Below are positions 1 to 64,000 of a DNA stretch of 64,000 nt, piece by piece. A program made the position numbers and the translations under genes. Below the pieces are notes generated by a model. The model saw nothing but the letters and a program-made list of their open reading frames with translations, did no database searches and had not been told where the DNA came from. Location of the stretch: positions 1,834,001 to 1,898,000 of the forward strand of contig NZ_CP026100.1 in assembly GCF_003722335.1 (NCBI RefSeq). Reading direction: 5' to 3'. The number at the start of each line of letters is the position of its first letter. Within the stretch, counting starts at the first letter, position 1. This stretch comes from Caulobacter flavus. Lineage in GTDB: Bacteria; Pseudomonadota; Alphaproteobacteria; Caulobacterales; Caulobacteraceae.

Positions 1-88
1 TTTCATGAACGGGATCTGAATTTCGAATTAAGGGTTTGTGCGAACTTCGGAGTCTAGCCTGGGAACCATCAGAACCAGGAATAGTCCG

Positions 89-298
89 ATGGCTTCCTTC
101 ACCCTTCGCCCGCACGATCGTTCGGAATTCGACTCCCTGATCGGCGGCATCGCCTCGCAGTTCCCCGGCGCCCGCATCGAGGCCGCCCACAACGACACCT
201 GGGCCTCCTACCGGGTCGACGTGTCGTGCGAGGATCCCCGCGCGGCCGCCCTGCGCGACTGGCTCAACGGCCACCACGCCGACTGCCCGCGCACGTAG
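89..298 (+). CDS. Small hypothetical protein (69 aa)
   Basis: A short reading frame starting at the ATG at 89 gives 69 residues with no signal peptide or membrane segment. The composition is soluble and slightly acidic, with an Asp/Glu/His-containing middle and a C-terminal Asp-Trp-Leu-Asn segment. I recognise no family. It is convergent with the XRE/S24-like regulator, with only 20 bp between the two stop codons. An upstream in-frame ATG at 38 would add 17 residues of poor quality, and I preferred 89 because coding-like composition begins there. Codon use fits the neighbours, so it is probably a real gene, but its function is unknown. Confidence 0.6.
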   Translation: MASFTLRPHDRSEFDSLIGGIASQFPGARIEAAHNDTWASYRVDVSCEDPRAAALRDWLNGHHADCPRT

Positions 299-318
299 GG
301 TTAGCTTGGGTCCGGCCG

Positions 319-942
319 CTACTGGCTGACCCACTGCACGCAGGCGACCCAGGCCACCGTCATGCGGTCCAGCGTGCGGTCGTCGCCGTCGCGCAGGACC
401 GAGGTCAGCTCGATCGTCCGGGCCGTCAGCCGGCCCAGCTCCATGATCAGCACCTCGCCGCTGGTGGTCATCACCACCACCCGGTCGCCGCGCCGGGGCT
501 CGGCCGTCGCCGAGACCAGAAGCCGGTCACCGTCGCGATAGACCGGCGCCAGGGCGTCGCCCCCGACCTCGATGGCGTAGAGCCCGTCCTCGCGCGGCCC
601 CGGAAGCTCCATCTCCTCCCAGCCCGCCCCGCGCGGTGCGCCCGCCTCGTCGAACAGGCCCGGCGCGGCGCGGGCCTGGCCGATCAGCGGGATGCCCGCC
701 CGCCGTCCCTGAACGCTCTCGGTCAGGGCCGCGAATTCCGAAAAGCCCACGCCCGTGGCTTCCAGCACCTTGGCCAGGCTCTCGGTCGAGGGCCAGCGCG
801 GCCGCGTATCGACATCGCCACGCTTGGAGCGGTTGAAGGCGGTGGGATCCAGGCCCGCCAGCTTGGCCATCGCCGAAGGGCTCATGTCGAACCGCTTGGC
901 CAGGGCGTCGATCGCGGTCCACAGTTCGGCGTGCGAGAGCAT
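319..942 (-). CDS. XRE-type HTH regulator with peptidase-dead S24 domain
   Basis: The 207-residue protein has an N-terminal helix-turn-helix region (about residues 8-65) and a C-terminal LexA/CI-like S24 domain (about 85-205). In active S24 proteins the nucleophile sits in a G-D-S-M motif and the lysine follows a beta strand. Here the motif reads G-D-A-L (Ala130 for Ser) and the lysine position is Glu168, so self-cleavage is not expected. It is probably a stable repressor or activator that senses something other than RecA. The ATG at 942 was chosen because an upstream extension would run into the shared promoter region. It is divergent from the merR-led fad operon, with a CATAGG-N8-CCTATG palindrome between them that may be its operator. 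Confidence 0.85.
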   Translation of the reverse strand: MLSHAELWTAIDALAKRFDMSPSAMAKLAGLDPTAFNRSKRGDVDTRPRWPSTESLAKVLEATGVGFSEFAALTESVQGRRAGIPLIGQARAAPGLFDEAGAPRGAGWEEMELPGPREDGLYAIEVGGDALAPVYRDGDRLLVSATAEPRRGDRVVVMTTSGEVLIMELGRLTARTIELTSVLRDGDDRTLDRMTVAWVACVQWVSQ

Positions 943-994
943 CGGGTCCTCCACACGTCCAAGTGACGGGACCGCAAGGAAATTAAGCCCGCGC

Positions 995-1014
995 CATAGG
1001 AATGTAAACCTATG
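995..1014. promoter_or_regulatory. Inverted repeat CATAGG-N8-CCTATG
   Basis: A perfect 6-bp inverted repeat with an 8-bp AT-rich spacer lies 53 bp upstream of the XRE/S24-like gene and 120 bp upstream of merR. Its size and symmetry fit a dimeric repressor operator. Autoregulation by the adjacent XRE protein is an inference. Confidence 0.5.
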
Positions 1015-1028
1015 CCCCAAGGTCAAGG

Positions 1029-1074
1029 TTGACGTTTACGTAAGCGTTGACGTTCCGCAAGGTCCGGTCTAGCG
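1029..1074 (+). promoter_or_regulatory. Probable merR/fad promoter with palindromic operator
   Basis: The 16-bp site ACGTTTACGTAAGCGT at 1032-1047 is palindromic with one mismatched pair around TTACGTAA and is flanked by two TTGACG hexamers (1029-1034 and 1047-1052). The second can serve as a Caulobacter-type -35, with a CTAG-containing -10 near 1069-1074. TTACGTAA-centred palindromes resemble, as far as I recall, those proposed for LiuR-type MerR regulators of acyl-CoA catabolism. The operator touching the -35 suggests autoregulation by the MerR protein encoded 60 bp downstream. Confidence 0.5.
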
Positions 1075-1133
1075 TGAACAGCGATAACCAATGACCCGGC
1101 CCGGAAGGCCGGCCGCACCCTGGGAGGGTACCG

Positions 1134-1613
1134 ATGGCAGCCGATCTTCGACGTCCCGAGCGCACGTTCTCGATCCGTCAGCTGTGCAACGAATTCAAGG
1201 CCACGCCCCGGGCGCTGCGCTTCTACGAGGACAAGGGCCTGCTGACGCCGGCCCGTGAGGGCCTCAACCGCGTCTATTCCCACAAGGACCGTGTCCGCCT
1301 GCAGCTGATCCTGCGCGGCAAGCGCGTGGGCCTGTCGCTGTCGGAAATCCGCGAGCTGCTCGACCTCTATGACGAGAACGACGACGGCGCGGCCCAGATG
1401 GCCCGGTCGCTGAAGAAGTTCCGCGAGCGCGCCACCGCTCTGGAGCAGCAGCGCGACGACATCGACGGCGCCCTGATCGAGCTGCGCGAGGCCTGCGATC
1501 GCCTCGAGAAGCGCCTGGCCGAGATCCGCCCCGACCTGCTGCCGCGCTCGGCCGACTACGAGCAGCTGCTGCGCGCCCGCCTCGACGGCGCCGAAATGGC
1601 GCTGGGTAAGTAA
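1134..1613 (+). CDS. MerR-family regulator (LiuR-like) of acyl-CoA degradation
   Basis: The 159-residue protein has an N-terminal winged-helix MerR domain (about residues 10-80, with the typical TPRALRFYEDKGLL segment) followed by a long charged coiled-coil dimerisation helix (about 85-130). It lacks a cysteine-rich metal-binding tail, as in the LiuR/PsrA-like MerR group that responds to acyl-CoA or related metabolites. A GGAGG ribosome site precedes the ATG. It is the first gene of a run of same-strand genes for beta-oxidation, about 100 bp ahead of the first acyl-CoA dehydrogenase. Local control of that operon is the natural role. The ligand is not evident from sequence. Confidence 0.85.
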   Translation: MAADLRRPERTFSIRQLCNEFKATPRALRFYEDKGLLTPAREGLNRVYSHKDRVRLQLILRGKRVGLSLSEIRELLDLYDENDDGAAQMARSLKKFRERATALEQQRDDIDGALIELREACDRLEKRLAEIRPDLLPRSADYEQLLRARLDGAEMALGK

Positions 1614-1712
1614 GGCCAGAAACACTCAAGGCCGCGCCTGTTTCCGCCAAGACCGGCGGGGCGGGCGGGCCTTGGTTCCACCTCCCCGATCCGACCATCA
1701 GGACTGCCTTAA

Positions 1713-3506
<1,794 letters not shown>

Positions 3507-3508
3507 TC

Positions 3509-4672
3509 ATGAGCGTGCTCGACGTCGCAAAACCCGCCTTCATGGCCGAAGAAGACATCGCGATCTTCGAGGACGCGGTGGGCAAGTTCTTCGACGAGCA
3601 CGCGCCTGAAAACGTCGTGGCGACCTGGCGCAAGAACCACTGCGTCGATCGCGCGATGTGGAACAAGGCGGGGGAGGCCGGTCTGCTCGGCCTCTCCACG
3701 CCCGAGGAATACGGCGGCTCCGGCGGCGACTATCGCCACGAGGTCGTCTTGATGGAGCAGCTGGGCAAGAAGGGCGTCGACGGCTTCGGCGCCAGCCTGC
3801 ACAACGCCATCGTCATGCCGTACATCTTCCACTACGGCACCGAGGAGCAGAAGCAGCGGTGGTTGCCGCGCCTGTCGACCGGCGAACTGGTCGGCGCGAT
3901 CGCCATGACCGAGCCGGGCGCGGGCTCCGACCTGCAGGGCGTCAAGACCAGCGCCAAGAAGGTCGGCAACCAGTACGTCGTCAACGGCTCGAAGACCTTC
4001 ATCACCAACGGCCAGACGGCCAATCTGATCATCGTCGTCGCCAAGACCGATCCGGCCGGCGGCGCGCGGGGCACGAGCCTCGTCGTGGTCGAGACCGACG
4101 GGGCCGAAGGCTTCGAGCGCGGGCGCAACCTCGACAAGCTGGGCCACGAGGCCCAGGACACGTCCGAGCTGTTCTTCAACGACGTGAAGATCCCGACCGA
4201 GAACCTGCTCGGGACCGAGGAGGGCCAGGGCTTCTTCCAGCTGATGGCCCAACTGCCGCAGGAGCGGCTGAACATCGCCGTGCAGGGGATGGCCACCATC
4301 GAGCGGGCGCTGGAGCTGACCATCGCCTACGTCAAGGAGCGCCAGGCGTTCGGCAAGCCGATCATCGCCTTCCAGAACACCCAGTTCGTGCTGGCCGAGT
4401 GCAAGACCGAGGCGACCGTCGCCAAGGTGTTCGTCAACCACTGCATCGAGCGCCACCTGAAGGGCGACCTCGACGCCTCGACGGCCTCGATGGCCAAGTA
4501 CTGGGTGACCGACCTGGAGAACAAGATCGTCGACCGCTGCCTGCAGCTGTTCGGCGGCTACGGCTTCATGAACGAGTACCCGATCGCCCGGATGTACAAG
4601 GACAGCCGCGTCCAGCGCATCTACGGCGGCACCAACGAGATCATGAAGCTGCTGATCGCGAGGACGCTCTGA
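3509..4672 (+). CDS. Acyl-CoA dehydrogenase, long-chain type
   Basis: A 387-residue acyl-CoA dehydrogenase of standard length. The usual C-terminal YEGT glutamate is replaced by Gly (IYGGT), while a glutamate is present at the alternative position, Glu252 in the PQERL motif of helix G, as in LCAD and isovaleryl-CoA dehydrogenase. This puts it in the long- or branched-chain class, different from its neighbour. The MTEPGAGSD flavin-site motif is near residue 133. It starts 2 bp after the preceding gene and its stop overlaps the next start (TGATG). The two paralogs with differently placed catalytic bases suggest complementary chain-length ranges. Confidence 0.93.
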   Translation: MSVLDVAKPAFMAEEDIAIFEDAVGKFFDEHAPENVVATWRKNHCVDRAMWNKAGEAGLLGLSTPEEYGGSGGDYRHEVVLMEQLGKKGVDGFGASLHNAIVMPYIFHYGTEEQKQRWLPRLSTGELVGAIAMTEPGAGSDLQGVKTSAKKVGNQYVVNGSKTFITNGQTANLIIVVAKTDPAGGARGTSLVVVETDGAEGFERGRNLDKLGHEAQDTSELFFNDVKIPTENLLGTEEGQGFFQLMAQLPQERLNIAVQGMATIERALELTIAYVKERQAFGKPIIAFQNTQFVLAECKTEATVAKVFVNHCIERHLKGDLDASTASMAKYWVTDLENKIVDRCLQLFGGYGFMNEYPIARMYKDSRVQRIYGGTNEIMKLLIARTL

Positions 4673-5022
4673 TGATGTTCGCCGACGCTCCGCCCCCGCC
4701 CAACGACACGGCCCGCTCGGCCGTGGTCTGCATCAAGGCCGAGGGCCGCCGCCCGCTGCAGTTCTCCGGCAAGCTGGAGGGCAAGCGCCCCCAGCCCGGC
4801 GCCTTCGACCTGCCGCTCAAGGCCGGCGTCGAGCAGTGCAACAACCTGCTGCGCTCGAAGATCGCCACCTGGACGCTGACGGTGAACACGCCGGGCTTCA
4901 CGCCGTGCCGCCTGCCCGCGCCGGAGTTCGGCCAGCGCGTCGTCTATTCGGCCAAGGCCACCGCGCGGGGCCTGTCGTGCGCCCCGATCCACAAGTCGCC
5001 GATCGGGACCTGGAAGAAGTAG
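4672..5022 (+). CDS. Conserved-looking hypothetical protein in fad operon (116 aa)
   Basis: Its ATG overlaps the stop of the preceding acyl-CoA dehydrogenase (TGATGATG), and the next gene starts 1 bp after its stop, so it is embedded in the operon. A second ATG at 4675 is equally possible. The protein has a proline-rich start, about four cysteines spread through the chain (including CNNLL and two in the last third) and no membrane segment. I recognise no domain. Tight coupling to the dehydrogenase suggests a role linked to acyl-CoA metabolism, but no activity can be assigned. Confidence 0.75.
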   Translation: MMFADAPPPPNDTARSAVVCIKAEGRRPLQFSGKLEGKRPQPGAFDLPLKAGVEQCNNLLRSKIATWTLTVNTPGFTPCRLPAPEFGQRVVYSAKATARGLSCAPIHKSPIGTWKK

Positions 5023-5023
5023 G

Positions 5024-5539
5024 ATGTCCACCCACGTCGCCATCGTCGACTGGAAGCTCGAGCCCGGGGCGGACTTCGCCAGGGGCCGCTACAGCCGCGC
5101 CCATACCCTGTCGTTCGACGGCGGGGTCACGGCGCTCGGCTCGGCCTCGCCGTCGGTGGTGCCGCTGCCCTGGTCGGACCCGGCGGGCGTCGATCCCGAG
5201 GAGATGTTCGTGGCGGCGCTGTCGTCCTGCCACATGCTGACCTTCCTCGACCTGGCCCGCCGCGCCGGCTTCTTCATCAGCGTCTATCGCGACAGGGCCG
5301 AGGGCACGATGACCAGGAACGAGCATGGCGCCCACTGGGTTAGCCATGTCGCCCTTCGCCCCGACATCGTCTTCGAGGGCGACGCGCCCGACGAAGCCAA
5401 GCTGGCGGCCCTGCACGAGGCCGCCCACCACGCCTGTTTCATCGCCAATTCGGTTCGGACGAACGTCCGGGTCGAGCCGGCGGTCCAAGAATCCCGGCAA
5501 AGCCTTTCCACTTCAAATGCTCGCATTGGAAGTGGGTGA
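5024..5539 (+). CDS. OsmC/Ohr-family peroxiredoxin-like protein
   Basis: The 171-residue protein has the OsmC fold signature with its two redox cysteines, Cys69 in ALSSCHMLTFL and Cys138 in AHHACFIANSV. Family members reduce organic or fatty-acid hydroperoxides with a thiol reductant. A place in a beta-oxidation operon fits protection against lipid peroxides made by flavin enzymes. The last dozen or so residues, after VEPAVQES, are encoded by the 5' arm and loop of a long palindromic element (5499-5548), and the stop codon lies in its 3' arm. The tail is therefore probably acquired and not part of the fold. Confidence 0.9.
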   Translation: MSTHVAIVDWKLEPGADFARGRYSRAHTLSFDGGVTALGSASPSVVPLPWSDPAGVDPEEMFVAALSSCHMLTFLDLARRAGFFISVYRDRAEGTMTRNEHGAHWVSHVALRPDIVFEGDAPDEAKLAALHEAAHHACFIANSVRTNVRVEPAVQESRQSLSTSNARIGSG

Positions 5540-5578
5540 AAAGGCTTTGAAAACAAAATTCTAGAGCGCGATCGCGCT
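5499..5578. repeat. Bipartite palindromic element overlapping osmC 3' end
   Basis: The first part is a long hairpin at 5499-5548: outer arms AAAGCCTTT/AAAGGCTTT enclose a second stem, CCACTTC..ATGC pairing with GCAT..GAAGTGG. The second part is the perfect 14-bp palindrome AGCGCGATCGCGCT at 5565-5578. The same two-part design, with AGCCTTTT/AAAAGGCT outer arms and then a GCGCG stem, occurs at 44702-44812. It lies between osmC and fadA. Confidence 0.75.
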
Positions 5579-5620
5579 TTGGGACAGAACACTTAAAAGA
5601 TCGCAGGAAGGAGCCATTCA

Positions 5621-6826
<1,206 letters not shown>

Positions 6827-6840
6827 TCCAAGCACAGATC

Positions 6841-6938
6841 GTCATCCCGGACGGCCGTAGGCCGATCCGGGACCCAGGGGCCGGCGCACTGCGGTTCACC
6901 TGGGTCCCGGCTCTCCGCTTCGCTACGGCCGGAATGAC
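6841..6938. repeat. Palindromic intergenic element, family A
   Basis: Begins GTCATCCCGG and ends with the complementary CCGGAATGAC. Internally CCGGGACCCAGG pairs with CCTGGGTCCCGG. The same design is at 21978-22122. It fills most of the 139-bp fadA-fadB gap and would form a long hairpin in the transcript, so it could attenuate or stabilise part of the operon mRNA. Confidence 0.8.
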
Positions 6939-6965
6939 GACCCAAATTCTGAAGGACTAGTCCAC

Positions 6966-9149
6966 ATGGAAAACTTCAAGATCGAGGTCGACGGCGACGG
7001 CATCGCCCTGGTCACCTTCGACGTCCCCGGCCGTTCGATGAACACCCTGACCGCCTCGGTGATTAAGGAAATCGGCGAGCTGGTCGAGCGCATCAAGACC
7101 GACGAGGCCATCAAGGGCGCGGTCATCACCTCGGGCAAGACCACCGGCTTCTGCGCCGGCGCGGACCTGGGCGAACTGGGCGGCGAGGGCGGCCTGGGCG
7201 GTGGTGACCTGCAGGCGGCGTTCGACGCCGGCTTCGCGCTGAACAAGGCCTTCCGCGCGCTGGAAACCGGCGGCAAGCCGATCGCCGCGGCGATCAACGG
7301 TCTGGCGCTGGGCGGCGGCCTGGAATTCGTGCTGGCTACGCACTATCGCGTGGTCGCCGACCTGCCGAAGCTGCAGCTGGGCCTGCCGGAAGCCAAGGTC
7401 GGCCTGCTGCCGGGCGGCGGCGGCACCCAGCGCCTGACGCGCCTGATGGGCGTGATGGCCGCGGCCCCGTACCTGCTCGAAGGCAAGTCGATGAAGCCGG
7501 CCGAGGCGCTCGGCTTCAAGGTCGTGCATGAGGTCGTGCCGGCCGGCCAGGAAGTGGAAGCCGCCAAGACCTGGATCAAGACCAAGGGCGACCCGGTCGC
7601 TCCGTGGGACAAGAAGGACTTCAAGATCCCCGGCGGCGGCCCCTACACCCCGACCGGCGCCCAGGTGTTCATCATGGGCAACGCCATGCTGCGCAAGAAC
7701 ACCTACGGCAACTATCCGGCCCAGCAGAACATCATGAAGGCCGTCTACGAGGGCCTGCAGGTTCCGTTCGACGCGGCCATCCGCATCGAGACCCGCTACT
7801 TCCTCAAGACGCTGATGACGCCCCAGGCCAAGGGCATGATCCGCACCCTGTTCCTCAGCTTGCAGGAACTGGGCAAGGGCGCTGGCCGTCCGGCCGGCGT
7901 GCCGCACTACGACGTCAAGAAGGTCGCCGTCCTCGGCGCCGGCATGATGGGCGCGGGCATCGCCTACGTGCAGGCCATGGCCGGCATCGAGACCGTCCTG
8001 ATCGACCAGTCGCAGGAAGCCGCCGACAAGGGCAAGGGCTACGCCGAGGGCCTGGTCAAGAAGGCCGTCTCGCGCGGGAAGCTGACGGCCGAGAAGGGCG
8101 AGGCCATCCTGGCCCTCATCCATCCGACCGCCGACTATGACAACGTCAAGGGTTCGGACCTGGTCATCGAGGCCGTGTTCGAGAACCGTGAGGTCAAGGC
8201 CGACGTGACCAAGAAGGCCGAGGCCCAGCTGGCCGACACGGCCATCTTCGGCTCGAACACCTCGACCCTGCCGATCTCGGGCCTGGCCGAAGCCTCGGTG
8301 CGCCCGGCCTCGTTCATCGGCATCCACTTCTTCTCGCCGGTCGACAAGATGGGCCTGGTCGAGATCATCATGGGCGACCAGACCAGCCAGGAAGCCCTGG
8401 CCAAGTCGATCGACTACGTCCTGAAGATCAAGAAGACCCCGATCGTCGTCAACGACAGCCGCGGCTTCTACACGTCGCGCTGCTTCGGCACCTTCGTGCA
8501 GGAAGGCATGGAGCTGCTCAGCGACGGCATCGCCCCGGCGATCATCGACAACGTCGGCCGCGCCACCGGCATGCCGCGCGGTCCGCTGGAAATGCACGAC
8601 GACGTCGCGCTGGACCTGTCGCACAAGATCGCCGTCCAGACGAAGAAGGACCTCGGCGACAAGTACGAGGAGCGTCCGTTCACCGCGATCATCGCCAAGA
8701 TGGTCGAGGACCTGGGCCGCTACGGCCGCAAGAACGGCAAGGGCTTCTACGACTATCCGGAAAACGGCCCCAAGACCCTGTGGCCGGGCCTCTCGGACCT
8801 CGTCGAAGTGACCGTCAAGGACGCCGACAAGGCGCTGATCGAGCAGATCCGCACCCGCCTGCTGTACCGCCAGGCCGTCGAGGCCGCGCGCTGCTTCGAG
8901 GAAGGCGTGATCACCGATCCGCGCGAGGCCGACGTCGGCGCGATCCTGGGCTGGGGCTTCGCGCCCTGGACCGGCGGTCCGATCAGCCTGATCGACGGCG
9001 TGGGCGTGGCCAAGTTCGTCGAGACCCTCGACCAGCTGGCCGCCGCCTACGGCTCGCGGTTCGCCCCGCCGGCCCTGCTGCGCGAGATGGCCGCCAAGGG
9101 CGAGACCTTCTACGGCCGCTTCGGCGTCAAGGAGAAGGCGGCCGCCTAA
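6966..9149 (+). CDS. fadB: Enoyl-CoA hydratase / 3-hydroxyacyl-CoA dehydrogenase
   Basis: The 727-residue multifunctional enzyme performs hydration and NAD-dependent oxidation in beta-oxidation. Residues 1-190 form the crotonase domain, with catalytic Glu120 and Glu142. The Rossmann fold begins at Val320 with GAGMMGAG. The dehydrogenase His454 lies in GIHFFSPV, followed by the C-terminal 3HCDH domains. Length and order match FadB/FadJ. FadA is upstream, the reverse of the E. coli order but usual in alphaproteobacteria. A rho-independent terminator 30 bp after the stop ends the operon. Confidence 0.95.
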
Positions 9150-9178
9150 GCCGCTTTCGCCCCGCAGGCGAAATGAGG

Positions 9179-9210
9179 AGGCCCGACGGCGACGCCGGGC
9201 CTTTTTCTTT
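9179..9210 (+). terminator. Rho-independent terminator after fadB
   Basis: AGGCCCG (9179-9185) pairs with CGGGCCT (9196-9202), with an inner GGC/GCC pairing, followed by a run of T. Confidence 0.85.
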
Positions 9211-9302
9211 GCGCCGCCGCATCATTGCCGCCATCGCCGCGCCCCATCGCCTGGATACCTCCAGCCCCGCCGGACGTTCCGCCCGGAAGCAAGGATCCGA
9301 GG

Positions 9303-9947
9303 ATGGCCGGCAGGCGATCGACAGTTCGCCGGAAAAGGCCCTTCGCCCTCGCCCTGATGGCGGCGAGCGGCCTGCACGTGCTGTTGGGCATGGGCCTGCT
9401 GGCGGGGATCAAGGTGATGCCGCCGCTGGTCGAGCAGACCTTGATCGTCGACCTGGTGGACGCCGCCCCGCCGCCCGCGCCCCGCGTCGAGGCCCCCAGC
9501 GCGCCGGCGCCGGCCCCGTCCGCTCCGCCGGCGCCCCGCGCCCGCGCCGTGGTTCCGCCGCCGCCTGCGGCCCAGGTCGCCGCCGCCCCCGCGCCGCAGG
9601 CCCCGGCCGCCCCGCAAGCACCGCGCGCCGCCGCTGCGCCGCCCGGCTTCAAGTCGCGCGGGACCCCAACGCCCGGCGGCGATGATTTGCGCACGGCCGC
9701 CCGCGAAGGCGGCGGCTGCAACCACGCCGACCTCTACCGCCTGACCAAGGCCGAGCGGGCGGCCTGCGACGACAAGCTGGGGATCAAGGCCAAGGACGCG
9801 CCGATGTACGCGGTGATCGACCAGGCCAAGAAGGACTTCTTCGACGGCGCCTGCAAGAAGGACGACGAGTGGTGCCTCTATCGCACGGGGCAGGGGCCGT
9901 ATCCGGGCCTGCTGGCCCTGATGAAGAAGAAAAAGGACGACTGGTGA
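9303..9947 (+). CDS. TonB-like proline/alanine-rich periplasmic-spanning protein
   Basis: From the ATG at 9303 (ribosome site CGAGG) the 214-residue protein has a basic N-terminus, one hydrophobic anchor (about residues 12-40), a long Pro-Ala-rich stretch (about 45-125) and a globular C-terminus with three to four cysteines. The layout resembles TonB or TolA, but the C-terminal domain lacks the recognisable TonB fold. A role bridging the periplasm is plausible, and the TonB receptor gene lies convergently downstream. I would call it hypothetical. An upstream in-frame start at 9225 would overlap terminator sequence and is unlikely. Confidence 0.75.
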   Translation: MAGRRSTVRRKRPFALALMAASGLHVLLGMGLLAGIKVMPPLVEQTLIVDLVDAAPPPAPRVEAPSAPAPAPSAPPAPRARAVVPPPPAAQVAAAPAPQAPAAPQAPRAAAAPPGFKSRGTPTPGGDDLRTAAREGGGCNHADLYRLTKAERAACDDKLGIKAKDAPMYAVIDQAKKDFFDGACKKDDEWCLYRTGQGPYPGLLALMKKKKDDW

Positions 9948-9948
9948 G

Positions 9949-10142
9949 ACCCCCTCAGTCGCTCCGCGACAGCTCCCCCAGAGGGGGAGCATCTGGCTCG
10001 ACGCTTCTATATCCTCCCCCTCTGGGGGGAGGTGGCCCGAAGGGCCGGAGGGGGACGTTCTCAGCTCCGCGGCGGTTGGAAGTCATCAGCCACTTCCCCC
10101 TCCGTCGGCTCCGCCGACACCTCCCCCTTCAGGGGGAGGACC
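9949..10142. repeat. Palindromic intergenic element, family B
   Basis: A GC-rich compound element with CTCCCCCAGAGGGGGAG and CCCCCTCTGGGGGG stems, the core GGTGGCCCGAAGGGCCGGAG, then ACGTT, then a GTCGGC..GCCGAC stem and CCTCCCCCTTCAGGGGGAGG. It separates two convergent genes. Related copies are at 47498, 51509, 53961 and 63920, with a looser one at 35620. Confidence 0.8.
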
Positions 10143-10153
10143 TTCGCAAACAA

Positions 10154-10181
10154 AAAGGGCGGCCCTCGCGAGCCGCCCTTT
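10154..10181 (-). terminator. Rho-independent terminator of the TonB receptor
   Basis: AAAGGGCGGC pairs with GCCGCCCTTT across an 8-nt loop. Read on the minus strand the stem is followed by TTTTTG, just after the receptor stop codon. Confidence 0.8.
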
Positions 10182-10205
10182 CCGGTTCTTGCCTGAAGCC
10201 CGCGC

Positions 10206-12230
10206 CTAGAAGCGCTTGCTGACGCTCAGGTACAGGCGGCGCTCGACCTCCAGGCCAGCGCTCTGGCGCTGGCGGCTGCCGCCGAGGTTCTGGCCGCTGA
10301 AGGCCAGGGTGACGCCACCGTCGAAGGTGCGGGCCACGCGGCCGCCGATCGCGGCGTAGGCGTCCACGTCCACCAGGCGCGGATTGGCGCCGACGGCGTA
10401 GAGGGCGTAGGCCTGATGGTCGCCGACCAGGGTGACGAAGGCGTCGGCCGTCCACGGACCGCCGGTCCAGCCCAGGGCCACGTTGCCGCGATTTTCCGGC
10501 GTGGTGGCGCCGAAGGCGGCGGTGCGCAGCACCGGCGAGAAGCCGGCCAGGGGCTCGTCGTCGACCTCGGTGTGGGTCCAGTCGGCGTTCCAGCGGAAGC
10601 CGCCCGCCAGCTCGCCCGAGGCGGCCAGTTCGAAGCCGGTCATCTTGCTCTCGCCGATGTTGCGGTAGCTGAGCACCGGCAGGCTGACCGGGGTCGGCGC
10701 GACGTCGATCTGGGCCGAGGTCGGCTGGCCCTTCACGTCCTGCGTCTTCTGCACGAAGGCCTTGGCGCTGACCTGGGCCTTGAGGGCGGGCAGGGCGCGC
10801 TCGTAGGTCAGCTGGTAGTTGGTGACGATCGCCGGCTCCAGGGTCGGGTTGCCGGCCAGGCCCAGGGTGTAGGGACCGACACTGACGCGGGCCTGCAGGG
10901 CGCCCAGGTCAACCAGGGTCGGCACCTGCACGCCGCGGGCGGCGCTGGCCTTGAACGTGTCGACGCCGGTGGCGCGCCAGACGAGGCCGAGGTTCCACGA
11001 CGGCTCCTCGATCTTGCGATCCCAGTAGCCGTTGCCCAGCGGCGGCGAGCCGGCCGGGAAGTCGCCCTCGCGCGACAGGTCCAGGCTGTCGTAGCGGCCG
11101 GCGGCGGTGAAGGCGAGCTTGTCGGTGATCGACCAGTTCCACATCGCCGAGGCCGACAGCACGTCGTAGCTGACTTCGGCGCCGCCGATCGGGGCGGTGT
11201 TGACCTCGTTGTGGCGGTACTCGCCGCCGACGCGGATGGTGTGCTTCGCGCCGATCTTGAACAGGTCCTGGGCCGAGACGACCGTGATCTTGTTCTCGAA
11301 GCGCGCCTTCTGGCCCAGGATCACGTGCTTGGCGGTCAGGTCGTTCTGGTAGGCCGAGAACTGCAGCTGGCCGGCCTTGGTGTCGGCGGTCAGCGTGCCT
11401 TTCAGCGAGCTCGTCAGGTACTTGCTGGGCGAGTAGGCGTAGTTGGACAGCATGTCGCTGACTTGGACGTTCGAGTACGAGCCCTCGACGCGCAGCTCGG
11501 CCTTGTCGGTCAGCTGGGTGACGGTGTCGAGGTTGGCCGAGACGCGCGACGGATCGTTCAGCTGGCTCTTGGCCACGCCGACGGTGTTGTCGAACTCGTC
11601 GGACTTGGCCGCGCCGGCCGAGAACCGGGCGCTGAAGCGCTCGCCCAGCTTGAGCGACTTGGCCAGCGAGACCTCGCCGTAGCGGGCCGAGCCGCCGCGC
11701 ACGGTGATGTCGCCGGTCTGGTCGAACTTCGGGTTGGCGGTGATGATGTTGACCACGCCGCTGACGGCGTTGAAGCCGAACAGGGCGCTGTTGGGGCCCT
11801 TGACGACCTCGATCTGGCGGATCTCCGACAGCTGCACGGGCAGGGTGGCCCAGGCGGTGTAGCCGTAGTGGTCGAGATAGACCTGGCGGCCGTTGATCAG
11901 CACCAGCAGGCGCGGCGACATGGCCTGGTTGTAGCCGCGGACGCTGACGTCGGCGGCGCCGGCGCCCTGGGTCGCGACGTCCAGGCCCGCCACGCGCGAC
12001 AGGATGGTCGGCAGGTCGACGGCGCCCGAGCGCTCGATGTCGGCGGCCGAGATGATGGTCATGTCCACCGGCGCTTCGGTCGAGCGCTGCGGGGCGCCGG
12101 TGGCGCTGGTGGTGACCGGCTCGTTGAACAGCTGCTCGAGCGAGCCGTAGTCGATCGATTGAGCGTGAGCGGCCGAGGCGGCGACGACGAGGAGGCCCGC
12201 GGAAGCGCCGGCCAGGAGAGTCTTTTTCAT
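10206..12230 (-). CDS. TonB-dependent outer-membrane receptor (674 aa)
   Basis: A signal peptide (about residues 1-23, cleavage after AHA) is followed by a plug domain (about 40-165, with the AADIERSGAVDLPTIL and IEVVKGPNSALFGFNAVSGVVNI blocks) and a beta-barrel ending in Phe. This size and plug pattern fit the BtuB/CirA-like group of vitamin or siderophore receptors, but the substrate cannot be read from sequence. It lies 27 bp downstream of a small secreted protein gene on the same strand, so the two are probably an operon. A perfect LacI-type palindrome lies upstream of the pair. Confidence 0.93.
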   Translation of the reverse strand: MKKTLLAGASAGLLVVAASAAHAQSIDYGSLEQLFNEPVTTSATGAPQRSTEAPVDMTIISAADIERSGAVDLPTILSRVAGLDVATQGAGAADVSVRGYNQAMSPRLLVLINGRQVYLDHYGYTAWATLPVQLSEIRQIEVVKGPNSALFGFNAVSGVVNIITANPKFDQTGDITVRGGSARYGEVSLAKSLKLGERFSARFSAGAAKSDEFDNTVGVAKSQLNDPSRVSANLDTVTQLTDKAELRVEGSYSNVQVSDMLSNYAYSPSKYLTSSLKGTLTADTKAGQLQFSAYQNDLTAKHVILGQKARFENKITVVSAQDLFKIGAKHTIRVGGEYRHNEVNTAPIGGAEVSYDVLSASAMWNWSITDKLAFTAAGRYDSLDLSREGDFPAGSPPLGNGYWDRKIEEPSWNLGLVWRATGVDTFKASAARGVQVPTLVDLGALQARVSVGPYTLGLAGNPTLEPAIVTNYQLTYERALPALKAQVSAKAFVQKTQDVKGQPTSAQIDVAPTPVSLPVLSYRNIGESKMTGFELAASGELAGGFRWNADWTHTEVDDEPLAGFSPVLRTAAFGATTPENRGNVALGWTGGPWTADAFVTLVGDHQAYALYAVGANPRLVDVDAYAAIGGRVARTFDGGVTLAFSGQNLGGSRQRQSAGLEVERRLYLSVSKRF

Positions 12231-12257
12231 GGGATAGGTCTCTTCAGCTGGCCGGGA

Positions 12258-12782
12258 TCAGACTTCGCGGATCATCATGCGGAAGGCGGACTTGAAGACC
12301 GCGCCCACGGCCGCGGCGGCGCCCCGGTTGACGATGATCTCGACCTTGGGATCGGCCGACACGCTCATGACGCAGGCGCCGCTGGCGGCGCAGGACGCGT
12401 CCGAGCCGATGGTGATGATCTTCTTGGCCTTGGCGGCCGCGCCCACCGGGGCGGCGTTGACGCCGGTGGTGACGTAGAGGGCGGCCACGCCGCTGACGCC
12501 GCCCACGGCGCCGGCTTCGACCGGGCGGGCCGTCAGGCTGAGGGCGCCGGTGTTGAGGCCGCCGCCGATGGCGGCCATGACGGCGTTCTTCTCGGCGACC
12601 GAGGCCGGCTTGGACGGATCGAACACGACGCCCAGCACCGCCTTGCCGGTGGGGCCGTTCTCGAGGAAGGTCAGCGCGCGGCCGGCGACCTGCACGTCCT
12701 TGGCGGCGTCGGCGTGGGCGCTGATCGGCGCGATAGCGAGGAGCGCCGCGGCCAGCGCCACGACGGGTTTCTTCTTCGACAT
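12258..12782 (-). CDS. Secreted periplasmic protein, possibly YfiR/DUF4154-like
   Basis: The 174-residue protein has a clear signal peptide (MSKKKPVVALAAALLAIAPISAHA) and a small alpha/beta domain ending in VEIIVNRGAAAAVGAVFKSA, which resembles the end of YfiR-type proteins. In Pseudomonas YfiR holds a membrane diguanylate cyclase in check from the periplasm. Here the partner gene is a TonB receptor with no cyclase adjacent, so the role may be ligand binding next to the receptor. The family assignment is tentative. The start at 12782 was chosen because the signal peptide begins there. An upstream extension would read through the promoter. Confidence 0.75.
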   Translation of the reverse strand: MSKKKPVVALAAALLAIAPISAHADAAKDVQVAGRALTFLENGPTGKAVLGVVFDPSKPASVAEKNAVMAAIGGGLNTGALSLTARPVEAGAVGGVSGVAALYVTTGVNAAPVGAAAKAKKIITIGSDASCAASGACVMSVSADPKVEIIVNRGAAAAVGAVFKSAFRMMIREV

Positions 12783-12878
12783 TCTGTTGAAATCCCCTGC
12801 CCTTTGTTGGGCTTGTGAGCGGGGTGATGGCGCGCCGGATGTAAAGAAGACGTAACGCCGTTGAAATGACGGTGTTCT

Positions 12879-12892
12879 GCAAACGTTTGCAC
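12879..12892. promoter_or_regulatory. LacI-family-type operator palindrome
   Basis: TGCAAACGTTTGCA is a perfect 14-bp palindrome with the central CG typical of LacI/PurR-family operators. It is about 100 bp upstream of the secreted-protein/TonB-receptor pair. No lacI-family gene is present in the window, so any regulator is encoded elsewhere. Confidence 0.6.
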
Positions 12893-13035
12893 TGGTCGGG
12901 TAGTCGACGCTGAGACAACTCCAGGTCTGTAAATGACCTTGCGGCACGGAATGTCTATGCCTTCCGCGCCATCATCTTGAGTTGTGTTCGGACAGAATGT
13001 CGCAGTCTCGAACTTATTTTCGGATCGTCGGATTT

Positions 13036-13509
13036 CTAGATCGAGAGGCGTTCGGCGGCGACGCCGGCCGCGCGCAGGGCCGCCAGGCGGGCGAAGGCCA
13101 GGGTCAGGGCCTTGCGCCGGGCCGGGGCGAGGGGAGCGACGGGCGCGGCCCGGACGACGGCCCCGCCGAAGCCGTCGGCGACGATCAGGCCCGGCTCCTG
13201 CGGCAGGATCCCGTCGGGAAACTGCGGCGCGACGGCGAAGTGGAAGGCGTCGCAATAGGGCGCGTACTCGCCCCACTTGCGGTCGACGCGATAGTCCTCG
13301 ATCCCCGATTTGACCTCGACGATGACGATGTCGCCCTTGGGCCCCAGGGCCATCAGGTCGGCGCGGCGGCCGTTGGGCAGGGTCACCTCGGCCAGCGGCG
13401 CATAGCCCAGGTCGACCAGCAGCCGCGCCGCCCCGCGCGTGACCGTCAGGGTGGTCTCGGGGCGGCCCATGGCCGAGGGGGCGAGGGTGATGTCGACGAC
13501 GACGTCCAT
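13036..13509 (-). CDS. mmcB: MmcB-family DNA repair protein
   Basis: The roughly 157-residue protein has a PD-(D/E)XK nuclease-like core: the acidic residue in LPNGRRADLMAL, then IVIVEVKSG with Glu-X-Lys, and the conserved DRKWGEYAPYCDAFHFAV segment. This matches the alphaproteobacterial MmcB family, linked in Caulobacter to mitomycin C tolerance. The start matters: a LexA box occupies 13522-13536, so the longer ATG at 13545 would put it inside the gene. I chose the ATG at 13509, preceded by GGTGAAAG. The ATG at 13521 is also possible. Expression should be SOS-inducible. It stands alone between the TonB receptor pair and the lipocalins. Confidence 0.88.
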   Translation of the reverse strand: MDVVVDITLAPSAMGRPETTLTVTRGAARLLVDLGYAPLAEVTLPNGRRADLMALGPKGDIVIVEVKSGIEDYRVDRKWGEYAPYCDAFHFAVAPQFPDGILPQEPGLIVADGFGGAVVRAAPVAPLAPARRKALTLAFARLAALRAAGVAAERLSI

Positions 13510-13521
13510 GGCTTTCACCAT

Positions 13522-13536
13522 GTTCCATCTTTGTTC
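13522..13536. promoter_or_regulatory. LexA (SOS) box GTTC-N7-GTTC
   Basis: GTTC at 13522-13525 and GTTC at 13533-13536 are separated by exactly seven bases, the known alphaproteobacterial LexA site. It abuts the 5' end of mmcB, a gene known to belong to the SOS response in Caulobacter. Confidence 0.85.
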
Positions 13537-13582
13537 GCGCTTCAAGCCCGATCCCTCGCCGCTTGGCGGATAAGGGCTCGCC

Positions 13583-14128
13583 TCAACCCCGCGCGTGCTT
13601 GGTCACTCGCAGGCGCGAGACGTCGTAGCCCATGGCCTTGGCGCGGTCGGTGAGGTTCTGGGTCAGGCCGGGGGTCGGCTTGTCGCGCGTCAGCAGCCAC
13701 AGATAGCGGCCGCTGCCCTCGCCGACGATCGCCCAGCTGTAGTCGTCGGCGTGGTCCAGCACCCAGTAGTCGCCCAGGAAGAACGGGCCGAAGAACGACA
13801 CCTTCAGCTTGGCCCCGGTGGCCTTGTCGACCACCTTGGCCTTGCCCAGGCTGACCTTCTCGATGCCCTCGGGGCCGCCCTTGCGGCAGGTGTTGCGCAC
13901 CTCGACCAGGCCGTCGGGGCGCAGGGAATACTCGGCGGTGACGCCGTCGCAGCCCTTTTCGAAACGGAAGTCGTAGCGGGCGGCCTCGTACCACAGGCCC
14001 AGATACCGGCTCAGCTCCACCGGCTTGGCCGGCTGGGGCGGCCGCGGATTGCCGGGCGGACCCGCTCCGGCGCAGGCCGACAGCGCCAGCAGGGCGGCGC
14101 CGGCGATCGCCAGACTGGCGGCGCGCAC
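13583..14128 (-). CDS. blc: Outer-membrane lipocalin lipoprotein (Blc-like)
   Basis: From the second GTG (14128; GGAGG seven bases upstream) the 181-residue protein has a lipoprotein signal with lipobox LSAC, then a Blc-type lipocalin. The first strand has the LGLWYEAARYDFRFEKGC motif, and WVLDHADDYSWAIVGEG is the conserved second block. Bacterial lipocalins bind lysophospholipids or fatty acids at the outer membrane. It directly follows a second lipocalin gene, and the intergenic ends overlap, so they form a two-gene unit and are diverged tandem duplicates. An alternative GTG at 14134 would overlap the previous stop but lacks correct ribosome-site spacing. Confidence 0.9.
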   Translation of the reverse strand: MRAASLAIAGAALLALSACAGAGPPGNPRPPQPAKPVELSRYLGLWYEAARYDFRFEKGCDGVTAEYSLRPDGLVEVRNTCRKGGPEGIEKVSLGKAKVVDKATGAKLKVSFFGPFFLGDYWVLDHADDYSWAIVGEGSGRYLWLLTRDKPTPGLTQNLTDRAKAMGYDVSRLRVTKHARG

Positions 14129-14130
14129 CC

Positions 14131-14670
14131 TCACGCCTCCGGCTGCTGCGGGAAGACCAGCTTCTCGTAGCCCAGGGCCTTGACCCGGGAGAGGGCGGCG
14201 GCCTTGGCGGCCTCGTCCATCACCGGCTTGCGCGACAGCAGCCAGACGAAGTTGCCGCCGGGCGTGGCCATGATCGCCCAGCTCTCGTCCTCGGCGCGGT
14301 CGAGCACCCAGTATTCCTGCTTCTTCAGGCCGCCCAGGAAGTTCATCGAGAACTTGGCGTTCTCGGACCCGGCGACGATCCTGCCGCTGGTGTTGAAAGT
14401 CTTGGCCTTGCCGGTGGCGCTGTCGCGGCGGCAGACCTGACGCACCGAGAAGCTGTCGGCGCTCTTGGTCGTGAACTCGGTGGTCGGCGCCTCGCAGTTG
14501 CGTTGGCCCGAATTGGGGGTGCGGGCGATCTCGTACCACTTGCCCGAATAGAAGGCCGCGGCCACCGGCTTGGACGGCGGCTGGGCGCCGGCCAGGGCCG
14601 CGGTGGAAAGCGCCAGGACCGGCGTCGCGGCCAGGCTCGCGGCCAGGGACAGGATCAGGCTTACGCGCAT
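14131..14670 (-). CDS. Secreted lipocalin-family protein
   Basis: The 179-residue protein has a cleavable signal peptide without lipobox (cleavage near ALA, residues 20-28), then a lipocalin domain with SGKWYEIARTPN, the conserved C-x-(13-20)-C pair and YWVLDRAEDESWAIMATP. It is the upstream partner of the lipoprotein lipocalin and shares its block order, but lacks the anchoring cysteine. It is therefore likely a soluble periplasmic form. The pair suggests a relay of one hydrophobic ligand between periplasm and outer membrane, an inference from localisation signals only. Confidence 0.9.
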   Translation of the reverse strand: MRVSLILSLAASLAATPVLALSTAALAGAQPPSKPVAAAFYSGKWYEIARTPNSGQRNCEAPTTEFTTKSADSFSVRQVCRRDSATGKAKTFNTSGRIVAGSENAKFSMNFLGGLKKQEYWVLDRAEDESWAIMATPGGNFVWLLSRKPVMDEAAKAAALSRVKALGYEKLVFPQQPEA

Positions 14671-14825
14671 GCCGACACCTTGCTCTACGGGTGGGGACCG
14701 CCAGGGGAGCGCTGCACGCGCCCCGCTCTAGTCATCCCCCGAGCTGAGCAAAACGCAAGGCGCGGCGCGGGTGTTCCCGCGCGCGCAACCCTCTCTCTTT
14801 GAGAGAGGGATTCAGGCGCGAACCC

Positions 14826-15950
14826 CTACTCCGCCGCGATGGTGACCGGGGCGACCCGGTCCTTGAAGTTGATGGCCTGCAGGTGGCGGATGCCTTCCTC
14901 GGCGATGTCGTCGCCGACCATCCGGTCGCCCTCGGCCTTCAGTTCCTCCAGGTCGACGTACATGGCGTAGAAGGCCTTGGTGCGATCGGTGATGATGCCG
15001 GCGTTGAGCAGGGTCTTCACCAGCACCCGGAAGATGTTGGTCTGTTCCTTCATGTGCTCGCGACGCAGGTCGTCGGTCATGATCTGCCCGTACTCCTCGA
15101 CCACCTTGTCGGGATCCAGGCCGAACTCGCGATAGAGGTCCAGCTGCTGGTGCGGCGAGACCAGGTTGAACAGCAGGGTCTGGAAGCAGTGGGCCGCCCA
15201 GTCCTCGATGATGGCGTGCTCCTCGGGCGAGAGCTTGGGCACCGTGCGGTCGGCCCAGATCTTCCCGAACTTGTGGTGGAAGGCCTCGTCGGTCATCACC
15301 AGCTGCAGCAGCTTCTTGCCGAGCGGATCGTGGATTTCCTTGAAGAAGGTGGCGAAGGCGCCCATGGCCAGGCCCTCGACCAGCATCTGCATGCCGATGA
15401 TCTTCTTGTAGACCTCGGGCGCGGCGATTATCTCGACCAGCAGGCTCTTGAGCGCCGGGCCGCACTCGACCGGCTTGCCCCAGCGGGCCTTGATGTACTT
15501 GGCGAAGGCGGTGACGTGGCGCGCTTCTTCGCGGGTCTGGTTGGCGGCGTATTCCTGCGCGCCCTGGTCTTTCAGCACGTGGCACAGGCTGGCCGACAGG
15601 TTCAGCGCGCCCTGCTCGCCGTGCAGGATCGACGAGAAGCTGCGCAGCACCGACTGGTTGATGAAGCGGGTGCGCTGCTTGGGGTCGGAGAGGTGGTTGG
15701 AGACATACTCGGTCGACAGGGCGATCACGAGGTCCTCGGGAACCAGCGGCTGGTTCTCCATGTCGAACGGCTCGTCGAAATCGATGTAGGCCTTGTCGAG
15801 CGGGTCCCAGAAGTGGTCGTGGGTGGCCGAGATGATCTTGTCGAAGGCGCTCGATCGGTTGCCGTACCGGTCGAGCTCGAGCATGGACTCGAAGTCGTCG
15901 GGCGCCACCGCGTCGTACATGGCGTCCTTGGTGATGTTCTTGTCCGTCAC
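14826..15950 (-). CDS. Ferritin-like diiron protein of unknown activity (374 aa)
   Basis: The protein shows two diiron half-sites in a helical bundle: Glu in HGEQGALNLS followed by EEARH, then Glu in VEGLAMGAF followed by DEAFHH. This is the E...ExxH...E...ExxH layout of carboxylate-bridged diiron oxygenases and ferritin-like proteins. Length and motifs do not let me choose between an N-oxygenase/desaturase-like enzyme and a storage-like protein. The GTG at 15950 is preferred (AGGAG seven bases upstream). The ATG-initiated extension to 16034 would overlap the regulatory palindrome. It is divergent from the sirtuin gene across a 19-bp operator-like palindrome. There is no signal peptide, so it is probably cytoplasmic. 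Confidence 0.85.
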   Translation of the reverse strand: MTDKNITKDAMYDAVAPDDFESMLELDRYGNRSSAFDKIISATHDHFWDPLDKAYIDFDEPFDMENQPLVPEDLVIALSTEYVSNHLSDPKQRTRFINQSVLRSFSSILHGEQGALNLSASLCHVLKDQGAQEYAANQTREEARHVTAFAKYIKARWGKPVECGPALKSLLVEIIAAPEVYKKIIGMQMLVEGLAMGAFATFFKEIHDPLGKKLLQLVMTDEAFHHKFGKIWADRTVPKLSPEEHAIIEDWAAHCFQTLLFNLVSPHQQLDLYREFGLDPDKVVEEYGQIMTDDLRREHMKEQTNIFRVLVKTLLNAGIITDRTKAFYAMYVDLEELKAEGDRMVGDDIAEEGIRHLQAINFKDRVAPVTIAAE

Positions 15951-16017
15951 GGTCGGCTCCTCTCCTGTAGGCCTCTCGGCTGCTCGAAAAGGGCCCGTCT
16001 GGCGCGGGCCTCTCGTC

Positions 16018-16036
16018 GAGTGAACACTGTCCACTC
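16018..16036. promoter_or_regulatory. 19-bp operator-like palindrome
   Basis: GAGTGAACACTGTCCACTC is symmetric about a central base with one mismatched pair. It lies 68 bp upstream of the diiron gene GTG and 83 bp upstream of the sirtuin ATG. This length and odd-centred symmetry are typical of TetR-family operators. No tetR gene is nearby in the window. Confidence 0.55.
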
Positions 16037-16118
16037 AAACTTCCGGTACGGTCAAATTAAAAATGACGACGGCGTCACCTTTGCCGCAGCCGCCTGAACC
16101 AGAATGGGAAACCTCGCC

Positions 16119-16823
16119 ATGGCGTTGAACGTCTTTGTGCTGACCGGCGCCGGGGTGTCGGCCGAGAGCGGGCTTGGCGCCTTCCGCGACGAAGGCGGGG
16201 TATGGACGCAGTACGACCTGTCGGAGGTGGCCACGCCCGAGGGCTTCGCCCGCGACCCGGCCAAGGTGCGGGCCTTCTACGACGCCCGTCGCGCCAACCT
16301 GGCGGGCGCCGCGCCCAACCCGGCCCACTTCGCCCTGGCGCGGCTGCAGGCCGGGCTGGCGGCGCGGGGCGGGCGGCTCTTCCTGTGCACCCAGAACGTC
16401 GACGACCTGCACGAGAAGGCCGGCTCGACCAATGTCGTCCACATGCACGGCGAGCTGGCCGTCACCCGCTGCCACGCCTGCGAGGCGACGCGTCCCGATC
16501 CTGGCCCGCTGGACGCCGGGGCGGCGTGCGCCGCCTGCGGCGCGGGCGGCATGGCCCGGCCGCACGTGGTGTGGTTCGGCGAGGTCCCGCTGTTCATGGA
16601 CGAGATCTTCGACGCCCTGGAGGACAGCGACCTGTTCGTCGCCATCGGCACCTCGGGTTCGGTCTATCCGGCCGCCGGCTTCGTGACCGAGGCGCGGCGG
16701 ATGCGGATCCGCACCTGCGAGATCAACCTTGCGCCCTCCGACAACGCCCGCGCCTTCGACGAGCGGCTGTATGGCCCCGCCGGCGAGGTCGTGCCGGCCT
16801 GGGTGGAGGGCCTGCTGGCCTGA
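16119..16823 (+). CDS. cobB: NAD-dependent protein deacylase (sirtuin, CobB class)
   Basis: The roughly 234-residue class III sirtuin has GAGVSAESG at the N-terminus, TQNVDDLHEKAG, catalytic His110 in HMHGEL and a zinc site C-x2-C...C-x2-C. The FYDARR segment supplies the Tyr and Arg pair (Y-x2-R) that recognises succinyl-lysine in E. coli CobB, so desuccinylation as well as deacetylation is likely. The ATG at 16119 has a GGGAA ribosome site. An ATG five codons earlier (16104) is an alternative. Metabolic enzymes, including acetyl-CoA synthetase, are usual targets. Confidence 0.93.
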   Translation: MALNVFVLTGAGVSAESGLGAFRDEGGVWTQYDLSEVATPEGFARDPAKVRAFYDARRANLAGAAPNPAHFALARLQAGLAARGGRLFLCTQNVDDLHEKAGSTNVVHMHGELAVTRCHACEATRPDPGPLDAGAACAACGAGGMARPHVVWFGEVPLFMDEIFDALEDSDLFVAIGTSGSVYPAAGFVTEARRMRIRTCEINLAPSDNARAFDERLYGPAGEVVPAWVEGLLA

Positions 16824-16826
16824 AGG

Positions 16827-17312
16827 TCAGGCCAGGCGCGGCCGGAACGGCTCCATCAGCGCCTCGGCCTGGTCGATGTCGTCCTCGTAGACGGTGTCCG
16901 ACGCCAGCACCCGCGCCAGGCAGCGCACGGCGGCCTCGACCGAGCGGCGCACGCCGACGCCTTCCAGGTAGCACTTGGCCAGCTGCAGGCAGGCGGAGTC
17001 GTCGCCGGCCGCCGCGCCGCGCGCGAACCAGCGGACCATGGCGCGGTGATCGCCGCGCTCGCGATAGAGGATGGCGATGTTGTTGGCCGAGACCGTGCAG
17101 GTCGCCCGACGCCAGGCCCGGCGATAGAGGCGCATCGCCTCGTCCTTGTCGGGCGGGGCGCCCAGGCCGGTGTCGTGCATGTAGGCCAGGTTGGTCAGGC
17201 CGGTGACGTCGCCCAGGTCGGCGCAGCGCGCGTAGCCCTCGCGGGCGCGGGCGTAGTCGCCGGCCTCCTCGGCCTCGAAGGCGATGTGCAGCAGGGCTTC
17301 GGTCTCGATCAT
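16827..17312 (-). CDS. Sel1-like repeat protein (161 aa)
   Basis: The sequence is built of helical pairs with Sel1/TPR-like spacing: AFEAEEAGDYARAREGYARCADLGDV, then NLAYMHDTGLGAPPDKDEAMRLYRRA and LAKCYLEGVGVRRSVEAAVRCLARVL. Such repeats scaffold protein-protein contacts. There is no signal peptide, so it is cytoplasmic. It is convergent with cobB, with 3 bp between the stops, and lies 34 bp after the LysR gene on the same strand, so it may be the last gene of that unit. Partners are unknown. Confidence 0.85.
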   Translation of the reverse strand: MIETEALLHIAFEAEEAGDYARAREGYARCADLGDVTGLTNLAYMHDTGLGAPPDKDEAMRLYRRAWRRATCTVSANNIAILYRERGDHRAMVRWFARGAAAGDDSACLQLAKCYLEGVGVRRSVEAAVRCLARVLASDTVYEDDIDQAEALMEPFRPRLA

Positions 17313-17346
17313 CGGCCAAGCTATGGCACGGCTGTGCGGCGCGGGC

Positions 17347-18240
17347 CTAGTCCTCGACCACCGGCGGCGGGATCAGGGACAGGAAGTTGCGCACCAGGGG
17401 CGAGGTGTCGCCTGCGCGGGTGGCGATGGCCAGGGGCACCTTCGGCACGGCCCCGTCCAGCGGGCGGTAGACCACGCCGCGCACGGCCAGCTGGGCGATC
17501 GAGCCAGGGGCCATGGCCACGCCCAGGCCCGCGGCGACCATGTTGATCATCGCCACGATGTGCGGGGTCTCCTGGCCGACGGTCGGCTCGAAGCCCTCCT
17601 GGGCGCAGGCCTCGCGGATCAGGCCCAGGAACGTGCGGCCGATGCCCTGCGAGAAGATCACGAACGGCTCGCCGCGCAGCGCCGCCACCGGCACGCGGGC
17701 CTGGGCCGCCAGGCGGTGGCCGACCGGCAGGGCCAGGATCAGCGGCTCCTCGCCCAGGGGCAGCAGGTCCAGCCCCTCGGGCGTGACATTGCCTGGCCGC
17801 ACGAAGGCCGCGTCCAGTTCGGAATGCAGCAGGCGCTCGGCCAGGCGGGCCGAGTGGCTCTCCTCGACGATCAGGCTGGCGTCCGGATACTTCCAGTGGA
17901 ACACGGAGAAGGCCTCGGTCACCGCCGGGTGAAAGTTGGCCGACGAGGTGAAGCCCACCCGCAGCGCGCCCACGTGGCCGCCGCCGGCCCGGCGCGCGGC
18001 CTCCTTGGCCCGCTCGGCCTGCTCCAGGATCAGGCGCGCCTCGCCCAGGAAGGCGCGGCCGGCCTCGGTCAGCTCCGCGCCGTGCGGGCGGCGCAGGAAC
18101 AGCGGGTAGCCGATCTCGGTCTCCAGGTCGCGGATCTGCTGGCTCAGCGGCGGCTGGCCGATGCCCAGGCGCGCGGCGGCCCGCGTGAAGTTCAGCTCTT
18201 CCGCGAGGGCGACGAAATAGCGGACGTGGCGCAGTTCCAT
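17347..18240 (-). CDS. LysR-family transcriptional regulator
   Basis: The 297-residue protein has an N-terminal winged helix (residues 1-62, with LNFTRAAARLGIGQPPLSQQIRDLE) and a periplasmic-binding-protein-like effector domain (about 90-295). The helix-turn-helix is of the PPLSQQI type found in BenM/CatM- and HcaR-like LysR proteins that respond to aromatic or organic acids, but the ligand is not deducible. No divergent target gene is present: the gene upstream is a small membrane protein on the same strand, ending 25 bp before it. The target may therefore be distant. Confidence 0.93.
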   Translation of the reverse strand: MELRHVRYFVALAEELNFTRAAARLGIGQPPLSQQIRDLETEIGYPLFLRRPHGAELTEAGRAFLGEARLILEQAERAKEAARRAGGGHVGALRVGFTSSANFHPAVTEAFSVFHWKYPDASLIVEESHSARLAERLLHSELDAAFVRPGNVTPEGLDLLPLGEEPLILALPVGHRLAAQARVPVAALRGEPFVIFSQGIGRTFLGLIREACAQEGFEPTVGQETPHIVAMINMVAAGLGVAMAPGSIAQLAVRGVVYRPLDGAVPKVPLAIATRAGDTSPLVRNFLSLIPPPVVED

Positions 18241-18265
18241 GGACGGAGCGGGACTCGGCGGAAGG

Positions 18266-18457
18266 TCAGGCGGGCGGAAACTTGCCCGGGACGGTCGGGC
18301 GGACGCTTTTCCAGAGGAGCACGGCCAGGGCCGCCAGCGCCGCCGGGATCAGCGCGGCCAACCATACCAGCACCACGACCGTCAGTTGCAACACCGACAA
18401 CGCGACCACGAGGGCCTTGTTCTCCGGCTTGCTGGCCTTGGGCGGCGGGATGGACAC
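18266..18457 (-). CDS. Small two-helix membrane protein (63 aa)
   Basis: From the GTG at 18457 (GAGAG upstream) the protein reads a short Pro/Lys-rich cytoplasmic start, two closely spaced hydrophobic helices (VVALSVLQLTVVVLVWLAA and a second alanine/leucine-rich one) and a short basic tail. A TTG at 18487 is an alternative start. No family is recognised. It directly precedes the LysR gene on the same strand. Confidence 0.55.
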   Translation of the reverse strand: MSIPPPKASKPENKALVVALSVLQLTVVVLVWLAALIPAALAALAVLLWKSVRPTVPGKFPPA

Positions 18458-18720
18458 TGACGCAATCTCTCGCAACGCGGCTGGCAAGACTGCGCACGGC
18501 GAGCGAGCGCATTCAGGCCAGTCGTCAGCGGTGTTGCATCGACCTCCGACGAATCTGCGGGAAGTATTGCGCAGAATCCGTGATATTCAATCGCAAACTC
18601 CCGCGACGGGGGATATTGTGTATTTACGCACCGTCCGTTGCGCGAATTTTGAGGCGAAATATGGACGGTACTCCAGGTATATCTGGAAAGTATTGATCCA
18701 TATCTTTTGAGTATCGGCGA
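18458..18720. other. AT-richer intergenic stretch
   Basis: From about 18550 to 18720 the base composition drops well below that of the surrounding DNA. It contains imperfect repeats (GGAAGTATTG near 18559 and GGAAAGTATTG near 18684; GATATTCA and GATATTGT) and no convincing gene. It may hold the promoter of the small membrane protein/LysR unit or be a decayed insert. Confidence 0.4.
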
Positions 18721-19131
18721 TCAGCCTTCCAGCGTCGCGAGCACCTTGGGGTGGCGGCGGGCCAGTTCCACCAGTCGCTCGACCAGGGCCTCGCGGCTGT
18801 CCAGCGCCAGGCCGTCGCGCAGCCTGGACATTCGATCGCGCACCGCCTGCAGGCCCGGTTCGTCCAGGCCGTTGGCCGCCACGACCACGGCCGCCTGGTG
18901 CTTGCAGGCGCCGAACTTCTCGAACCCCGGGCAGTCGCAGCGGCCCTCGCCGGCGGGGCTGCGCAGTTCCACGACGTAGAGGTCGCCGGCGCTGCCGGTG
19001 ACGTGGGCGGTCACGGCGTCGTCCTCGATCGACACCAGGGCGACGTCGCCCTTCTCGGCGATGGCCGCGCCGCTCTCGAACCAGCGCTCGTCCATGCGTT
19101 CGCGCCAGGTCTCGGTGTCGAAAAGGCTCAT
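18721..19131 (-). CDS. SWIM zinc-finger protein (136 aa)
   Basis: The core motif CDCPGFEKFGACKHQAA is a SWIM finger (C-x-C...C-x-H), which binds zinc and takes part in DNA or protein contacts. It is preceded by a beta-rich region (about residues 20-65) and followed by a helical tail. Its ATG overlaps the stop of the metallopeptidase gene upstream (ATGA), so the two are translationally coupled. SWIM domains often accompany SWI2/SNF2 helicases, but no helicase gene is adjacent, so this is a stand-alone form. Confidence 0.88.
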   Translation of the reverse strand: MSLFDTETWRERMDERWFESGAAIAEKGDVALVSIEDDAVTAHVTGSAGDLYVVELRSPAGEGRCDCPGFEKFGACKHQAAVVVAANGLDEPGLQAVRDRMSRLRDGLALDSREALVERLVELARRHPKVLATLEG

Positions 19132-19529
19132 GCCTCGTCCTCGATGCGGTGGATGTCGTCGTCCGACAGCCCGAAATGATGGCCGATCTCGTGGACCAGC
19201 ACGTGCTCGATCAGCGCGCCGAGGGCCACATCGCCGCGTTCGCACCATTCGTCCAGGATCGGCCGGCGATAGAGGAAGACCATCGAGGGCTGCGCGCCGA
19301 CGTCCAGCACCGAGCGGCGCGACAGGTCCACGCCCTGGTAGAGGCCGGTCAGCTCGAACGGATCCTCGATGCCCAGGCTGTCGAGCACCTCGTCGGTGGC
19401 GAAGTCGTCGACGCGGAAGACGACGTCGCCGGTCAGGCGGCGGAACGCCTCGGGCAGGCCGTCGAAGGCGGCCTTGGCCATGGCGGCGAAATCGTCCAGC
19501 GAGGGAGCGAGGCGGTCGGTCCAGGTCAT
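19128..19529 (-). CDS. Zincin-type metallopeptidase family protein
   Basis: The 133-residue protein ends with HEIGHHFGLSDDDIHRIE, an HExxHxxGxxD zinc site of the small possible metallopeptidase (zincin-like) family. The upstream part (residues 1-90) contains GLYQGVDLSRRS and a FLYRRPILDEW segment usual in this family. It is cytoplasmic. Its stop overlaps the SWIM-finger gene start by 4 bp. The substrate is unknown in the family. It is divergent from divL with about 118 bp between them. Confidence 0.9.
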   Translation of the reverse strand: MTWTDRLAPSLDDFAAMAKAAFDGLPEAFRRLTGDVVFRVDDFATDEVLDSLGIEDPFELTGLYQGVDLSRRSVLDVGAQPSMVFLYRRPILDEWCERGDVALGALIEHVLVHEIGHHFGLSDDDIHRIEDEA

Positions 19530-19647
19530 GAACCTGAAATAGCGCCATTCGGCGCGCGGGGAAGGGCTGATCGCGCTCTCGCCACGCGCGGTCTAAGCTG
19601 CCAAATCTGATTCGACCCTTACCCTCTGGGGCTTAGCGACACGCCGG

Positions 19648-21957
19648 ATGACATCGCTCGATCTGATCCTGGCCGCGACGGCCGGCGCGGTCTGCCTGGC
19701 GATCTGCGCCACGCTGTGGGCCCTGGCCCAACGGCGCGCCTTCGACGCCCGCATCGCCGGCATGAGGCTGCGCCTCGACGCCCTCGAAAGCGGCTCGGTG
19801 GCCGCCCAGGCCTCGGCCGAGGCCTTCGACAACGCCCTGGTGGCGGTCGAGGACGGCGCGGCCCGCCTGGTGTCGGGCGACGACAGCCTGCACGCCTGCG
19901 CCCAGGTGCTGAACGTCGAGGCCACGCCCGACGCCCTGGTCGAGGCGCTGGTCGCCGGCGATCCCGACCACGCCGCCCGTCTGAAGGCGCTGTTCGAGCG
20001 CGGCGAGGCCTGCGCCTTCGAGGCGCGCGGTCCCGGCGGCCGCGTCATCGTCGAGGGCCGCGCGGCCGGGGCGCTCGCCTGGCTGCGCCTGGCCGCCCAG
20101 ACCGGCGACCTTGGCCTGCCCAGCGCCGCCCGCTTCGCCGCCTTCGTCGACGGCCTGTCCGAGCCCGCCTGGATCGCCGCCGCCGACGGCGCGCCGACCT
20201 GGGCCAACGGCGCCTATCTGCGCGCCGTGGGCGTCGAGAACGCCGGGGAAGCCGCCCGCGCCGGCAAGACCTTCGACCGCGCCGTCGACGCCCTGGCCGT
20301 CGAGGCCGCCGCCAAGGCCGAGCGCCGCGAGACCGTGCGCTGGACGCCGATCGACGGCCGCCGCCGGGCCTTCCGCTTCACCGTCAAGCCGCTGGACGGC
20401 GGCGGGGCCGGCGTGTTCAGCGCCGACGTCACCGAGGTCGAGGACGTCCGCGAGACGCTGAAGAACCACGTCGCCGCCCACGACGAGACCCTCAACCACA
20501 TCGCCGACGGCGTGGCGATCTTCAGCGCCAGCCGCCGCCTGTCGTTCCACAACATCGCCTTCGCCGACCTCTGGGGCCTGGAGCCGGCGTGGCTGGCCGA
20601 GCGGCCGACCCACGGCGAGGTGCTCGACCGCCTGCGCCAGCGCCGCCGCCTGCCCGAGACGGTCGACTACGCCAAGTGGAAGGCCGCCGAACTGGCCCGC
20701 TACGAGGACCTGGGGCCCCAGGCCGACGAACTGTGGGACCTGCCCGACGGCCGCACGCTGAAGGTGGTGCGCCAGCCTCACCCGCTGGGCGGCATGCTGC
20801 TGCTCTATTCCGACATCACCGGCGAGCTGCGCCTGAAGGCCCAGTACAACGCCCTGATCCAGGTGCAGCAGGCCACGCTGGACAAGCTGAACGACGCCGT
20901 CGCCGTGTTCGGGTCGGACGGCCGCCTGCGGCTGCACAACGAGGCCTTCGAGAGCTTCTGGAACGTCACGCCCCAGGCCCTGCAGGCCGCCGGCGACTTC
21001 GAGGGCGTGGTCGAGCTGTGCGTGCGCCGCCTGCACGACCTCAGCTTCTGGCGCGAGCTCAAGGGCCGGGTCGCCGATCCGGATCCGCAGATGCGCGCCC
21101 CCACCTCGGGCGAGGTGCGCACCTCGGACGGCCGCATCGTGGTCTATCAAAGCCGGCCGCTGCCGGACGGCGCGACCCTGATCGCCTTCGCCGACGTCAC
21201 CGACACCCGCCACCTGGAAAGCGCCCTGGCCGACCGTTCGGCCGCCCTGGCCGAGGCCGAGCGGCTGAAGCGCGACTTCGTCGGCAACGTCTCCTACGAG
21301 CTGCGCACGCCGCTGACGACGATCATCGGCTATTCGGAGCTGCTCGAGCGCGCCGAGGGCCTGCACGAGCGCGGCAAGGGCCACGTGGCCGCCGTGCGCG
21401 CCGCCGCCACCCAGCTGGCCCGCTCGATCGACGACGTGCTCGACATGGCCCAGATCGACGCCGGCGAGATGGCGCTGGAGATCGAGGACATCCGCGTGGT
21501 CGACCTGCTGCAGGGCGCCTTCCAGCGTGGCGGCAAGGACGCCGAGATCGGCGGGGTGACGCTGGAGGTGATCTGCGACGACGACGTCGGGCTGATCCGC
21601 GGCGACGCCAAGCGCCTGAACCAGACCGTCGACCACCTGGTCGAGAACGCCCTGCGCCAGACCCCGCCGGGCGGCAAGGTGACGATCTCGGCCCAGCGGG
21701 CGCTGGGCGAGGTCAAGCTGCACGTCAAGGACACCGGCCGGGGCGTGCCCTTCCACGTCCAGGCCCACATCTTCGACCGCTTCGTCGGCCGCGACCGCGG
21801 CGGCCCGGGCCTGGGCCTGGCCCTGGTCAAGGCGCTGGTCGAGCTGCACGGCGGCTGGGTGGCCCTGGAAAGCGAGCCGGGCGCCGGCTCGACCTTCACC
21901 TGCCACCTGCCCGAGACCCAGCACCCGGGCGCGGCCCAGCCGGAGTTCGGCTTCTAG
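19648..21957 (+). CDS. divL: DivL, tyrosine-bearing pseudo-histidine kinase
   Basis: The 769 residues match C. crescentus DivL exactly in length. An N-terminal membrane helix (about 5-27) is followed by several PAS-type sensory regions (about 55-530), a DHp helix region in which NVSYELRTPLTT has Tyr550 instead of His, and a HATPase domain (about 640-755, with NALRQTPPGG and GLGLALVK). DivL binds unphosphorylated DivK and, through the kinase CckA, controls CtrA phosphorylation, and it sits at the new pole. A GATTC CcrM methylation site lies 35 bp upstream of the ATG. It ends in front of a family A palindromic element and a bidirectional terminator. Confidence 0.97.
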   Translation: MTSLDLILAATAGAVCLAICATLWALAQRRAFDARIAGMRLRLDALESGSVAAQASAEAFDNALVAVEDGAARLVSGDDSLHACAQVLNVEATPDALVEALVAGDPDHAARLKALFERGEACAFEARGPGGRVIVEGRAAGALAWLRLAAQTGDLGLPSAARFAAFVDGLSEPAWIAAADGAPTWANGAYLRAVGVENAGEAARAGKTFDRAVDALAVEAAAKAERRETVRWTPIDGRRRAFRFTVKPLDGGGAGVFSADVTEVEDVRETLKNHVAAHDETLNHIADGVAIFSASRRLSFHNIAFADLWGLEPAWLAERPTHGEVLDRLRQRRRLPETVDYAKWKAAELARYEDLGPQADELWDLPDGRTLKVVRQPHPLGGMLLLYSDITGELRLKAQYNALIQVQQATLDKLNDAVAVFGSDGRLRLHNEAFESFWNVTPQALQAAGDFEGVVELCVRRLHDLSFWRELKGRVADPDPQMRAPTSGEVRTSDGRIVVYQSRPLPDGATLIAFADVTDTRHLESALADRSAALAEAERLKRDFVGNVSYELRTPLTTIIGYSELLERAEGLHERGKGHVAAVRAAATQLARSIDDVLDMAQIDAGEMALEIEDIRVVDLLQGAFQRGGKDAEIGGVTLEVICDDDVGLIRGDAKRLNQTVDHLVENALRQTPPGGKVTISAQRALGEVKLHVKDTGRGVPFHVQAHIFDRFVGRDRGGPGLGLALVKALVELHGGWVALESEPGAGSTFTCHLPETQHPGAAQPEFGF

Positions 21958-21977
21958 GGTCACCCGCCACCTCGACC

Positions 21978-22122
21978 GTCATCCCGGCCGAAGCGCGTAG
22001 CGCGAAGAGCCGGGACCCAGGCGACCGGGCGCCGCGGTCAGGTTCGCAACCCGCAGGATGTTGCCGGCGCCCGTCGCGGGCCCCTGGGTCCCGGCCCTCC
22101 GCTGCGCTGCGGCTGGGATGAC
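21978..22122. repeat. Palindromic intergenic element, family A
   Basis: Starts GTCATCCCGG, has CCGGGACCCAGG and CCTGGGTCCC as inner partners and ends GGGATGAC, the same design as 6841-6938 with a longer centre. It lies between the convergent divL and TonB receptor genes. Confidence 0.8.
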
Positions 22123-22138
22123 GGGCTTGGTGAGAAGC

Positions 22139-22174
22139 AAAAAGGGCCTCCCGAGACGCTCGGGAGGCCCTTTT
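22139..22174. terminator. Bidirectional terminator between divL and TonB receptor
   Basis: A perfect 12-bp stem (GGGCCTCCCGAG/CTCGGGAGGCCC) with a 3-nt loop is flanked by AAAA on the left and TTTT on the right, so it can act in both directions. Confidence 0.88.
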
Positions 22175-22219
22175 CATGTCTGGAGCCAGGCTCCCGGTTT
22201 CCCGGAAGCCCGCTCGCCG

Positions 22220-25200
22220 TCAGTACTTGTAGGTGAAGCCCATGAAGAACCGGCGGCCGAAGTAGCCCAGCTCGGTCAGGCGGATGTCGCCGGCCGTGGA
22301 GCGTTCCTCCTCCTTGGTCAGGTTCTTGCCTTCCACGAAGAGGGACAGGCCCTTGGGGCCCGGCTTCCAGGTGATCTTGCCGTCGAGGTAGCCGGTCGGG
22401 TCGCGGAACACCGGCTGGCCCGAGGTGTCGGCGGCCGAGACCAGGTACTTGGAGCGGTAGTTGTAGGCCAGGCGGGCGTTGATCGGACCCTTGTCGTACC
22501 AGACCGTGAAGTTGGCGCTGCTCTTCGACAGGCCCGGGAAGGGCAGGGGCGAGCCGTCCAGCGTGGAATAGAGCTCGACGTCCTTGGCTTCCTGGTAGGT
22601 GTAGTTGGCGTCGACGCCCAGGCCCGACAGCGCGCCCGGCAGCCAGGTGAAGGCCGTCTTGCCGGTCAGTTCCAGGCCCGAGATCTTGGCCCCGTCGCCG
22701 TTGATGTAGGTGCTGTAGTTATACAGGACGCCGTCGCCGTAGTAGTCGACCTTGCCGATCAGGGTGCGCGACGACACGTAGAACGACTTGATGTCCTTGT
22801 AGAACAGACCCAGCGAGATCTGGGTGTCGCTGTTGGGATAGTACTCGAACGACAGGTCGTACTGGTTGGCGCGATAGGGCTTCAGCTCCGGATTGCCGGC
22901 CGTGCAGCTGGGTTCGTCGAACTCGCCGTTGGCGTCGGGCGAGTTGTCGGTGGTGCAGCTGACCGTCGGCATCAGGTAGTCCATGCGCGGACGGGCCATC
23001 AGCTGGGCGAAGCCGGCGCGGGCCGCCAGCTTGTTGGGCGCCAGCCACAGGCCCACGTTGAAGCTGGGCAGCCACACCGTGTAGTCCTTGGTCATGGTGG
23101 CGATGCTGTTGCTCAGCACGTAGGTGGTCGAGGTGCCGCCGTTGGTCGCCGCATAGGTCTCGCTGCGGGTCTGGGCGCCGGTGCCGGACGTCTTGGTGTG
23201 GACGCGCCGCCAGCCGAAGTTGCCGTTCACGTCGTAGCCCAGCAGCGGGAAGGCGTAGTTGAACTTGATGTACTGGGCGTCGGTCTGTTCCTGGATCCGG
23301 TAGGGGATCTGCTCGTAGGTCTCGCCGTCGTTGCCCGTGGTGGTCGTCAGGTTGTTCAGGTTGAAGTGCGACGTGTCGAGGTACTGGGCCACCGAGTTGA
23401 AGTTCGGATAGAGCCAGGTCGAGGGCAGGCCATTGCCGCCGAAGTAAAAGGCGCTTGGCAGCTGGGTCATGGCCTGGGCGAAGACGGCGTTCGAGAACGC
23501 CCGCGACCAGGTCTCGCTCGTCGACCAGTAGCCGGTGGTGTAGGCGGCCGAGGCGTTGGTCGGGCTGGTCTGGTCGGCGCTCTGGCTGGCCAGGATCGTC
23601 GCCGTCGAGTTGACCGCGTTGCTGTAGATCACCGTATCGTCGGTGGTCGAATAGGCGTTGGCGCCGCCGTCGATGATGTAGCCGCCGTAGCCGTAGCCCG
23701 TGGTCGAGAAGTCGGTGGCGCGGCCGCCGAACTCGATCTTCTTCAGGAACGGCAGGTCGACCTCGTAGTCGAAGTCGAGCTTGTACTGCTTCTCCTCCGA
23801 GGCCGAGTTCGAGGGCCGGTACTGGATCTGCCACTGGCGGATCGCCGAGGCGTCCGAGGGGCTGTAGCCGCTGGCGAAGGCGAACGACGGATTGCCGGTC
23901 GACGGGTCCAGCGTCACCGTCAGGCCCGGCGTGTCGAAGCTGACGCTGACGTTGTTGGTCTGCGAGACGGTCGAGGTCTCGGCGCTGGAGGCCTGGAACT
24001 CGATCTGCAGGCGGTCGCCGCGATAGTTGGCGCCGATGTTGTAATAGTCGCTGGTCGACTCGTAGGCGAAGTCGCGGGCGCTGATGCCGAAGCCGTTGTA
24101 GCCGCCGGCGCCCGAGGTCGTGAGGCAGTTGCCCAGGGTGTACTGGATGACGTTGTGGTTGGCGTCGGTGACCACCGAGCCGGCCGTGGTGTCGGTGCTT
24201 GAGCACGAGGTGCCGTTGGCGGCGGTGTTGCGTAAGCGTGTCGCCGAGGTGAAGTCGGTGCCGTAGTTGATGTCGTTCAGCCGCTGGCTGCGCTCATTGC
24301 GGTTGTAGCTGACCCAGGCGTCGATCTTGTCGGTGAACTTGTACTGGGCCGTGAACTCGGCCGAGATCCGCTCGTCGGTGCGGGTCCAGACGCCGTAGCG
24401 GGCCACGCGCGGGGCGTAGTCGTACCACTGGCTCTGGCAGGCTGTGCGCAGGTTGCTGGTCGAGATCTGGGTGGCGTCGGGCGTCACCAGCGACGAGCAG
24501 CCGGCATAGGTGTCGACGCCGCTGGCCAGGTCGACGATGTCCTGGCTGTAGGCTGTGGAATAGTAGTCGACGGTCTTGTCGGCCGAGTTGTCGAAGTCGG
24601 CGAACCGGCCCCAGGACGAGTTGCGCACGTAGTCACCGCGCGTGTTGACCTTGTCGTAGGTGACGTTGGCCATCAGGCCCAGGCGCCCATCGAACAGCTG
24701 GGTGGCGGCGAAGACGTTGCCGCGCGGCTTCCAGCCGTCGACCGTGTCGAGGTTCTGCATCGAGCCGGTGAACGACAGGGTGGGCTTCTTGAAGTCCAGC
24801 GGCTTGCGGGTCGTGACGCTGACCGTGCCGCCGACGCCGCCCTCGGTCATGTCGGCGGTGAAGCCCTTGAACACGTCGATCGACTTGACCAGTTCGGAAG
24901 CCAGCTCGCGGAAGTCGTTGGAGCGGCCGCCGCCGCCATAGACCTGCAGGTTGCCGGCCGTCGACAGGGTGCTCATGCCGTTGATCTCGACGCGGTTCAG
25001 GTCGGGCTCGACGCCGCGGATCGACACCGCGTTGCCCTCGCCGAAGTCGCGGGCCAGCTGCACGCCGGTCACCCGGCCCAGGGCCTCGCCGACGTTCTTG
25101 TCGGGGAACTGGCTGATGTCCTCGGCGACGATGGAGTCCGAGATCGTGCCGGCGCGCTTCTTGCGGCCCATGGCCGACTGCAGGCTGGCGCGGGTGCCGA

Positions 25201-25339
25201 CGACGACGATCTCCTCGACCTTGTTCTCGACGGTGGTCGCGGGGGTCTGTTCGGGAGCGGCCTGGGCGAGGGCGGCGGGCGCGCCGATCCCCAGAATGGC
25301 GATGGCCAGGCTCGTGCTCGCCAGCAGTTGGTGTTTCAT
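22220..25339 (-). CDS. TonB-dependent receptor, large Caulobacter/Xanthomonas type (1039 aa)
   Basis: From the ATG at 25339 (GGAGG upstream) there is a signal peptide (about residues 1-31, cleavage after ALAQA), a TonB-box-like VEEIVVVGTRASLQSAMGRKK segment, a plug (ISQFPDKNVGEALGRVTGVQL) and a very long beta-barrel ending RRFFMGFTYKY. This signature, with large barrels rich in Ser/Thr/Tyr loops, is the group used for carbohydrate or other organic uptake in Caulobacter and Xanthomonas. No enzyme gene is adjacent, so the substrate is unknown. A 700-bp upstream region contains three GTTGTC half-sites that may bind a regulator. Confidence 0.94.
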   Translation of the reverse strand: MKHQLLASTSLAIAILGIGAPAALAQAAPEQTPATTVENKVEEIVVVGTRASLQSAMGRKKRAGTISDSIVAEDISQFPDKNVGEALGRVTGVQLARDFGEGNAVSIRGVEPDLNRVEINGMSTLSTAGNLQVYGGGGRSNDFRELASELVKSIDVFKGFTADMTEGGVGGTVSVTTRKPLDFKKPTLSFTGSMQNLDTVDGWKPRGNVFAATQLFDGRLGLMANVTYDKVNTRGDYVRNSSWGRFADFDNSADKTVDYYSTAYSQDIVDLASGVDTYAGCSSLVTPDATQISTSNLRTACQSQWYDYAPRVARYGVWTRTDERISAEFTAQYKFTDKIDAWVSYNRNERSQRLNDINYGTDFTSATRLRNTAANGTSCSSTDTTAGSVVTDANHNVIQYTLGNCLTTSGAGGYNGFGISARDFAYESTSDYYNIGANYRGDRLQIEFQASSAETSTVSQTNNVSVSFDTPGLTVTLDPSTGNPSFAFASGYSPSDASAIRQWQIQYRPSNSASEEKQYKLDFDYEVDLPFLKKIEFGGRATDFSTTGYGYGGYIIDGGANAYSTTDDTVIYSNAVNSTATILASQSADQTSPTNASAAYTTGYWSTSETWSRAFSNAVFAQAMTQLPSAFYFGGNGLPSTWLYPNFNSVAQYLDTSHFNLNNLTTTTGNDGETYEQIPYRIQEQTDAQYIKFNYAFPLLGYDVNGNFGWRRVHTKTSGTGAQTRSETYAATNGGTSTTYVLSNSIATMTKDYTVWLPSFNVGLWLAPNKLAARAGFAQLMARPRMDYLMPTVSCTTDNSPDANGEFDEPSCTAGNPELKPYRANQYDLSFEYYPNSDTQISLGLFYKDIKSFYVSSRTLIGKVDYYGDGVLYNYSTYINGDGAKISGLELTGKTAFTWLPGALSGLGVDANYTYQEAKDVELYSTLDGSPLPFPGLSKSSANFTVWYDKGPINARLAYNYRSKYLVSAADTSGQPVFRDPTGYLDGKITWKPGPKGLSLFVEGKNLTKEEERSTAGDIRLTELGYFGRRFFMGFTYKY

Positions 25340-26043
25340 GGGTTTCCTCCGATGAGAGACTGGCGGTGACCCGCCTTCTTTCGCCGCCAGGTCCAGAGGC
25401 CCTGCGGCGTGTTGATGGATGGCTGGACGCGAGGCGCGGCGACGCGGCGGTCGCGACCGGCGGGCGCGACGAAGCGGTTGTCGATGCGGGCTTGCGCTGG
25501 ACGCCGAGTCCGAGAGACGCGCGGCGGCGTCGGATCTTCGGCGTGTCGCGATCGGGCGGGGGTCTCGCGCCGTCGCGGTATTCAAGCGGTCTTCACGGTC
25601 GCCGTGGATCTTCAGATCTCTGCGGCGGCCTCAGAAATCAGACGGGGGAGGCCGTGTTGTCAATCTCTGTTGTCTGAGTTTTGACAACATAACCATGTAT
25701 TCGACGATCTTTTCTCATGTGAAAATCGATCGATCATTTTGGTTTCGAATTGTTGCGGCGGTGAAAATATCGATACGTACTAATCTCAACTTGTGAGATC
25801 GTGTCGCGAAAAGCGGGATTCAACTTGCCAGGCCCGCGCCGCGCGCCTACGGACTGGTCCTGGCGGCGAGCTCCGGCCGCGAGGCGGGCTTGTCTGGGAA
25901 GGGGAAGGCGGAGGACCAGGATCAGCGGCCCCGCGGGCGCGCCAGGCGCGCGTCGCGGCGCCGCGCGGACTTTACGGATAGGATTGAACTGCGCGTGGCG
26001 GTTTTGTTTGTGCGCCACCGAACGTCAGACGGGGCCGATCGGC
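25340..26043. other. Gene-poor intergenic region upstream of TonB receptor
   Basis: About 700 bp without a convincing gene. Short open frames here are overlapping and lack ribosome sites. It becomes AT-rich at 25660-25800, where the regulatory half-sites lie, consistent with the receptor promoter being here with a leader of 300 bp or more. The segment 25800-26040 shows nothing recognisable and may hold the 3' end and terminator region of the GNAT gene. Confidence 0.5.
25656..25688. promoter_or_regulatory. Triple GTTGTC half-sites (two overlapping inverted repeats)
   Basis: GTTGTC occurs at 25656 and 25669 and its complement GACAAC at 25683-25688. The outer pair makes GTTGTCAA-N17-TTGACAAC and the inner pair GTTGTC-N8-GACAAC. 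Such TTGTC..GACAA symmetry is seen for GntR-type and LacI-type regulators. It lies about 320 bp upstream of the TonB receptor. Confidence 0.5.
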
Positions 26044-26562
26044 TCAGCCCGGGCGCCAGCGCATGGCGACGGCGATCTCGGTCGCCGATGGCTCCTCGAC
26101 GAAACCGGCCTTGCGATAGAGGGCCAGGGCGGGGGCGTTGTCGAAGCCTACGTCCAGCGTGATCGAGGCGGCGCCGGCCTCGACGGCGGCCGTCTGCAGC
26201 CATGTCATCAGGCGCGATCCCAGGCCCGCGCCGCGCGCCTCGCGCGCCAGCAGCAGGTCGACCAGCCGCCAGTCGGGGCGCGAGCGGTCGACGATCATCC
26301 GCCCGACGGGCTCGTCCGCACGCAGCGCCAGCCAGTGATCGGCCCTGGGATGGGCGGCGGCGAAATGGATCTGCTGCAGGCGCAGCTGATCGGCCATCAG
26401 CACGGCGACCTGGGCCTCGCCCATGCCCATCTGGAGGAAGGCCTCGCCCCGGAACTGGGCGTGCCACCTGGCCAGCAGCGGCGCGTCCGCGTCCGTGACC
26501 GGACGAAGGGCCAGGCCCTGGGGGGCGAGCGTTTCGGACGACGGCGGGACGGACGATTTCAT
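26044..26562 (-). CDS. GNAT-family N-acetyltransferase
   Basis: The 172-residue protein has the GNAT fold: a first strand in LRPVTDADAPLLARWHAQFRGEAF, the acetyl-CoA motif AREARGAGLGSRLMTWLQTAAVEAG (R/Q-x-x-G-x-G/A) around residues 115-130, and a final NAPALALYRKAGF block. It transfers an acetyl group from acetyl-CoA to an amine, but the substrate is unknown. It is divergent from the DUF6916-like gene with 108 bp between them. GNAT proteins often travel with DUF6916 and tail-collar genes, which suggests a role in modifying those surface proteins, an inference. Confidence 0.9.
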   Translation of the reverse strand: MKSSVPPSSETLAPQGLALRPVTDADAPLLARWHAQFRGEAFLQMGMGEAQVAVLMADQLRLQQIHFAAAHPRADHWLALRADEPVGRMIVDRSRPDWRLVDLLLAREARGAGLGSRLMTWLQTAAVEAGAASITLDVGFDNAPALALYRKAGFVEEPSATEIAVAMRWRPG

Positions 26563-26670
26563 CGCGACGACTCGCGGGTGAATGCTCTAAACCGATCCAT
26601 AGGTTGCGCCTCGTGATCGCGGGTTCGCCGGCGACGGCGCGACGGGAAACGATAGAGAGGAGGGGGCTCA

Positions 26671-26955
26671 ATGCTGCTGCTGAAGCCGGAAGATTTCGAA
26701 GCCTGGGTGGGCAAGCAGGTGCGGGTGGCCACCATACCCCACGCCGTTGAGGTGACGCTGGTCGAGGTCAAGCGGGCCAACTACGTGCACGACCTGCGCG
26801 ACCCGTTCTCGCTGTTCTTCGAGTCGCCGCTGGGCGTCAGCCTGATCGACGGCAACTACGAGTTCGACTGCGGCAAGGGCGGTCCGCACGTCATCGCCAT
26901 CACCCAGCTGAAGCCGCAGGGCGACCGCCGCGTCTACCAGGCCGTCTTCAACTGA
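26671..26955 (+). CDS. DUF6916-like small protein (94 aa)
   Basis: Starts with an ATG behind a strong GAGAGGAGG ribosome site. It is a compact all-beta-looking domain with conserved-looking FEAWVGKQVRVA, FSLFFESPLGVSLIDGNYEF and HVIAITQLKP segments. This matches my memory of the DUF6916 family, commonly encoded beside phage-tail-collar (Mdp) proteins. No signal peptide. It is followed convergently by a tail-collar gene, with a terminator hairpin between. Function unknown; possibly a structural or chaperone partner. Confidence 0.75.
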   Translation: MLLLKPEDFEAWVGKQVRVATIPHAVEVTLVEVKRANYVHDLRDPFSLFFESPLGVSLIDGNYEFDCGKGGPHVIAITQLKPQGDRRVYQAVFN

Positions 26956-27000
26956 CGGGGCCGCCTTTTCTGGCGGCAGGACGGGCATCCGAAATAGAAA

Positions 27001-27032
27001 ACGCCGGCCCTTGGTCTCCCAGGGGCCGGCGT
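27001..27032 (-). terminator. Rho-independent terminator between DUF6916-like and tail-collar genes
   Basis: ACGCCGGCCC pairs with GGGCCGGCGT across a 12-nt loop. On the minus strand it is followed by TTTTCTATTT, so it ends the tail-collar gene. It may also stop plus-strand transcripts. Confidence 0.85.
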
Positions 27033-27048
27033 CGTCATGTTCAGGGGA

Positions 27049-27666
27049 TCAGTTGCGCGAGGGGAAGATGCCTTCGACGCAGATGATCGACTGCAGGCCG
27101 AGGTAGGGCTGCATGTTGTTGAAGGCGGCGTTGTTGCCGGTGATGCCGACGGTCACGCTGCCGCCGATGCCCGTCACGTTGCCGGTCGACAGGTTGACCG
27201 CCGTGCCGGTGGTGCCGGCCGGAGCGAAGATGCTCGTGGTGGTGAAGTTGGTGGTGTCGTAGGCGTTGCAGATCTGGGCGTTGGTGGTCGGCTGAACGGC
27301 CTGCTGGCCGTCGGTCACGTTGCTCAGAGCCGTGATGTTGACCGTGGGCGAGCCCGTCGGGGTGAACACGGCGGCGTGGTTGTGAGCCGGCAGGTTGGTG
27401 ATGTTCAGGGTGGTGGTCGGCGTACCGCCCACTTCACCCTGGTTGTAGAGCGGCAGGCCCGGGCCCTGGCCGGGGCCGATCGGCGCGCGGCCGCGCAGGT
27501 CCGGCAAGGCGAAGGTGGTCTGCCCATTGCCGCCGAAGGTGGTGCCCAGCAGCGAGAAAAGAGCGGTGTTCTGAGCGATGCTCAGGATTTGACCGTTGGT
27601 GTACATGAAGCTGCGCGGCGCGAAGCTGCCCGCGAACTGCACGATCATAGCCAGATAGAATTCCAT
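27049..27666 (-). CDS. Phage-tail-collar domain protein (microcystin-dependent/Mdp-like)
   Basis: The 205-residue protein has the collar signature near its N-terminus (FAPRSFMYTNGQILSIAQNTALFSLLGTTFGGNGQTTFALPDLRGR, residues 17-62), then LPAHNH, a Thr/Asn/Gly-rich repeat-like middle and a C-terminal NNMQPYLGLQSIICVEGIFPS. These proteins resemble short tail-fibre tips and occur singly or in sets in bacterial chromosomes with no phage. Here there is one copy, convergent with the DUF6916-like gene and divergent from the giant IPT protein. The ATG at 27666 has an AGGG ribosome site. Probable surface or spike protein; exact role unknown. Confidence 0.9.
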   Translation of the reverse strand: MEFYLAMIVQFAGSFAPRSFMYTNGQILSIAQNTALFSLLGTTFGGNGQTTFALPDLRGRAPIGPGQGPGLPLYNQGEVGGTPTTTLNITNLPAHNHAAVFTPTGSPTVNITALSNVTDGQQAVQPTTNAQICNAYDTTNFTTTSIFAPAGTTGTAVNLSTGNVTGIGGSVTVGITGNNAAFNNMQPYLGLQSIICVEGIFPSRN

Positions 27667-27982
27667 GGCGTCAGGCCCTCCCACAATGTTGAGTTGCCAG
27701 GCTACACAGCAGCGTCCCTAGCGCGCAAGACGCTCGTTTCACCTGTACAGGCCTGGTTCCGGCAAGGCGCGGCGCAACACCCGGAAATCACTTGAGAACC
27801 GGTTTGAGCGCAGCGGCGTCTCAAACTTGGAACACACTCTTTGCGCGCGATGTGACAAACCACACCGAAATGCCGTGGGGCTGTGCATAACGTACAGTTA
27901 CGTGTAATGAGCCGGTAATGCGCGCGGATGGAGAGTCCGGGGCGGACGACCGCGCGTGGATAATTGGGGCTGGGGAAATTCG
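27667..27982. other. Divergent promoter region of tail-collar and giant surface protein genes
   Basis: About 316 bp between two divergent genes. At 27890-27903 an ACGTA-N4-TACGT inverted repeat sits roughly 80 bp upstream of the giant gene. No other gene, terminator or RNA is apparent. Confidence 0.45.
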
Positions 27983-30900
27983 ATGTTCCAGGGGTGGCTG
28001 ACCCGTGTTCTGCGGGATTTGGCGTCGTTTGCGACGATGGGTCAAAAGCTGGAGCGCGCCGGGGGTCTGGGGCTTCGCCACGCCGTCATCGCGCTGTTCG
28101 CGGTCATGACCACCCTGGCGCCCACGCTGGCCGCCGCATCCACCGGGTGCGCCGCCGTCAATGCGGGGGCTCTGGACAGCTCCACGACCTTCGCCGGCAC
28201 CGCGATCACCAGCACCAATGCGCGTGAATCCACGACCACGCTGGCGTTCAACGGCGTCAACGTCGGGCTGACGAATGCGACGGCTCTGAGATGGTATCCT
28301 GGCGGACCTCACGCCTTCGCGGTCGGCGACGTCATCAACATGACGATCAGCACGGACAATCCCGTCGCCATGTTCCAGCGGGCCACGTCCGCCGGCGGCG
28401 CGTTCGTCAACATCGGCACGACCTCGGGCTCCTATCAGTACACCGTCACCGCGAGTGAATTCGCCTTCCAGACCCGGGCGGCGCAGAACAACACCAACGG
28501 CACGTCGTCGTTCGTCGCCACCTGCACGCCCGCGCCGCCGACGATCTCGAACCTGACGCCGACGGCGGGCCCGACCGCTGGCGGCACCTCGGTGACGCTC
28601 ACCGGCGAGAACTTCCTGGGCGCCACCGTCACCGTCGACGGCGCCACCGTCACCCCGACCACGCTGACCGACACCACGATCGTCCTCACCACGCCCGCCC
28701 ACGCGGCCGGCCTGGTGGCGATTGCGGTGGCCACGGCCGGTGGCAGCACCTCGTCGAACTTCACCTACGTCGCGCCCCCCACGGTCACCTCGATCTCGCC
28801 GACCGCCGGCCCGACGACGGGCGGCACGACGGTGATCATCACCGGCACGAACTTCTCGGGCGCCACCGCCGTCACCTTCGGCGGCACGGCGGCCACCGGC
28901 TTCACCGTCGACAGCGCCACCCAGATCACGGCCACCGCGCCGGCCGGCAGCGGCACGGTCGACGTCCGCGTCACCACGGTGGGCGGGACCAGCGCCACCA
29001 GCGCCGCCGACCAGTTCACCTATGTGCCCGCACCGGCAGTGACGTCGATCTCGCCGACGGCGGGGCCGACGACCGGCGGCACGACCGTGACCATCACCGG
29101 CACGAACCTGTCGGGCGCCACCGCCGTCACCTTCGGCGGCACGGCGGCTACCGGCTTCACCGTCGACAGCGCCACCCAGATCACGGCCACCGCGCCGGCC
29201 GGCAGCGGCACGGTCGACGTCCGCGTCACCACGGTGGGCGGGACCAGCGCCACCAGCGCCGCCGACCAGTTCACCTATGTCCCGGCTCCGACCGTCACAT
29301 CGATCTCGCCGACGGCGGGCCCGACCGGCGGCGGCACGACCGTGACCATCACCGGCACGAACCTGTCGGGCGCCACGGCCGTCACCTTCGGCGGCACGGC
29401 GGCGACGGGCTTCACCGTCGTCAACGGCACCACGATCTCGGCCACGGCTCCGGCCGGCGCGGTCGGCACGGTCGATGTCCGCGTCACGGCCATCGGCGGC
29501 ACCAGCGCCACCAGCGCGGCCGACCAGTTCACCTATGTCGCGGCTCCGACCGTGACGTCGATCTCGCCGACGGCGGGTCCGACGGGCGGCGGCACGACGG
29601 TGATCATCACCGGCACGGGCTTCTCGGCCGCGTCGCCCACGGGCGCGGTGAAGTTCGGGGCGACCAACGCCACCTACACCATCAACAGCAACACCCAGAT
29701 CACGGCCACCTCACCCGCCAACGCGGCCGGCACCTATGACGTGACGGTCACCACGGTGGGCGGGACCAGCGCCACCAGCGCGGCCGACCAGTTCACCTAC
29801 GTGGCGGCTCCGACCGTGACCTCGATCTCGCCGACGGCGGGCCCGACCACCGGCGGCACGACCGTGACGATCACCGGCACGAACCTGTCGGGCGCCACAG
29901 CCGTCACCTTCGGCGCCACGGCGGCCACGGGCTTCACCGTCGACAGCGCCACCCAGATCACCGCCACCGCGCCGGCCAACTCGGCGGGCACCTACGACAT
30001 CCGCGTCACCACGGTGGGCGGCACCAGCGCCACCAGCGCGGCCGACCAGTACACCTACGTTTCGGCTCCGACCGTCACCGCTGTCTCGCCGACGGCGGGC
30101 CCGACGGGCGGCGGCACGACGGTGATCATCACCGGCACGGGCTTCGCGGCCGCGTCGCCCACGGGCGCGGTGAAGTTCGGCGCGACCAACGCCACCTACA
30201 CCATCAACAGCAACACCCAGATCACCGCCACCTCGCCCGCCAACGCGGCCGGCGCCTATGACGTGACGGTCACCACGGTGGGCGGGACCAGCGCCACCAG
30301 CGCGGCCGACCAGTTCACCTACGTGGCGGCCCCGACCGTGACCTCGGTTTCGCCGACGGCGGGTCCGACCTCTGGCGGCACGACCGTGATCATCACCGGC
30401 ACGAACCTGTCGGGCGCCACGGCCGTCACCTTCGGCGCCACGGCGGCCACCGGCTTCACCGTCGACAGCGCCACCCAGATCACGGCCACCTCGCCGGCCA
30501 ACGCGGCGGGCACCTACGATATCCGCGTCACCACGGTGGGCGGGACCAGCGCCACCAGCGCCTCCGACCAGTTCACCTATGTCCCGGCTCCGACCGTGAC
30601 GTCGATCTCGCCGACGGCGGGCCCGACGGTCGGCGGCACGACCGTGACCATCACCGGCACGAACCTGGCGGGCGCCACGGCCGTCACCTTCGGCGGCTCG
30701 GCGGCCACGGGCTTCACCGTCAACAGCAACACCCAGATCACCGCCACCGCGCCGGCCAACGCCGCGGGCACCTACGATATCCGCGTCACCACCGTCGGCG
30801 GGACCAGCGCCACCAGCGCGGCCGACCAGTTCACCTACGTGGCGGCTCCGACGGTGACGTCGATCTCGCCGACGGCGGGTCCGATCGGCGGCGGCACGAC

Positions 30901-33900
30901 GGTGATCATCACCGGCACGGGCCTGTCGGGCGCCACGGCCGTCACCTTCGGCGGCACGGCGGCCACCGGCTACACCGTCAACAGCGGCAGCCAGATCACC
31001 GCCACGGCTCCGGCCGGCGCGGTCGGCACGGTCGATGTCCGCGTCACCACCATCGGCGGCACCAGCGCCACCAGCGCCAGCGACCAGTACACCTATGTCG
31101 CCGCGCCGACGGGCAGCAGCTTCACCTTCAGCGGTACGGCCATCTACAACACGGGCGCGAACACGACGGCGTCGATCGACGTCGCCACCGAGGGCTCCGT
31201 CCAGAACAGCCCGACCAGCTATGCGGTCGGCTCGGCGACCACCGCCCAGGGCGGCGGCGTCACCATCAACAGCAGCGGCCAGGCCACCTACACCCCGCCG
31301 GTCGGCTATCGCGGCAGCGACAGCTTCACCTACACGGCGACCAATGTCGGCGGCACCTCGGCGCCGGCGACCGTCACCGTGAACGTGGGCGATCCGACCT
31401 TCTCGGCGACCCTGACCGCGCCCACGGCCACCGTCGGCGTCGCCTACACCGGCGGCGTCACGATCAGCGGCGGTCGCGCGGCCTACACGGTCAACAGCAT
31501 CAGCGGCCTGCCGCCGGGGCTGACCGACCAGGGCGGCGGCGCGTTCAGCGGCACGCCGACCAGCGACGGTTCGTACTCCATCACCTTCAACGTCACGGAC
31601 AGCTCGCTGGGCAGCCCGTACACCTCGACGGCTTCGGCGACCCTGACCATCGGTCTGCCGCCGCCGCCGGTAGTCGCATCGATCGGGGCCCCGGCCGTGG
31701 CCTACAACGCCACGGGCGCGACGTTCAGCGTCACGGGCACCAACAACCCGACCGGCTACGCCGTCGGCTCGGCGACGACCGCCAATGGCGGCTCGGTGAG
31801 CGTCAGCAGCGCCGGCCTGGTCACCTACAACGCGCCGACGGGCTTCCGCGGCAACGACAGCTTCACCTACACGGCGACCAACCAGGGCGGCACGTCCAGC
31901 CCCGCGACCGTCACCGTGCCGGTGAGCAACCCGACCTTCACGATCACCCTGCCGTCCGCCACGGGCGTCGTGGGGGATGCGTACAACGCCGCCGGTACGC
32001 CGGTGACCGTCACCGGGGGTCAGGCTCCGTACTCCGGCTTCTCGGCCACCGGCCTGCCCGCCGGCCTGTCGATGAACAGCTCGGGCGTCATCTCGGGCAC
32101 GCCGACGCTCGAGGCCAACACCACGGTGGTGGTCACGCTCACCGACAGCTCGGCCGGCACCGGCCCCTTCACCAGCACGGCCTCGGCCCCGCTGGAGATC
32201 CTGGCTCCGACCCTGGTGATCAACCCGGTCTCGACCACGCTGCCTGCTGCGACCCAGCACTCGGCCTATAACGTGACCCTGACCACCACCGGCGGCACCG
32301 CGCCCTACCAGTACACCACCGCTTCGACGCTTCCGAACGGGGTGAGCCTCGCCGCCAACGGCTCGCTCTCGGGCACGCCGACGCAGACGGGCACCTTCAG
32401 CGTGGACGTCCGTTCTACCGACGCCTCGGTCGGCGGGCCGTACTTCGTCGACAAGACCTACACGCTTGTCGTCAACCCGCCGGCTCCGCCGACCCCGGCC
32501 GACGTCTCGGTGACCGTCGCCGCCAACAGCACCGGCAATGTCATCAACGCCAGCCTGAGCGGCGTGCCCGCGACCGGCGTGACCGCTTCGACCCCGGCTC
32601 ACGGGACGATCACGGCCACGTCGACCACGGCGCCGTTCACCTTCACCTACGAGCCGACGCCTGGCTTCTCGGGCACGGACACCTTCACCTACACCGCCAG
32701 CAACGCCGGCGGGACCTCGGCCGCGGCCACGGTCACCGTCACCGTCACGCCGCCGACCCTCGTGGTCACCGGCGCGCCCGGTAACGGCACGGTGGGCGTG
32801 CTCTATACCAACGCCACCTTCACCGCCTCGACCGGTACGGCGCCCTACACCTTCGGTGGGACGTCCGTGCCGCCTGGCCTGGTGCTCAACACCGCCGGCG
32901 TCCTGTCTGGGGTTCCGAGCGCGGGCGGTTCGTTCAACATGGTGGTCACGGCCACCGACGCCTACGGGGCCACCGGTTCGGCCACCTTCCCGATCACCAT
33001 CGCCAGCCCGACCCTGTCGCTGGCGCCGACCTCTCTGCCGGTCGGTGACTACGGTGTGGCCTACAGCCAGACCTTCCAGGCCTCGGGCGGGTATCCGACC
33101 TACACCTACACGGCGACTGGCGCGCTCCCGACCGGCGTGACGCTCAATGCTTCGACCGGCGAGCTTTCGGGCACGCCGACCGAGGCCGGCAGCTTCCCGC
33201 TGACGGTCACCGCTACGGACTCGGCCACCGGCTCGGGCCCGTACCAGGTCAGCGTCAACGTCACCCTGACGATCAACCAGGCCGCCGTTCCGGTGGTCGA
33301 GCCGACCAACACCTCGACGCCGTCCGGTTCGCCGACGACGATCGACGTGTCGAGCCTGATCGACGGCTTCTATGACTCGGTGATCATCACCACGCCGCCG
33401 CAACACGGCACCGCCGTCGTCAACGGCAGCGCCTCGCGGATGCGCTCGCAGTCCGGTCCGTCGGTGACCATCACCTACACCCCGAACCCGGGCTACTTCG
33501 GTCCGGACAGCTTCAGCTACGCCGCCTCGGGTCCCGGGGGCACCTCGTCGCCGGCCGCCATCAGCGTGGCCGTCGCCGCCCCGGCTCCGGTCGTCGTCGA
33601 CGACACCGCCACGACCAACGCCAATGCGGCGGTGGTCATCGCGGTGACGACCAACGACACCGGCCCGCTCGACACGATCGCGGTCGCGACCCAGCCGGCC
33701 AACGGCACGGCGACGGTCTCGGGCCTCAACGTCAACTACGTCCCCGCCCAGAACTTCTTCGGCACGGACACCTTCACCTACACGGCCACCGGTCCCGGCG
33801 GCACGGGCGGTCCGGCGACGGTCACCGTCACGGTCAACCCGCTGGCGGTCCCGACCCAGTCGGCCCAGACCCTCACCGTCCTGGCCGGCCAGTCGGTCAC

Positions 33901-35551
33901 CCTCGCGGCGACCCAAGGCGCGACCGGCAGCCCGTTCACGGGCGTGGCGGTGGCCACGGCTCCGACCAAGGGCGTGGCGGTCGTCAACGGCGAGACCATT
34001 GTCTACACCCCGGCCACCGGCTTCTCCGGTTCGGACAGCTTCACCTACCGGATCAACAATCCGTTCGGTGCGTCCACCCCGGTTCCGGTGACCGTCACCG
34101 TCAACCCCGCGCCCCTGACGGCGCCGCCGATCACCGTCGAGATCCTCGCCGGCCAGAAGGCGGTCGTTAACCTGGTCAGCGGAGCCAGCGGCGGGCCGTT
34201 CATCGGCGCGGCGGTGGCGTCGATCACGCCCGCCAACTCCGGCGCGGCCGTGGTGACCAACCCCTCGTCGGGCGCCTACACCCTGACCTACACCCCCGAC
34301 AACGCCTTCGCGGGCACGGCGGTGGTGACCTACACCCTGAGCAACGCCTTCGCGACTTCGGCCCCCGGCCGGATCAACGTGATCGTCAAGGCTCGTCCGG
34401 ATCCGTCGCAGGATCCGGAAGTGAAGGGTCTGATCGCGGCCCAGGACGCGGCGGCTGTCCGCTTCGCCGACGCCCAGATCAGCAACTTCAACCGTCGTCT
34501 CGAGCAGCTGCACAACGGCGGCGGCGCGGGTCGCGGGTTCGGGGTCAGCGTCAGCGGCGGCGACGCCGAGCGCGAGGACGGCCTGGAAGCGCGCGAGCGG
34601 TTCCGCAAGTACGCCAGCCTCGGCATGAACGACGCGGCCGATCCGTCCAGCCCGCTGCTGCCCGAACCCTCGGCCGGCTACACGGCCAAGGACGACGGCG
34701 AGGACGGCCAGGCCGGTCCCAAGCGCTGGGGCGTCTGGGCGGCCGGTTCGGCGGACTTCGGGATGCGTGACGCGGTCGGGTCGCAAAGCGGCTTCCGCTT
34801 CACCACCGATGGTCTGACCGGCGGCGTCGACTACCGGGTCAACCCCGACTTCGCCTTCGGCCTGGGCGTCGGCTACGGCCGCGACTCCAGCCGGGTCGGC
34901 AAGTCGGGCACCAAGAGCCGGGCCGAAAGCTACAGCGCCGGCCTCTACGCCAGCCTGAAGACGGGCGAGAAGACCTTCCTCGACGGGGTCCTCGGCTACG
35001 GCACGCTCGACTTCGACACCCGCCGCTACGTCACCTCGACGGGCGAACTGGTGAACGGCGAGCGCAACGGCGACCAGGTGTTCGGCGCCCTGACCTTCGG
35101 GATGGAGCACCGCACGCAGACCAGCCTGCTGTCGCCTTACGGCCGCGTCGCCTACAGCCGTTCGCAGCTGGACGCGTTCTCGGAAAACGGCGGCGGGCCC
35201 TACGGCCTGACCTACCACGCCCAGACCGTGAAGAGCCTGACCGGCACCCTCGGCCTGCGTGGCGAGTTCCTCCGCAAGACGGCGGCCGGCCTGCTGGCTC
35301 CGCGCTTCCGGGTCGAGTACTCGCACGACTTCGAGAAGACGGGCGACGCCCTGCTCAACTACACCGACTGGGTGGGCGGGCCGACCTATCGCCTGACGGT
35401 GGATCCGATCGACCGCGACCAGCTGCGGCTGGAGCTCGGGGCCGACCTGACCATCAAGAACGGCATCCGGCTCGGCCTGGACTTCGACAACATGGTCACG
35501 AAGGACAGCGACAGTCAGGGCGTCAGGCTCTCGATCCAGTCGCCCTTCTGA
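27983..35551 (+). CDS. Giant IPT/TIG-repeat autotransporter-type surface protein (2522 aa)
   Basis: An N-terminal region includes an extended signal sequence (hydrophobic core about residues 37-55, cleavage near LAAAS). A unique domain (about 55-185) is followed by ten IPT/TIG Ig-like repeats (187-1043), the last nine nearly identical, then a series of He_PIG-type and cadherin-like Ig domains (TPTFS..GLPPGL..GTP and NDSFTYTATN motifs) to about 2150. A linker follows, then a C-terminal autotransporter beta-barrel (about 2247-2522, beginning KRWGVWAAGS and ending in Phe). It should expose a long fibre for adhesion or cell contact. I chose the ATG at 27983; the GTG at 27956 has no better ribosome site. 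A terminator lies 26 bp after the stop. Confidence 0.92.
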   Translation: MFQGWLTRVLRDLASFATMGQKLERAGGLGLRHAVIALFAVMTTLAPTLAAASTGCAAVNAGALDSSTTFAGTAITSTNARESTTTLAFNGVNVGLTNATALRWYPGGPHAFAVGDVINMTISTDNPVAMFQRATSAGGAFVNIGTTSGSYQYTVTASEFAFQTRAAQNNTNGTSSFVATCTPAPPTISNLTPTAGPTAGGTSVTLTGENFLGATVTVDGATVTPTTLTDTTIVLTTPAHAAGLVAIAVATAGGSTSSNFTYVAPPTVTSISPTAGPTTGGTTVIITGTNFSGATAVTFGGTAATGFTVDSATQITATAPAGSGTVDVRVTTVGGTSATSAADQFTYVPAPAVTSISPTAGPTTGGTTVTITGTNLSGATAVTFGGTAATGFTVDSATQITATAPAGSGTVDVRVTTVGGTSATSAADQFTYVPAPTVTSISPTAGPTGGGTTVTITGTNLSGATAVTFGGTAATGFTVVNGTTISATAPAGAVGTVDVRVTAIGGTSATSAADQFTYVAAPTVTSISPTAGPTGGGTTVIITGTGFSAASPTGAVKFGATNATYTINSNTQITATSPANAAGTYDVTVTTVGGTSATSAADQFTYVAAPTVTSISPTAGPTTGGTTVTITGTNLSGATAVTFGATAATGFTVDSATQITATAPANSAGTYDIRVTTVGGTSATSAADQYTYVSAPTVTAVSPTAGPTGGGTTVIITGTGFAAASPTGAVKFGATNATYTINSNTQITATSPANAAGAYDVTVTTVGGTSATSAADQFTYVAAPTVTSVSPTAGPTSGGTTVIITGTNLSGATAVTFGATAATGFTVDSATQITATSPANAAGTYDIRVTTVGGTSATSASDQFTYVPAPTVTSISPTAGPTVGGTTVTITGTNLAGATAVTFGGSAATGFTVNSNTQITATAPANAAGTYDIRVTTVGGTSATSAADQFTYVAAPTVTSISPTAGPIGGGTTVIITGTGLSGATAVTFGGTAATGYTVNSGSQITATAPAGAVGTVDVRVTTIGGTSATSASDQYTYVAAPTGSSFTFSGTAIYNTGANTTASIDVATEGSVQNSPTSYAVGSATTAQGGGVTINSSGQATYTPPVGYRGSDSFTYTATNVGGTSAPATVTVNVGDPTFSATLTAPTATVGVAYTGGVTISGGRAAYTVNSISGLPPGLTDQGGGAFSGTPTSDGSYSITFNVTDSSLGSPYTSTASATLTIGLPPPPVVASIGAPAVAYNATGATFSVTGTNNPTGYAVGSATTANGGSVSVSSAGLVTYNAPTGFRGNDSFTYTATNQGGTSSPATVTVPVSNPTFTITLPSATGVVGDAYNAAGTPVTVTGGQAPYSGFSATGLPAGLSMNSSGVISGTPTLEANTTVVVTLTDSSAGTGPFTSTASAPLEILAPTLVINPVSTTLPAATQHSAYNVTLTTTGGTAPYQYTTASTLPNGVSLAANGSLSGTPTQTGTFSVDVRSTDASVGGPYFVDKTYTLVVNPPAPPTPADVSVTVAANSTGNVINASLSGVPATGVTASTPAHGTITATSTTAPFTFTYEPTPGFSGTDTFTYTASNAGGTSAAATVTVTVTPPTLVVTGAPGNGTVGVLYTNATFTASTGTAPYTFGGTSVPPGLVLNTAGVLSGVPSAGGSFNMVVTATDAYGATGSATFPITIASPTLSLAPTSLPVGDYGVAYSQTFQASGGYPTYTYTATGALPTGVTLNASTGELSGTPTEAGSFPLTVTATDSATGSGPYQVSVNVTLTINQAAVPVVEPTNTSTPSGSPTTIDVSSLIDGFYDSVIITTPPQHGTAVVNGSASRMRSQSGPSVTITYTPNPGYFGPDSFSYAASGPGGTSSPAAISVAVAAPAPVVVDDTATTNANAAVVIAVTTNDTGPLDTIAVATQPANGTATVSGLNVNYVPAQNFFGTDTFTYTATGPGGTGGPATVTVTVNPLAVPTQSAQTLTVLAGQSVTLAATQGATGSPFTGVAVATAPTKGVAVVNGETIVYTPATGFSGSDSFTYRINNPFGASTPVPVTVTVNPAPLTAPPITVEILAGQKAVVNLVSGASGGPFIGAAVASITPANSGAAVVTNPSSGAYTLTYTPDNAFAGTAVVTYTLSNAFATSAPGRINVIVKARPDPSQDPEVKGLIAAQDAAAVRFADAQISNFNRRLEQLHNGGGAGRGFGVSVSGGDAEREDGLEARERFRKYASLGMNDAADPSSPLLPEPSAGYTAKDDGEDGQAGPKRWGVWAAGSADFGMRDAVGSQSGFRFTTDGLTGGVDYRVNPDFAFGLGVGYGRDSSRVGKSGTKSRAESYSAGLYASLKTGEKTFLDGVLGYGTLDFDTRRYVTSTGELVNGERNGDQVFGALTFGMEHRTQTSLLSPYGRVAYSRSQLDAFSENGGGPYGLTYHAQTVKSLTGTLGLRGEFLRKTAAGLLAPRFRVEYSHDFEKTGDALLNYTDWVGGPTYRLTVDPIDRDQLRLELGADLTIKNGIRLGLDFDNMVTKDSDSQGVRLSIQSPF
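28781..31109 (+). repeat. Nine tandem near-identical IPT/TIG repeats, 255-264 bp period
   Basis: Repeat starts are at 28781, 29036, 29291, 29549, 29813, 30071, 30335, 30593 and 30851, each opening with a (T/A)VTS(I/V)SPTAGPT-type motif. Two 264-bp units (from 29549 and 30071) have an extra AASPTGAVKFGATNATY variant and alternate with the standard unit. Long blocks are identical at DNA level, including codon choice, which points to recent duplication or gene conversion. A tenth, diverged repeat precedes them at 28541. Confidence 0.9.
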
Positions 35552-35577
35552 TCGAAGGCGAAGACCTGAACTGAGGA

Positions 35578-35613
35578 GGGCGGCGCCAGCCACGGCGCCG
35601 CCCTTTCTTTTTT
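35578..35613 (+). terminator. Rho-independent terminator after the giant surface gene
   Basis: GGGCGGCGCC pairs with GGCGCCGCCC over a 6-nt loop, followed by TTTCTTTTTT. Confidence 0.9.
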
Positions 35614-35619
35614 CTCCAG

Positions 35620-35760
35620 CTCCTCCCTCGCGAAGCGGGGGGGAGGTGGCGCGCTGCGGATACGCAGCGTGACGGAGGGGGCGAGGGGCGGAGCGCCGTG
35701 CGCGCGGCCGCCCCCTCCACCCCTTCGTGGTCCCCCTTCCCGCAAGCGGGGGAGGAGCTC
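35620..35760. repeat. Palindromic intergenic element, family B-like
   Basis: CTCCTCCCTCGCGAAGCGGG near the left end pairs with CCCGCAAGCGGGGGAGGAG on the right, with inner GCTGCG..CGCAGC and GGAGGGGG..CCCCCTCC stems. It is more diverged than the other family B copies. It lies between the convergent giant surface gene and the DUF883-like gene. Confidence 0.65.
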
Positions 35761-35786
35761 TGGGAAGGAACTACAGGCCAAAAGAA

Positions 35787-35817
35787 AACGCCCGGCGGGA
35801 TCAACCCGCCGGGCGTT
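35787..35817 (-). terminator. Terminator of the DUF883-like gene
   Basis: A perfect 13-bp stem (AACGCCCGGCGGG/CCCGCCGGGCGTT) with a 5-nt loop. On the minus strand a TTTTCTTTT run follows. Confidence 0.88.
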
Positions 35818-35864
35818 CGCTGTTCAAGGCTTCGAAAGGCGCGGTCGACCGCGCCCCCCGGGGC

Positions 35865-36191
35865 CTAGCGGTCGAAGTTGCGGGCCAGCAGGAAGCCGAA
35901 CACCGCGCCGGCCACGAAGGTGCCCAGGGCCAGGGCCAGCGGGTGCTCCTCGGCGGCCTTGTGGGCGGCCTCGGCCTTGGGCTTGGACCAGGCGACGGCG
36001 GCGTCGGTCTTGTCGTGCACGTATTCGCGGGCGACCTGGGTCTTTTCCACGGCGGTCTCGGCCACCGTGGTCGCCGCCTTCTTGACGGCGGTGGCGGCCT
36101 TGGCGGCGGTCTTTTTGGCGCTGGCCTTGACGTTGCTCTGGGCCGCGCTGGCGCCGCCTGCGAGGTCGGTCTTGATGGTGGCGTCGGTCAT
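35865..36191 (-). CDS. DUF883/YqjD-ElaB-like membrane-anchored protein (108 aa)
   Basis: The first two thirds are a long, Lys/Ala-rich amphipathic helix with many Ala-Ala-Lys steps (about residues 20-80). A C-terminal hydrophobic segment, LALALGTFVAGAVFGFLLARNFDR, is of the kind that anchors YqjD/ElaB to the inner membrane. In E. coli those proteins bind ribosomes in stationary phase. No regulatory site is visible beyond its own terminator. The basic, alanine-rich composition also recalls histone-like proteins, but the tail-anchor favours the DUF883 type. Confidence 0.8.
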   Translation of the reverse strand: MTDATIKTDLAGGASAAQSNVKASAKKTAAKAATAVKKAATTVAETAVEKTQVAREYVHDKTDAAVAWSKPKAEAAHKAAEEHPLALALGTFVAGAVFGFLLARNFDR

Positions 36192-36344
36192 CGGCGTCTC
36201 CCGTATGAAATGGGCGTGCCCGGGCGCGGCGCGGGACGCGCGGCGAGGGGTCTGGAGACTAACACCTGGCGAGCCGGTTTGGTTCGGGCAAGAGCCGACA
36301 ACGCGCGTTTTGCGCGTATCGGCCCAAACGAACGCGCCGTCGGC

Positions 36345-38192
<1,848 letters not shown>

Positions 38193-38368
38193 GGCGCTCT
38201 TTTGGCAGGGGCGAGACTCCCCGCCAAGGCCGGAAACAGCGGATTTTTCGAGATCCGCCGCCAGGCAGGCGGCGAAAGGCCGGAGGGGGGAGCGTCTTGA
38301 GGAACAGGCCGGATCGCACTTGGGCCGAGATCTGATAGGCTCGAGACCTCACGCAAAAGGGGGCGAGA

Positions 38369-38926
38369 ATGCTGGCCAGGCGCATGCGAGCGGCGGTGGT
38401 CATGGCGCTGGCCCTGGCCGGTGCGGCCCAGGCGGCGGAGGGCTACACCCACTACGCCAACAAGAACTGGATGTACGTCGTCATCCTGCCGGGCAAGGTG
38501 AAGCTGGTCACCAGCAAGCCGCCCATGCCCAACCACGGCTTTGCGGTGAACCTTTCCCGACGCGCCCGGCTTTGGGTCGACGCGGGCTCGACGGACGGCG
38601 AGACCCTGGCGCAGGCCGTCGACGAGCAGGTCGGCGTTTGGCGCGGCGCTGGATGCGTCGAACTGGGGCGCGCCGACGACCGTCTGGGCGGCCGGCCCGC
38701 GGTGCGGCTGCTTCTGCGATGCCAGGCTAAGGGCGAGACCAACCTGCAGCGCATGGTGATCGCCCTGGCGGCCCCGGTCGGCATGAACAACACCGCCTAC
38801 ACGGTCGGGGTCTCCTATCGCGAGCATGGGCCCAAGGCCGAGGCCGACCGGGCCGATGCGCTGCTGGAGGACGCCCGCGCCGGCTTTCGGTTCATCGGCG
38901 AAGACGGTTCTCCCCCGCTTGGTTAA
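38369..38926 (+). CDS. Secreted hypothetical protein (185 aa)
   Basis: It has a clear signal peptide (residues 1-22, cleavage AQAAEG). The mature part has two cysteines (about residues 94 and 113) and a beta-rich composition with GYTHYANKNWMYVVILPGKV near its start. No family is recognised. The gene lies 95 bp ahead of the class A PBP on the same strand, so a periplasmic envelope role is possible. Confidence 0.75.
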   Translation: MLARRMRAAVVMALALAGAAQAAEGYTHYANKNWMYVVILPGKVKLVTSKPPMPNHGFAVNLSRRARLWVDAGSTDGETLAQAVDEQVGVWRGAGCVELGRADDRLGGRPAVRLLLRCQAKGETNLQRMVIALAAPVGMNNTAYTVGVSYREHGPKAEADRADALLEDARAGFRFIGEDGSPPLG

Positions 38927-39021
38927 ACCGCGTTCACCTGTCGTCAATCTTGTCGCGTGTTTGGTCGCCGTGAGCTATGACACCGCCACGCGGGCGGGGC
39001 TAACGAGACCTAGGGTTACAG

Positions 39022-40995
39022 ATGGCTAACGGCGCCTTCGGCGGGAACAAGCCGGCGAAGACTCAACGCACGCCCCTCCAGGCGCTGCTGTACTGGACGA
39101 CGGTTCTGGGCGTGTGGGGGCTGATCTTCGTGGTCACCTTCTTCGCGGTGTTCGCGCGCGACCTGCCCGACACCTCCAAGCTGTACGACGTCACCCGCCA
39201 GCCCTCGATCAACTATCTGGATCGCTCGGGCGCGCTTCTCGCCGTGCGCGGCAGCCAGTACGCGCCGCCGGTCGACATCGACGCCCTGCCCGAATACGTG
39301 CCGGCCGCCTTCGTCGCCATCGAGGACCGCCAGTTCTACCACCACTTCGGGTTCAACCCGTGGGGCATCGCCCGCTCGCTGATCTGGAACATCACCCATG
39401 ACGGCGGCCCCCAGCGCGGCGGCTCGACCATCACCCAGCAGCTGGCCCGCAACCTGTTCCTCAGCCCGGCCCAGAACTACAAGCGCAAGGCCCAGGAGCT
39501 GATCCTGGCCGTCTGGCTGGAGCTGAAGTTCAGCAAGAAGCAGATCCTGGCGCTGTACATGAACCGGGTCTATTTCGGCGCCGGCGCCTACGGCATCGAG
39601 GCCGCCTCGCAGCGCTACTTCAACAAGCCCGCCAAGGATCTGACCATCGGCGAGGCCGCCCTGCTGGCCGGCATGATGAAGGGTCCGGCCCGCTATTCGC
39701 CGGTCAGCGCCAGCGAGCGCGCCGCCCGCCGCGCCACCGTGGTGCTCGACGAGATGGTGCGCCTGAAGGCCATCACCCCCGAGCAGCGCGATGAGGCCTT
39801 CAAGACGCCCGTGCAGGTGTCGGCCACCCTGGCCAACCAGCGCGCCCAGTACTTCACCGACTATGTCGACGCCCAGGTGCGCTCGCTGGTCGGCGAACCG
39901 ACCGAGGACCTGGTCGTCGAGACGACGCTGGACCTGCCGATCCAGGTCGCGGCCGAGCGCGCCGTGCAGCTGGGCGTCGAGGGCCACCTCAAGCAGGGCG
40001 TCCAGCAGGCCGCCCTGGTGGCCATCGACGGCGAGGGCCGCATCCGCGCCTATGTCGGCGGCGAGGACTACGGCCAGAGCCAGTTCGACCGCGCCACCAG
40101 CGCCCGCCGCCAGGCCGGCTCGGCCTTCAAGCCGTTCGTCTACCTCACCGCCATGGACCAGGGGCGCAATCCGTCGGTGATGGTGGTCGACGAGCCGGTG
40201 AAGATCGGCAACTGGGAGCCGCGCAACTACACCAACACCTTCCTGGGCCCCATGACCCTGCAGACGGCCCTGGCCCAGTCGATCAACACGGTCGCCGCGC
40301 GCCTGGCCAACGAGGTCGGCACCAGCAACGTGGCCGCCACCGCCCGGCGCCTGGGCATCACCAGCAAGATCCAGCTGGATCCGTCGATGGCCCTGGGCGC
40401 CGTCGAGGTCAGCCCGCTGGAAATGGCCCAGGCCTACGCCCCGTTCGCCAACGGCGGCTTCCTGGCCAAGGGCTACGGCATCGAGCGCATCCGCACCGCC
40501 TCGGGCAAGGTTCTCTACGACCACAGCGTCGACAAGCAGCCGCGCCCGTCGGTGATCGGCTCGCCGTCGCTGCAGTACATGAACCAGATGATGCGCCAGG
40601 TGGTGAACGGGGGCACCGGCGGCCGCGCCCGCGTGGCCGGCTACGACATCGCCGGCAAGACCGGCACCACCAGCGACTACAAGGACGCCTGGTTCGTCGG
40701 CTACACCGGCGGCTTCGTCGCCGCGGTGTGGACCGGCAAGGACGACAACACCGCCATGAAGCGCGTCAGCGGCGGCGGCCCGCCGGCCGAGATCTGGAAG
40801 GTGTTCATGAGCGCCGCCCTGCCGCGCCTGAAGGCCACCCCGATCCCCGGCGGTACGGCCGAGCCGCCGCCGCCGACCGAGGATCCGATCGGCGACATCC
40901 TGGGCGACGGCGAGACCCCGACCGCCGACCCGGGCGCGACCCCGCCATCGGCCGGAACCCCGCCGGCCCAGACCGCGCCGGAACTGCCTTACTAG
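39022..40995 (+). CDS. Class A penicillin-binding protein (PBP1A-like)
   Basis: The 657-residue protein builds peptidoglycan. A short cytoplasmic start and one membrane helix (about 22-45) precede a GT51 transglycosylase domain (catalytic Glu101 in VAIEDRQFYHHFGF; RGGSTITQQLARN) and a transpeptidase domain with SAFK (Ser367), SIN (Ser420-Asn422) and KTG (Lys546-Gly548). A Pro-rich tail of about 50 residues ends the protein. It is shorter than E. coli PBP1A and lacks the inserted OB domain. A strong terminator follows. Caulobacter has several such PBPs, and I do not assign which one this is. Confidence 0.94.
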   Translation: MANGAFGGNKPAKTQRTPLQALLYWTTVLGVWGLIFVVTFFAVFARDLPDTSKLYDVTRQPSINYLDRSGALLAVRGSQYAPPVDIDALPEYVPAAFVAIEDRQFYHHFGFNPWGIARSLIWNITHDGGPQRGGSTITQQLARNLFLSPAQNYKRKAQELILAVWLELKFSKKQILALYMNRVYFGAGAYGIEAASQRYFNKPAKDLTIGEAALLAGMMKGPARYSPVSASERAARRATVVLDEMVRLKAITPEQRDEAFKTPVQVSATLANQRAQYFTDYVDAQVRSLVGEPTEDLVVETTLDLPIQVAAERAVQLGVEGHLKQGVQQAALVAIDGEGRIRAYVGGEDYGQSQFDRATSARRQAGSAFKPFVYLTAMDQGRNPSVMVVDEPVKIGNWEPRNYTNTFLGPMTLQTALAQSINTVAARLANEVGTSNVAATARRLGITSKIQLDPSMALGAVEVSPLEMAQAYAPFANGGFLAKGYGIERIRTASGKVLYDHSVDKQPRPSVIGSPSLQYMNQMMRQVVNGGTGGRARVAGYDIAGKTGTTSDYKDAWFVGYTGGFVAAVWTGKDDNTAMKRVSGGGPPAEIWKVFMSAALPRLKATPIPGGTAEPPPPTEDPIGDILGDGETPTADPGATPPSAGTPPAQTAPELPY

Positions 40996-41003
40996 AAAGA
41001 CCC

Positions 41004-41044
41004 ATCGCCCCGGACGTCGCCCGACGTCCGGGGCGATCTGTTTT
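41004..41044 (+). terminator. Rho-independent terminator after the PBP gene
   Basis: A perfect 14-bp stem ATCGCCCCGGACGT/ACGTCCGGGGCGAT with a 6-nt loop, followed by CTGTTTT. Confidence 0.88.
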
Positions 41045-41137
41045 AGGGGTGCTCTTTCTGATCCCTCTCTCGAAGAGAGAGGGGCCGCACGCCAAAGGCC
41101 TTATCCGAACCCAATCCCACCAACAGCGTAAACCGTT

Positions 41138-41157
41138 GTTAAGGCTCACTGTTAAGG
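41138..41157 (+). promoter_or_regulatory. Direct repeat GTTAAGG x2 upstream of response regulator
   Basis: GTTAAGG occurs at 41138 and 41151 with a 13-bp period, about 110 bp upstream of the sigma-54 response-regulator ATG. The spacing (TTAA-N9-TTAA) is not the N7 of a CtrA box. It could bind another response regulator. Confidence 0.35.
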
Positions 41158-41265
41158 TCTGCGACACCTCTCCGAAAGCCGGTGTTTACCCCCGCGCTGT
41201 ATCACTCTGAACCAACAAGAGTCGCTCTCCACGCGGGCGCGGCCGGTTCTGGTGGATGGCCTTCA

Positions 41266-42723
<1,458 letters not shown>

Positions 42724-42744
42724 TCCTGTCCGGGGCAGGGCGCG

Positions 42745-43233
42745 CTATGCGGCGGTCTTGCCCTGGCCCCAGCGGGCGACCAGGGCGATCGGTACGCCGA
42801 CCAGAATAAGGTGGGCCCCCAGGTTGTTGACGAAGCGCGGCCAGGCGAAGGCGCTGGCCGGGCCTACCGCGCTGAGCGGCAGCACCACGTAGTTCATGAC
42901 CACATAGGTCGCCGCGCCATAGGCCAGGCCCATCAGCAGCGGCTGGCGGGCCAGCGCCGGCAGGCGGCGCGCGGCCAGCACGTACAGCGCCGCCATCACC
43001 GACATGATGAAGTAGTGCAGGAAGAGGCCGAGAGCCGCCGTCGGGGCTCCGCCCTGGAAGGCCGCCTTGCCCAGCAGGCCGCTGGCGATCGACTGCAGGA
43101 TCCGCTGCGGCGGCACGGCCTTGGTCACGCCCCAGAAGGTGAAGGCGTCGAGGATGTCCAGCGTGCCGGCCAGCAGGGTCGCCGCGGCGATGACCAGCAG
43201 CAGGGGACGCATCGCGCCGCGTTCGACAGCCAT
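42745..43233 (-). CDS. Hypothetical integral membrane protein (162 aa)
   Basis: Four predicted membrane helices (near residues 9-28, 68-86, 96-118 and 130-152) are linked by short loops. GGAGGA lies upstream of the ATG. The pattern resembles small DUF1440/YagU-type membrane proteins, but I do not recognise it firmly. It is convergent with the response regulator, with 21 bp between, and downstream of the ArsR-type gene on the same strand (67 bp), so it may be co-transcribed with it. Confidence 0.8.
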   Translation of the reverse strand: MAVERGAMRPLLLVIAAATLLAGTLDILDAFTFWGVTKAVPPQRILQSIASGLLGKAAFQGGAPTAALGLFLHYFIMSVMAALYVLAARRLPALARQPLLMGLAYGAATYVVMNYVVLPLSAVGPASAFAWPRFVNNLGAHLILVGVPIALVARWGQGKTAA

Positions 43234-43300
43234 GGACGGTTCCTCCCCGATTGTTGGCGGCGAGGCTATTCCGGCGAACGTCGTTCGGCAATCGGGGCGG

Positions 43301-43630
43301 TCAGGCGCCTTCCAGGTCGTGCCTGAGCCGGTTCAGCAGGTCGGCGGCGGCCAGGGCGTAGGGGCCGATCCAGCGGTCGTGGATGTCCTGGAAGGGGCCG
43401 GCGTCGAGGTGGTTCCAGCGCACGCGCCCCTCGCGCCGCACCACGATCAGTCCGGCCTGCTCCAGCACGCCCAGGTGCTGCATGACGGTGCAGCGGTCCA
43501 GCGTCCCGGCGAAGTGCTCGCACAGCGCCCCGGTGGTGCGCGGGGCGGCCTTCATCAGGTCCAGCATCTGCCGCCGCCGGGAATCGGCCAGGGCCTTGAA
43601 CAGCAGGTCGTCTTGGGCGGCGCTTGACAT
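43301..43630 (-). CDS. ArsR-family winged-helix repressor (109 aa)
   Basis: The compact winged helix spans residues 5-90: LLFKALADSRRRQMLDLMKAAPRTTGALCEHFAGTLDRCTVMQHLGVLEQAGLI. No clear metal-binding cysteine pair is present. It is paired divergently with an SRPBCC/AHSA1-type protein, a common arrangement in which the repressor controls its neighbour. Its -10 box TATAAT lies only 8 bp upstream of its ATG, within an operator-like palindrome, so its mRNA should be nearly leaderless and autorepressed. Confidence 0.9.
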   Translation of the reverse strand: MSSAAQDDLLFKALADSRRRQMLDLMKAAPRTTGALCEHFAGTLDRCTVMQHLGVLEQAGLIVVRREGRVRWNHLDAGPFQDIHDRWIGPYALAAADLLNRLRHDLEGA

Positions 43631-43668
43631 GTTATAGAATTATAACCTTAGATGCCGGGGTTCGCCAA
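43631..43668. promoter_or_regulatory. Divergent arsR/SRPBCC promoter with palindromic operator
   Basis: GTTATAGAATTATAAC (43631-43646; arms GTTATA/TATAAC) touches the arsR start codon. On the minus strand TATAAT (complement of 43639-43644) is preceded by TTGGCG (complement of 43663-43668) at 18 bp, forming a good sigma-70-type promoter. On the plus strand a TTGACA at 43624-43629 can serve the SRPBCC gene. Repressor bound at the palindrome would block both. Confidence 0.65.
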
Positions 43669-43680
43669 GGGAGGACCGCC

Positions 43681-44151
43681 ATGTCCAGCGACGCCAACTC
43701 CAAGACAGCCCCGCTGGCCTTCCAGGTGCAGCTGAAGATCCGCAAGCCGATCGCGCAGGTGTTCGACGCCGTCGTCGACCCGAACAAGCTCAGCGGCTAT
43801 TTCCTGCGCGAGGGCAGCGGCCCGCTGGTCGCCGGAACCACGGTGCTGTGGCGATTTCCCGAGTTCGACGAGCGCTATCCGGTGGTGGTGCGCGAGGTGG
43901 TCGCCCACGAGCGCATCGTGCTGGAATGGGGCTCGGCCGTCGCCGGCGATCCCGACACCCGGGTCGAGATGACCTTCACGGCGCTCGACGAAGGGAACAC
44001 CATGGTCAGGATCAGCGAGTCCGGCTGGCCGCACACCCCCGAGGGCCTGAAGGCCTCGCACGGCAACGCCGGCGGCTGGATGCACATGATGGCCGCGATG
44101 AAGGCCTATCTGGAATACGGCATCAACCTGCGCGAAGGCGGGGCGTTCTAG
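43681..44151 (+). CDS. SRPBCC/AHSA1-domain protein
   Basis: The 156-residue protein has the START-like fold typical of AHSA1 proteins: LKIRKPIAQVFDAVVDPNKLSGYF at the start, then TTVLWRFPEFDERYPVVVREVVAHERIVLEWG and a long C-terminal helix with GGWMHMMAAMKAYLEYG. The fold binds hydrophobic ligands. The exact ligand is unknown. GGGAGG precedes the ATG. It is divergent from and probably repressed by the adjacent ArsR-type protein. Confidence 0.9.
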   Translation: MSSDANSKTAPLAFQVQLKIRKPIAQVFDAVVDPNKLSGYFLREGSGPLVAGTTVLWRFPEFDERYPVVVREVVAHERIVLEWGSAVAGDPDTRVEMTFTALDEGNTMVRISESGWPHTPEGLKASHGNAGGWMHMMAAMKAYLEYGINLREGGAF

Positions 44152-44182
44152 GGGGGGCTGCGACAAGTCCTACCCCTAACCT

Positions 44183-44318
44183 CCCGTCATTCCCGCCCTT
44201 GTGGCGGGAACCTCTGTTTCCGCTCGCAGGTGAGGCGCCAGCGGCGTGCTGAGCACGCCGCCCCAATCGCCCTTGCGGCTTACAGAGGGGGTCCCGCCAC
44301 AAGGGCGGGAATGACGGG
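44183..44318. repeat. Palindromic element with perfect 27-bp arms
   Basis: The segment 44183-44209 is the exact reverse complement of 44292-44318 (outer bases CCCGTCATTCCCGCC / GGCGGGAATGACGGG). CCTCTGT/ACAGAGG pair further in, and GGCGTGCT/AGCACGCC forms the central stem. It shares the GTCAT..ATGAC ends of family A and lies between convergent genes. Confidence 0.85.
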
Positions 44319-44338
44319 AGAAGGGGGAGGGCAGGGGA

Positions 44339-44692
44339 CTACCCCTCGTCTTCGGCCTCTTCCGTCGGTTCCGGCCGCCCCTTCCGCGCGAAGCCCTTGC
44401 CGCGTTTCATCGGCTTGCGCTCGCCCTTGGCCTTGGCGGTGATCTCTTTGAGCTTGATGGTCTGGTTGACCGACAGGGCCTGGCCGGCGCCGCCCTTTTC
44501 CGGGTCGCCGAAGGCTCTTCCATAGGTCTCGATGCGCTGGGCCACCGAGCCCAGGAATTCGCCCTCCCAGTCGGAGAGCTCGACCCCGCCCTTGTCGGCC
44601 ATCCGCCTGGCTTTCTTGAGGGCGTTCAGGGCCGCCTTGCGGGCTTGGGCGCGCGGATCTGGGGTCTTGCGATCAGGCGGCTTGGCGCGCAT
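44339..44692 (-). CDS. Lys/Arg-rich hypothetical protein (117 aa)
   Basis: A highly charged soluble protein with basic ends (MRAKPPDRKTPDPRAQARKAAL and KPMKRGKGFARKGRPEP) around a helical centre (ADKGGVELSDWEGEFLGSVAQRIETYG). The basic character suggests nucleic-acid contact, but no domain is recognised. It is convergent with the SRPBCC gene across a palindromic element. A second bipartite element lies just upstream of its start. Confidence 0.7.
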   Translation of the reverse strand: MRAKPPDRKTPDPRAQARKAALNALKKARRMADKGGVELSDWEGEFLGSVAQRIETYGRAFGDPEKGGAGQALSVNQTIKLKEITAKAKGERKPMKRGKGFARKGRPEPTEEAEDEG

Positions 44693-44701
44693 GGCCCGAC
44701 C

Positions 44702-44812
44702 TTAGAGCCTTTTAGCCTCACATGGAATCATGTGAGGCGTCAAAAAAGGCTCTAAATCAAACGCTTGGAGCGCGTTAGCCGGCGAAACCGCTCACACTTT
44801 CGCCTAACGCGC
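44702..44812. repeat. Bipartite palindromic element (same design as at 5499)
   Basis: First hairpin 44702-44755: outer arms TTAGAGCCTTTT/AAAAGGCTCTAA and inner GCCTCACATG/CATGTGAGGC around GAAT. Second hairpin 44770-44812: GCGCGTTAG/CTAACGCGC and CGAAA/TTTCG. It lies between gapR and the Lys/Arg-rich gene on the same strand. Confidence 0.8.
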
Positions 44813-44821
44813 CCTAGCATC

Positions 44822-44855
44822 AAAAAGGCCCCCTTCCAGGGAAGGGAGCCTTCGA
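44822..44855 (-). terminator. Rho-independent terminator of gapR
   Basis: On the minus strand AAGGCTCCCTTCC pairs with GGAAGGGGGCCTT over a short loop, followed by TTTTTG, 25 bp after the gapR stop. Confidence 0.8.
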
Positions 44856-44876
44856 AAACGCGCGGTCTCGGAGAAA

Positions 44877-45146
44877 TCAGATCTCGCCGATGGCCGAGAG
44901 GTAGAGGTCGAGGATGGCGTCCTCTTCCTGGCGCTTGGCGCGGTCGGTCTTGCGCAGGCGGACCACCTTCTTGAGCACCTTGACGTCGAAGCCGTTGCCC
45001 TTGGCCTCGAGGTAGACTTCCTTGATCTGCTCCATGATCTCGGCCTTCTCGACCTCGAGGCGCTCGACGCGCTCGATGATCGACTTCAGCTGGCCCTGGG
45101 CGGTGGAGTTCAGAACGTCGGCGTGCGGGATGGCGTCGTCGGCCAT
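44877..45146 (-). CDS. gapR: GapR, nucleoid-associated protein binding overtwisted DNA
   Basis: The 89-residue DUF2312 protein is nearly the same as C. crescentus GapR as I know it: MADDAIPHADVLNSTAQGQL, a long coiled-coil (VERLEVEKAEIMEQIKEVYLEAKGNGF), basic DNA-contacting RLRKTDRAKRQEED and the C-terminal LDLYLSAIGEI. It forms a tetramer clamp on overtwisted DNA ahead of replication and transcription and supports topoisomerases. A GATTC CcrM site lies about 75 bp upstream. It has its own terminator, and rpmJ lies upstream on the same strand. Confidence 0.96.
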   Translation of the reverse strand: MADDAIPHADVLNSTAQGQLKSIIERVERLEVEKAEIMEQIKEVYLEAKGNGFDVKVLKKVVRLRKTDRAKRQEEDAILDLYLSAIGEI

Positions 45147-45264
45147 GGAGATCTCTCGCGAAAAGGGGCTGAAAACCGGAGCCGCGGAACCTAGTGCGGA
45201 CGACCGCCGAGGGAAAGCCGATTCCGAGCGTCGCGGGCCTGAAAACCTGTGGTCCGGACATGCG

Positions 45265-45296
45265 AAAAGAACCGGCCGAGATCGACCGGTTCTTTC
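45265..45296 (-). terminator. Rho-independent terminator of rpmJ
   Basis: AGAACCGG pairs with CCGGTTCT over a 10-nt loop. On the minus strand TTTTCG follows, about 85 bp beyond the rpmJ stop. Confidence 0.7.
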
Positions 45297-45380
45297 GAAG
45301 AACCTTCGCGTGGAGCGCGGCCGGCGGGCCGCGGCTTCAACGTCGCGGACGCTCCGGGGCGAGGCCCCGGGCGCGCGTCA

Positions 45381-45506
45381 TCAGCCTTGCTTGGCCTTGA
45401 AGCGCGGGTCGGTCTTGTTGATGATGTAGATGACGCCCTTGCGACGCACCATCTTGCAGTCGCGGTGGCGACCCTTCAGCGACTTCAGCGAGCTGCGAAC
45501 CTTCAT
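45381..45506 (-). CDS. rpmJ: 50S ribosomal protein L36, zinc-free type
   Basis: The 41-residue protein starts at the ATG at 45506: [20 protein letters not shown] with one cysteine, [21 protein letters not shown] at the end. The zinc-binding C-x2-C...C...H set of the 38-residue type is missing, so this is the longer zinc-independent form usual in alphaproteobacteria. It stands apart from the ribosomal operons. Confidence 0.95.
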
Positions 45507-45657
45507 GACCGTCTCTGTTGTCAGCGGAGAGGTTCGGGCGCGCCTTAGAGCTCGCCGGAACATCCGGATGTTTCGGAGGGCGTGCGTATAGGCAAGACCA
45601 GCACGAGAGTCAATCGGCCAAGGCCCCGCTGCGCGCAGCCGTCGCGCCGTGTTGCTC

Positions 45658-46053
45658 TCAAGCCTCCGTCGGGGGCGCGGGTTTGAACGACAGGCCCCTG
45701 GGCGGGGCTGCGCCGAAGGCGTTGTCGGCCTTCTGGCCGGGCAGGGCGCCCAGGCAGACCAGCAGGCCCGGCAGCACCAGCACCGCCACGCCCAGGGCGT
45801 TCTGCAGGGCGTGGGGCGGCAGCACGTACTGACCGCCGAAGAACAGCGCCATCAGGGCGATGAACACCCCGCCGGCCCACCAGCCGGTGCGGCCAAGGTC
45901 GTGCAGGCGCGGGATGGCGGCGATCAGCATCACCACCAGGGCGGCCGGCAGCGGGCGCCTGAACGCCAGCGCCGAGACCACCATCGCTGCGATCGCCACC
46001 CCGACGATCACCCAGTAGCTGGCGCGGTTGAGGCGGGCCTTCAGAAGATGCAC
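45658..46053 (-). CDS. DUF805-like membrane protein (131 aa)
   Basis: A GTG at 46053 with GAGAGG upstream gives a protein with four hydrophobic helices. After the second comes the [15 protein letters not shown] motif, which matches the R-x-H-D-x-G-(R/K)-x-G-W-W signature of DUF805 membrane proteins. The C-terminus is Pro-rich. Function unknown in the family. It is divergent from the lytic transglycosylase gene. Confidence 0.85.
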
Positions 46054-46194
46054 GTCGAACCTCTCGTCCCGACTTTGATTTGGTTCCAGCGTCTTAGGGC
46101 AAAGCTTGTGGAGAGGCGATGCGAACCGGGAACTCACTTTGTCCTGGCGTCCTTGTGATTGAAGCTTTCGCACGAACCCCGGTAGCCTGCCTCA

Positions 46195-47490
46195 ATGGAT
46201 AGACGCGTATTCCTCGTTCTGCTGCTGGCCGGTTGCGCCGACACGACCGCGAACGCCCCGCTGGCCCCGTCGACCCCGGTCGCGCCGCCGCCTGTGGCCT
46301 CCACGCCCGCTCCGGCCGCGCCGGCGCCGGCCGCGACCGTCGAGACCGGGGGGCAGGTCGCCGCCTTCAACGCCTGGCTGGCCGACTTCAAGCCGCGCGC
46401 CGTGGCCGCCGGCGTGCCCCAGGCCGTGGTCGAGCGCGAGCTCAACGGCCTGACGCCCAACCCGCGGGTCATCTCGCTGGACGGCCGCCAGCCGGAGTTC
46501 TCAAAGCCGGTCGGCGACTACATCAAGGGCGTGATCAGCGACGACCGCGTGGCCGTGGGCCGGGGCAAGCGCGACCAGCTGGCCTTCCTGCCGTCGGTCG
46601 AGCAGCGCTACGGCGTGCCGCGCGACATCCTGCTGGCCGTCTGGGCGATGGAATCGGCCTTCGGCAAGATCCAGGGCGACTTCGACGTGGTCCGCTCGAT
46701 GGCCAGCCTGGCCGCCGACGGCCGCCGCCGCGCCTGGGCCGAGGGCGAGCTGATCGCCGCCCTGAAGATCATCGCCTCGGGCGAGGACACCCGCGACCAG
46801 CTGAAGGGCTCGTGGGCGGGGGCGATGGGCCAGACCCAGTTCCTGCCGTCCAACTACCTGTCGACCGCGGTCGACTTCGACGGCGACGGCCGCCGCGACA
46901 TCTGGCGCAGCGACGCCGACAGCCTGGCCTCGGCCGCCAACCTGCTGGCCAAGGGCGGCTGGAAGCCGGGCGTGGGCTGGGCCAGGGAAGTGATCCTGCC
47001 GGCCGGCTTCGACTACAGCCTGGCCGAAGGGCCGCGCGAGGTTCCCTCGTGGTGGGAAGCCAAGGGCGTGAAGCGGGCCGACGGCCTGCCCTGGACGGCC
47101 GCCGACGCGGCGTCTCCGGCCGGGCTGATCCTGCCCGCCGGCGCGGCTGGTCCGGCCTTCCTGGCCCTGCCCAACCACTTCGCGATCCGCAAGTACAACA
47201 ACTCCACCTCCTACGCCCTGGGCATCGGCCTGCTGGCCGACCGCTTCGGCGGCGGCGGGCCGCTGGTCGCGTCCTGGCCGGTGGAGCAGCCGCTGTCGCT
47301 GGGCGACCGCATGGCCGCCCAGATCGCCCTGGCGCGCCTGGGCTTCGATCCGGGCCCGGCCGACGGCGTCATCGGCGCGGGCACCCGCAAGGCCCTGCGC
47401 GCCTGGCAACAGAGCCGCCAGCTGCCGGCCGACGGCTACCTGTCGTCGGACATGGTGGGCAAGCTGAAGGCCCAGGCGGCGATTTCGTAG
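46195..47490 (+). CDS. Lytic murein transglycosylase (MltB type) lipoprotein
   Basis: The 431-residue protein begins with a short lipoprotein signal (lipobox LLAGC, Cys at residue 14) and a Pro/Ala-rich linker (about 20-55), followed by the MltB-type SLT domain with catalytic Glu153 in AMESAFG, GAMGQTQFLPSNYL and YNNSTSYALGIGLL. It ends with a peptidoglycan-binding domain (about 365-425, LGFDPGPADGVIGAGTRKALRAWQ). It cleaves glycan strands with 1,6-anhydro ends. A family B element follows. Confidence 0.94.
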   Translation: MDRRVFLVLLLAGCADTTANAPLAPSTPVAPPPVASTPAPAAPAPAATVETGGQVAAFNAWLADFKPRAVAAGVPQAVVERELNGLTPNPRVISLDGRQPEFSKPVGDYIKGVISDDRVAVGRGKRDQLAFLPSVEQRYGVPRDILLAVWAMESAFGKIQGDFDVVRSMASLAADGRRRAWAEGELIAALKIIASGEDTRDQLKGSWAGAMGQTQFLPSNYLSTAVDFDGDGRRDIWRSDADSLASAANLLAKGGWKPGVGWAREVILPAGFDYSLAEGPREVPSWWEAKGVKRADGLPWTAADAASPAGLILPAGAAGPAFLALPNHFAIRKYNNSTSYALGIGLLADRFGGGGPLVASWPVEQPLSLGDRMAAQIALARLGFDPGPADGVIGAGTRKALRAWQQSRQLPADGYLSSDMVGKLKAQAAIS

Positions 47491-47497
47491 GATGCAA

Positions 47498-47635
47498 GAT
47501 CCTCCCCCTGAAGGGGGAGGTGGCCCGGAGGGCCGGAGGGGGACGTTCCCTCCGAACATGCAAAAGCCGACGGCGGGGCAGTGACTGCCCCCTCCGTCGG
47601 CTTCGCCGACACCTCCCCCTTCAGGGGGAGGATCT
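47498..47635. repeat. Palindromic intergenic element, family B
   Basis: AGATCCTCCCCCTGAAGGGG at the left end and the complementary CCTCCCCCTTCAGGGGGAGG-ATCT at the right form near-perfect terminal arms. GGTGGCCCGGAGGGCCGGAG and GTCGGCTTCGCCGAC stems are inside. It separates the convergent transglycosylase and CheW genes, ending 4 bp before the CheW stop. Confidence 0.85.
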
Positions 47636-47638
47636 AGT

Positions 47639-48091
47639 TTAAGCCGCCTGGCTGACCTGCGGCGGGAACACGTCGTCCATGCGCAGGTAGGTGATCAGGC
47701 GGGTGTCGACCGACAGGATGGCCTGCACGAACCGCAGTTCGTCGGCGCCCATGTCCGGGGCCGGCTGCAGGTGGTCGCGGGTGATGGTGAAGGTTTCCGA
47801 CACGGCGTCGACCAGGATGCCGGCCAGGCGGTCGTGGCACTCGACGACGACGATGACGTGGCGGGTCTCGGGGATGGTGACGCCCAGGCCCAGGCGGTTG
47901 CGCAGGTCGATGACCGGCATGATCGCGCCGCGCAGGTTGATGACGCCCTTGAGGAAGCCCGGCGCATGCGGGATCGGGGTCGCCGGGGTCCAGCCGCGGA
48001 TCTCGCGGACGGTCTTCACGTCGATGCAGAACTCCTGCTCGCCGATGCAGAACGAGATCAGCTCGAGGGCCGGTTCGGCTTGGTCGGTCAT
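47639..48091 (-). CDS. CheW-domain chemotaxis coupling protein
   Basis: The 150-residue CheW domain covers residues 12-145 with FCIGEQEFCIDVKTVREI, HAPGFLKGVINLRGAIMPVIDLRNRLGL and a C-terminal ILSVDTRLITYLRMDDVFP. CheW links chemoreceptors to the CheA kinase. It stands outside the main che operons, so it may be an extra coupling protein. It is followed 144 bp upstream by the diguanylate cyclase on the same strand. Confidence 0.93.
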   Translation of the reverse strand: MTDQAEPALELISFCIGEQEFCIDVKTVREIRGWTPATPIPHAPGFLKGVINLRGAIMPVIDLRNRLGLGVTIPETRHVIVVVECHDRLAGILVDAVSETFTITRDHLQPAPDMGADELRFVQAILSVDTRLITYLRMDDVFPPQVSQAA

Positions 48092-48235
48092 CAGGAAATC
48101 CCCGGGGGTCTGGAAGGCTGGCGCGGACGTCTCCGCTCGCCCGCCACAAGAGCCCGGGCGCCGTTTAACAACGGTTAATGCTGAAGTTTCTCGGGGCTTT
48201 CGAGGGCGAGACCGATTGTCGCGGGCGCCTGGCGC

Positions 48236-48961
48236 CTAGCCCGCGTTCACCCGCGTGCGCTTCTTGAGGAACATCGCCGCGTCGGCCTCGGCCAGCGAGA
48301 CTTCCGGCTCGGCGCCGGCCTCGATCTCGCGCACGCCGAACGAGACGTGCAGCGGCGCGCTCCATTCGCCGAACTGCACGGGCACGCCGCGGATCGCCGA
48401 GGCCAGGCTCTCGCCCTTCATCTCGGCGGTGGCCTTGTCGGCCTGGACCAGCAGCACGGCGAACTCGTCGCCGCCCATGCGGCCGACGATGTCGCTCTCG
48501 CGCACATTGGCCAGCAGGCGCTCGGCCACGGCCTTCAGCGCCGAGTCCCCGGCGGCGTGGCCGAAGCGGTCGTTGACGGCCTTGAAGTTGTCGAGGTCGA
48601 AGAACACCAGGCTGGCCGGCGAGCCGTAGCGCTGGGCGAAGGCCGAGACGCGGCGCACTTCTCTAAGGAAGGCGCGGCGGTTCAGCACCGGGGCCAGCAC
48701 GTCCATGTCGGCCAGGGTCTCGGCCTCGTTGAGACGGTACTTCAGGCGCGAGACCTCGGTGCGCAGGTCCTCGACCTCCGACATCAGGGTCTGCAGGGCG
48801 GCCTGCACCTTGGGCGTCAGGTCGGCGGGCTCCAGGCCCAGGAACCCGGCCTTGTCGACGGGCACGCTTCCGCGCGGCGCGGCCGAGACGCCGGCGGCGT
48901 CGGCGAGCGCCCGGCGGCGGATCGCGGAGAAGGTTTCGGTGCGGGCGCCTGAGATCTTCAT
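48236..48961 (-). CDS. GGDEF diguanylate cyclase with I-site
   Basis: From the ATG at 48961 the 241-residue soluble protein has a short N-terminal helical part with a coiled coil (about 55-90, LMSEVEDLRTEVSRLKYRLNEAETL) and then a GGDEF domain. The active motif RMGGDEFAV is intact, and the inhibitory RxxD motif is present five residues upstream as RESD. It should make c-di-GMP and be product-inhibited. The coiled coil suggests dimer control of activity. It is in a same-strand pair with CheW, consistent with motility control. Confidence 0.93.
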   Translation of the reverse strand: MKISGARTETFSAIRRRALADAAGVSAAPRGSVPVDKAGFLGLEPADLTPKVQAALQTLMSEVEDLRTEVSRLKYRLNEAETLADMDVLAPVLNRRAFLREVRRVSAFAQRYGSPASLVFFDLDNFKAVNDRFGHAAGDSALKAVAERLLANVRESDIVGRMGGDEFAVLLVQADKATAEMKGESLASAIRGVPVQFGEWSAPLHVSFGVREIEAGAEPEVSLAEADAAMFLKKRTRVNAG

Positions 48962-49211
48962 CGGAGGGCGGCGAATCACTTCTGGTCAAGCTGAATAGGA
49001 AATCTGCGTTTTCTCGTTAACCATGATAATGGCGGTGGTAACCCGGCGCCAATAAGCCGCAGGTGGAGGGGCGGGGCGTCGCAGGCCGAACGGCGGTCGA
49101 AAACGTCCGAGAACGGGCTTTGGCCCAGGGAGACGACCCGCTATAAGGCGCGCGATTCAAGGCGCCGCCCCAGGCGCCCTGGCATACTCTCTATCGTTCG
49201 AGGAAGACGCG

Positions 49212-49703
49212 ATGACCACGTCCGCGCCGCCTGTCGCCATCGTCATGGGCAGCCGCTCCGACTGGCCGACGATGAAGAAGGCGGCCGACGCCCTCGACGA
49301 ACTGGGCGTCGCCTACGAGGCCAAGGTCGTCTCGGCCCACCGCACGCCCCAGCGCCTCGTCGAATTCGCCACCGGCGCCAAGGCGGCCGGCCATCAGGTG
49401 ATCATCGCCGGCGCCGGCGGCGCGGCGCACCTTCCGGGCATGGTCGCCTCGATGACGCCGCTGCCCGTGCTGGGCGTGCCGGTGCAGTCCAAGGCCCTCA
49501 GCGGCCTCGATTCCCTGCTGTCGATCGTGCAGATGCCGGGCGGCATCCCCGTGGCGACCCTGGCCATCGGCGAGGCGGGCGCCAGGAACGCCGGCCTGCT
49601 GGCCGCCCAGATCCTGTCCCTGGCCGACCCGGCCCTGGCCAGCCGCCTGGACGCCCAGCGCGCGGCCCAGACCGACGGCGTCGCCGAAAGTGTCGAGGAC
49701 TAA
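49212..49703 (+). CDS. purE: N5-carboxyaminoimidazole ribonucleotide mutase
   Basis: The 163-residue class I PurE has the [23 protein letters not shown] start, SAHRTPQRL (catalytic His) and [11 protein letters not shown] blocks, and moves the carboxy group of N5-CAIR to give CAIR. It is 4 bp upstream of purK and surely co-transcribed. Confidence 0.97.
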
Positions 49704-49707
49704 GACC

Positions 49708-50802
49708 ATGACCGCCTCTCCGGCTCTTCCTCTGCCCCCCGGCTCCACCCTCGGGATCCTCGGCGGCGGGCAACTGGGCCGGATGCTGGCCCAGGCCGCC
49801 TCGCGCCTGGGCTTCGACGTGGTGATCCTCGATCCCGAGGAGAACAGCCCGGCCGGCCGCGTCGCCGCCCGCCAGATCGTCGGCGCCTATGACGACCGCT
49901 GGGCGCTTAAGCGCCTGGCCGAGGCCTGCCACGTCGTCACCTACGAGTTCGAGAACGTGCCGGCCGACACCGTGGCCGAGCTGACGGCCCTGGGCTGCGA
50001 GGTCGCGCCGGGCGCGGCCGCCCTGGCCGCCGCCCAGGACCGCGTGGTCGAAAAGACCTTCCTGGCCGAGATCGGCGTGCCCACCGTGGCCTTCGCCCCA
50101 GTCGACGACGAGGAGAGCCTGCTGGCCGCCGTCGCCAGGATCGGCGCGCCCAGCCTCTTGAAGACCCGCCGCGAGGGCTATGACGGCAAGGGCCAGGCCT
50201 GGATCCAGCGTCCGGCCGACGCCGTCGCCGCCTTCGAGAAGATCGGCCGCCAGCCGGCCATCCTCGAGGCCCCGGCCGATTTCGGCCGCGAGCTGTCGGT
50301 GATCGCCGCGCGCGGCCGCAACGGCGAGATCGTCTGCTATCCGCTGTCGGACAACCACCACGAGGGCGGCGTCCTGCGCCGCACGATCGCGCCGGCCAAG
50401 GCTGCGCCCGCCGAGCGCGACCAGGCCGAGGCCATCGCCGCCAAGATCCTCACCGCGCTCGACTATGTAGGCGTGATCGGGGTGGAGCTGTTCGAGCTGG
50501 CCGGCGGCAAGCTGCTGGTCAACGAGTTCGCCCCCCGCGTCCACAACACCGGCCACTGGACCCAGGACGGCTGCGAGGTCGACCAGTTCGAGCAGCACAT
50601 CCGCGCCGTCGCCGGCTGGCCGCTGGGCCCCACCGCCGCCCTGGCCCGGGTCGAGATGACCAACCTGCTGGGCCCCGAGGTCGACGCCTGGAAGAAGCTG
50701 GCCGCCGAGCCCGAGACCCGCATCCACCTCTACGGCAAGGGCGAGGCCCGCCCCGGCCGCAAGATGGGCCACGTCAACCGCCTGCGGCCGCTGGAGGGCT
50801 GA
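49708..50802 (+). CDS. purK: N5-carboxyaminoimidazole ribonucleotide synthase
   Basis: The 364-residue ATP-grasp enzyme carboxylates AIR to N5-CAIR using ATP and bicarbonate. GILGGGQLGRMLAQAA opens the N-terminal Rossmann-like domain, LLKTRREGYDGKGQ is the ATP-grasp lysine region and NEFAPRVHNTGHWTQDGC is the conserved metal/product site. The start was set at the ATG at 49708; a GTG at 49690 would overlap purE. The racemase gene begins 2 bp after its stop. Confidence 0.97.
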   Translation: MTASPALPLPPGSTLGILGGGQLGRMLAQAASRLGFDVVILDPEENSPAGRVAARQIVGAYDDRWALKRLAEACHVVTYEFENVPADTVAELTALGCEVAPGAAALAAAQDRVVEKTFLAEIGVPTVAFAPVDDEESLLAAVARIGAPSLLKTRREGYDGKGQAWIQRPADAVAAFEKIGRQPAILEAPADFGRELSVIAARGRNGEIVCYPLSDNHHEGGVLRRTIAPAKAAPAERDQAEAIAAKILTALDYVGVIGVELFELAGGKLLVNEFAPRVHNTGHWTQDGCEVDQFEQHIRAVAGWPLGPTAALARVEMTNLLGPEVDAWKKLAAEPETRIHLYGKGEARPGRKMGHVNRLRPLEG

Positions 50803-50804
50803 GC

Positions 50805-51506
50805 GTGGGCGGTCAGGCTGCCATCGGCTTGATCGGCGGCATGAGCTGGGAAAGCTCGGCGCATTACTATCGGCTGATCAATGAGGCGGTGCGCGAACGG
50901 CGCGGCCCGACCGCGTCGGCGCAATGCCTGATGTGGTCGTTCGACTTTTCCGAAATCGAGGCCCTGCAGCACGCCGGCCGCTGGGACGAACTGGCTGACC
51001 GCCTGGCGCAGGCCGGCAAGGCGCTGGAGCGGGCAGGGGCCGATTTCCTCGTGCTGTGCACCAACACCATGCATCGCCTGGCCGGCGAGCTGCAGGCGGC
51101 CGTCGACCTGCCGCTGCTGCACATCGCCGATCCCACCGGCGCGGCGATCCAGGCCGCCGGACTGCGCAAGGTGGGCCTGCTGGGCACGGCCTTCACCATG
51201 GAGCACGCCTTCTATCGCGGGCGGCTGGAGGAGCGGTTCGGGCTGGAGGTGCTGGTCCCGGACGCCGGCGACCGCGCCCTGGTTCACCGCGTGATCTACG
51301 AAGAGCTGGTGGCGGGCGTGGTGCGCGAGGAGTCCCGCCAGGCCTACCGCGACGTCATCGCCCGCCTGGCCGCCGCCGGCGCGCAGGGGATCATCCTGGG
51401 CTGCACCGAGATCATGCTGCTGATCGGGCAGGACGACAGCCCCGTGCCGGTGTTCGACACCACGACCCTGCACGCGCTCGCGGCGGCGGATAGGGCGCTG
51501 GGCTAG
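50805..51506 (+). CDS. Aspartate/glutamate-type amino-acid racemase
   Basis: The 233-residue protein has a GTG start directly after purK. It shows the two-cysteine racemase layout: VLCTNTMHR near residue 86 and LGCTEIM near residue 202, plus IGGMSWESSAHYY at the N-terminus. Members interconvert L- and D-aspartate or glutamate without cofactor (RacX/YgeA-like). Its coupling to purEK may simply be a shared transcript. It could supply D-amino acids for peptidoglycan or signalling. Confidence 0.9.
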   Translation: MGGQAAIGLIGGMSWESSAHYYRLINEAVRERRGPTASAQCLMWSFDFSEIEALQHAGRWDELADRLAQAGKALERAGADFLVLCTNTMHRLAGELQAAVDLPLLHIADPTGAAIQAAGLRKVGLLGTAFTMEHAFYRGRLEERFGLEVLVPDAGDRALVHRVIYEELVAGVVREESRQAYRDVIARLAAAGAQGIILGCTEIMLLIGQDDSPVPVFDTTTLHALAAADRALG

Positions 51507-51508
51507 GG

Positions 51509-51711
51509 GAGGACCCCCTCAGTCGCTCCGCGATAGCTCCGCCAGAGGGGGAGCATCTTTCTGGCGCGGCGCCCTTAGATCCTCCCCCTCTGGGGGAGGT
51601 GGCCCGAAGGGCCGGAGGGGGGACGTTTTCAGCTTTCGAGGCGTCGGCCGACTATACAGCCACGCCCCTCTCCGTCGCCTTCGGCGACACCTCTCCCACA
51701 GGGAGAGGATC
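51509..51711. repeat. Palindromic intergenic element, family B
   Basis: Contains the CAGTCGCTCCGCGATAG segment, CCTCCCCCTCTGGGGGAGG, the GGTGGCCCGAAGGGCCGGAG core, an ACGTTTTCAGCTTTCGAGGCG block shared with the 53961 copy, a GTCGCCTTCGGCGAC stem and CTCTCCCACAGGGAGAG. It separates the convergent racemase and COQ9 genes. Confidence 0.85.
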
Positions 51712-51713
51712 TC

Positions 51714-52373
51714 TCAGCTGCGCGCGTACCGCATCTTCGCCAGCGCGCTCAGGAACTCCGCCGCCAGGTTCGGCGCCTTGACCCCCGCCTTCCACTTCTC
51801 GAAGGCCATCACGCCGTCGATGCGGGCGTCCAGGTGCTTGAGAGCCGACTCGCGGCCCGAGGCCAGGTCGACCGCCAGGGTCGAGACCAGGATCCCCGAC
51901 AGGATCGCGCGTTTGGAATAGTGGTTCTCGTCGGTGGCCACGTCGCCGGCCCAGCGCCACAGCTGGTCGGCGCTCTCCCACAATAGAGACAGCGCCAGCG
52001 GCACGTTCGTCGGGAAGGCCAGGAACGCGGCCCAGCGTCGCACGGCCTGGCTGTCGTGGGCGGCCGCGTCGATGCGGGCGATCACGCCCTCGCGGATCTT
52101 CTGACGGATCTTCAGGGCCGCCGGATCCAGCCTGGCCAGCGACTCCATCGCCTTGGCGTCGTGGCGGCGGGCCAGGATGGCGGCCAGGTCGCGCGGCCCT
52201 TGCGGCAGCAGAAGATCGGTTTCCCCGGGCGACAGCTGGGCCGCGGCGGCGGCGGCGCGGACCAGGCTGGCGTTCCAGCCGAGGCGCGGCGCCAGCCGCA
52301 GGGCCTCGTCCAGAACCCGTTGTTCGGCCTTGTCGGCCCAATCCTGCGTTGCTTCGGCGGCGGTCTGGCTCAT
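51714..52373 (-). CDS. COQ9-family ubiquinone biosynthesis protein
   Basis: The 219-residue helical protein begins with a TetR-like helix bundle and has the COQ9 region with AFPTNVPLALSLLWESADQLWRWAGDVATDENHYSKRAILSGILVSTLAVDL. It is a lipid-binding accessory factor thought to present coenzyme Q intermediates to the COQ7 hydroxylase. The ATG at 52373 fits the family start. The divergent rpsU gene lies upstream, so the two share the promoter region. Confidence 0.92.
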   Translation of the reverse strand: MSQTAAEATQDWADKAEQRVLDEALRLAPRLGWNASLVRAAAAAAQLSPGETDLLLPQGPRDLAAILARRHDAKAMESLARLDPAALKIRQKIREGVIARIDAAAHDSQAVRRWAAFLAFPTNVPLALSLLWESADQLWRWAGDVATDENHYSKRAILSGILVSTLAVDLASGRESALKHLDARIDGVMAFEKWKAGVKAPNLAAEFLSALAKMRYARS

Positions 52374-52555
52374 GAATCCGAGTCTACACCGGTGTTTAGC
52401 GCTCGTCGCGCATGGACACGCGCCCTTCGCTCTGCTATCTGCCGCCCCTCGTCGCCCGGAAGCACCCCTTCCAGGGCGTAAGGTTTTTATTCGCCCGCCC
52501 GGCCCCTCAAGAGGGACTTGGGAAATTGGTCGGGCCGTCGAATGGAGAGTCACCC

Positions 52556-52789
52556 CTGGTCCAGATTTTCGTCCGCGACAACAACGTCGATCAAGCCCTG
52601 AAGGCCCTCAAGAAGAAGATGCAGCGCGAAGGCTCGTTCCGCGAGATGAAGCGCCACGTCCACTACGAAAAGCCCTCGGAAAAGCGCGCCCGTCAAAAGG
52701 CCGAAGCCGTCCGTCGCGCCCGCAAGCTGGCCCGCAAGCGCGCTCAGCGCGAAGGCCTGCTGCCGATGCCGAAGAAGGCTTCGCGTTAA
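52556..52789 (+). CDS. rpsU: 30S ribosomal protein S21, apparent CTG start
   Basis: The family start is [20 protein letters not shown]. Here the codon before GTC-CAG-ATT is CTG (52556), with GGAGAG six bases upstream, and no ATG or GTG is in frame near it. The nearest in-frame alternative is a TTG at 52526 that would add ten residues ([10 protein letters not shown]) not expected in S21. The 77-residue protein has the Arg/Lys-rich C-terminus of alphaproteobacterial S21. A terminator follows 60 bp downstream. Confidence 0.93.
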
Positions 52790-52849
52790 GAGCGCCGTCG
52801 AGGCGCGGATCTTCGCGCCTCCGCGTTCAACGCACCCGAAAACAGACGA

Positions 52850-52884
52850 AACCCGCGCCGGGCGACCGGCGCGGGTTTTGTTTT
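52850..52884 (+). terminator. Rho-independent terminator after rpsU
   Basis: A perfect 11-bp stem ACCCGCGCCGG/CCGGCGCGGGT with a GCGA loop, followed by TTTGTTTT. Confidence 0.92.
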
Positions 52885-52962
52885 GCCGTCTGCACGGAAA
52901 GTCCTCTCGACGGACCGGCGGACCTCGCCTAGGTTCGCCTCTGGAACAAGAGGGGAACGCAC

Positions 52963-53160
52963 GTGCGGCGAGCCTGGCTTCTGGGAATGCTCTGCGCGAC
53001 GGGTCTCGTCGGCGTCCTCGTCTGGCCAAAGGTCGACCGCTGGCTCGACGTCGACGTCTGCCTGGACGGCGGCGGGGTCTATATCCACGACCAGGGCCGG
53101 TGCTCCCACGACCAGGCTGAAATCGACGCCTACAAGAAGAGAAAGGCCGCAGCGCCATGA
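52963..53160 (+). CDS. Small membrane-anchored or secreted hypothetical (65 aa)
   Basis: A GTG at 52963 is preceded by AGGGG. The protein has an N-terminal hydrophobic segment (residues 4-20) that is a signal anchor or signal peptide, then a short mature part with two cysteines (DVDVCLDGGGVYIHDQGRCSH). The stop overlaps the start of the DUF72 gene by 4 bp (ATGA), so the genes are coupled. No family recognised. Confidence 0.75.
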   Translation: MRRAWLLGMLCATGLVGVLVWPKVDRWLDVDVCLDGGGVYIHDQGRCSHDQAEIDAYKKRKAAAP

Positions 53161-53954
53161 CTGGACGGATTCGCATCGGCATCGGCGGCTGGACCTTCGA
53201 GCCGTGGCGCGGCCACTTCTATCCCTCCGACCTGAAGCAGAAGGAGGAGCTGGCCTATGCCAGCCGCCAGCTGACGGCGATCGAGATCAACGGCACCTAC
53301 TATTCCAGCTTCAAGCCCGACAGCTGGCGCAAGTGGCGCGACGAGACGCCCGACGACTTCGTGTTCGCGGTGAAGGCCTCGCGCTTCACCACCAATCGCA
53401 AGGTGCTGGCCGAGGGGGGCGAGTCGGTCGGCAAGTTCCTCGACCAGGGCTTGACGGAGCTTGGCGAGAAGCTGGGCCCCATCCTCTGGCAGTTCATGCC
53501 GACCAAGAAGTTCGACGAGGCCGATTTCGGCGCGTTCCTGGCCCTGCTGCCCAAGGAGAAGGACGGGCTGCGCCTGCGCCACGCCGTCGAGGTGCGCAAC
53601 GACACCTTCATGACCCCGGCCTTCCCGGCGCTGCTGCGCGAGCACGGCGTGGCCGGCGTCTACGCCAAGCACTTCGACTATCCGGAGTTCGCCGACGAGG
53701 CCGCCGACTTCGTCTATGCCCGCCTGCAGACGGGGTCCGACACGGTGGCCACCGCCTATCCCGAGGCCGAGCTCGACGCCTGGGCCGACCGCCTGAAGAC
53801 CTGGTCGCGCGGCGAGCGCCCCGGCGACCTGCCGCGCATCGACAAGGCCTCGGCCCCGGCGGCCGCCAAGCGCGACGTCTTCGCCTTCATCATCCACGAG
53901 GGCAAGGTCAACGCGCCGCATGGGGCGATGGCGCTGATCGAGAAGGTGAAGTAG
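53157..53954 (+). CDS. DUF72-domain protein
   Basis: The 265-residue protein matches DUF72 (YecE-like TIM-barrel) by RIGIGGWTFEPWRGHFYPSDLKQKEELAYASRQLTAIEINGTYYSSFKPDSWRKWRDETPDDFVFAVKASRFTTN spread over its first 80 residues (no single block quoted is diagnostic alone), with DFVYARLQ late in the chain. Its enzymatic role is unknown. It starts inside the end of the small anchored-protein gene. Confidence 0.92.
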   Translation: MTGRIRIGIGGWTFEPWRGHFYPSDLKQKEELAYASRQLTAIEINGTYYSSFKPDSWRKWRDETPDDFVFAVKASRFTTNRKVLAEGGESVGKFLDQGLTELGEKLGPILWQFMPTKKFDEADFGAFLALLPKEKDGLRLRHAVEVRNDTFMTPAFPALLREHGVAGVYAKHFDYPEFADEAADFVYARLQTGSDTVATAYPEAELDAWADRLKTWSRGERPGDLPRIDKASAPAAAKRDVFAFIIHEGKVNAPHGAMALIEKVK

Positions 53955-53960
53955 CCGCCC

Positions 53961-54124
53961 GCGGCGGCCCCTCGGTCGCTCCGCGAAATAGATCCTCCCC
54001 CTCTGGGGGAGGTGGCCCGAAGGGCCGGAGGGGGGACGTTTTCAGCTTTCGAGGCGTTGGAAGGTTCGCGCCAGTTCCCCCCACCGATCGCTGCGCGATC
54101 GCCTCCCCCACGGGGGGAGGTTCC
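53961..54124. repeat. Palindromic intergenic element, family B
   Basis: Has CCTCCCCCTCTGGGGGAGG, GGTGGCCCGAAGGGCCGGAG, the ACGTTTTCAGCTTTCGAGGCG block identical to that at 51509, a CGATCGCTGCGCGATCG stem and CTCCCCCACGGGGGGAG. It lies between the convergent DUF72 and TPR genes. Confidence 0.85.
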
Positions 54125-54130
54125 TGAAAG

Positions 54131-54871
54131 CTAGCCCGCAGCCGCGGCCGCCGCCAAGTCCCGCCACGGACGCGCCTCGCGGCGGAAGCGCGGGTGCGTC
54201 TTGGCCAGGCGCTTGTCCAGTTCGGCGAGGGCCTCGCGGGCCTCGGCCTTGCGGCCGGTCTCGCCCAGGAAGACGGCGTAGCGGGCCATGCCCTCGAAGC
54301 CGGGCAGGTGGGCGGCGGCCCAGCGCAGCGAGACGTCGGCCTCTTCGTTGCGGCCCAGGGCTGCCTGGGCGCGGCCGAGCGCCAGAGCGGTCTGCGGCGT
54401 ACGGCTTTTCTCGCCCTGCTCGCCCAGCGCTTCCAGCAGCGGCAGGGCCTGCGCCGCGCGGCCAAGCTCGATCAGGCTGTTGGCGCGCGCCAGCATCAGG
54501 GCCGGATCGTCGGCGTAATGGCCCTGCAGGGCCTGGGCGTAGATGCGCTCGGCCTCCTCGTGCTTGCCAAGACCGGTGGCGGCGGCGGCCAGGCGCGACA
54601 GGTTGGTCACGGTCGGCGCGTCCTCGGCGTCGCGGCTGGCCTCGCGGTACTCGCGCTGCGGGTCCAGCGCCTGGCGGGCGGCGGCCTTCATCTGCTGGGC
54701 CTTGCCGCCCCTCAGGAACTCCGGCGCGACGATGGCCAGCAGATAGACGATCCCGCCCAGCGGCTGGAAGGCCAGGATGATGAACAGCCAGTACATCGCC
54801 TGCCCCGAGCGCACCACGTGGACGCAGAGGGCGATCGAGAAGATCAGCGACAGGCCGAGGGCGGGGATCAT
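54131..54871 (-). CDS. TPR-repeat inner-membrane protein (246 aa)
   Basis: Two N-terminal membrane helices (about residues 5-20 and 26-48, with YWLFIILAFQPLGGIVYLLAIV) precede a cytoplasmic or periplasmic TPR array (about 85-225; LGKHEEAERIYAQALQGHYADDPALMLARANSLIELGRAAQALPLLEAL and later copies). The PLD-nuclease-N-like start (small two-helix region) is common in regulators of the cell envelope. Partners are unknown. It is convergent with DUF72. Confidence 0.85.
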   Translation of the reverse strand: MIPALGLSLIFSIALCVHVVRSGQAMYWLFIILAFQPLGGIVYLLAIVAPEFLRGGKAQQMKAAARQALDPQREYREASRDAEDAPTVTNLSRLAAAATGLGKHEEAERIYAQALQGHYADDPALMLARANSLIELGRAAQALPLLEALGEQGEKSRTPQTALALGRAQAALGRNEEADVSLRWAAAHLPGFEGMARYAVFLGETGRKAEAREALAELDKRLAKTHPRFRREARPWRDLAAAAAAG

Positions 54872-55027
54872 CGAAAGGGTCTCCAGGAGGTCCCGGCTAT
54901 GTGTGGCCCGAAGGCCTGGGCGTCAATCGCCCAGCCGCCGCAAGGTCGAGGTTTGACCGCCCCTTCCACGCGCCCCGCGCGACGCCGCCTCTTGCGCGTC
55001 AAGTCTGTGTCTGTCTAATGTCGTTAT

Positions 55028-55061
55028 ATTGCGAGACCGCAATCCACAATGTGGGAATTGT
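55028..55061. promoter_or_regulatory. Nested palindromes upstream of TonB receptor/GH9 genes
   Basis: ATTGCG-N4-CGCAAT at 55028-55043 is directly followed by CCACA-A-TGTGG at 55044-55054 and ACAAT-N6-ATTGT at 55046-55061. The cluster lies about 95-125 bp upstream of the receptor ATG. It could be one or two operators. Confidence 0.5.
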
Positions 55062-55153
55062 CTCCCGATGAACATAAGCAGACCGGGAAAACCGGCGCTT
55101 GGGTTGGAAACATAAGGGCGGGTCCAGCGAGGCGCCGCCGTCAGGAGGGACCT

Positions 55154-58072
55154 ATGTCGTCGTCGTCCTTGTATGGTTCGCGTGGCCGCAGCCTGCGGGC
55201 GGGCTGTTCGCTGGTGGTCCTGATGTCGGCCGCGCTGGCGGCCGGTGCGGCGAGCGCCCAGACAACCCCTCCGCCGGCCGGCGAGACCACCGAGAACGCC
55301 GTGGAGGAGGTGATCGTCACCGGCTTCCGCGAAAGCCTGAAGAGCGCTCTGAACGTCAAGCGCCAGTCCTCGGGCGTCGTCGACGCCATCAAGGCCGAGG
55401 ACATCGCCGACTTCCCCGACGCCAACCTCGCCGAGTCGATCCAGCGGGTGCCGGGCGTGTCGATCACCCGCGTGGCCGGCGAGGGCCGCACCATCACCGT
55501 GCGCGGCCTGCCGCCGAACTTCACCCGCGTGCGCATCAGCGGCATGGAGGCCCAGGCCACCAGCGGCGCCACCACCAGCGACCGCGGCGCGAACCTGGGC
55601 CGCGGCTTCGACTTCAACACCTTCGCCTCGGAGCTGTTCAGCGGCATCGCCGTGCGCAAGACCGCCCAGGCCGAGGTGATCGAAGGATCGCTGGGCGCCA
55701 CTGTCGACCTGGATATCGCCCAGCCCCTCGACCAGAAGGGCCGCACCCTCGTGCTGGGGGGATCGCTGGGCTACAACGACCTTTCGGAGAAGTCCGACAA
55801 GAAGTTCTCGGCCGTGGTCGGCGACCGCTGGGACACCGCCTGGGGCGAGTTCGGGGCTCAGGCCTCGCTGGCCTGGAGCAAGCGCAAGTTCCTCGAGGAC
55901 CAGTGGGGGTCGGGCGGCTGGAATCCGGCCACGGTCGACGGCGGCTTCTGTACGCCCGTGGGGCGCCCTGTGCCGAACCCCGCCTTCAACGCCGCCAACG
56001 GCACCGATGCGGCCAACTGCGCCACCGGCGTGCCGCGCCCGGCCGCCAACGACACGCTGTTCGACCTGGGCAACCGCTCGACGGTGTTCTTCCCGCGCCT
56101 GCCGCGCTACGGCCGCTTCCATCACGATCAGGAGCGCACCGGCGCCACCCTGGCCCTGCAGTGGAAGCCCAGCGACCGCACCTCGATCGGCTTTAACGCG
56201 CTCTATTCGAACTATGACGTGGTGCGCGAGGAGAACTGGCTGGAGGGCTTCTCGTTCGCCCGCGCCATCAGCCAGAACGGCAAACCCCAGACGGCCATCC
56301 GCGAGCTGATCCTGCGCGAGGCCGGCACCAGCCACACCGCTGGCGTCAACTTCGGCCAGAAGGTCTACGACGTCGACTACGCCCGCTTCGACGGCGTGGA
56401 CGTGCGCTCCGACACCCAGCACGACGAGTTCCAGAACGTCTTCCAGCAATACACGCTGAACGGAAAGCACGAGCTGACCGACAACATCACGATCTCGGGC
56501 CTGCTGGGCTATTCGAAGTCGGATTACGACCAGCCGATCACCACGACGATCATGTTCCAGCGTCCCAACACGAGCATGACGATCGACTTCCGCGACGATC
56601 GCGATCAGCCGAAGATCACCCATGGCTTCGACGTCGCCGACGCCAGCCAGTACAGCTTCGCCGCGCCGAACGCCGAAGTGCGCCTGTCGCAGATCTTCAC
56701 CACCAACATCTACAAGACCGCCGAGTTCAACCTCGCCTGGCGGGCGGACGAGGACCTGACGATCAAGGTCGGCGCCCACCACCACGAGTTCTCGTTCGAC
56801 ACCTCGGCCCGCCAGCGGTCCAACAACTTCCTGGTTCCCATCCTGACCACGGCGCAGCTGCAGGCGGTGACCAAGGTCGTCGATGGCTTCGGCGGCAACG
56901 GCATCAAGAGCGGCGTCTTCCCGTCGAGCTGGGCGACGATCGACTACGACAAGTTCGTCTCCAGCCAGAACCTCTACAGCGACAGCGGCATGTACGCCCT
57001 GATCCCCAACTACGGCGGCATCCGCCGGGTGGAGGAGAAGGTCACCTCGGCCTATCTGCAGGCCGACCTGCGCACCGAGATCGGCGGTCTGCCCGTGCGC
57101 GGCGACGTCGGTTTCCGCATCGCCCAGACCGACCTGGCGTCGCGCGGCTACCAGATCGGCGCCACGCCCCAGCAGGTGACCGCCGAGAACAGCTATCACG
57201 ACGTTCTGCCGTCGCTGAACTTCGCCGTCGACCTGCGCGACGACCTGGTGGTGCGCTTCTCGGCGGCCAAGGTGGTCTCGCGTCCCGACCTGGGCTTCCT
57301 GACCCCCGGCGGCAGCCTGAACCTGACCGGCACGCCGTCGATCGCCTCGGGCAATCCCGAGCTCGACCCGATCCGCGCCACGACGGTGGACCTGGGCGCC
57401 GAATGGTACTTCGCGCCGGGCTCGGTGCTGGGCGTGGGCGTGTTCTACAAGGACATCGCCACCTACGTGCAGAACCAGTCCCAGCAGATGACCTTCCGCG
57501 AGACCGGCCTGCCGCTGTCGCTGATCGGGACCTCGGGCGTGGATCCCGACAACACCCCGATCACGGTCACCCGCCCGGTCAATACGCCCGGCGGCCCGCT
57601 GAAGGGCTTCGAGATCAACTACCAGCAGACCTTCACCTTCCTGCCGGGCTTCCTGCGCCACACCGGCGCGCTGGTGAACTACACCTATGTCGACTCCCAG
57701 ATCGACTACTTCCTGGCGGCCGGCGGGGTGACCACCAACGACCTCGTGGGCCTGTCCAAGAACGCCTACAACGCCACGCTCTACTACGAGGACGCCAAGT
57801 TCAGCGCCCGTGTCTCGGCCTCGTATCGCGACAAGTCGATCGTCGCCCTGCCGGCCAACAACCCGCTGCAGGACGTCGAGGGCTACGACGCCAACCTGAC
57901 CTTCGACATGGCCGCCTCGTACCAGATCAACGACCGGCTGAAGCTGTCGCTGGAGGGTCTGAACATCTTCGACCGCTTCAACCGGCAGTACATCGACTCC
58001 GACCGCGACAGCACCTTCGTCTATACCCACACCGGCCGGCAGTTTAACCTCGGCCTGCAGTACCGGTTCTAG
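55154..58072 (+). CDS. TonB-dependent receptor linked to a glycoside hydrolase (972 aa)
   Basis: The ATG at 55154 has a strong AGGAGGG site. A signal peptide (residues 1-36, cleavage ASAQ) is followed by the TonB-box-like VEEVIVTGFRESLKSALNVKR segment, the plug (ADFPDANLAESIQRVPGVSI) and a large barrel ending NLGLQYRF. This is the carbohydrate-type Caulobacter/Xanthomonas receptor family. With the GH9 gene 100 bp downstream, beta-glucan or cello-oligosaccharide uptake is the best guess. A hairpin terminator lies directly after the stop. Confidence 0.95.
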   Translation: MSSSSLYGSRGRSLRAGCSLVVLMSAALAAGAASAQTTPPPAGETTENAVEEVIVTGFRESLKSALNVKRQSSGVVDAIKAEDIADFPDANLAESIQRVPGVSITRVAGEGRTITVRGLPPNFTRVRISGMEAQATSGATTSDRGANLGRGFDFNTFASELFSGIAVRKTAQAEVIEGSLGATVDLDIAQPLDQKGRTLVLGGSLGYNDLSEKSDKKFSAVVGDRWDTAWGEFGAQASLAWSKRKFLEDQWGSGGWNPATVDGGFCTPVGRPVPNPAFNAANGTDAANCATGVPRPAANDTLFDLGNRSTVFFPRLPRYGRFHHDQERTGATLALQWKPSDRTSIGFNALYSNYDVVREENWLEGFSFARAISQNGKPQTAIRELILREAGTSHTAGVNFGQKVYDVDYARFDGVDVRSDTQHDEFQNVFQQYTLNGKHELTDNITISGLLGYSKSDYDQPITTTIMFQRPNTSMTIDFRDDRDQPKITHGFDVADASQYSFAAPNAEVRLSQIFTTNIYKTAEFNLAWRADEDLTIKVGAHHHEFSFDTSARQRSNNFLVPILTTAQLQAVTKVVDGFGGNGIKSGVFPSSWATIDYDKFVSSQNLYSDSGMYALIPNYGGIRRVEEKVTSAYLQADLRTEIGGLPVRGDVGFRIAQTDLASRGYQIGATPQQVTAENSYHDVLPSLNFAVDLRDDLVVRFSAAKVVSRPDLGFLTPGGSLNLTGTPSIASGNPELDPIRATTVDLGAEWYFAPGSVLGVGVFYKDIATYVQNQSQQMTFRETGLPLSLIGTSGVDPDNTPITVTRPVNTPGGPLKGFEINYQQTFTFLPGFLRHTGALVNYTYVDSQIDYFLAAGGVTTNDLVGLSKNAYNATLYYEDAKFSARVSASYRDKSIVALPANNPLQDVEGYDANLTFDMAASYQINDRLKLSLEGLNIFDRFNRQYIDSDRDSTFVYTHTGRQFNLGLQYRF

Positions 58073-58081
58073 GATCAGGCG

Positions 58082-58110
58082 GGGGCGAGCGCCTGCGCTC
58101 GCCCCTCTTG
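58082..58110 (+). terminator. Strong hairpin between TonB receptor and GH9 genes
   Basis: A 10-bp perfect stem GGGGCGAGCG/CGCTCGCCCC with a CCTG loop, followed by TCTTG. The T-run is weak, so partial read-through to the GH9 gene is likely. Confidence 0.75.
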
Positions 58111-58175
58111 CATCATTGCGCCGGCGCTCCACCGGTGATTGTCTCCGTGCGCCAGCAGGCAGTTCCGGGGGCCGC

Positions 58176-59873
58176 ATGTCGAACGCTCGCAAGGGGATCA
58201 CCCGTCGCCAGGCCGCAGGCTGCGCCCTCGGCCTTCTGGCGACGGCCAGGGCGGGCGCGGTCACGGCCGCTCCGGCGCTCTCGGCGCCGCCCCCGCAACT
58301 GAACCAGGTCGGATACCGGCCAGGCTCGCCCAAGCGGTTCGTCCTGGCCGTCGCGCCCGGCGAGACCGCGCGGGCCTTCACGGTCGAGACCCTGCTGGGC
58401 AAGCCGGTGTTCACCGGCGAACTGGGCGAGACAGTCCACGACCTGACGGTCACCGCCGGCGAGCATGCCCGGACAGGCGACTTCTCGGCCCTGACCACGC
58501 CCGGCCGCTACCGCGTCAAGGTCGGCGACCGGGTCTCGGCCCCCTTCGGCGTGGCCGAGGGGCTGTACGGGCCGCTGGTCCGCGACGCCGCCCGCGCCTT
58601 CTTCCTGATCCGCGCGAGCGTGGCGATCGACGATCCGGTGACCGGCCTGGGTCACGCGGCCGGCCATCGCGACGAGGCCGCCCTGATGGTCGACGGCCAG
58701 GCCCGCGACCTGAGCGGGGGTTGGTACAACGCCGGCGACTACGGCAAGTGGACCCACATGGCGGCGATCAGCGTCAGCCAGATGATGTGGCTGCACGAGC
58801 TGCGCCCTCGCCAGAGCAAGGCCCTGGAGCTGGGGATGCCGGCGCTCTATCCGGGGCTGCCCGACCTGTTGCAGCAGGCGCGCTGGGGCCTGGAATGGCT
58901 GCTGCGGATGCAGAACCCGGACGGCTCGGTGCTGCACAAGGTCGACTCCGGACCCAACGTCTACGCCTGGGGCCAGCCGCCCGAGGGCGATCCTCACCCG
59001 CGCGTGGTCCAGCTGGGCGGAAGCCTGGACGCGGGCGTGTTCGTCGGCGCGACGATGCAGGCCGCCCGGGTCTTCGACGGGCTGGACCACGCCTTCGCCG
59101 TGCGTTGCCGGGCCGCCGCCCAGCGCGCGTGGTCCTGGCTGGAGGCCCATCCCAAGGTCATGCGCGACGACGTCAACTACACCGACCCCGATCCGCGCCA
59201 GGAGATCCTGTGGGCGACCTGCGAGATGGCGGCGGCCACGGGCGACGCCGCCCTGGGCGTCCGGGCGTCCGCGCAGCTTCGGGCCACGGGCGTCTTTCCG
59301 TTCTTCTGGCCCTCGCCCCAGGTGCTGGGCGCCATGAGCCTGGCGCGTGGATCGGGCGAGCCGGCCGCGAGGGCGCGCGCGACGATCGTCGAGACGGCCA
59401 AGGCCGCCGCGCTCCACGTGCGGGAGGACCCCTATGGCTTCTCGGTGCTGCCCCAGGCCTACAGCTGGGGCTCGGTGGAGGTGGCGCTCAACACCGCCGT
59501 CATCTGCCTGTTCGCCGCCGAACTGGGCGAGGCGTCCGGCCGCGACACGGCCCAGCGCCTGCTGGACTACGTGCTCGGCTGCAACGCCCTGGGCCATTCC
59601 TTCGTCACTGGCCATGGCGAGCGCGCCACGCGCCGGCCCTATCACTGGACCTGCCGGGTCTGGGGCCTCGTCATCCCGGGCTGGGCCAGCGGCGGCCCCA
59701 ACGGCGGCGCGCCCGGCGCCGATCCGCGACTGAAGGCCCTGATCGACGCGGGGACGCCCCCGGCCAAGTGCTTCGTCGACGCCTGCGAGAACGACGGCTC
59801 CTGGGCCTCGAACGAAGGCCAGACCAGCGAGAACGCGGCGCTGCTGCTGGCCGCGGGCCTGCTGGGCTGGTGA
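58176..59873 (+). CDS. Family 9 glycoside hydrolase (endoglucanase-like), secreted
   Basis: From the ATG at 58176 there is a Tat-like signal (KGITRRQAAGCALGLLATA) followed by an Ig-like N-terminal CelD_N domain (about 40-125, LNQVGYRPGSPKRFVL) and the GH9 alpha6/alpha6 barrel. GGWYNAGDYGKW carries the base Asp188, but the partner Asp is Asn185. The proton donor is Glu547 in SNEGQTSENAALL. It should hydrolyse beta-1,4- or mixed glucans. The Asp-to-Asn change could lower activity or shift specificity. It may be co-transcribed with the TonB receptor upstream. Confidence 0.93.
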   Translation: MSNARKGITRRQAAGCALGLLATARAGAVTAAPALSAPPPQLNQVGYRPGSPKRFVLAVAPGETARAFTVETLLGKPVFTGELGETVHDLTVTAGEHARTGDFSALTTPGRYRVKVGDRVSAPFGVAEGLYGPLVRDAARAFFLIRASVAIDDPVTGLGHAAGHRDEAALMVDGQARDLSGGWYNAGDYGKWTHMAAISVSQMMWLHELRPRQSKALELGMPALYPGLPDLLQQARWGLEWLLRMQNPDGSVLHKVDSGPNVYAWGQPPEGDPHPRVVQLGGSLDAGVFVGATMQAARVFDGLDHAFAVRCRAAAQRAWSWLEAHPKVMRDDVNYTDPDPRQEILWATCEMAAATGDAALGVRASAQLRATGVFPFFWPSPQVLGAMSLARGSGEPAARARATIVETAKAAALHVREDPYGFSVLPQAYSWGSVEVALNTAVICLFAAELGEASGRDTAQRLLDYVLGCNALGHSFVTGHGERATRRPYHWTCRVWGLVIPGWASGGPNGGAPGADPRLKALIDAGTPPAKCFVDACENDGSWASNEGQTSENAALLLAAGLLGW

Positions 59874-59895
59874 GGCCGCCCGCGAGGCGCGGGAA

Positions 59896-60510
59896 CTACT
59901 CCCCGCGCGGCTTCTTCGGGTCGGCCTTGGGGGAGGGGGCCAGGCGCAGCACCTCGGCCTGGTAGCGCTCGTCGTCGCCGGCGGCGGCGAAGGGCAGGGC
60001 GTCGGTCACCGCGTCCAGCAGCGGGTCCAGCCACTGGTGCTCGACCTTGTGGAAGTCGCCCAGCACGTAGTGCATGACCATGGCCTTGTCGCCGGGATGG
60101 CCCACGCCGATGCGGCCGCGACGGAAGGCGTCGCCGATCTGGCTGGTCACCGAGCGGATGCCGTTGTTGCCCGCCGCCCCGCCGCCGGCCTTCATCCGGA
60201 AGCGGCCCGGCGCCATGTCGATCTCGTCGTGGAAGACGATGACGTCGGCGGGCGACAGCTTGAAGAACTTCATCGCCTCGCCCACGGCGCGGCCGGCTTC
60301 GTTGTAGTAGGTCTTGGGCTTGAGCAGCAGCAGCTTGACCGGGCCGTCCGGGGTGTCGACCTGGCCCTCGCAGGCCAGGCCCTGGAAGCGCGCGCGCCAG
60401 GGCGCCGTGCCCCACTTCCGCGCGATGGCGTCCACGGCCATGAAGCCGACGTTGTGGCGGTTCTTCTCGTATTTGGCTTCGGGATTGCCGAGGCCGGCGA
60501 GGATCAGCAT
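59896..60510 (-). CDS. pth: Peptidyl-tRNA hydrolase
   Basis: The 204-residue enzyme frees stalled peptidyl-tRNA. LAGLGNPEAKYEKNRHNVGFMAVDAI carries the catalytic His of the RHNVGF motif, and the body has DVIVFHDEIDMAPGRFRMKAGGGAAGNNGIRSV. Family length is about 190, so a charged C-terminal tail (APSPKADPKKPRGE) is extra. It is downstream of rplY on the same strand, the classical order. Confidence 0.96.
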   Translation of the reverse strand: MLILAGLGNPEAKYEKNRHNVGFMAVDAIARKWGTAPWRARFQGLACEGQVDTPDGPVKLLLLKPKTYYNEAGRAVGEAMKFFKLSPADVIVFHDEIDMAPGRFRMKAGGGAAGNNGIRSVTSQIGDAFRRGRIGVGHPGDKAMVMHYVLGDFHKVEHQWLDPLLDAVTDALPFAAAGDDERYQAEVLRLAPSPKADPKKPRGE

Positions 60511-60568
60511 GGGCGGTCCCTTGTTGGCGCGGCTAGGCCGTGCGTCCTTCGAGGCTCGGCCTCAAATG

Positions 60569-60596
60569 AAAAAGGGCGGGCCCGAAAGCCCGCCCT
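60569..60596 (-). terminator. Rho-independent terminator of rplY
   Basis: GGGCGGGC/GCCCGCCC 8-bp stem with a 6-nt loop. On the minus strand TTTTTC follows. It lies between rplY and pth and could separate them. Confidence 0.82.
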
Positions 60597-60629
60597 CATC
60601 AAACCGGATCGGAAATCCGACCGAGCGGA

Positions 60630-61229
60630 TTAGCCTTCGACGGTGGTGTCGCCGGCGTCCGACTGGGCCGAGGCCGAGGCCTTCAGGGTCGCGATCACGA
60701 AGTCGCGCTCGACGGCCGGCTTCACGCCTTCCGGCAGCTTCACTTCCGAGATGCGGATGGTGTCGCCCAGGTCGTGCGAGGCCAGGTCGATGACCAGCTC
60801 TTCCGGGATCTGGTCGGCCGGGCAGGCCAGCTCGACGGTGTGACGGATGACTTCCAGCGAGCCGCCCTTCTTCAGGCCGATCGAGGTTTCGTGGTTCTTG
60901 AAGTGAACCGGAACTTCGATCTTGATCAGCTGGTGCTCGCTGACGCGGTACAGGTCGAAGTGGATCGGCTCGTCCGTGACCGGGTGGAACTGGATCGACT
61001 TGGCGATGACCGATTGCTTGTCCTCGCCGTGCTGCAGCGTGACCAGGTGGCCGAGCAGCTTGCCGGTGTAGAGGGCCTTGCGGAATTCGTTGGACTTCAC
61101 CGCGACGTTCACGGGGTCCTTGTCGCCGCCGTACAGGACGCCCGGGACCAGGCCGGCGCGGCGGGTTTCGCGAGCGCCGCCGGTGCCGGCGCGTTCACGG
61201 ATTTCGACTTTCAGGATGATCTCGGCCAT
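60630..61229 (-). CDS. rplY: 50S ribosomal protein L25/Ctc, long form
   Basis: The 199-residue protein is the two-domain Ctc form: an N-terminal L25 5S-rRNA-binding domain (about 1-95, with KVEIRERAGTGGARETRRAG and HFDLYRVSEHQLIKIEVPVHF) and a C-terminal beta domain (about 100-185, EVIRHTVELACPADQIPEELVIDL). It binds 5S rRNA. pth lies downstream. An upstream ATG at 61253 would add eight residues; 61229 is the family start. Confidence 0.96.
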   Translation of the reverse strand: MAEIILKVEIRERAGTGGARETRRAGLVPGVLYGGDKDPVNVAVKSNEFRKALYTGKLLGHLVTLQHGEDKQSVIAKSIQFHPVTDEPIHFDLYRVSEHQLIKIEVPVHFKNHETSIGLKKGGSLEVIRHTVELACPADQIPEELVIDLASHDLGDTIRISEVKLPEGVKPAVERDFVIATLKASASAQSDAGDTTVEG

Positions 61230-61333
61230 GTCTGTTCTCTCTTGAGGGCCCATGCCCTCGGAATGCGAAATCGCCGCACAGGACCGGATTGCCCCGCTCG
61301 GTCGACGTTTTCAGGAGGGCGCCCAATACACGA

Positions 61334-61365
61334 AGAGGGCCGCCGGTGCAATCCGGCGGCCCTCT
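61334..61365 (-). terminator. Hairpin terminator-like structure after the lipoprotein gene
   Basis: A perfect 12-bp stem GAGGGCCGCCGG/CCGGCGGCCCTC with a 6-nt loop. On the minus strand it is followed by TTCGTGTATT, a weak T-tract. It ends the lipoprotein gene before rplY. Confidence 0.75.
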
Positions 61366-61389
61366 CGCTGTCAGCCGGGGAAGGCTGGG

Positions 61390-62511
61390 TCAGGCTTTCT
61401 TCTTCTTCACGGCCGCGGGCTTGGCGGTCGTCTTCTTCTTGGCGGTCGGCTTTTCCGGCGGCGGGGGCGGCGGGGGCTCGTACGGCATCGGGGCGCCCGA
61501 GGCCTTGATGACGCAGGCGCCGGTGTCGATCATGACGTGCTGGCCCAGGCAGAAGATGTCCTCGTAGTGCGGCTTGGAGACGGCCAGGCACTGATAGAGG
61601 TTCAGCTTGGCCATGTTCAGGCACGAGGCGCTGCTGGGTTCGGCCATGATGGCGTCGATGGTCGGCAGGTTGTCGTCGCCGGCCGCGCCCAGGGCGGCCA
61701 GGGCGGCCACGGCCAGGCTGCGGATGACCAGCGGGCGGTAGGGCGGCGGGGCCGAGCGCGGGCCGGCCGGGGCGGCGGTCGTGTCCAGCGCGGCGTCGAT
61801 GCTGGCGGCCGGCGCGGGGGGCGGGGCCGGCGGGGCCGCGACGGTGGTCAGGGCGGCCTGCTGCAGCTGGGCGACGTCGGCGGTGTCGGCCAGGGCCGGG
61901 GTCGCCGAGGCGCTCTTGGCGTAGGCCAGGCGCGCGTCGCGCTCGGTGACGAAGCCCTTGGACCAGGCCACGCGCTGCACGTCGTAGGCGGCCTGCTTCA
62001 CCTTCTTGCCGGCCTGGTAGACCTTGAGGCCGTCGGCGCCGAGGGTGTCGATGATGCGGGCGGCGGCGGTGTCGCTGCCCTTGAAGCCCACCGCATAGGC
62101 CGGATCGGCGGTCAGCGCGGCGATCACCTGCTGGCGCTGGGCCGGATCGGCGGCGAAGGCGCGCACCGACGAGACGAAGGTCGGGTCCTGCAGGGCCAGC
62201 ACCGCGCCGTACGACATGGCGCCGCTGAGGAAATGCTTCTGCTCGTAGCCGACGCCGACCTTCAGCGAGGCCTGGATCTGGTCGCCGTTCTGGAAGTTGG
62301 CGTCGATCGCCCCGGCGCGCTGCATGTAGCCGCGGAAGGCGCTGGCGCGCTCGACCACCTTGCTCGACAGGGTGATGGGCGGCGGGGGCGGCGGGGCCTT
62401 GACCACGGGCGGGGGCGGCGCGGCGGGCGGGGTGGAGCAGCTGGCCAGGATCGAGGCCGCGGCGAGCGCGACGGCCGTGATAGCGGCGCGCGGACGCAGG
62501 TTGAGAAACAT
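61390..62511 (-). CDS. Proline-rich lipoprotein of unknown function (373 aa)
   Basis: Signal peptide with lipobox ILASC, then a Pro-rich linker (PPAAPPPPVV.. about 28-50), a helical region (about 50-215, rich in Ala; AFRGYMQRAGAIDANFQNGDQI) and a second Pro/Ala linker, then a small Cys-containing segment (about 280-345; SSASCLNMAKLNLYQCLAVSKPHYEDIFCLGQHVMIDTGACV). The Lys-rich end is KKTTAKPAAVKKKKA. No family is recognised. The basic tail might touch peptidoglycan or the outer-membrane lipids. Confidence 0.82.
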   Translation of the reverse strand: MFLNLRPRAAITAVALAAASILASCSTPPAAPPPPVVKAPPPPPPITLSSKVVERASAFRGYMQRAGAIDANFQNGDQIQASLKVGVGYEQKHFLSGAMSYGAVLALQDPTFVSSVRAFAADPAQRQQVIAALTADPAYAVGFKGSDTAAARIIDTLGADGLKVYQAGKKVKQAAYDVQRVAWSKGFVTERDARLAYAKSASATPALADTADVAQLQQAALTTVAAPPAPPPAPAASIDAALDTTAAPAGPRSAPPPYRPLVIRSLAVAALAALGAAGDDNLPTIDAIMAEPSSASCLNMAKLNLYQCLAVSKPHYEDIFCLGQHVMIDTGACVIKASGAPMPYEPPPPPPPEKPTAKKKTTAKPAAVKKKKA

Positions 62512-62737
62512 GCTGACGACTTCCCCGTATGACTGGAGCCGGCTTAACATCGCCGACGGGCGACATTGTGACAGTCAGTCCGTTAACCAGACTTTGACAA
62601 GCGGGACTATGTCGCGATTTCCGCGAGAGCGCGGATTCCGTTGGATATTTCGCCGACGGAAAATGTGGCGCCTATGTGGCGAGGCGCTCGCGGGTGTTAA
62701 CGGCGGGGCCTTCGCGAGAATGGCCCTCATAACCGCA
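62512..62737. other. Upstream region of the lipoprotein gene, no gene seen
   Basis: Part of a 336-bp gap between prs and the lipoprotein gene. It holds a TTGACA at 62594 on the plus strand, a GATTC CcrM site near 62634 and moderate AT content, consistent with promoter DNA. No convincing reading frame or RNA. Confidence 0.4.
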
Positions 62738-62830
62738 AAACCCCCGCGAAAGCGGGGGCCTAGGCTTTTTCCGGAACGCGAGGGCGCTCGACGACAAAAC
62801 ACCTGGGTCCCCGCTTTCGCGGGGATTTTA
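62738..62830. repeat. Palindromic element, CCCCGCGAAAGCGGGG type
   Basis: CCCCCGCGAAAGCGGGGG (62741-62758) is itself a hairpin. The right end, CCCCGCTTTCGCGGGG (about 62809-62824), is its complement. CCTAGG and ACCTGGGTCC lie inside, as in family A. It sits directly after the prs stop. Confidence 0.8.
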
Positions 62831-62847
62831 CGGTGGAGGAAATCGGA

Positions 62848-63786
<939 letters not shown>

Positions 63787-63919
63787 GTTGGATTCTCGGT
63801 GGGGGGACGCCGTTGCCGGGCCTTCTAGCAGCGATCCGCCCCGGGGCAACCCGCTTATGGCCAGAGGTTGCGCTTCGTGAACGTTTCGTGTCGTTGAGGC
63901 CGCAGGGTGCGCCTCGAGG

Positions 63920-64000
63920 AACCTCCCCCCCGTGGGGGAGGTGTCGGCGAAGCCGACGGTGGGGGGGAGTGGCTGCAGCGTCGGCCAACGCGGCGGCGGC
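63920..64000. repeat. Palindromic element, family B, cut by the window end
   Basis: ACCTCCCCCCCGTGGGGGAGGT forms a stem, followed by GTCGGCGAAGCCGAC and GGTGGGGGGGAGTGGCTGCAG, the reverse-orientation right half of a family B element. The remainder lies beyond position 64000. Confidence 0.7.

Follow-up and report, generated by a model that had tools for sequence, protein, structure and literature searches.

The locus lies in a window of 64,000 nucleotides (the whole stretch of DNA that was analysed, G000:C1:1834001-1898000) of the Caulobacter flavus genome, which consists of one contig of 5.66 Mb. Positions 14826..15950 encode, on the minus strand, a predicted ferritin-like diiron protein of 374 aa, annotated from its open reading frame, ligand conservation, AF2 model and fold matches. 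We take the GTG at 15950 as the probable start of a frame that is open up to 16034. A divergent neighbour on the plus strand (16104..16823) encodes a SIR2-family sirtuin of 239 aa with a YxxR motif. Each of the two proteins has a single match in its own genome at E 0.001. The genes are separated by 153 bp, and this gap contains two palindromes: element B (16018..16036), a 19-bp palindrome of the diiron promoter with the core TGRAC-N3-GTTCA, and element A (16064..16077), an operator-like palindrome of the form TGACG-N4-CGTCA that would be the shared signal of the regulon proposed below. TTGACC at 16050..16055 (minus strand), downstream of element A, is a possible -35 of the diiron promoter, while GACAGT at 16026..16031 (minus strand), inside element B, is a weaker candidate for its -10. 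In aligned promoters, the former lies in a conserved column block and the latter in the conserved block GACA-S-TGTT.

Downstream of the diiron gene, and on the same strand, lie a lipocalin gene (14131..14670, Pfam Lipocalin_2), a second, Blc-like lipocalin gene (13583..14101, recognized by Pfam and NCBIfam), and mmcB (13036..13545, Pfam MmcB-like), all three also supported by synteny. The two lipocalin genes form a tandem pair (13583-14670) that adjoins the diiron gene. The latter is 99% identical to genes in records of Caulobacter zeae, C. radicis, and C. endophyticus. We compared the neighbourhood across 79 loci, most of whose records carry the label Caulobacter, Phenylobacterium, or Caulobacteraceae. 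In the 70 loci with at least 1,500 nt after the last diiron copy, a lipocalin gene was found on the same strand within 3.5 kb downstream in 64, mmcB in 65, and both in 61. These two genes are steadier neighbours of the diiron gene than the sirtuin gene is. Three loci (L078, L088, and L090) carry three tandem diiron copies each, flanked by the conserved neighbours, and 7 of these 9 copies have an exact element A of their own. More widely, the diiron family occurs in 59 of 385 Alphaproteobacteria genomes sampled, some of which have several paralogues, and homologues were present in 6 records of the plasmid collection, the best being from Tistrella mobilis (50%).

The predicted six-ligand site of the window protein consists of E112, E142, H145, E192, E222, and H225. 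All six residues are invariant in 51 close homologues and in 64/64 sequences of a set that includes the window protein, other-family homologues, and 17 distant paralogues, which bears out the claim of the earlier note that the protein keeps all diiron ligands. The ligand set E, ExxH, E, ExxH falls on a helical bundle, as seen in the sequences and in the AF2 model (pLDDT 78.3, pTM 0.80, with residues 1 to 32 and 366 to 374 unsure). By its ligand set and predicted fold, the window protein is thus a ferritin-like diiron carboxylate protein. The same note had found no enzyme family to name, and indeed none of the Pfam or NCBIfam families listed reaches its cut-off for this protein. The top match is Pfam AurF (PF11583; 23.4 bits versus a cut-off of 29.6), followed by Pfam ADO (20.2 versus 28) and DUF455 (13.7 versus 34.3), and the NCBIfam models for ADO (TIGR04059; 20.9 versus 222.65), R2lox (NF006200; 14.4 versus 194), and class I RNR R2/NrdF (TIGR04171; 11.1 versus 355) all score far lower than required. 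We did not assign the protein to AurF, R2lox, ADO, or R2.

The structural comparison that the earlier note had called for, with AurF and RNR R2 among the references, gave a ferritin-like fold and no clear family match. The first 50 Foldseek matches of the AF2 model were all to RNR R2, R2lox, and ADO (E 1e-3 to 1.5e-2), and none of the 50 was counted below E 0.001. VIA-align placed CmlI first (Z 19.6 over 267 residues, rmsd 2.9), followed by a putative R2 (19.5), AurF (19.2), and R2lox (19.0), ranks that amount to a tie for the predicted model. When a profile of 26 family members was compared with solved structures, R2lox was the best match (E 2.4e-8), with ADO at E 1.3e-7. The sequence searches of the PDB (E 1; profile, E 0.1) list no AurF, which does not prove its absence.

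We next turned to the intergenic palindromes. Element A reads TGACGCCGTCGTCA on the minus strand (16064-16077) and lies 27 bp on from element B. For the analysis of promoters, 93 diiron promoters of 200 nt were reduced to 73 by removing near-copies, and genes starting within 700 nt of a diiron gene were left out of the 435 controls. Exact element A was present in 66 of the 73 non-redundant promoters from Caulobacteraceae-type loci compared to 6 of 435 controls, and in 86 of 94 diiron copies before near-copies were removed; as the compared sequences are related, these counts do not represent independent events. Element A therefore lies in the promoter and is kept in relatives, as expected of an operator. 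Outside the Caulobacteraceae-type family, 30 of 42 class-level homologues carried element A with at most one mismatch (15 of 397 controls) and 13 of 42 carried it exactly (6 of 397 controls). Furthermore, 8 of 16 distant paralogues sharing 26 to 41% tblastn identity had it exactly, against the same 6 of 397 controls, and the other 8 lacked it. No element A was found within 300 nt of the diiron copies of L142 and of L178 to L181.

Of 109 Caulobacteraceae genomes, 42 contained an extended pattern that includes the TTGAC of the possible -35 (TGACGN4CGTCANTTT-N0-6-TTGAC), and none contained its reversed control. These were 42 of the 52 genomes with the diiron family and 0 of the 57 without it, which leaves 10 of the 52 carriers without the pattern. 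At 44 of its 47 places, a diiron gene followed directly downstream. The remaining three were 91 nt from a CYP153-type P450 gene (L256), 48 nt from a ferredoxin reductase gene (L257), and, within a small predicted ORF, 0.47 kb upstream of an FA_hydroxylase gene (L255).

The C. flavus genome contains nine exact element A sites compared to one control site. Five of the nine are inside called genes, and one is beside a 496-aa ORF; only the diiron/sirtuin gap and a ferredoxin reductase (FdR) site fit the proposed regulon. At the latter, element A starts 24 nt before the called start of the FdR gene, gene starts here being the output of a simple gene caller, and a 2Fe-2S ferredoxin gene comes next. 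All 61 Caulobacter genomes match this FdR at E 0.001, although orthology is not universal. In the best 30 Caulobacter loci of the FdR-ferredoxin operon (80.9 to 100% identity), exact element A was present within 150 nt in 30/30, and a ferredoxin motif followed the FdR in 30/30. At the class level, an exact site lay within 300 nt for only 2 of the best 30 FdR homologues, and one of these 2 is the C. flavus gene itself. FdR is therefore a firm predicted target of element A in Caulobacter and a patchy one in the rest of the class. The arrangement of the two kinds of promoter differs, in that element A is upstream of TTGAC at diiron genes, whereas a possible -35 (TTGC) is upstream of element A at the Caulobacter FdR promoter.

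No close CYP153 is encoded by C. flavus, whose best P450 is 31 to 33% identical, and the link to P450s therefore comes from other genomes. We searched 14 genomes, selected by their diiron copies and hence not a random sample, with the pattern TGACGCNNGCGTCA and obtained 49 sites in 13 of the 14, compared to 1 for the reversed control. By reading the loci, we assigned 13 of the 49 sites to diiron genes, 5 to CYP153-type P450s, 4 to ferredoxin reductases (one of them, in L308, about 0.3 kb away), 2 to ferredoxins, 3 to GMC oxidoreductases, 2 to FMO-like genes, and 1 to an enoyl-CoA hydratase gene 0.28 kb away. Two further sites were at a Coq4/RHH_4 pair and two at glutamate-cysteine-ligase-type genes, while 15 had no obvious target or were inside genes. 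Pfam supported the target-gene labels for the examples tested. Two of the P450s matched CYP153A7 (3rwl) at E 2.4e-162 and 3.8e-169, and those of L256, L289, L293, and L301 were 56 to 96% identical to these two.

In L142, L164, L171, and L172, diiron paralogues directly adjoin a ferredoxin gene; in L174 and L175, their neighbour is a gene for a flavin/2Fe-2S reductase. In L142, a diiron gene, a ferredoxin gene, two CYP153-type P450 genes, one more gene, and another diiron gene follow each other on one strand.

That diiron, ferredoxin, reductase, and CYP153-type genes share element A as a putative operator is, on these promoter comparisons, well supported. A signal shared with alkane-oxidizing enzymes and their electron carriers suggests that the diiron protein oxidizes oily chain molecules. 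We consider it somewhat probable that the protein is a ferredoxin-fed soluble diiron oxygenase for alkyl-chain substrates and a member of a TGACG-N4-CGTCA regulon. A regulator sensing an alkyl compound would act at element A; an NAD(P)H-dependent ferredoxin reductase would reduce the 2Fe-2S ferredoxin, which would pass electrons to the diiron protein; and the latter would activate O2 and oxidize an alkyl substrate of the alkane, fatty alcohol, aldehyde, or acid type. In other Alphaproteobacteria, the regulon would include CYP153-type alkane hydroxylases. In this scheme, we infer the substrate, reaction, and regulator, as well as the binding of the regulator at element A, the feeding of the diiron protein by ferredoxin, and the direction of control. 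Our confidence is slightly lowered by the absence of the operator at the diiron copies of L142 and of the extended pattern in the 10 carrier genomes mentioned above. A bolder form of this proposal, to which we give rather less than an even chance, is that these proteins make up an unrecognized family of soluble, ferredoxin-dependent diiron alkyl hydroxylases, switched together with CYP153 by an undescribed TGACG-N4-CGTCA regulator in part of the Alphaproteobacteria.

The diiron protein might instead be an ADO-like or fatty-acid-modifying enzyme, such as a desaturase or hydroxylase, that acts on lipids of the cell and not on external alkanes. ADO resembles the window protein in sequence around the diiron ligands and is among its nearest solved relatives by sequence profile, the neighbouring genes encode lipocalins, and element A occurs at GMC alcohol-dehydrogenase-type genes, at an enoyl-CoA hydratase gene, and near an FA_hydroxylase gene. 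However, ADO is shorter (220 model positions compared to 374 aa), the NCBIfam ADO score is far under its cut-off, and an operator common to CYP153-type genes points to hydroxylation. We regard this explanation as unlikely.

Less likely still is an AurF/CmlI-like N-oxygenase, or an oxygenase of specialized metabolism, that would have come by chance into a lipid or stress regulon. The predicted ferritin-like diiron fold of the window protein aligns with these two enzymes over about 270 residues, CmlI being the top structural match by VIA-align, and the Pfam AurF model weakly recognizes the family: it is the top match of the window protein, matches 26/26 members of family set A2 at E 0.01 or better, and in one distant paralogue exceeds the cut-off (54.5 versus 29.6 bits). 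Yet the Z-scores of CmlI and AurF are tied with those of RNR R2 and R2lox, and the window protein itself stays below the Pfam cut-off. Furthermore, the third histidine ligand of AurF is presumably located four residues before the ExxH glutamate, and the position counted in this way is V218 in the window protein and Val, Thr, or Ala in 64/64 sequences, so that the third histidine would be missing.

The earlier note had proposed a different partnership, namely an oxygenase and a deacylase under joint control of the 19-bp palindrome. Its prediction of a desuccinylase-type sirtuin agrees with our data: the protein matches SIR2 at 138.8 bits (cut-off, 24) and carries YDAR, an instance of the YxxR motif that we take to be the signature of this type. 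Conservation of the gene pair was only partly borne out. Counting in the 73 of 79 loci with at least 1,000 nt upstream, we found a divergent sirtuin in 28 of 29 loci whose diiron protein is at least 90% identical to that of the window, but in 0 of 44 below 90%. The pair is thus a feature of one Caulobacter clade.

The 19-bp palindrome itself, GAGTGAACACTGTCCACTC, is between the two genes at 16018-16036 and occurs once in the window. It is imperfect, with 8 of 9 arm pairs, and its weight rests on conservation because 19-mers that match as well are not uncommon (the window has 46, and ten single-base shuffles have 17 to 24 each). With at most one mismatch, the core TGAAC-N3-GTTCA was found in 27 of 73 non-redundant diiron promoters compared to 1 of 435 controls, and it is degenerate in C. 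vibrioides-labelled loci. In part of the family, element B is a genuine component of the diiron promoter; it overlaps the possible -10. The palindrome of the note therefore stands as a conserved, operator-like element, but not as a link to the sirtuin, since 23 of the 45 loci lacking the sirtuin had its core, compared to 9 of the 28 that have the sirtuin. Moreover, the note had missed the better conserved element A only 27 bp away, which accompanies the diiron gene in 28 of 28 loci with the sirtuin and in 43 of 45 without it.

For the joint oxygenase-deacylase module, the divergent arrangement with both palindromes in the 153-bp gap speaks in favour within the clade. With the pair absent from the 44 more distant loci and the palindromes about as frequent without the sirtuin as with it, we consider this module very improbable. 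The sirtuin gene looks like a purely local neighbour of the diiron gene, specific to one lineage, which may share the promoter region and might yet be controlled by one or the other palindrome. Conservation ties the diiron gene, via element A, to CYP153-type P450s and to ferredoxin and its reductase, and not to the sirtuin. Finally, an iron or oxidative-stress ferritin-like protein with no oxygenase function would agree with the evidence on the protein itself, which consists of fold and ligands, but is hardly probable given the R2/AurF-type size and ligand set and an operator common to ferredoxin, reductase, and P450 genes.

The proposed ferredoxin-fed alkyl oxygenase has counterparts in known systems. 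R2lox shares the fold and is the best profile match among solved structures, although the window protein is far below the R2lox family cut-off, and one member of that ferritin-like group, GkR2loxI from Geobacillus, is reported to be an alkane monooxygenase (PMC10867098). The CYP153 alkane hydroxylase system, made up of P450, ferredoxin, and FdR, has the same operator in several genomes and the same type of electron carrier, and its genes sometimes adjoin diiron genes (L142 and L148). However, CYP153 is a heme enzyme, to which the diiron protein would offer an alternative as terminal oxygenase. Under the bolder form of our proposal, C. flavus, which has no close CYP153, would rely on the diiron protein as a main terminal oxygenase for its ferredoxin pair. 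Neither diiron oxygenases nor alkane regulons are new as such; this diiron family and its operator appear to be undescribed, as among the matches listed in the open-licence literature no paper was recognizably on either. An unassigned oxygenase family would gain a testable pathway, electron donor, and operator, and an alkane-type regulon shared among Alphaproteobacteria would be predicted. An additional soluble type of alkyl oxygenase, next to CYP153, would be relevant to hydrocarbon turnover and to biocatalysis.

Several candidates for regulators and regulon markers were considered and set aside. LiuR/MerR, CRP/FNR, and RirA were not adopted as owners of element A, because of a misfit in spacing or half-site or for want of proof. 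The RHH_4 (ribbon-helix-helix) protein offered a thin case as regulator, since it is at element A in just 2 of the 14 genomes, where the site is located at a Coq4-family gene with a divergent RHH_4 gene (L279:2176-3302 and L287:2733-3850). Element B did not serve as a regulon marker, as its strict pattern gave in the C. flavus genome one exact site, the known one, and two sites with one mismatch (control, one). One of these two, a relative of element B with the sequence GTGAACATCGTTCAC, is found before an FMO-like gene of this genome (L111, G000:C1:68728-68742).

Some further associations were observed. In C. flavus, an Hsp70 (DnaK-like) gene is preceded at about 160 nt by one exact element A (L182, G000:C1:1232547-1232560). 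A gene for an MMPL/RND-type transporter adjoins a diiron homologue in four regions (L144, L145, L148, and L149), and its label was tested by Pfam for L149. In two related genomes, element A is located 65 nt before a gene of the same family (L290:3114-4481 and L296:1585-2952), which in L290 matches Pfam GCS2, glutamate-cysteine ligase.
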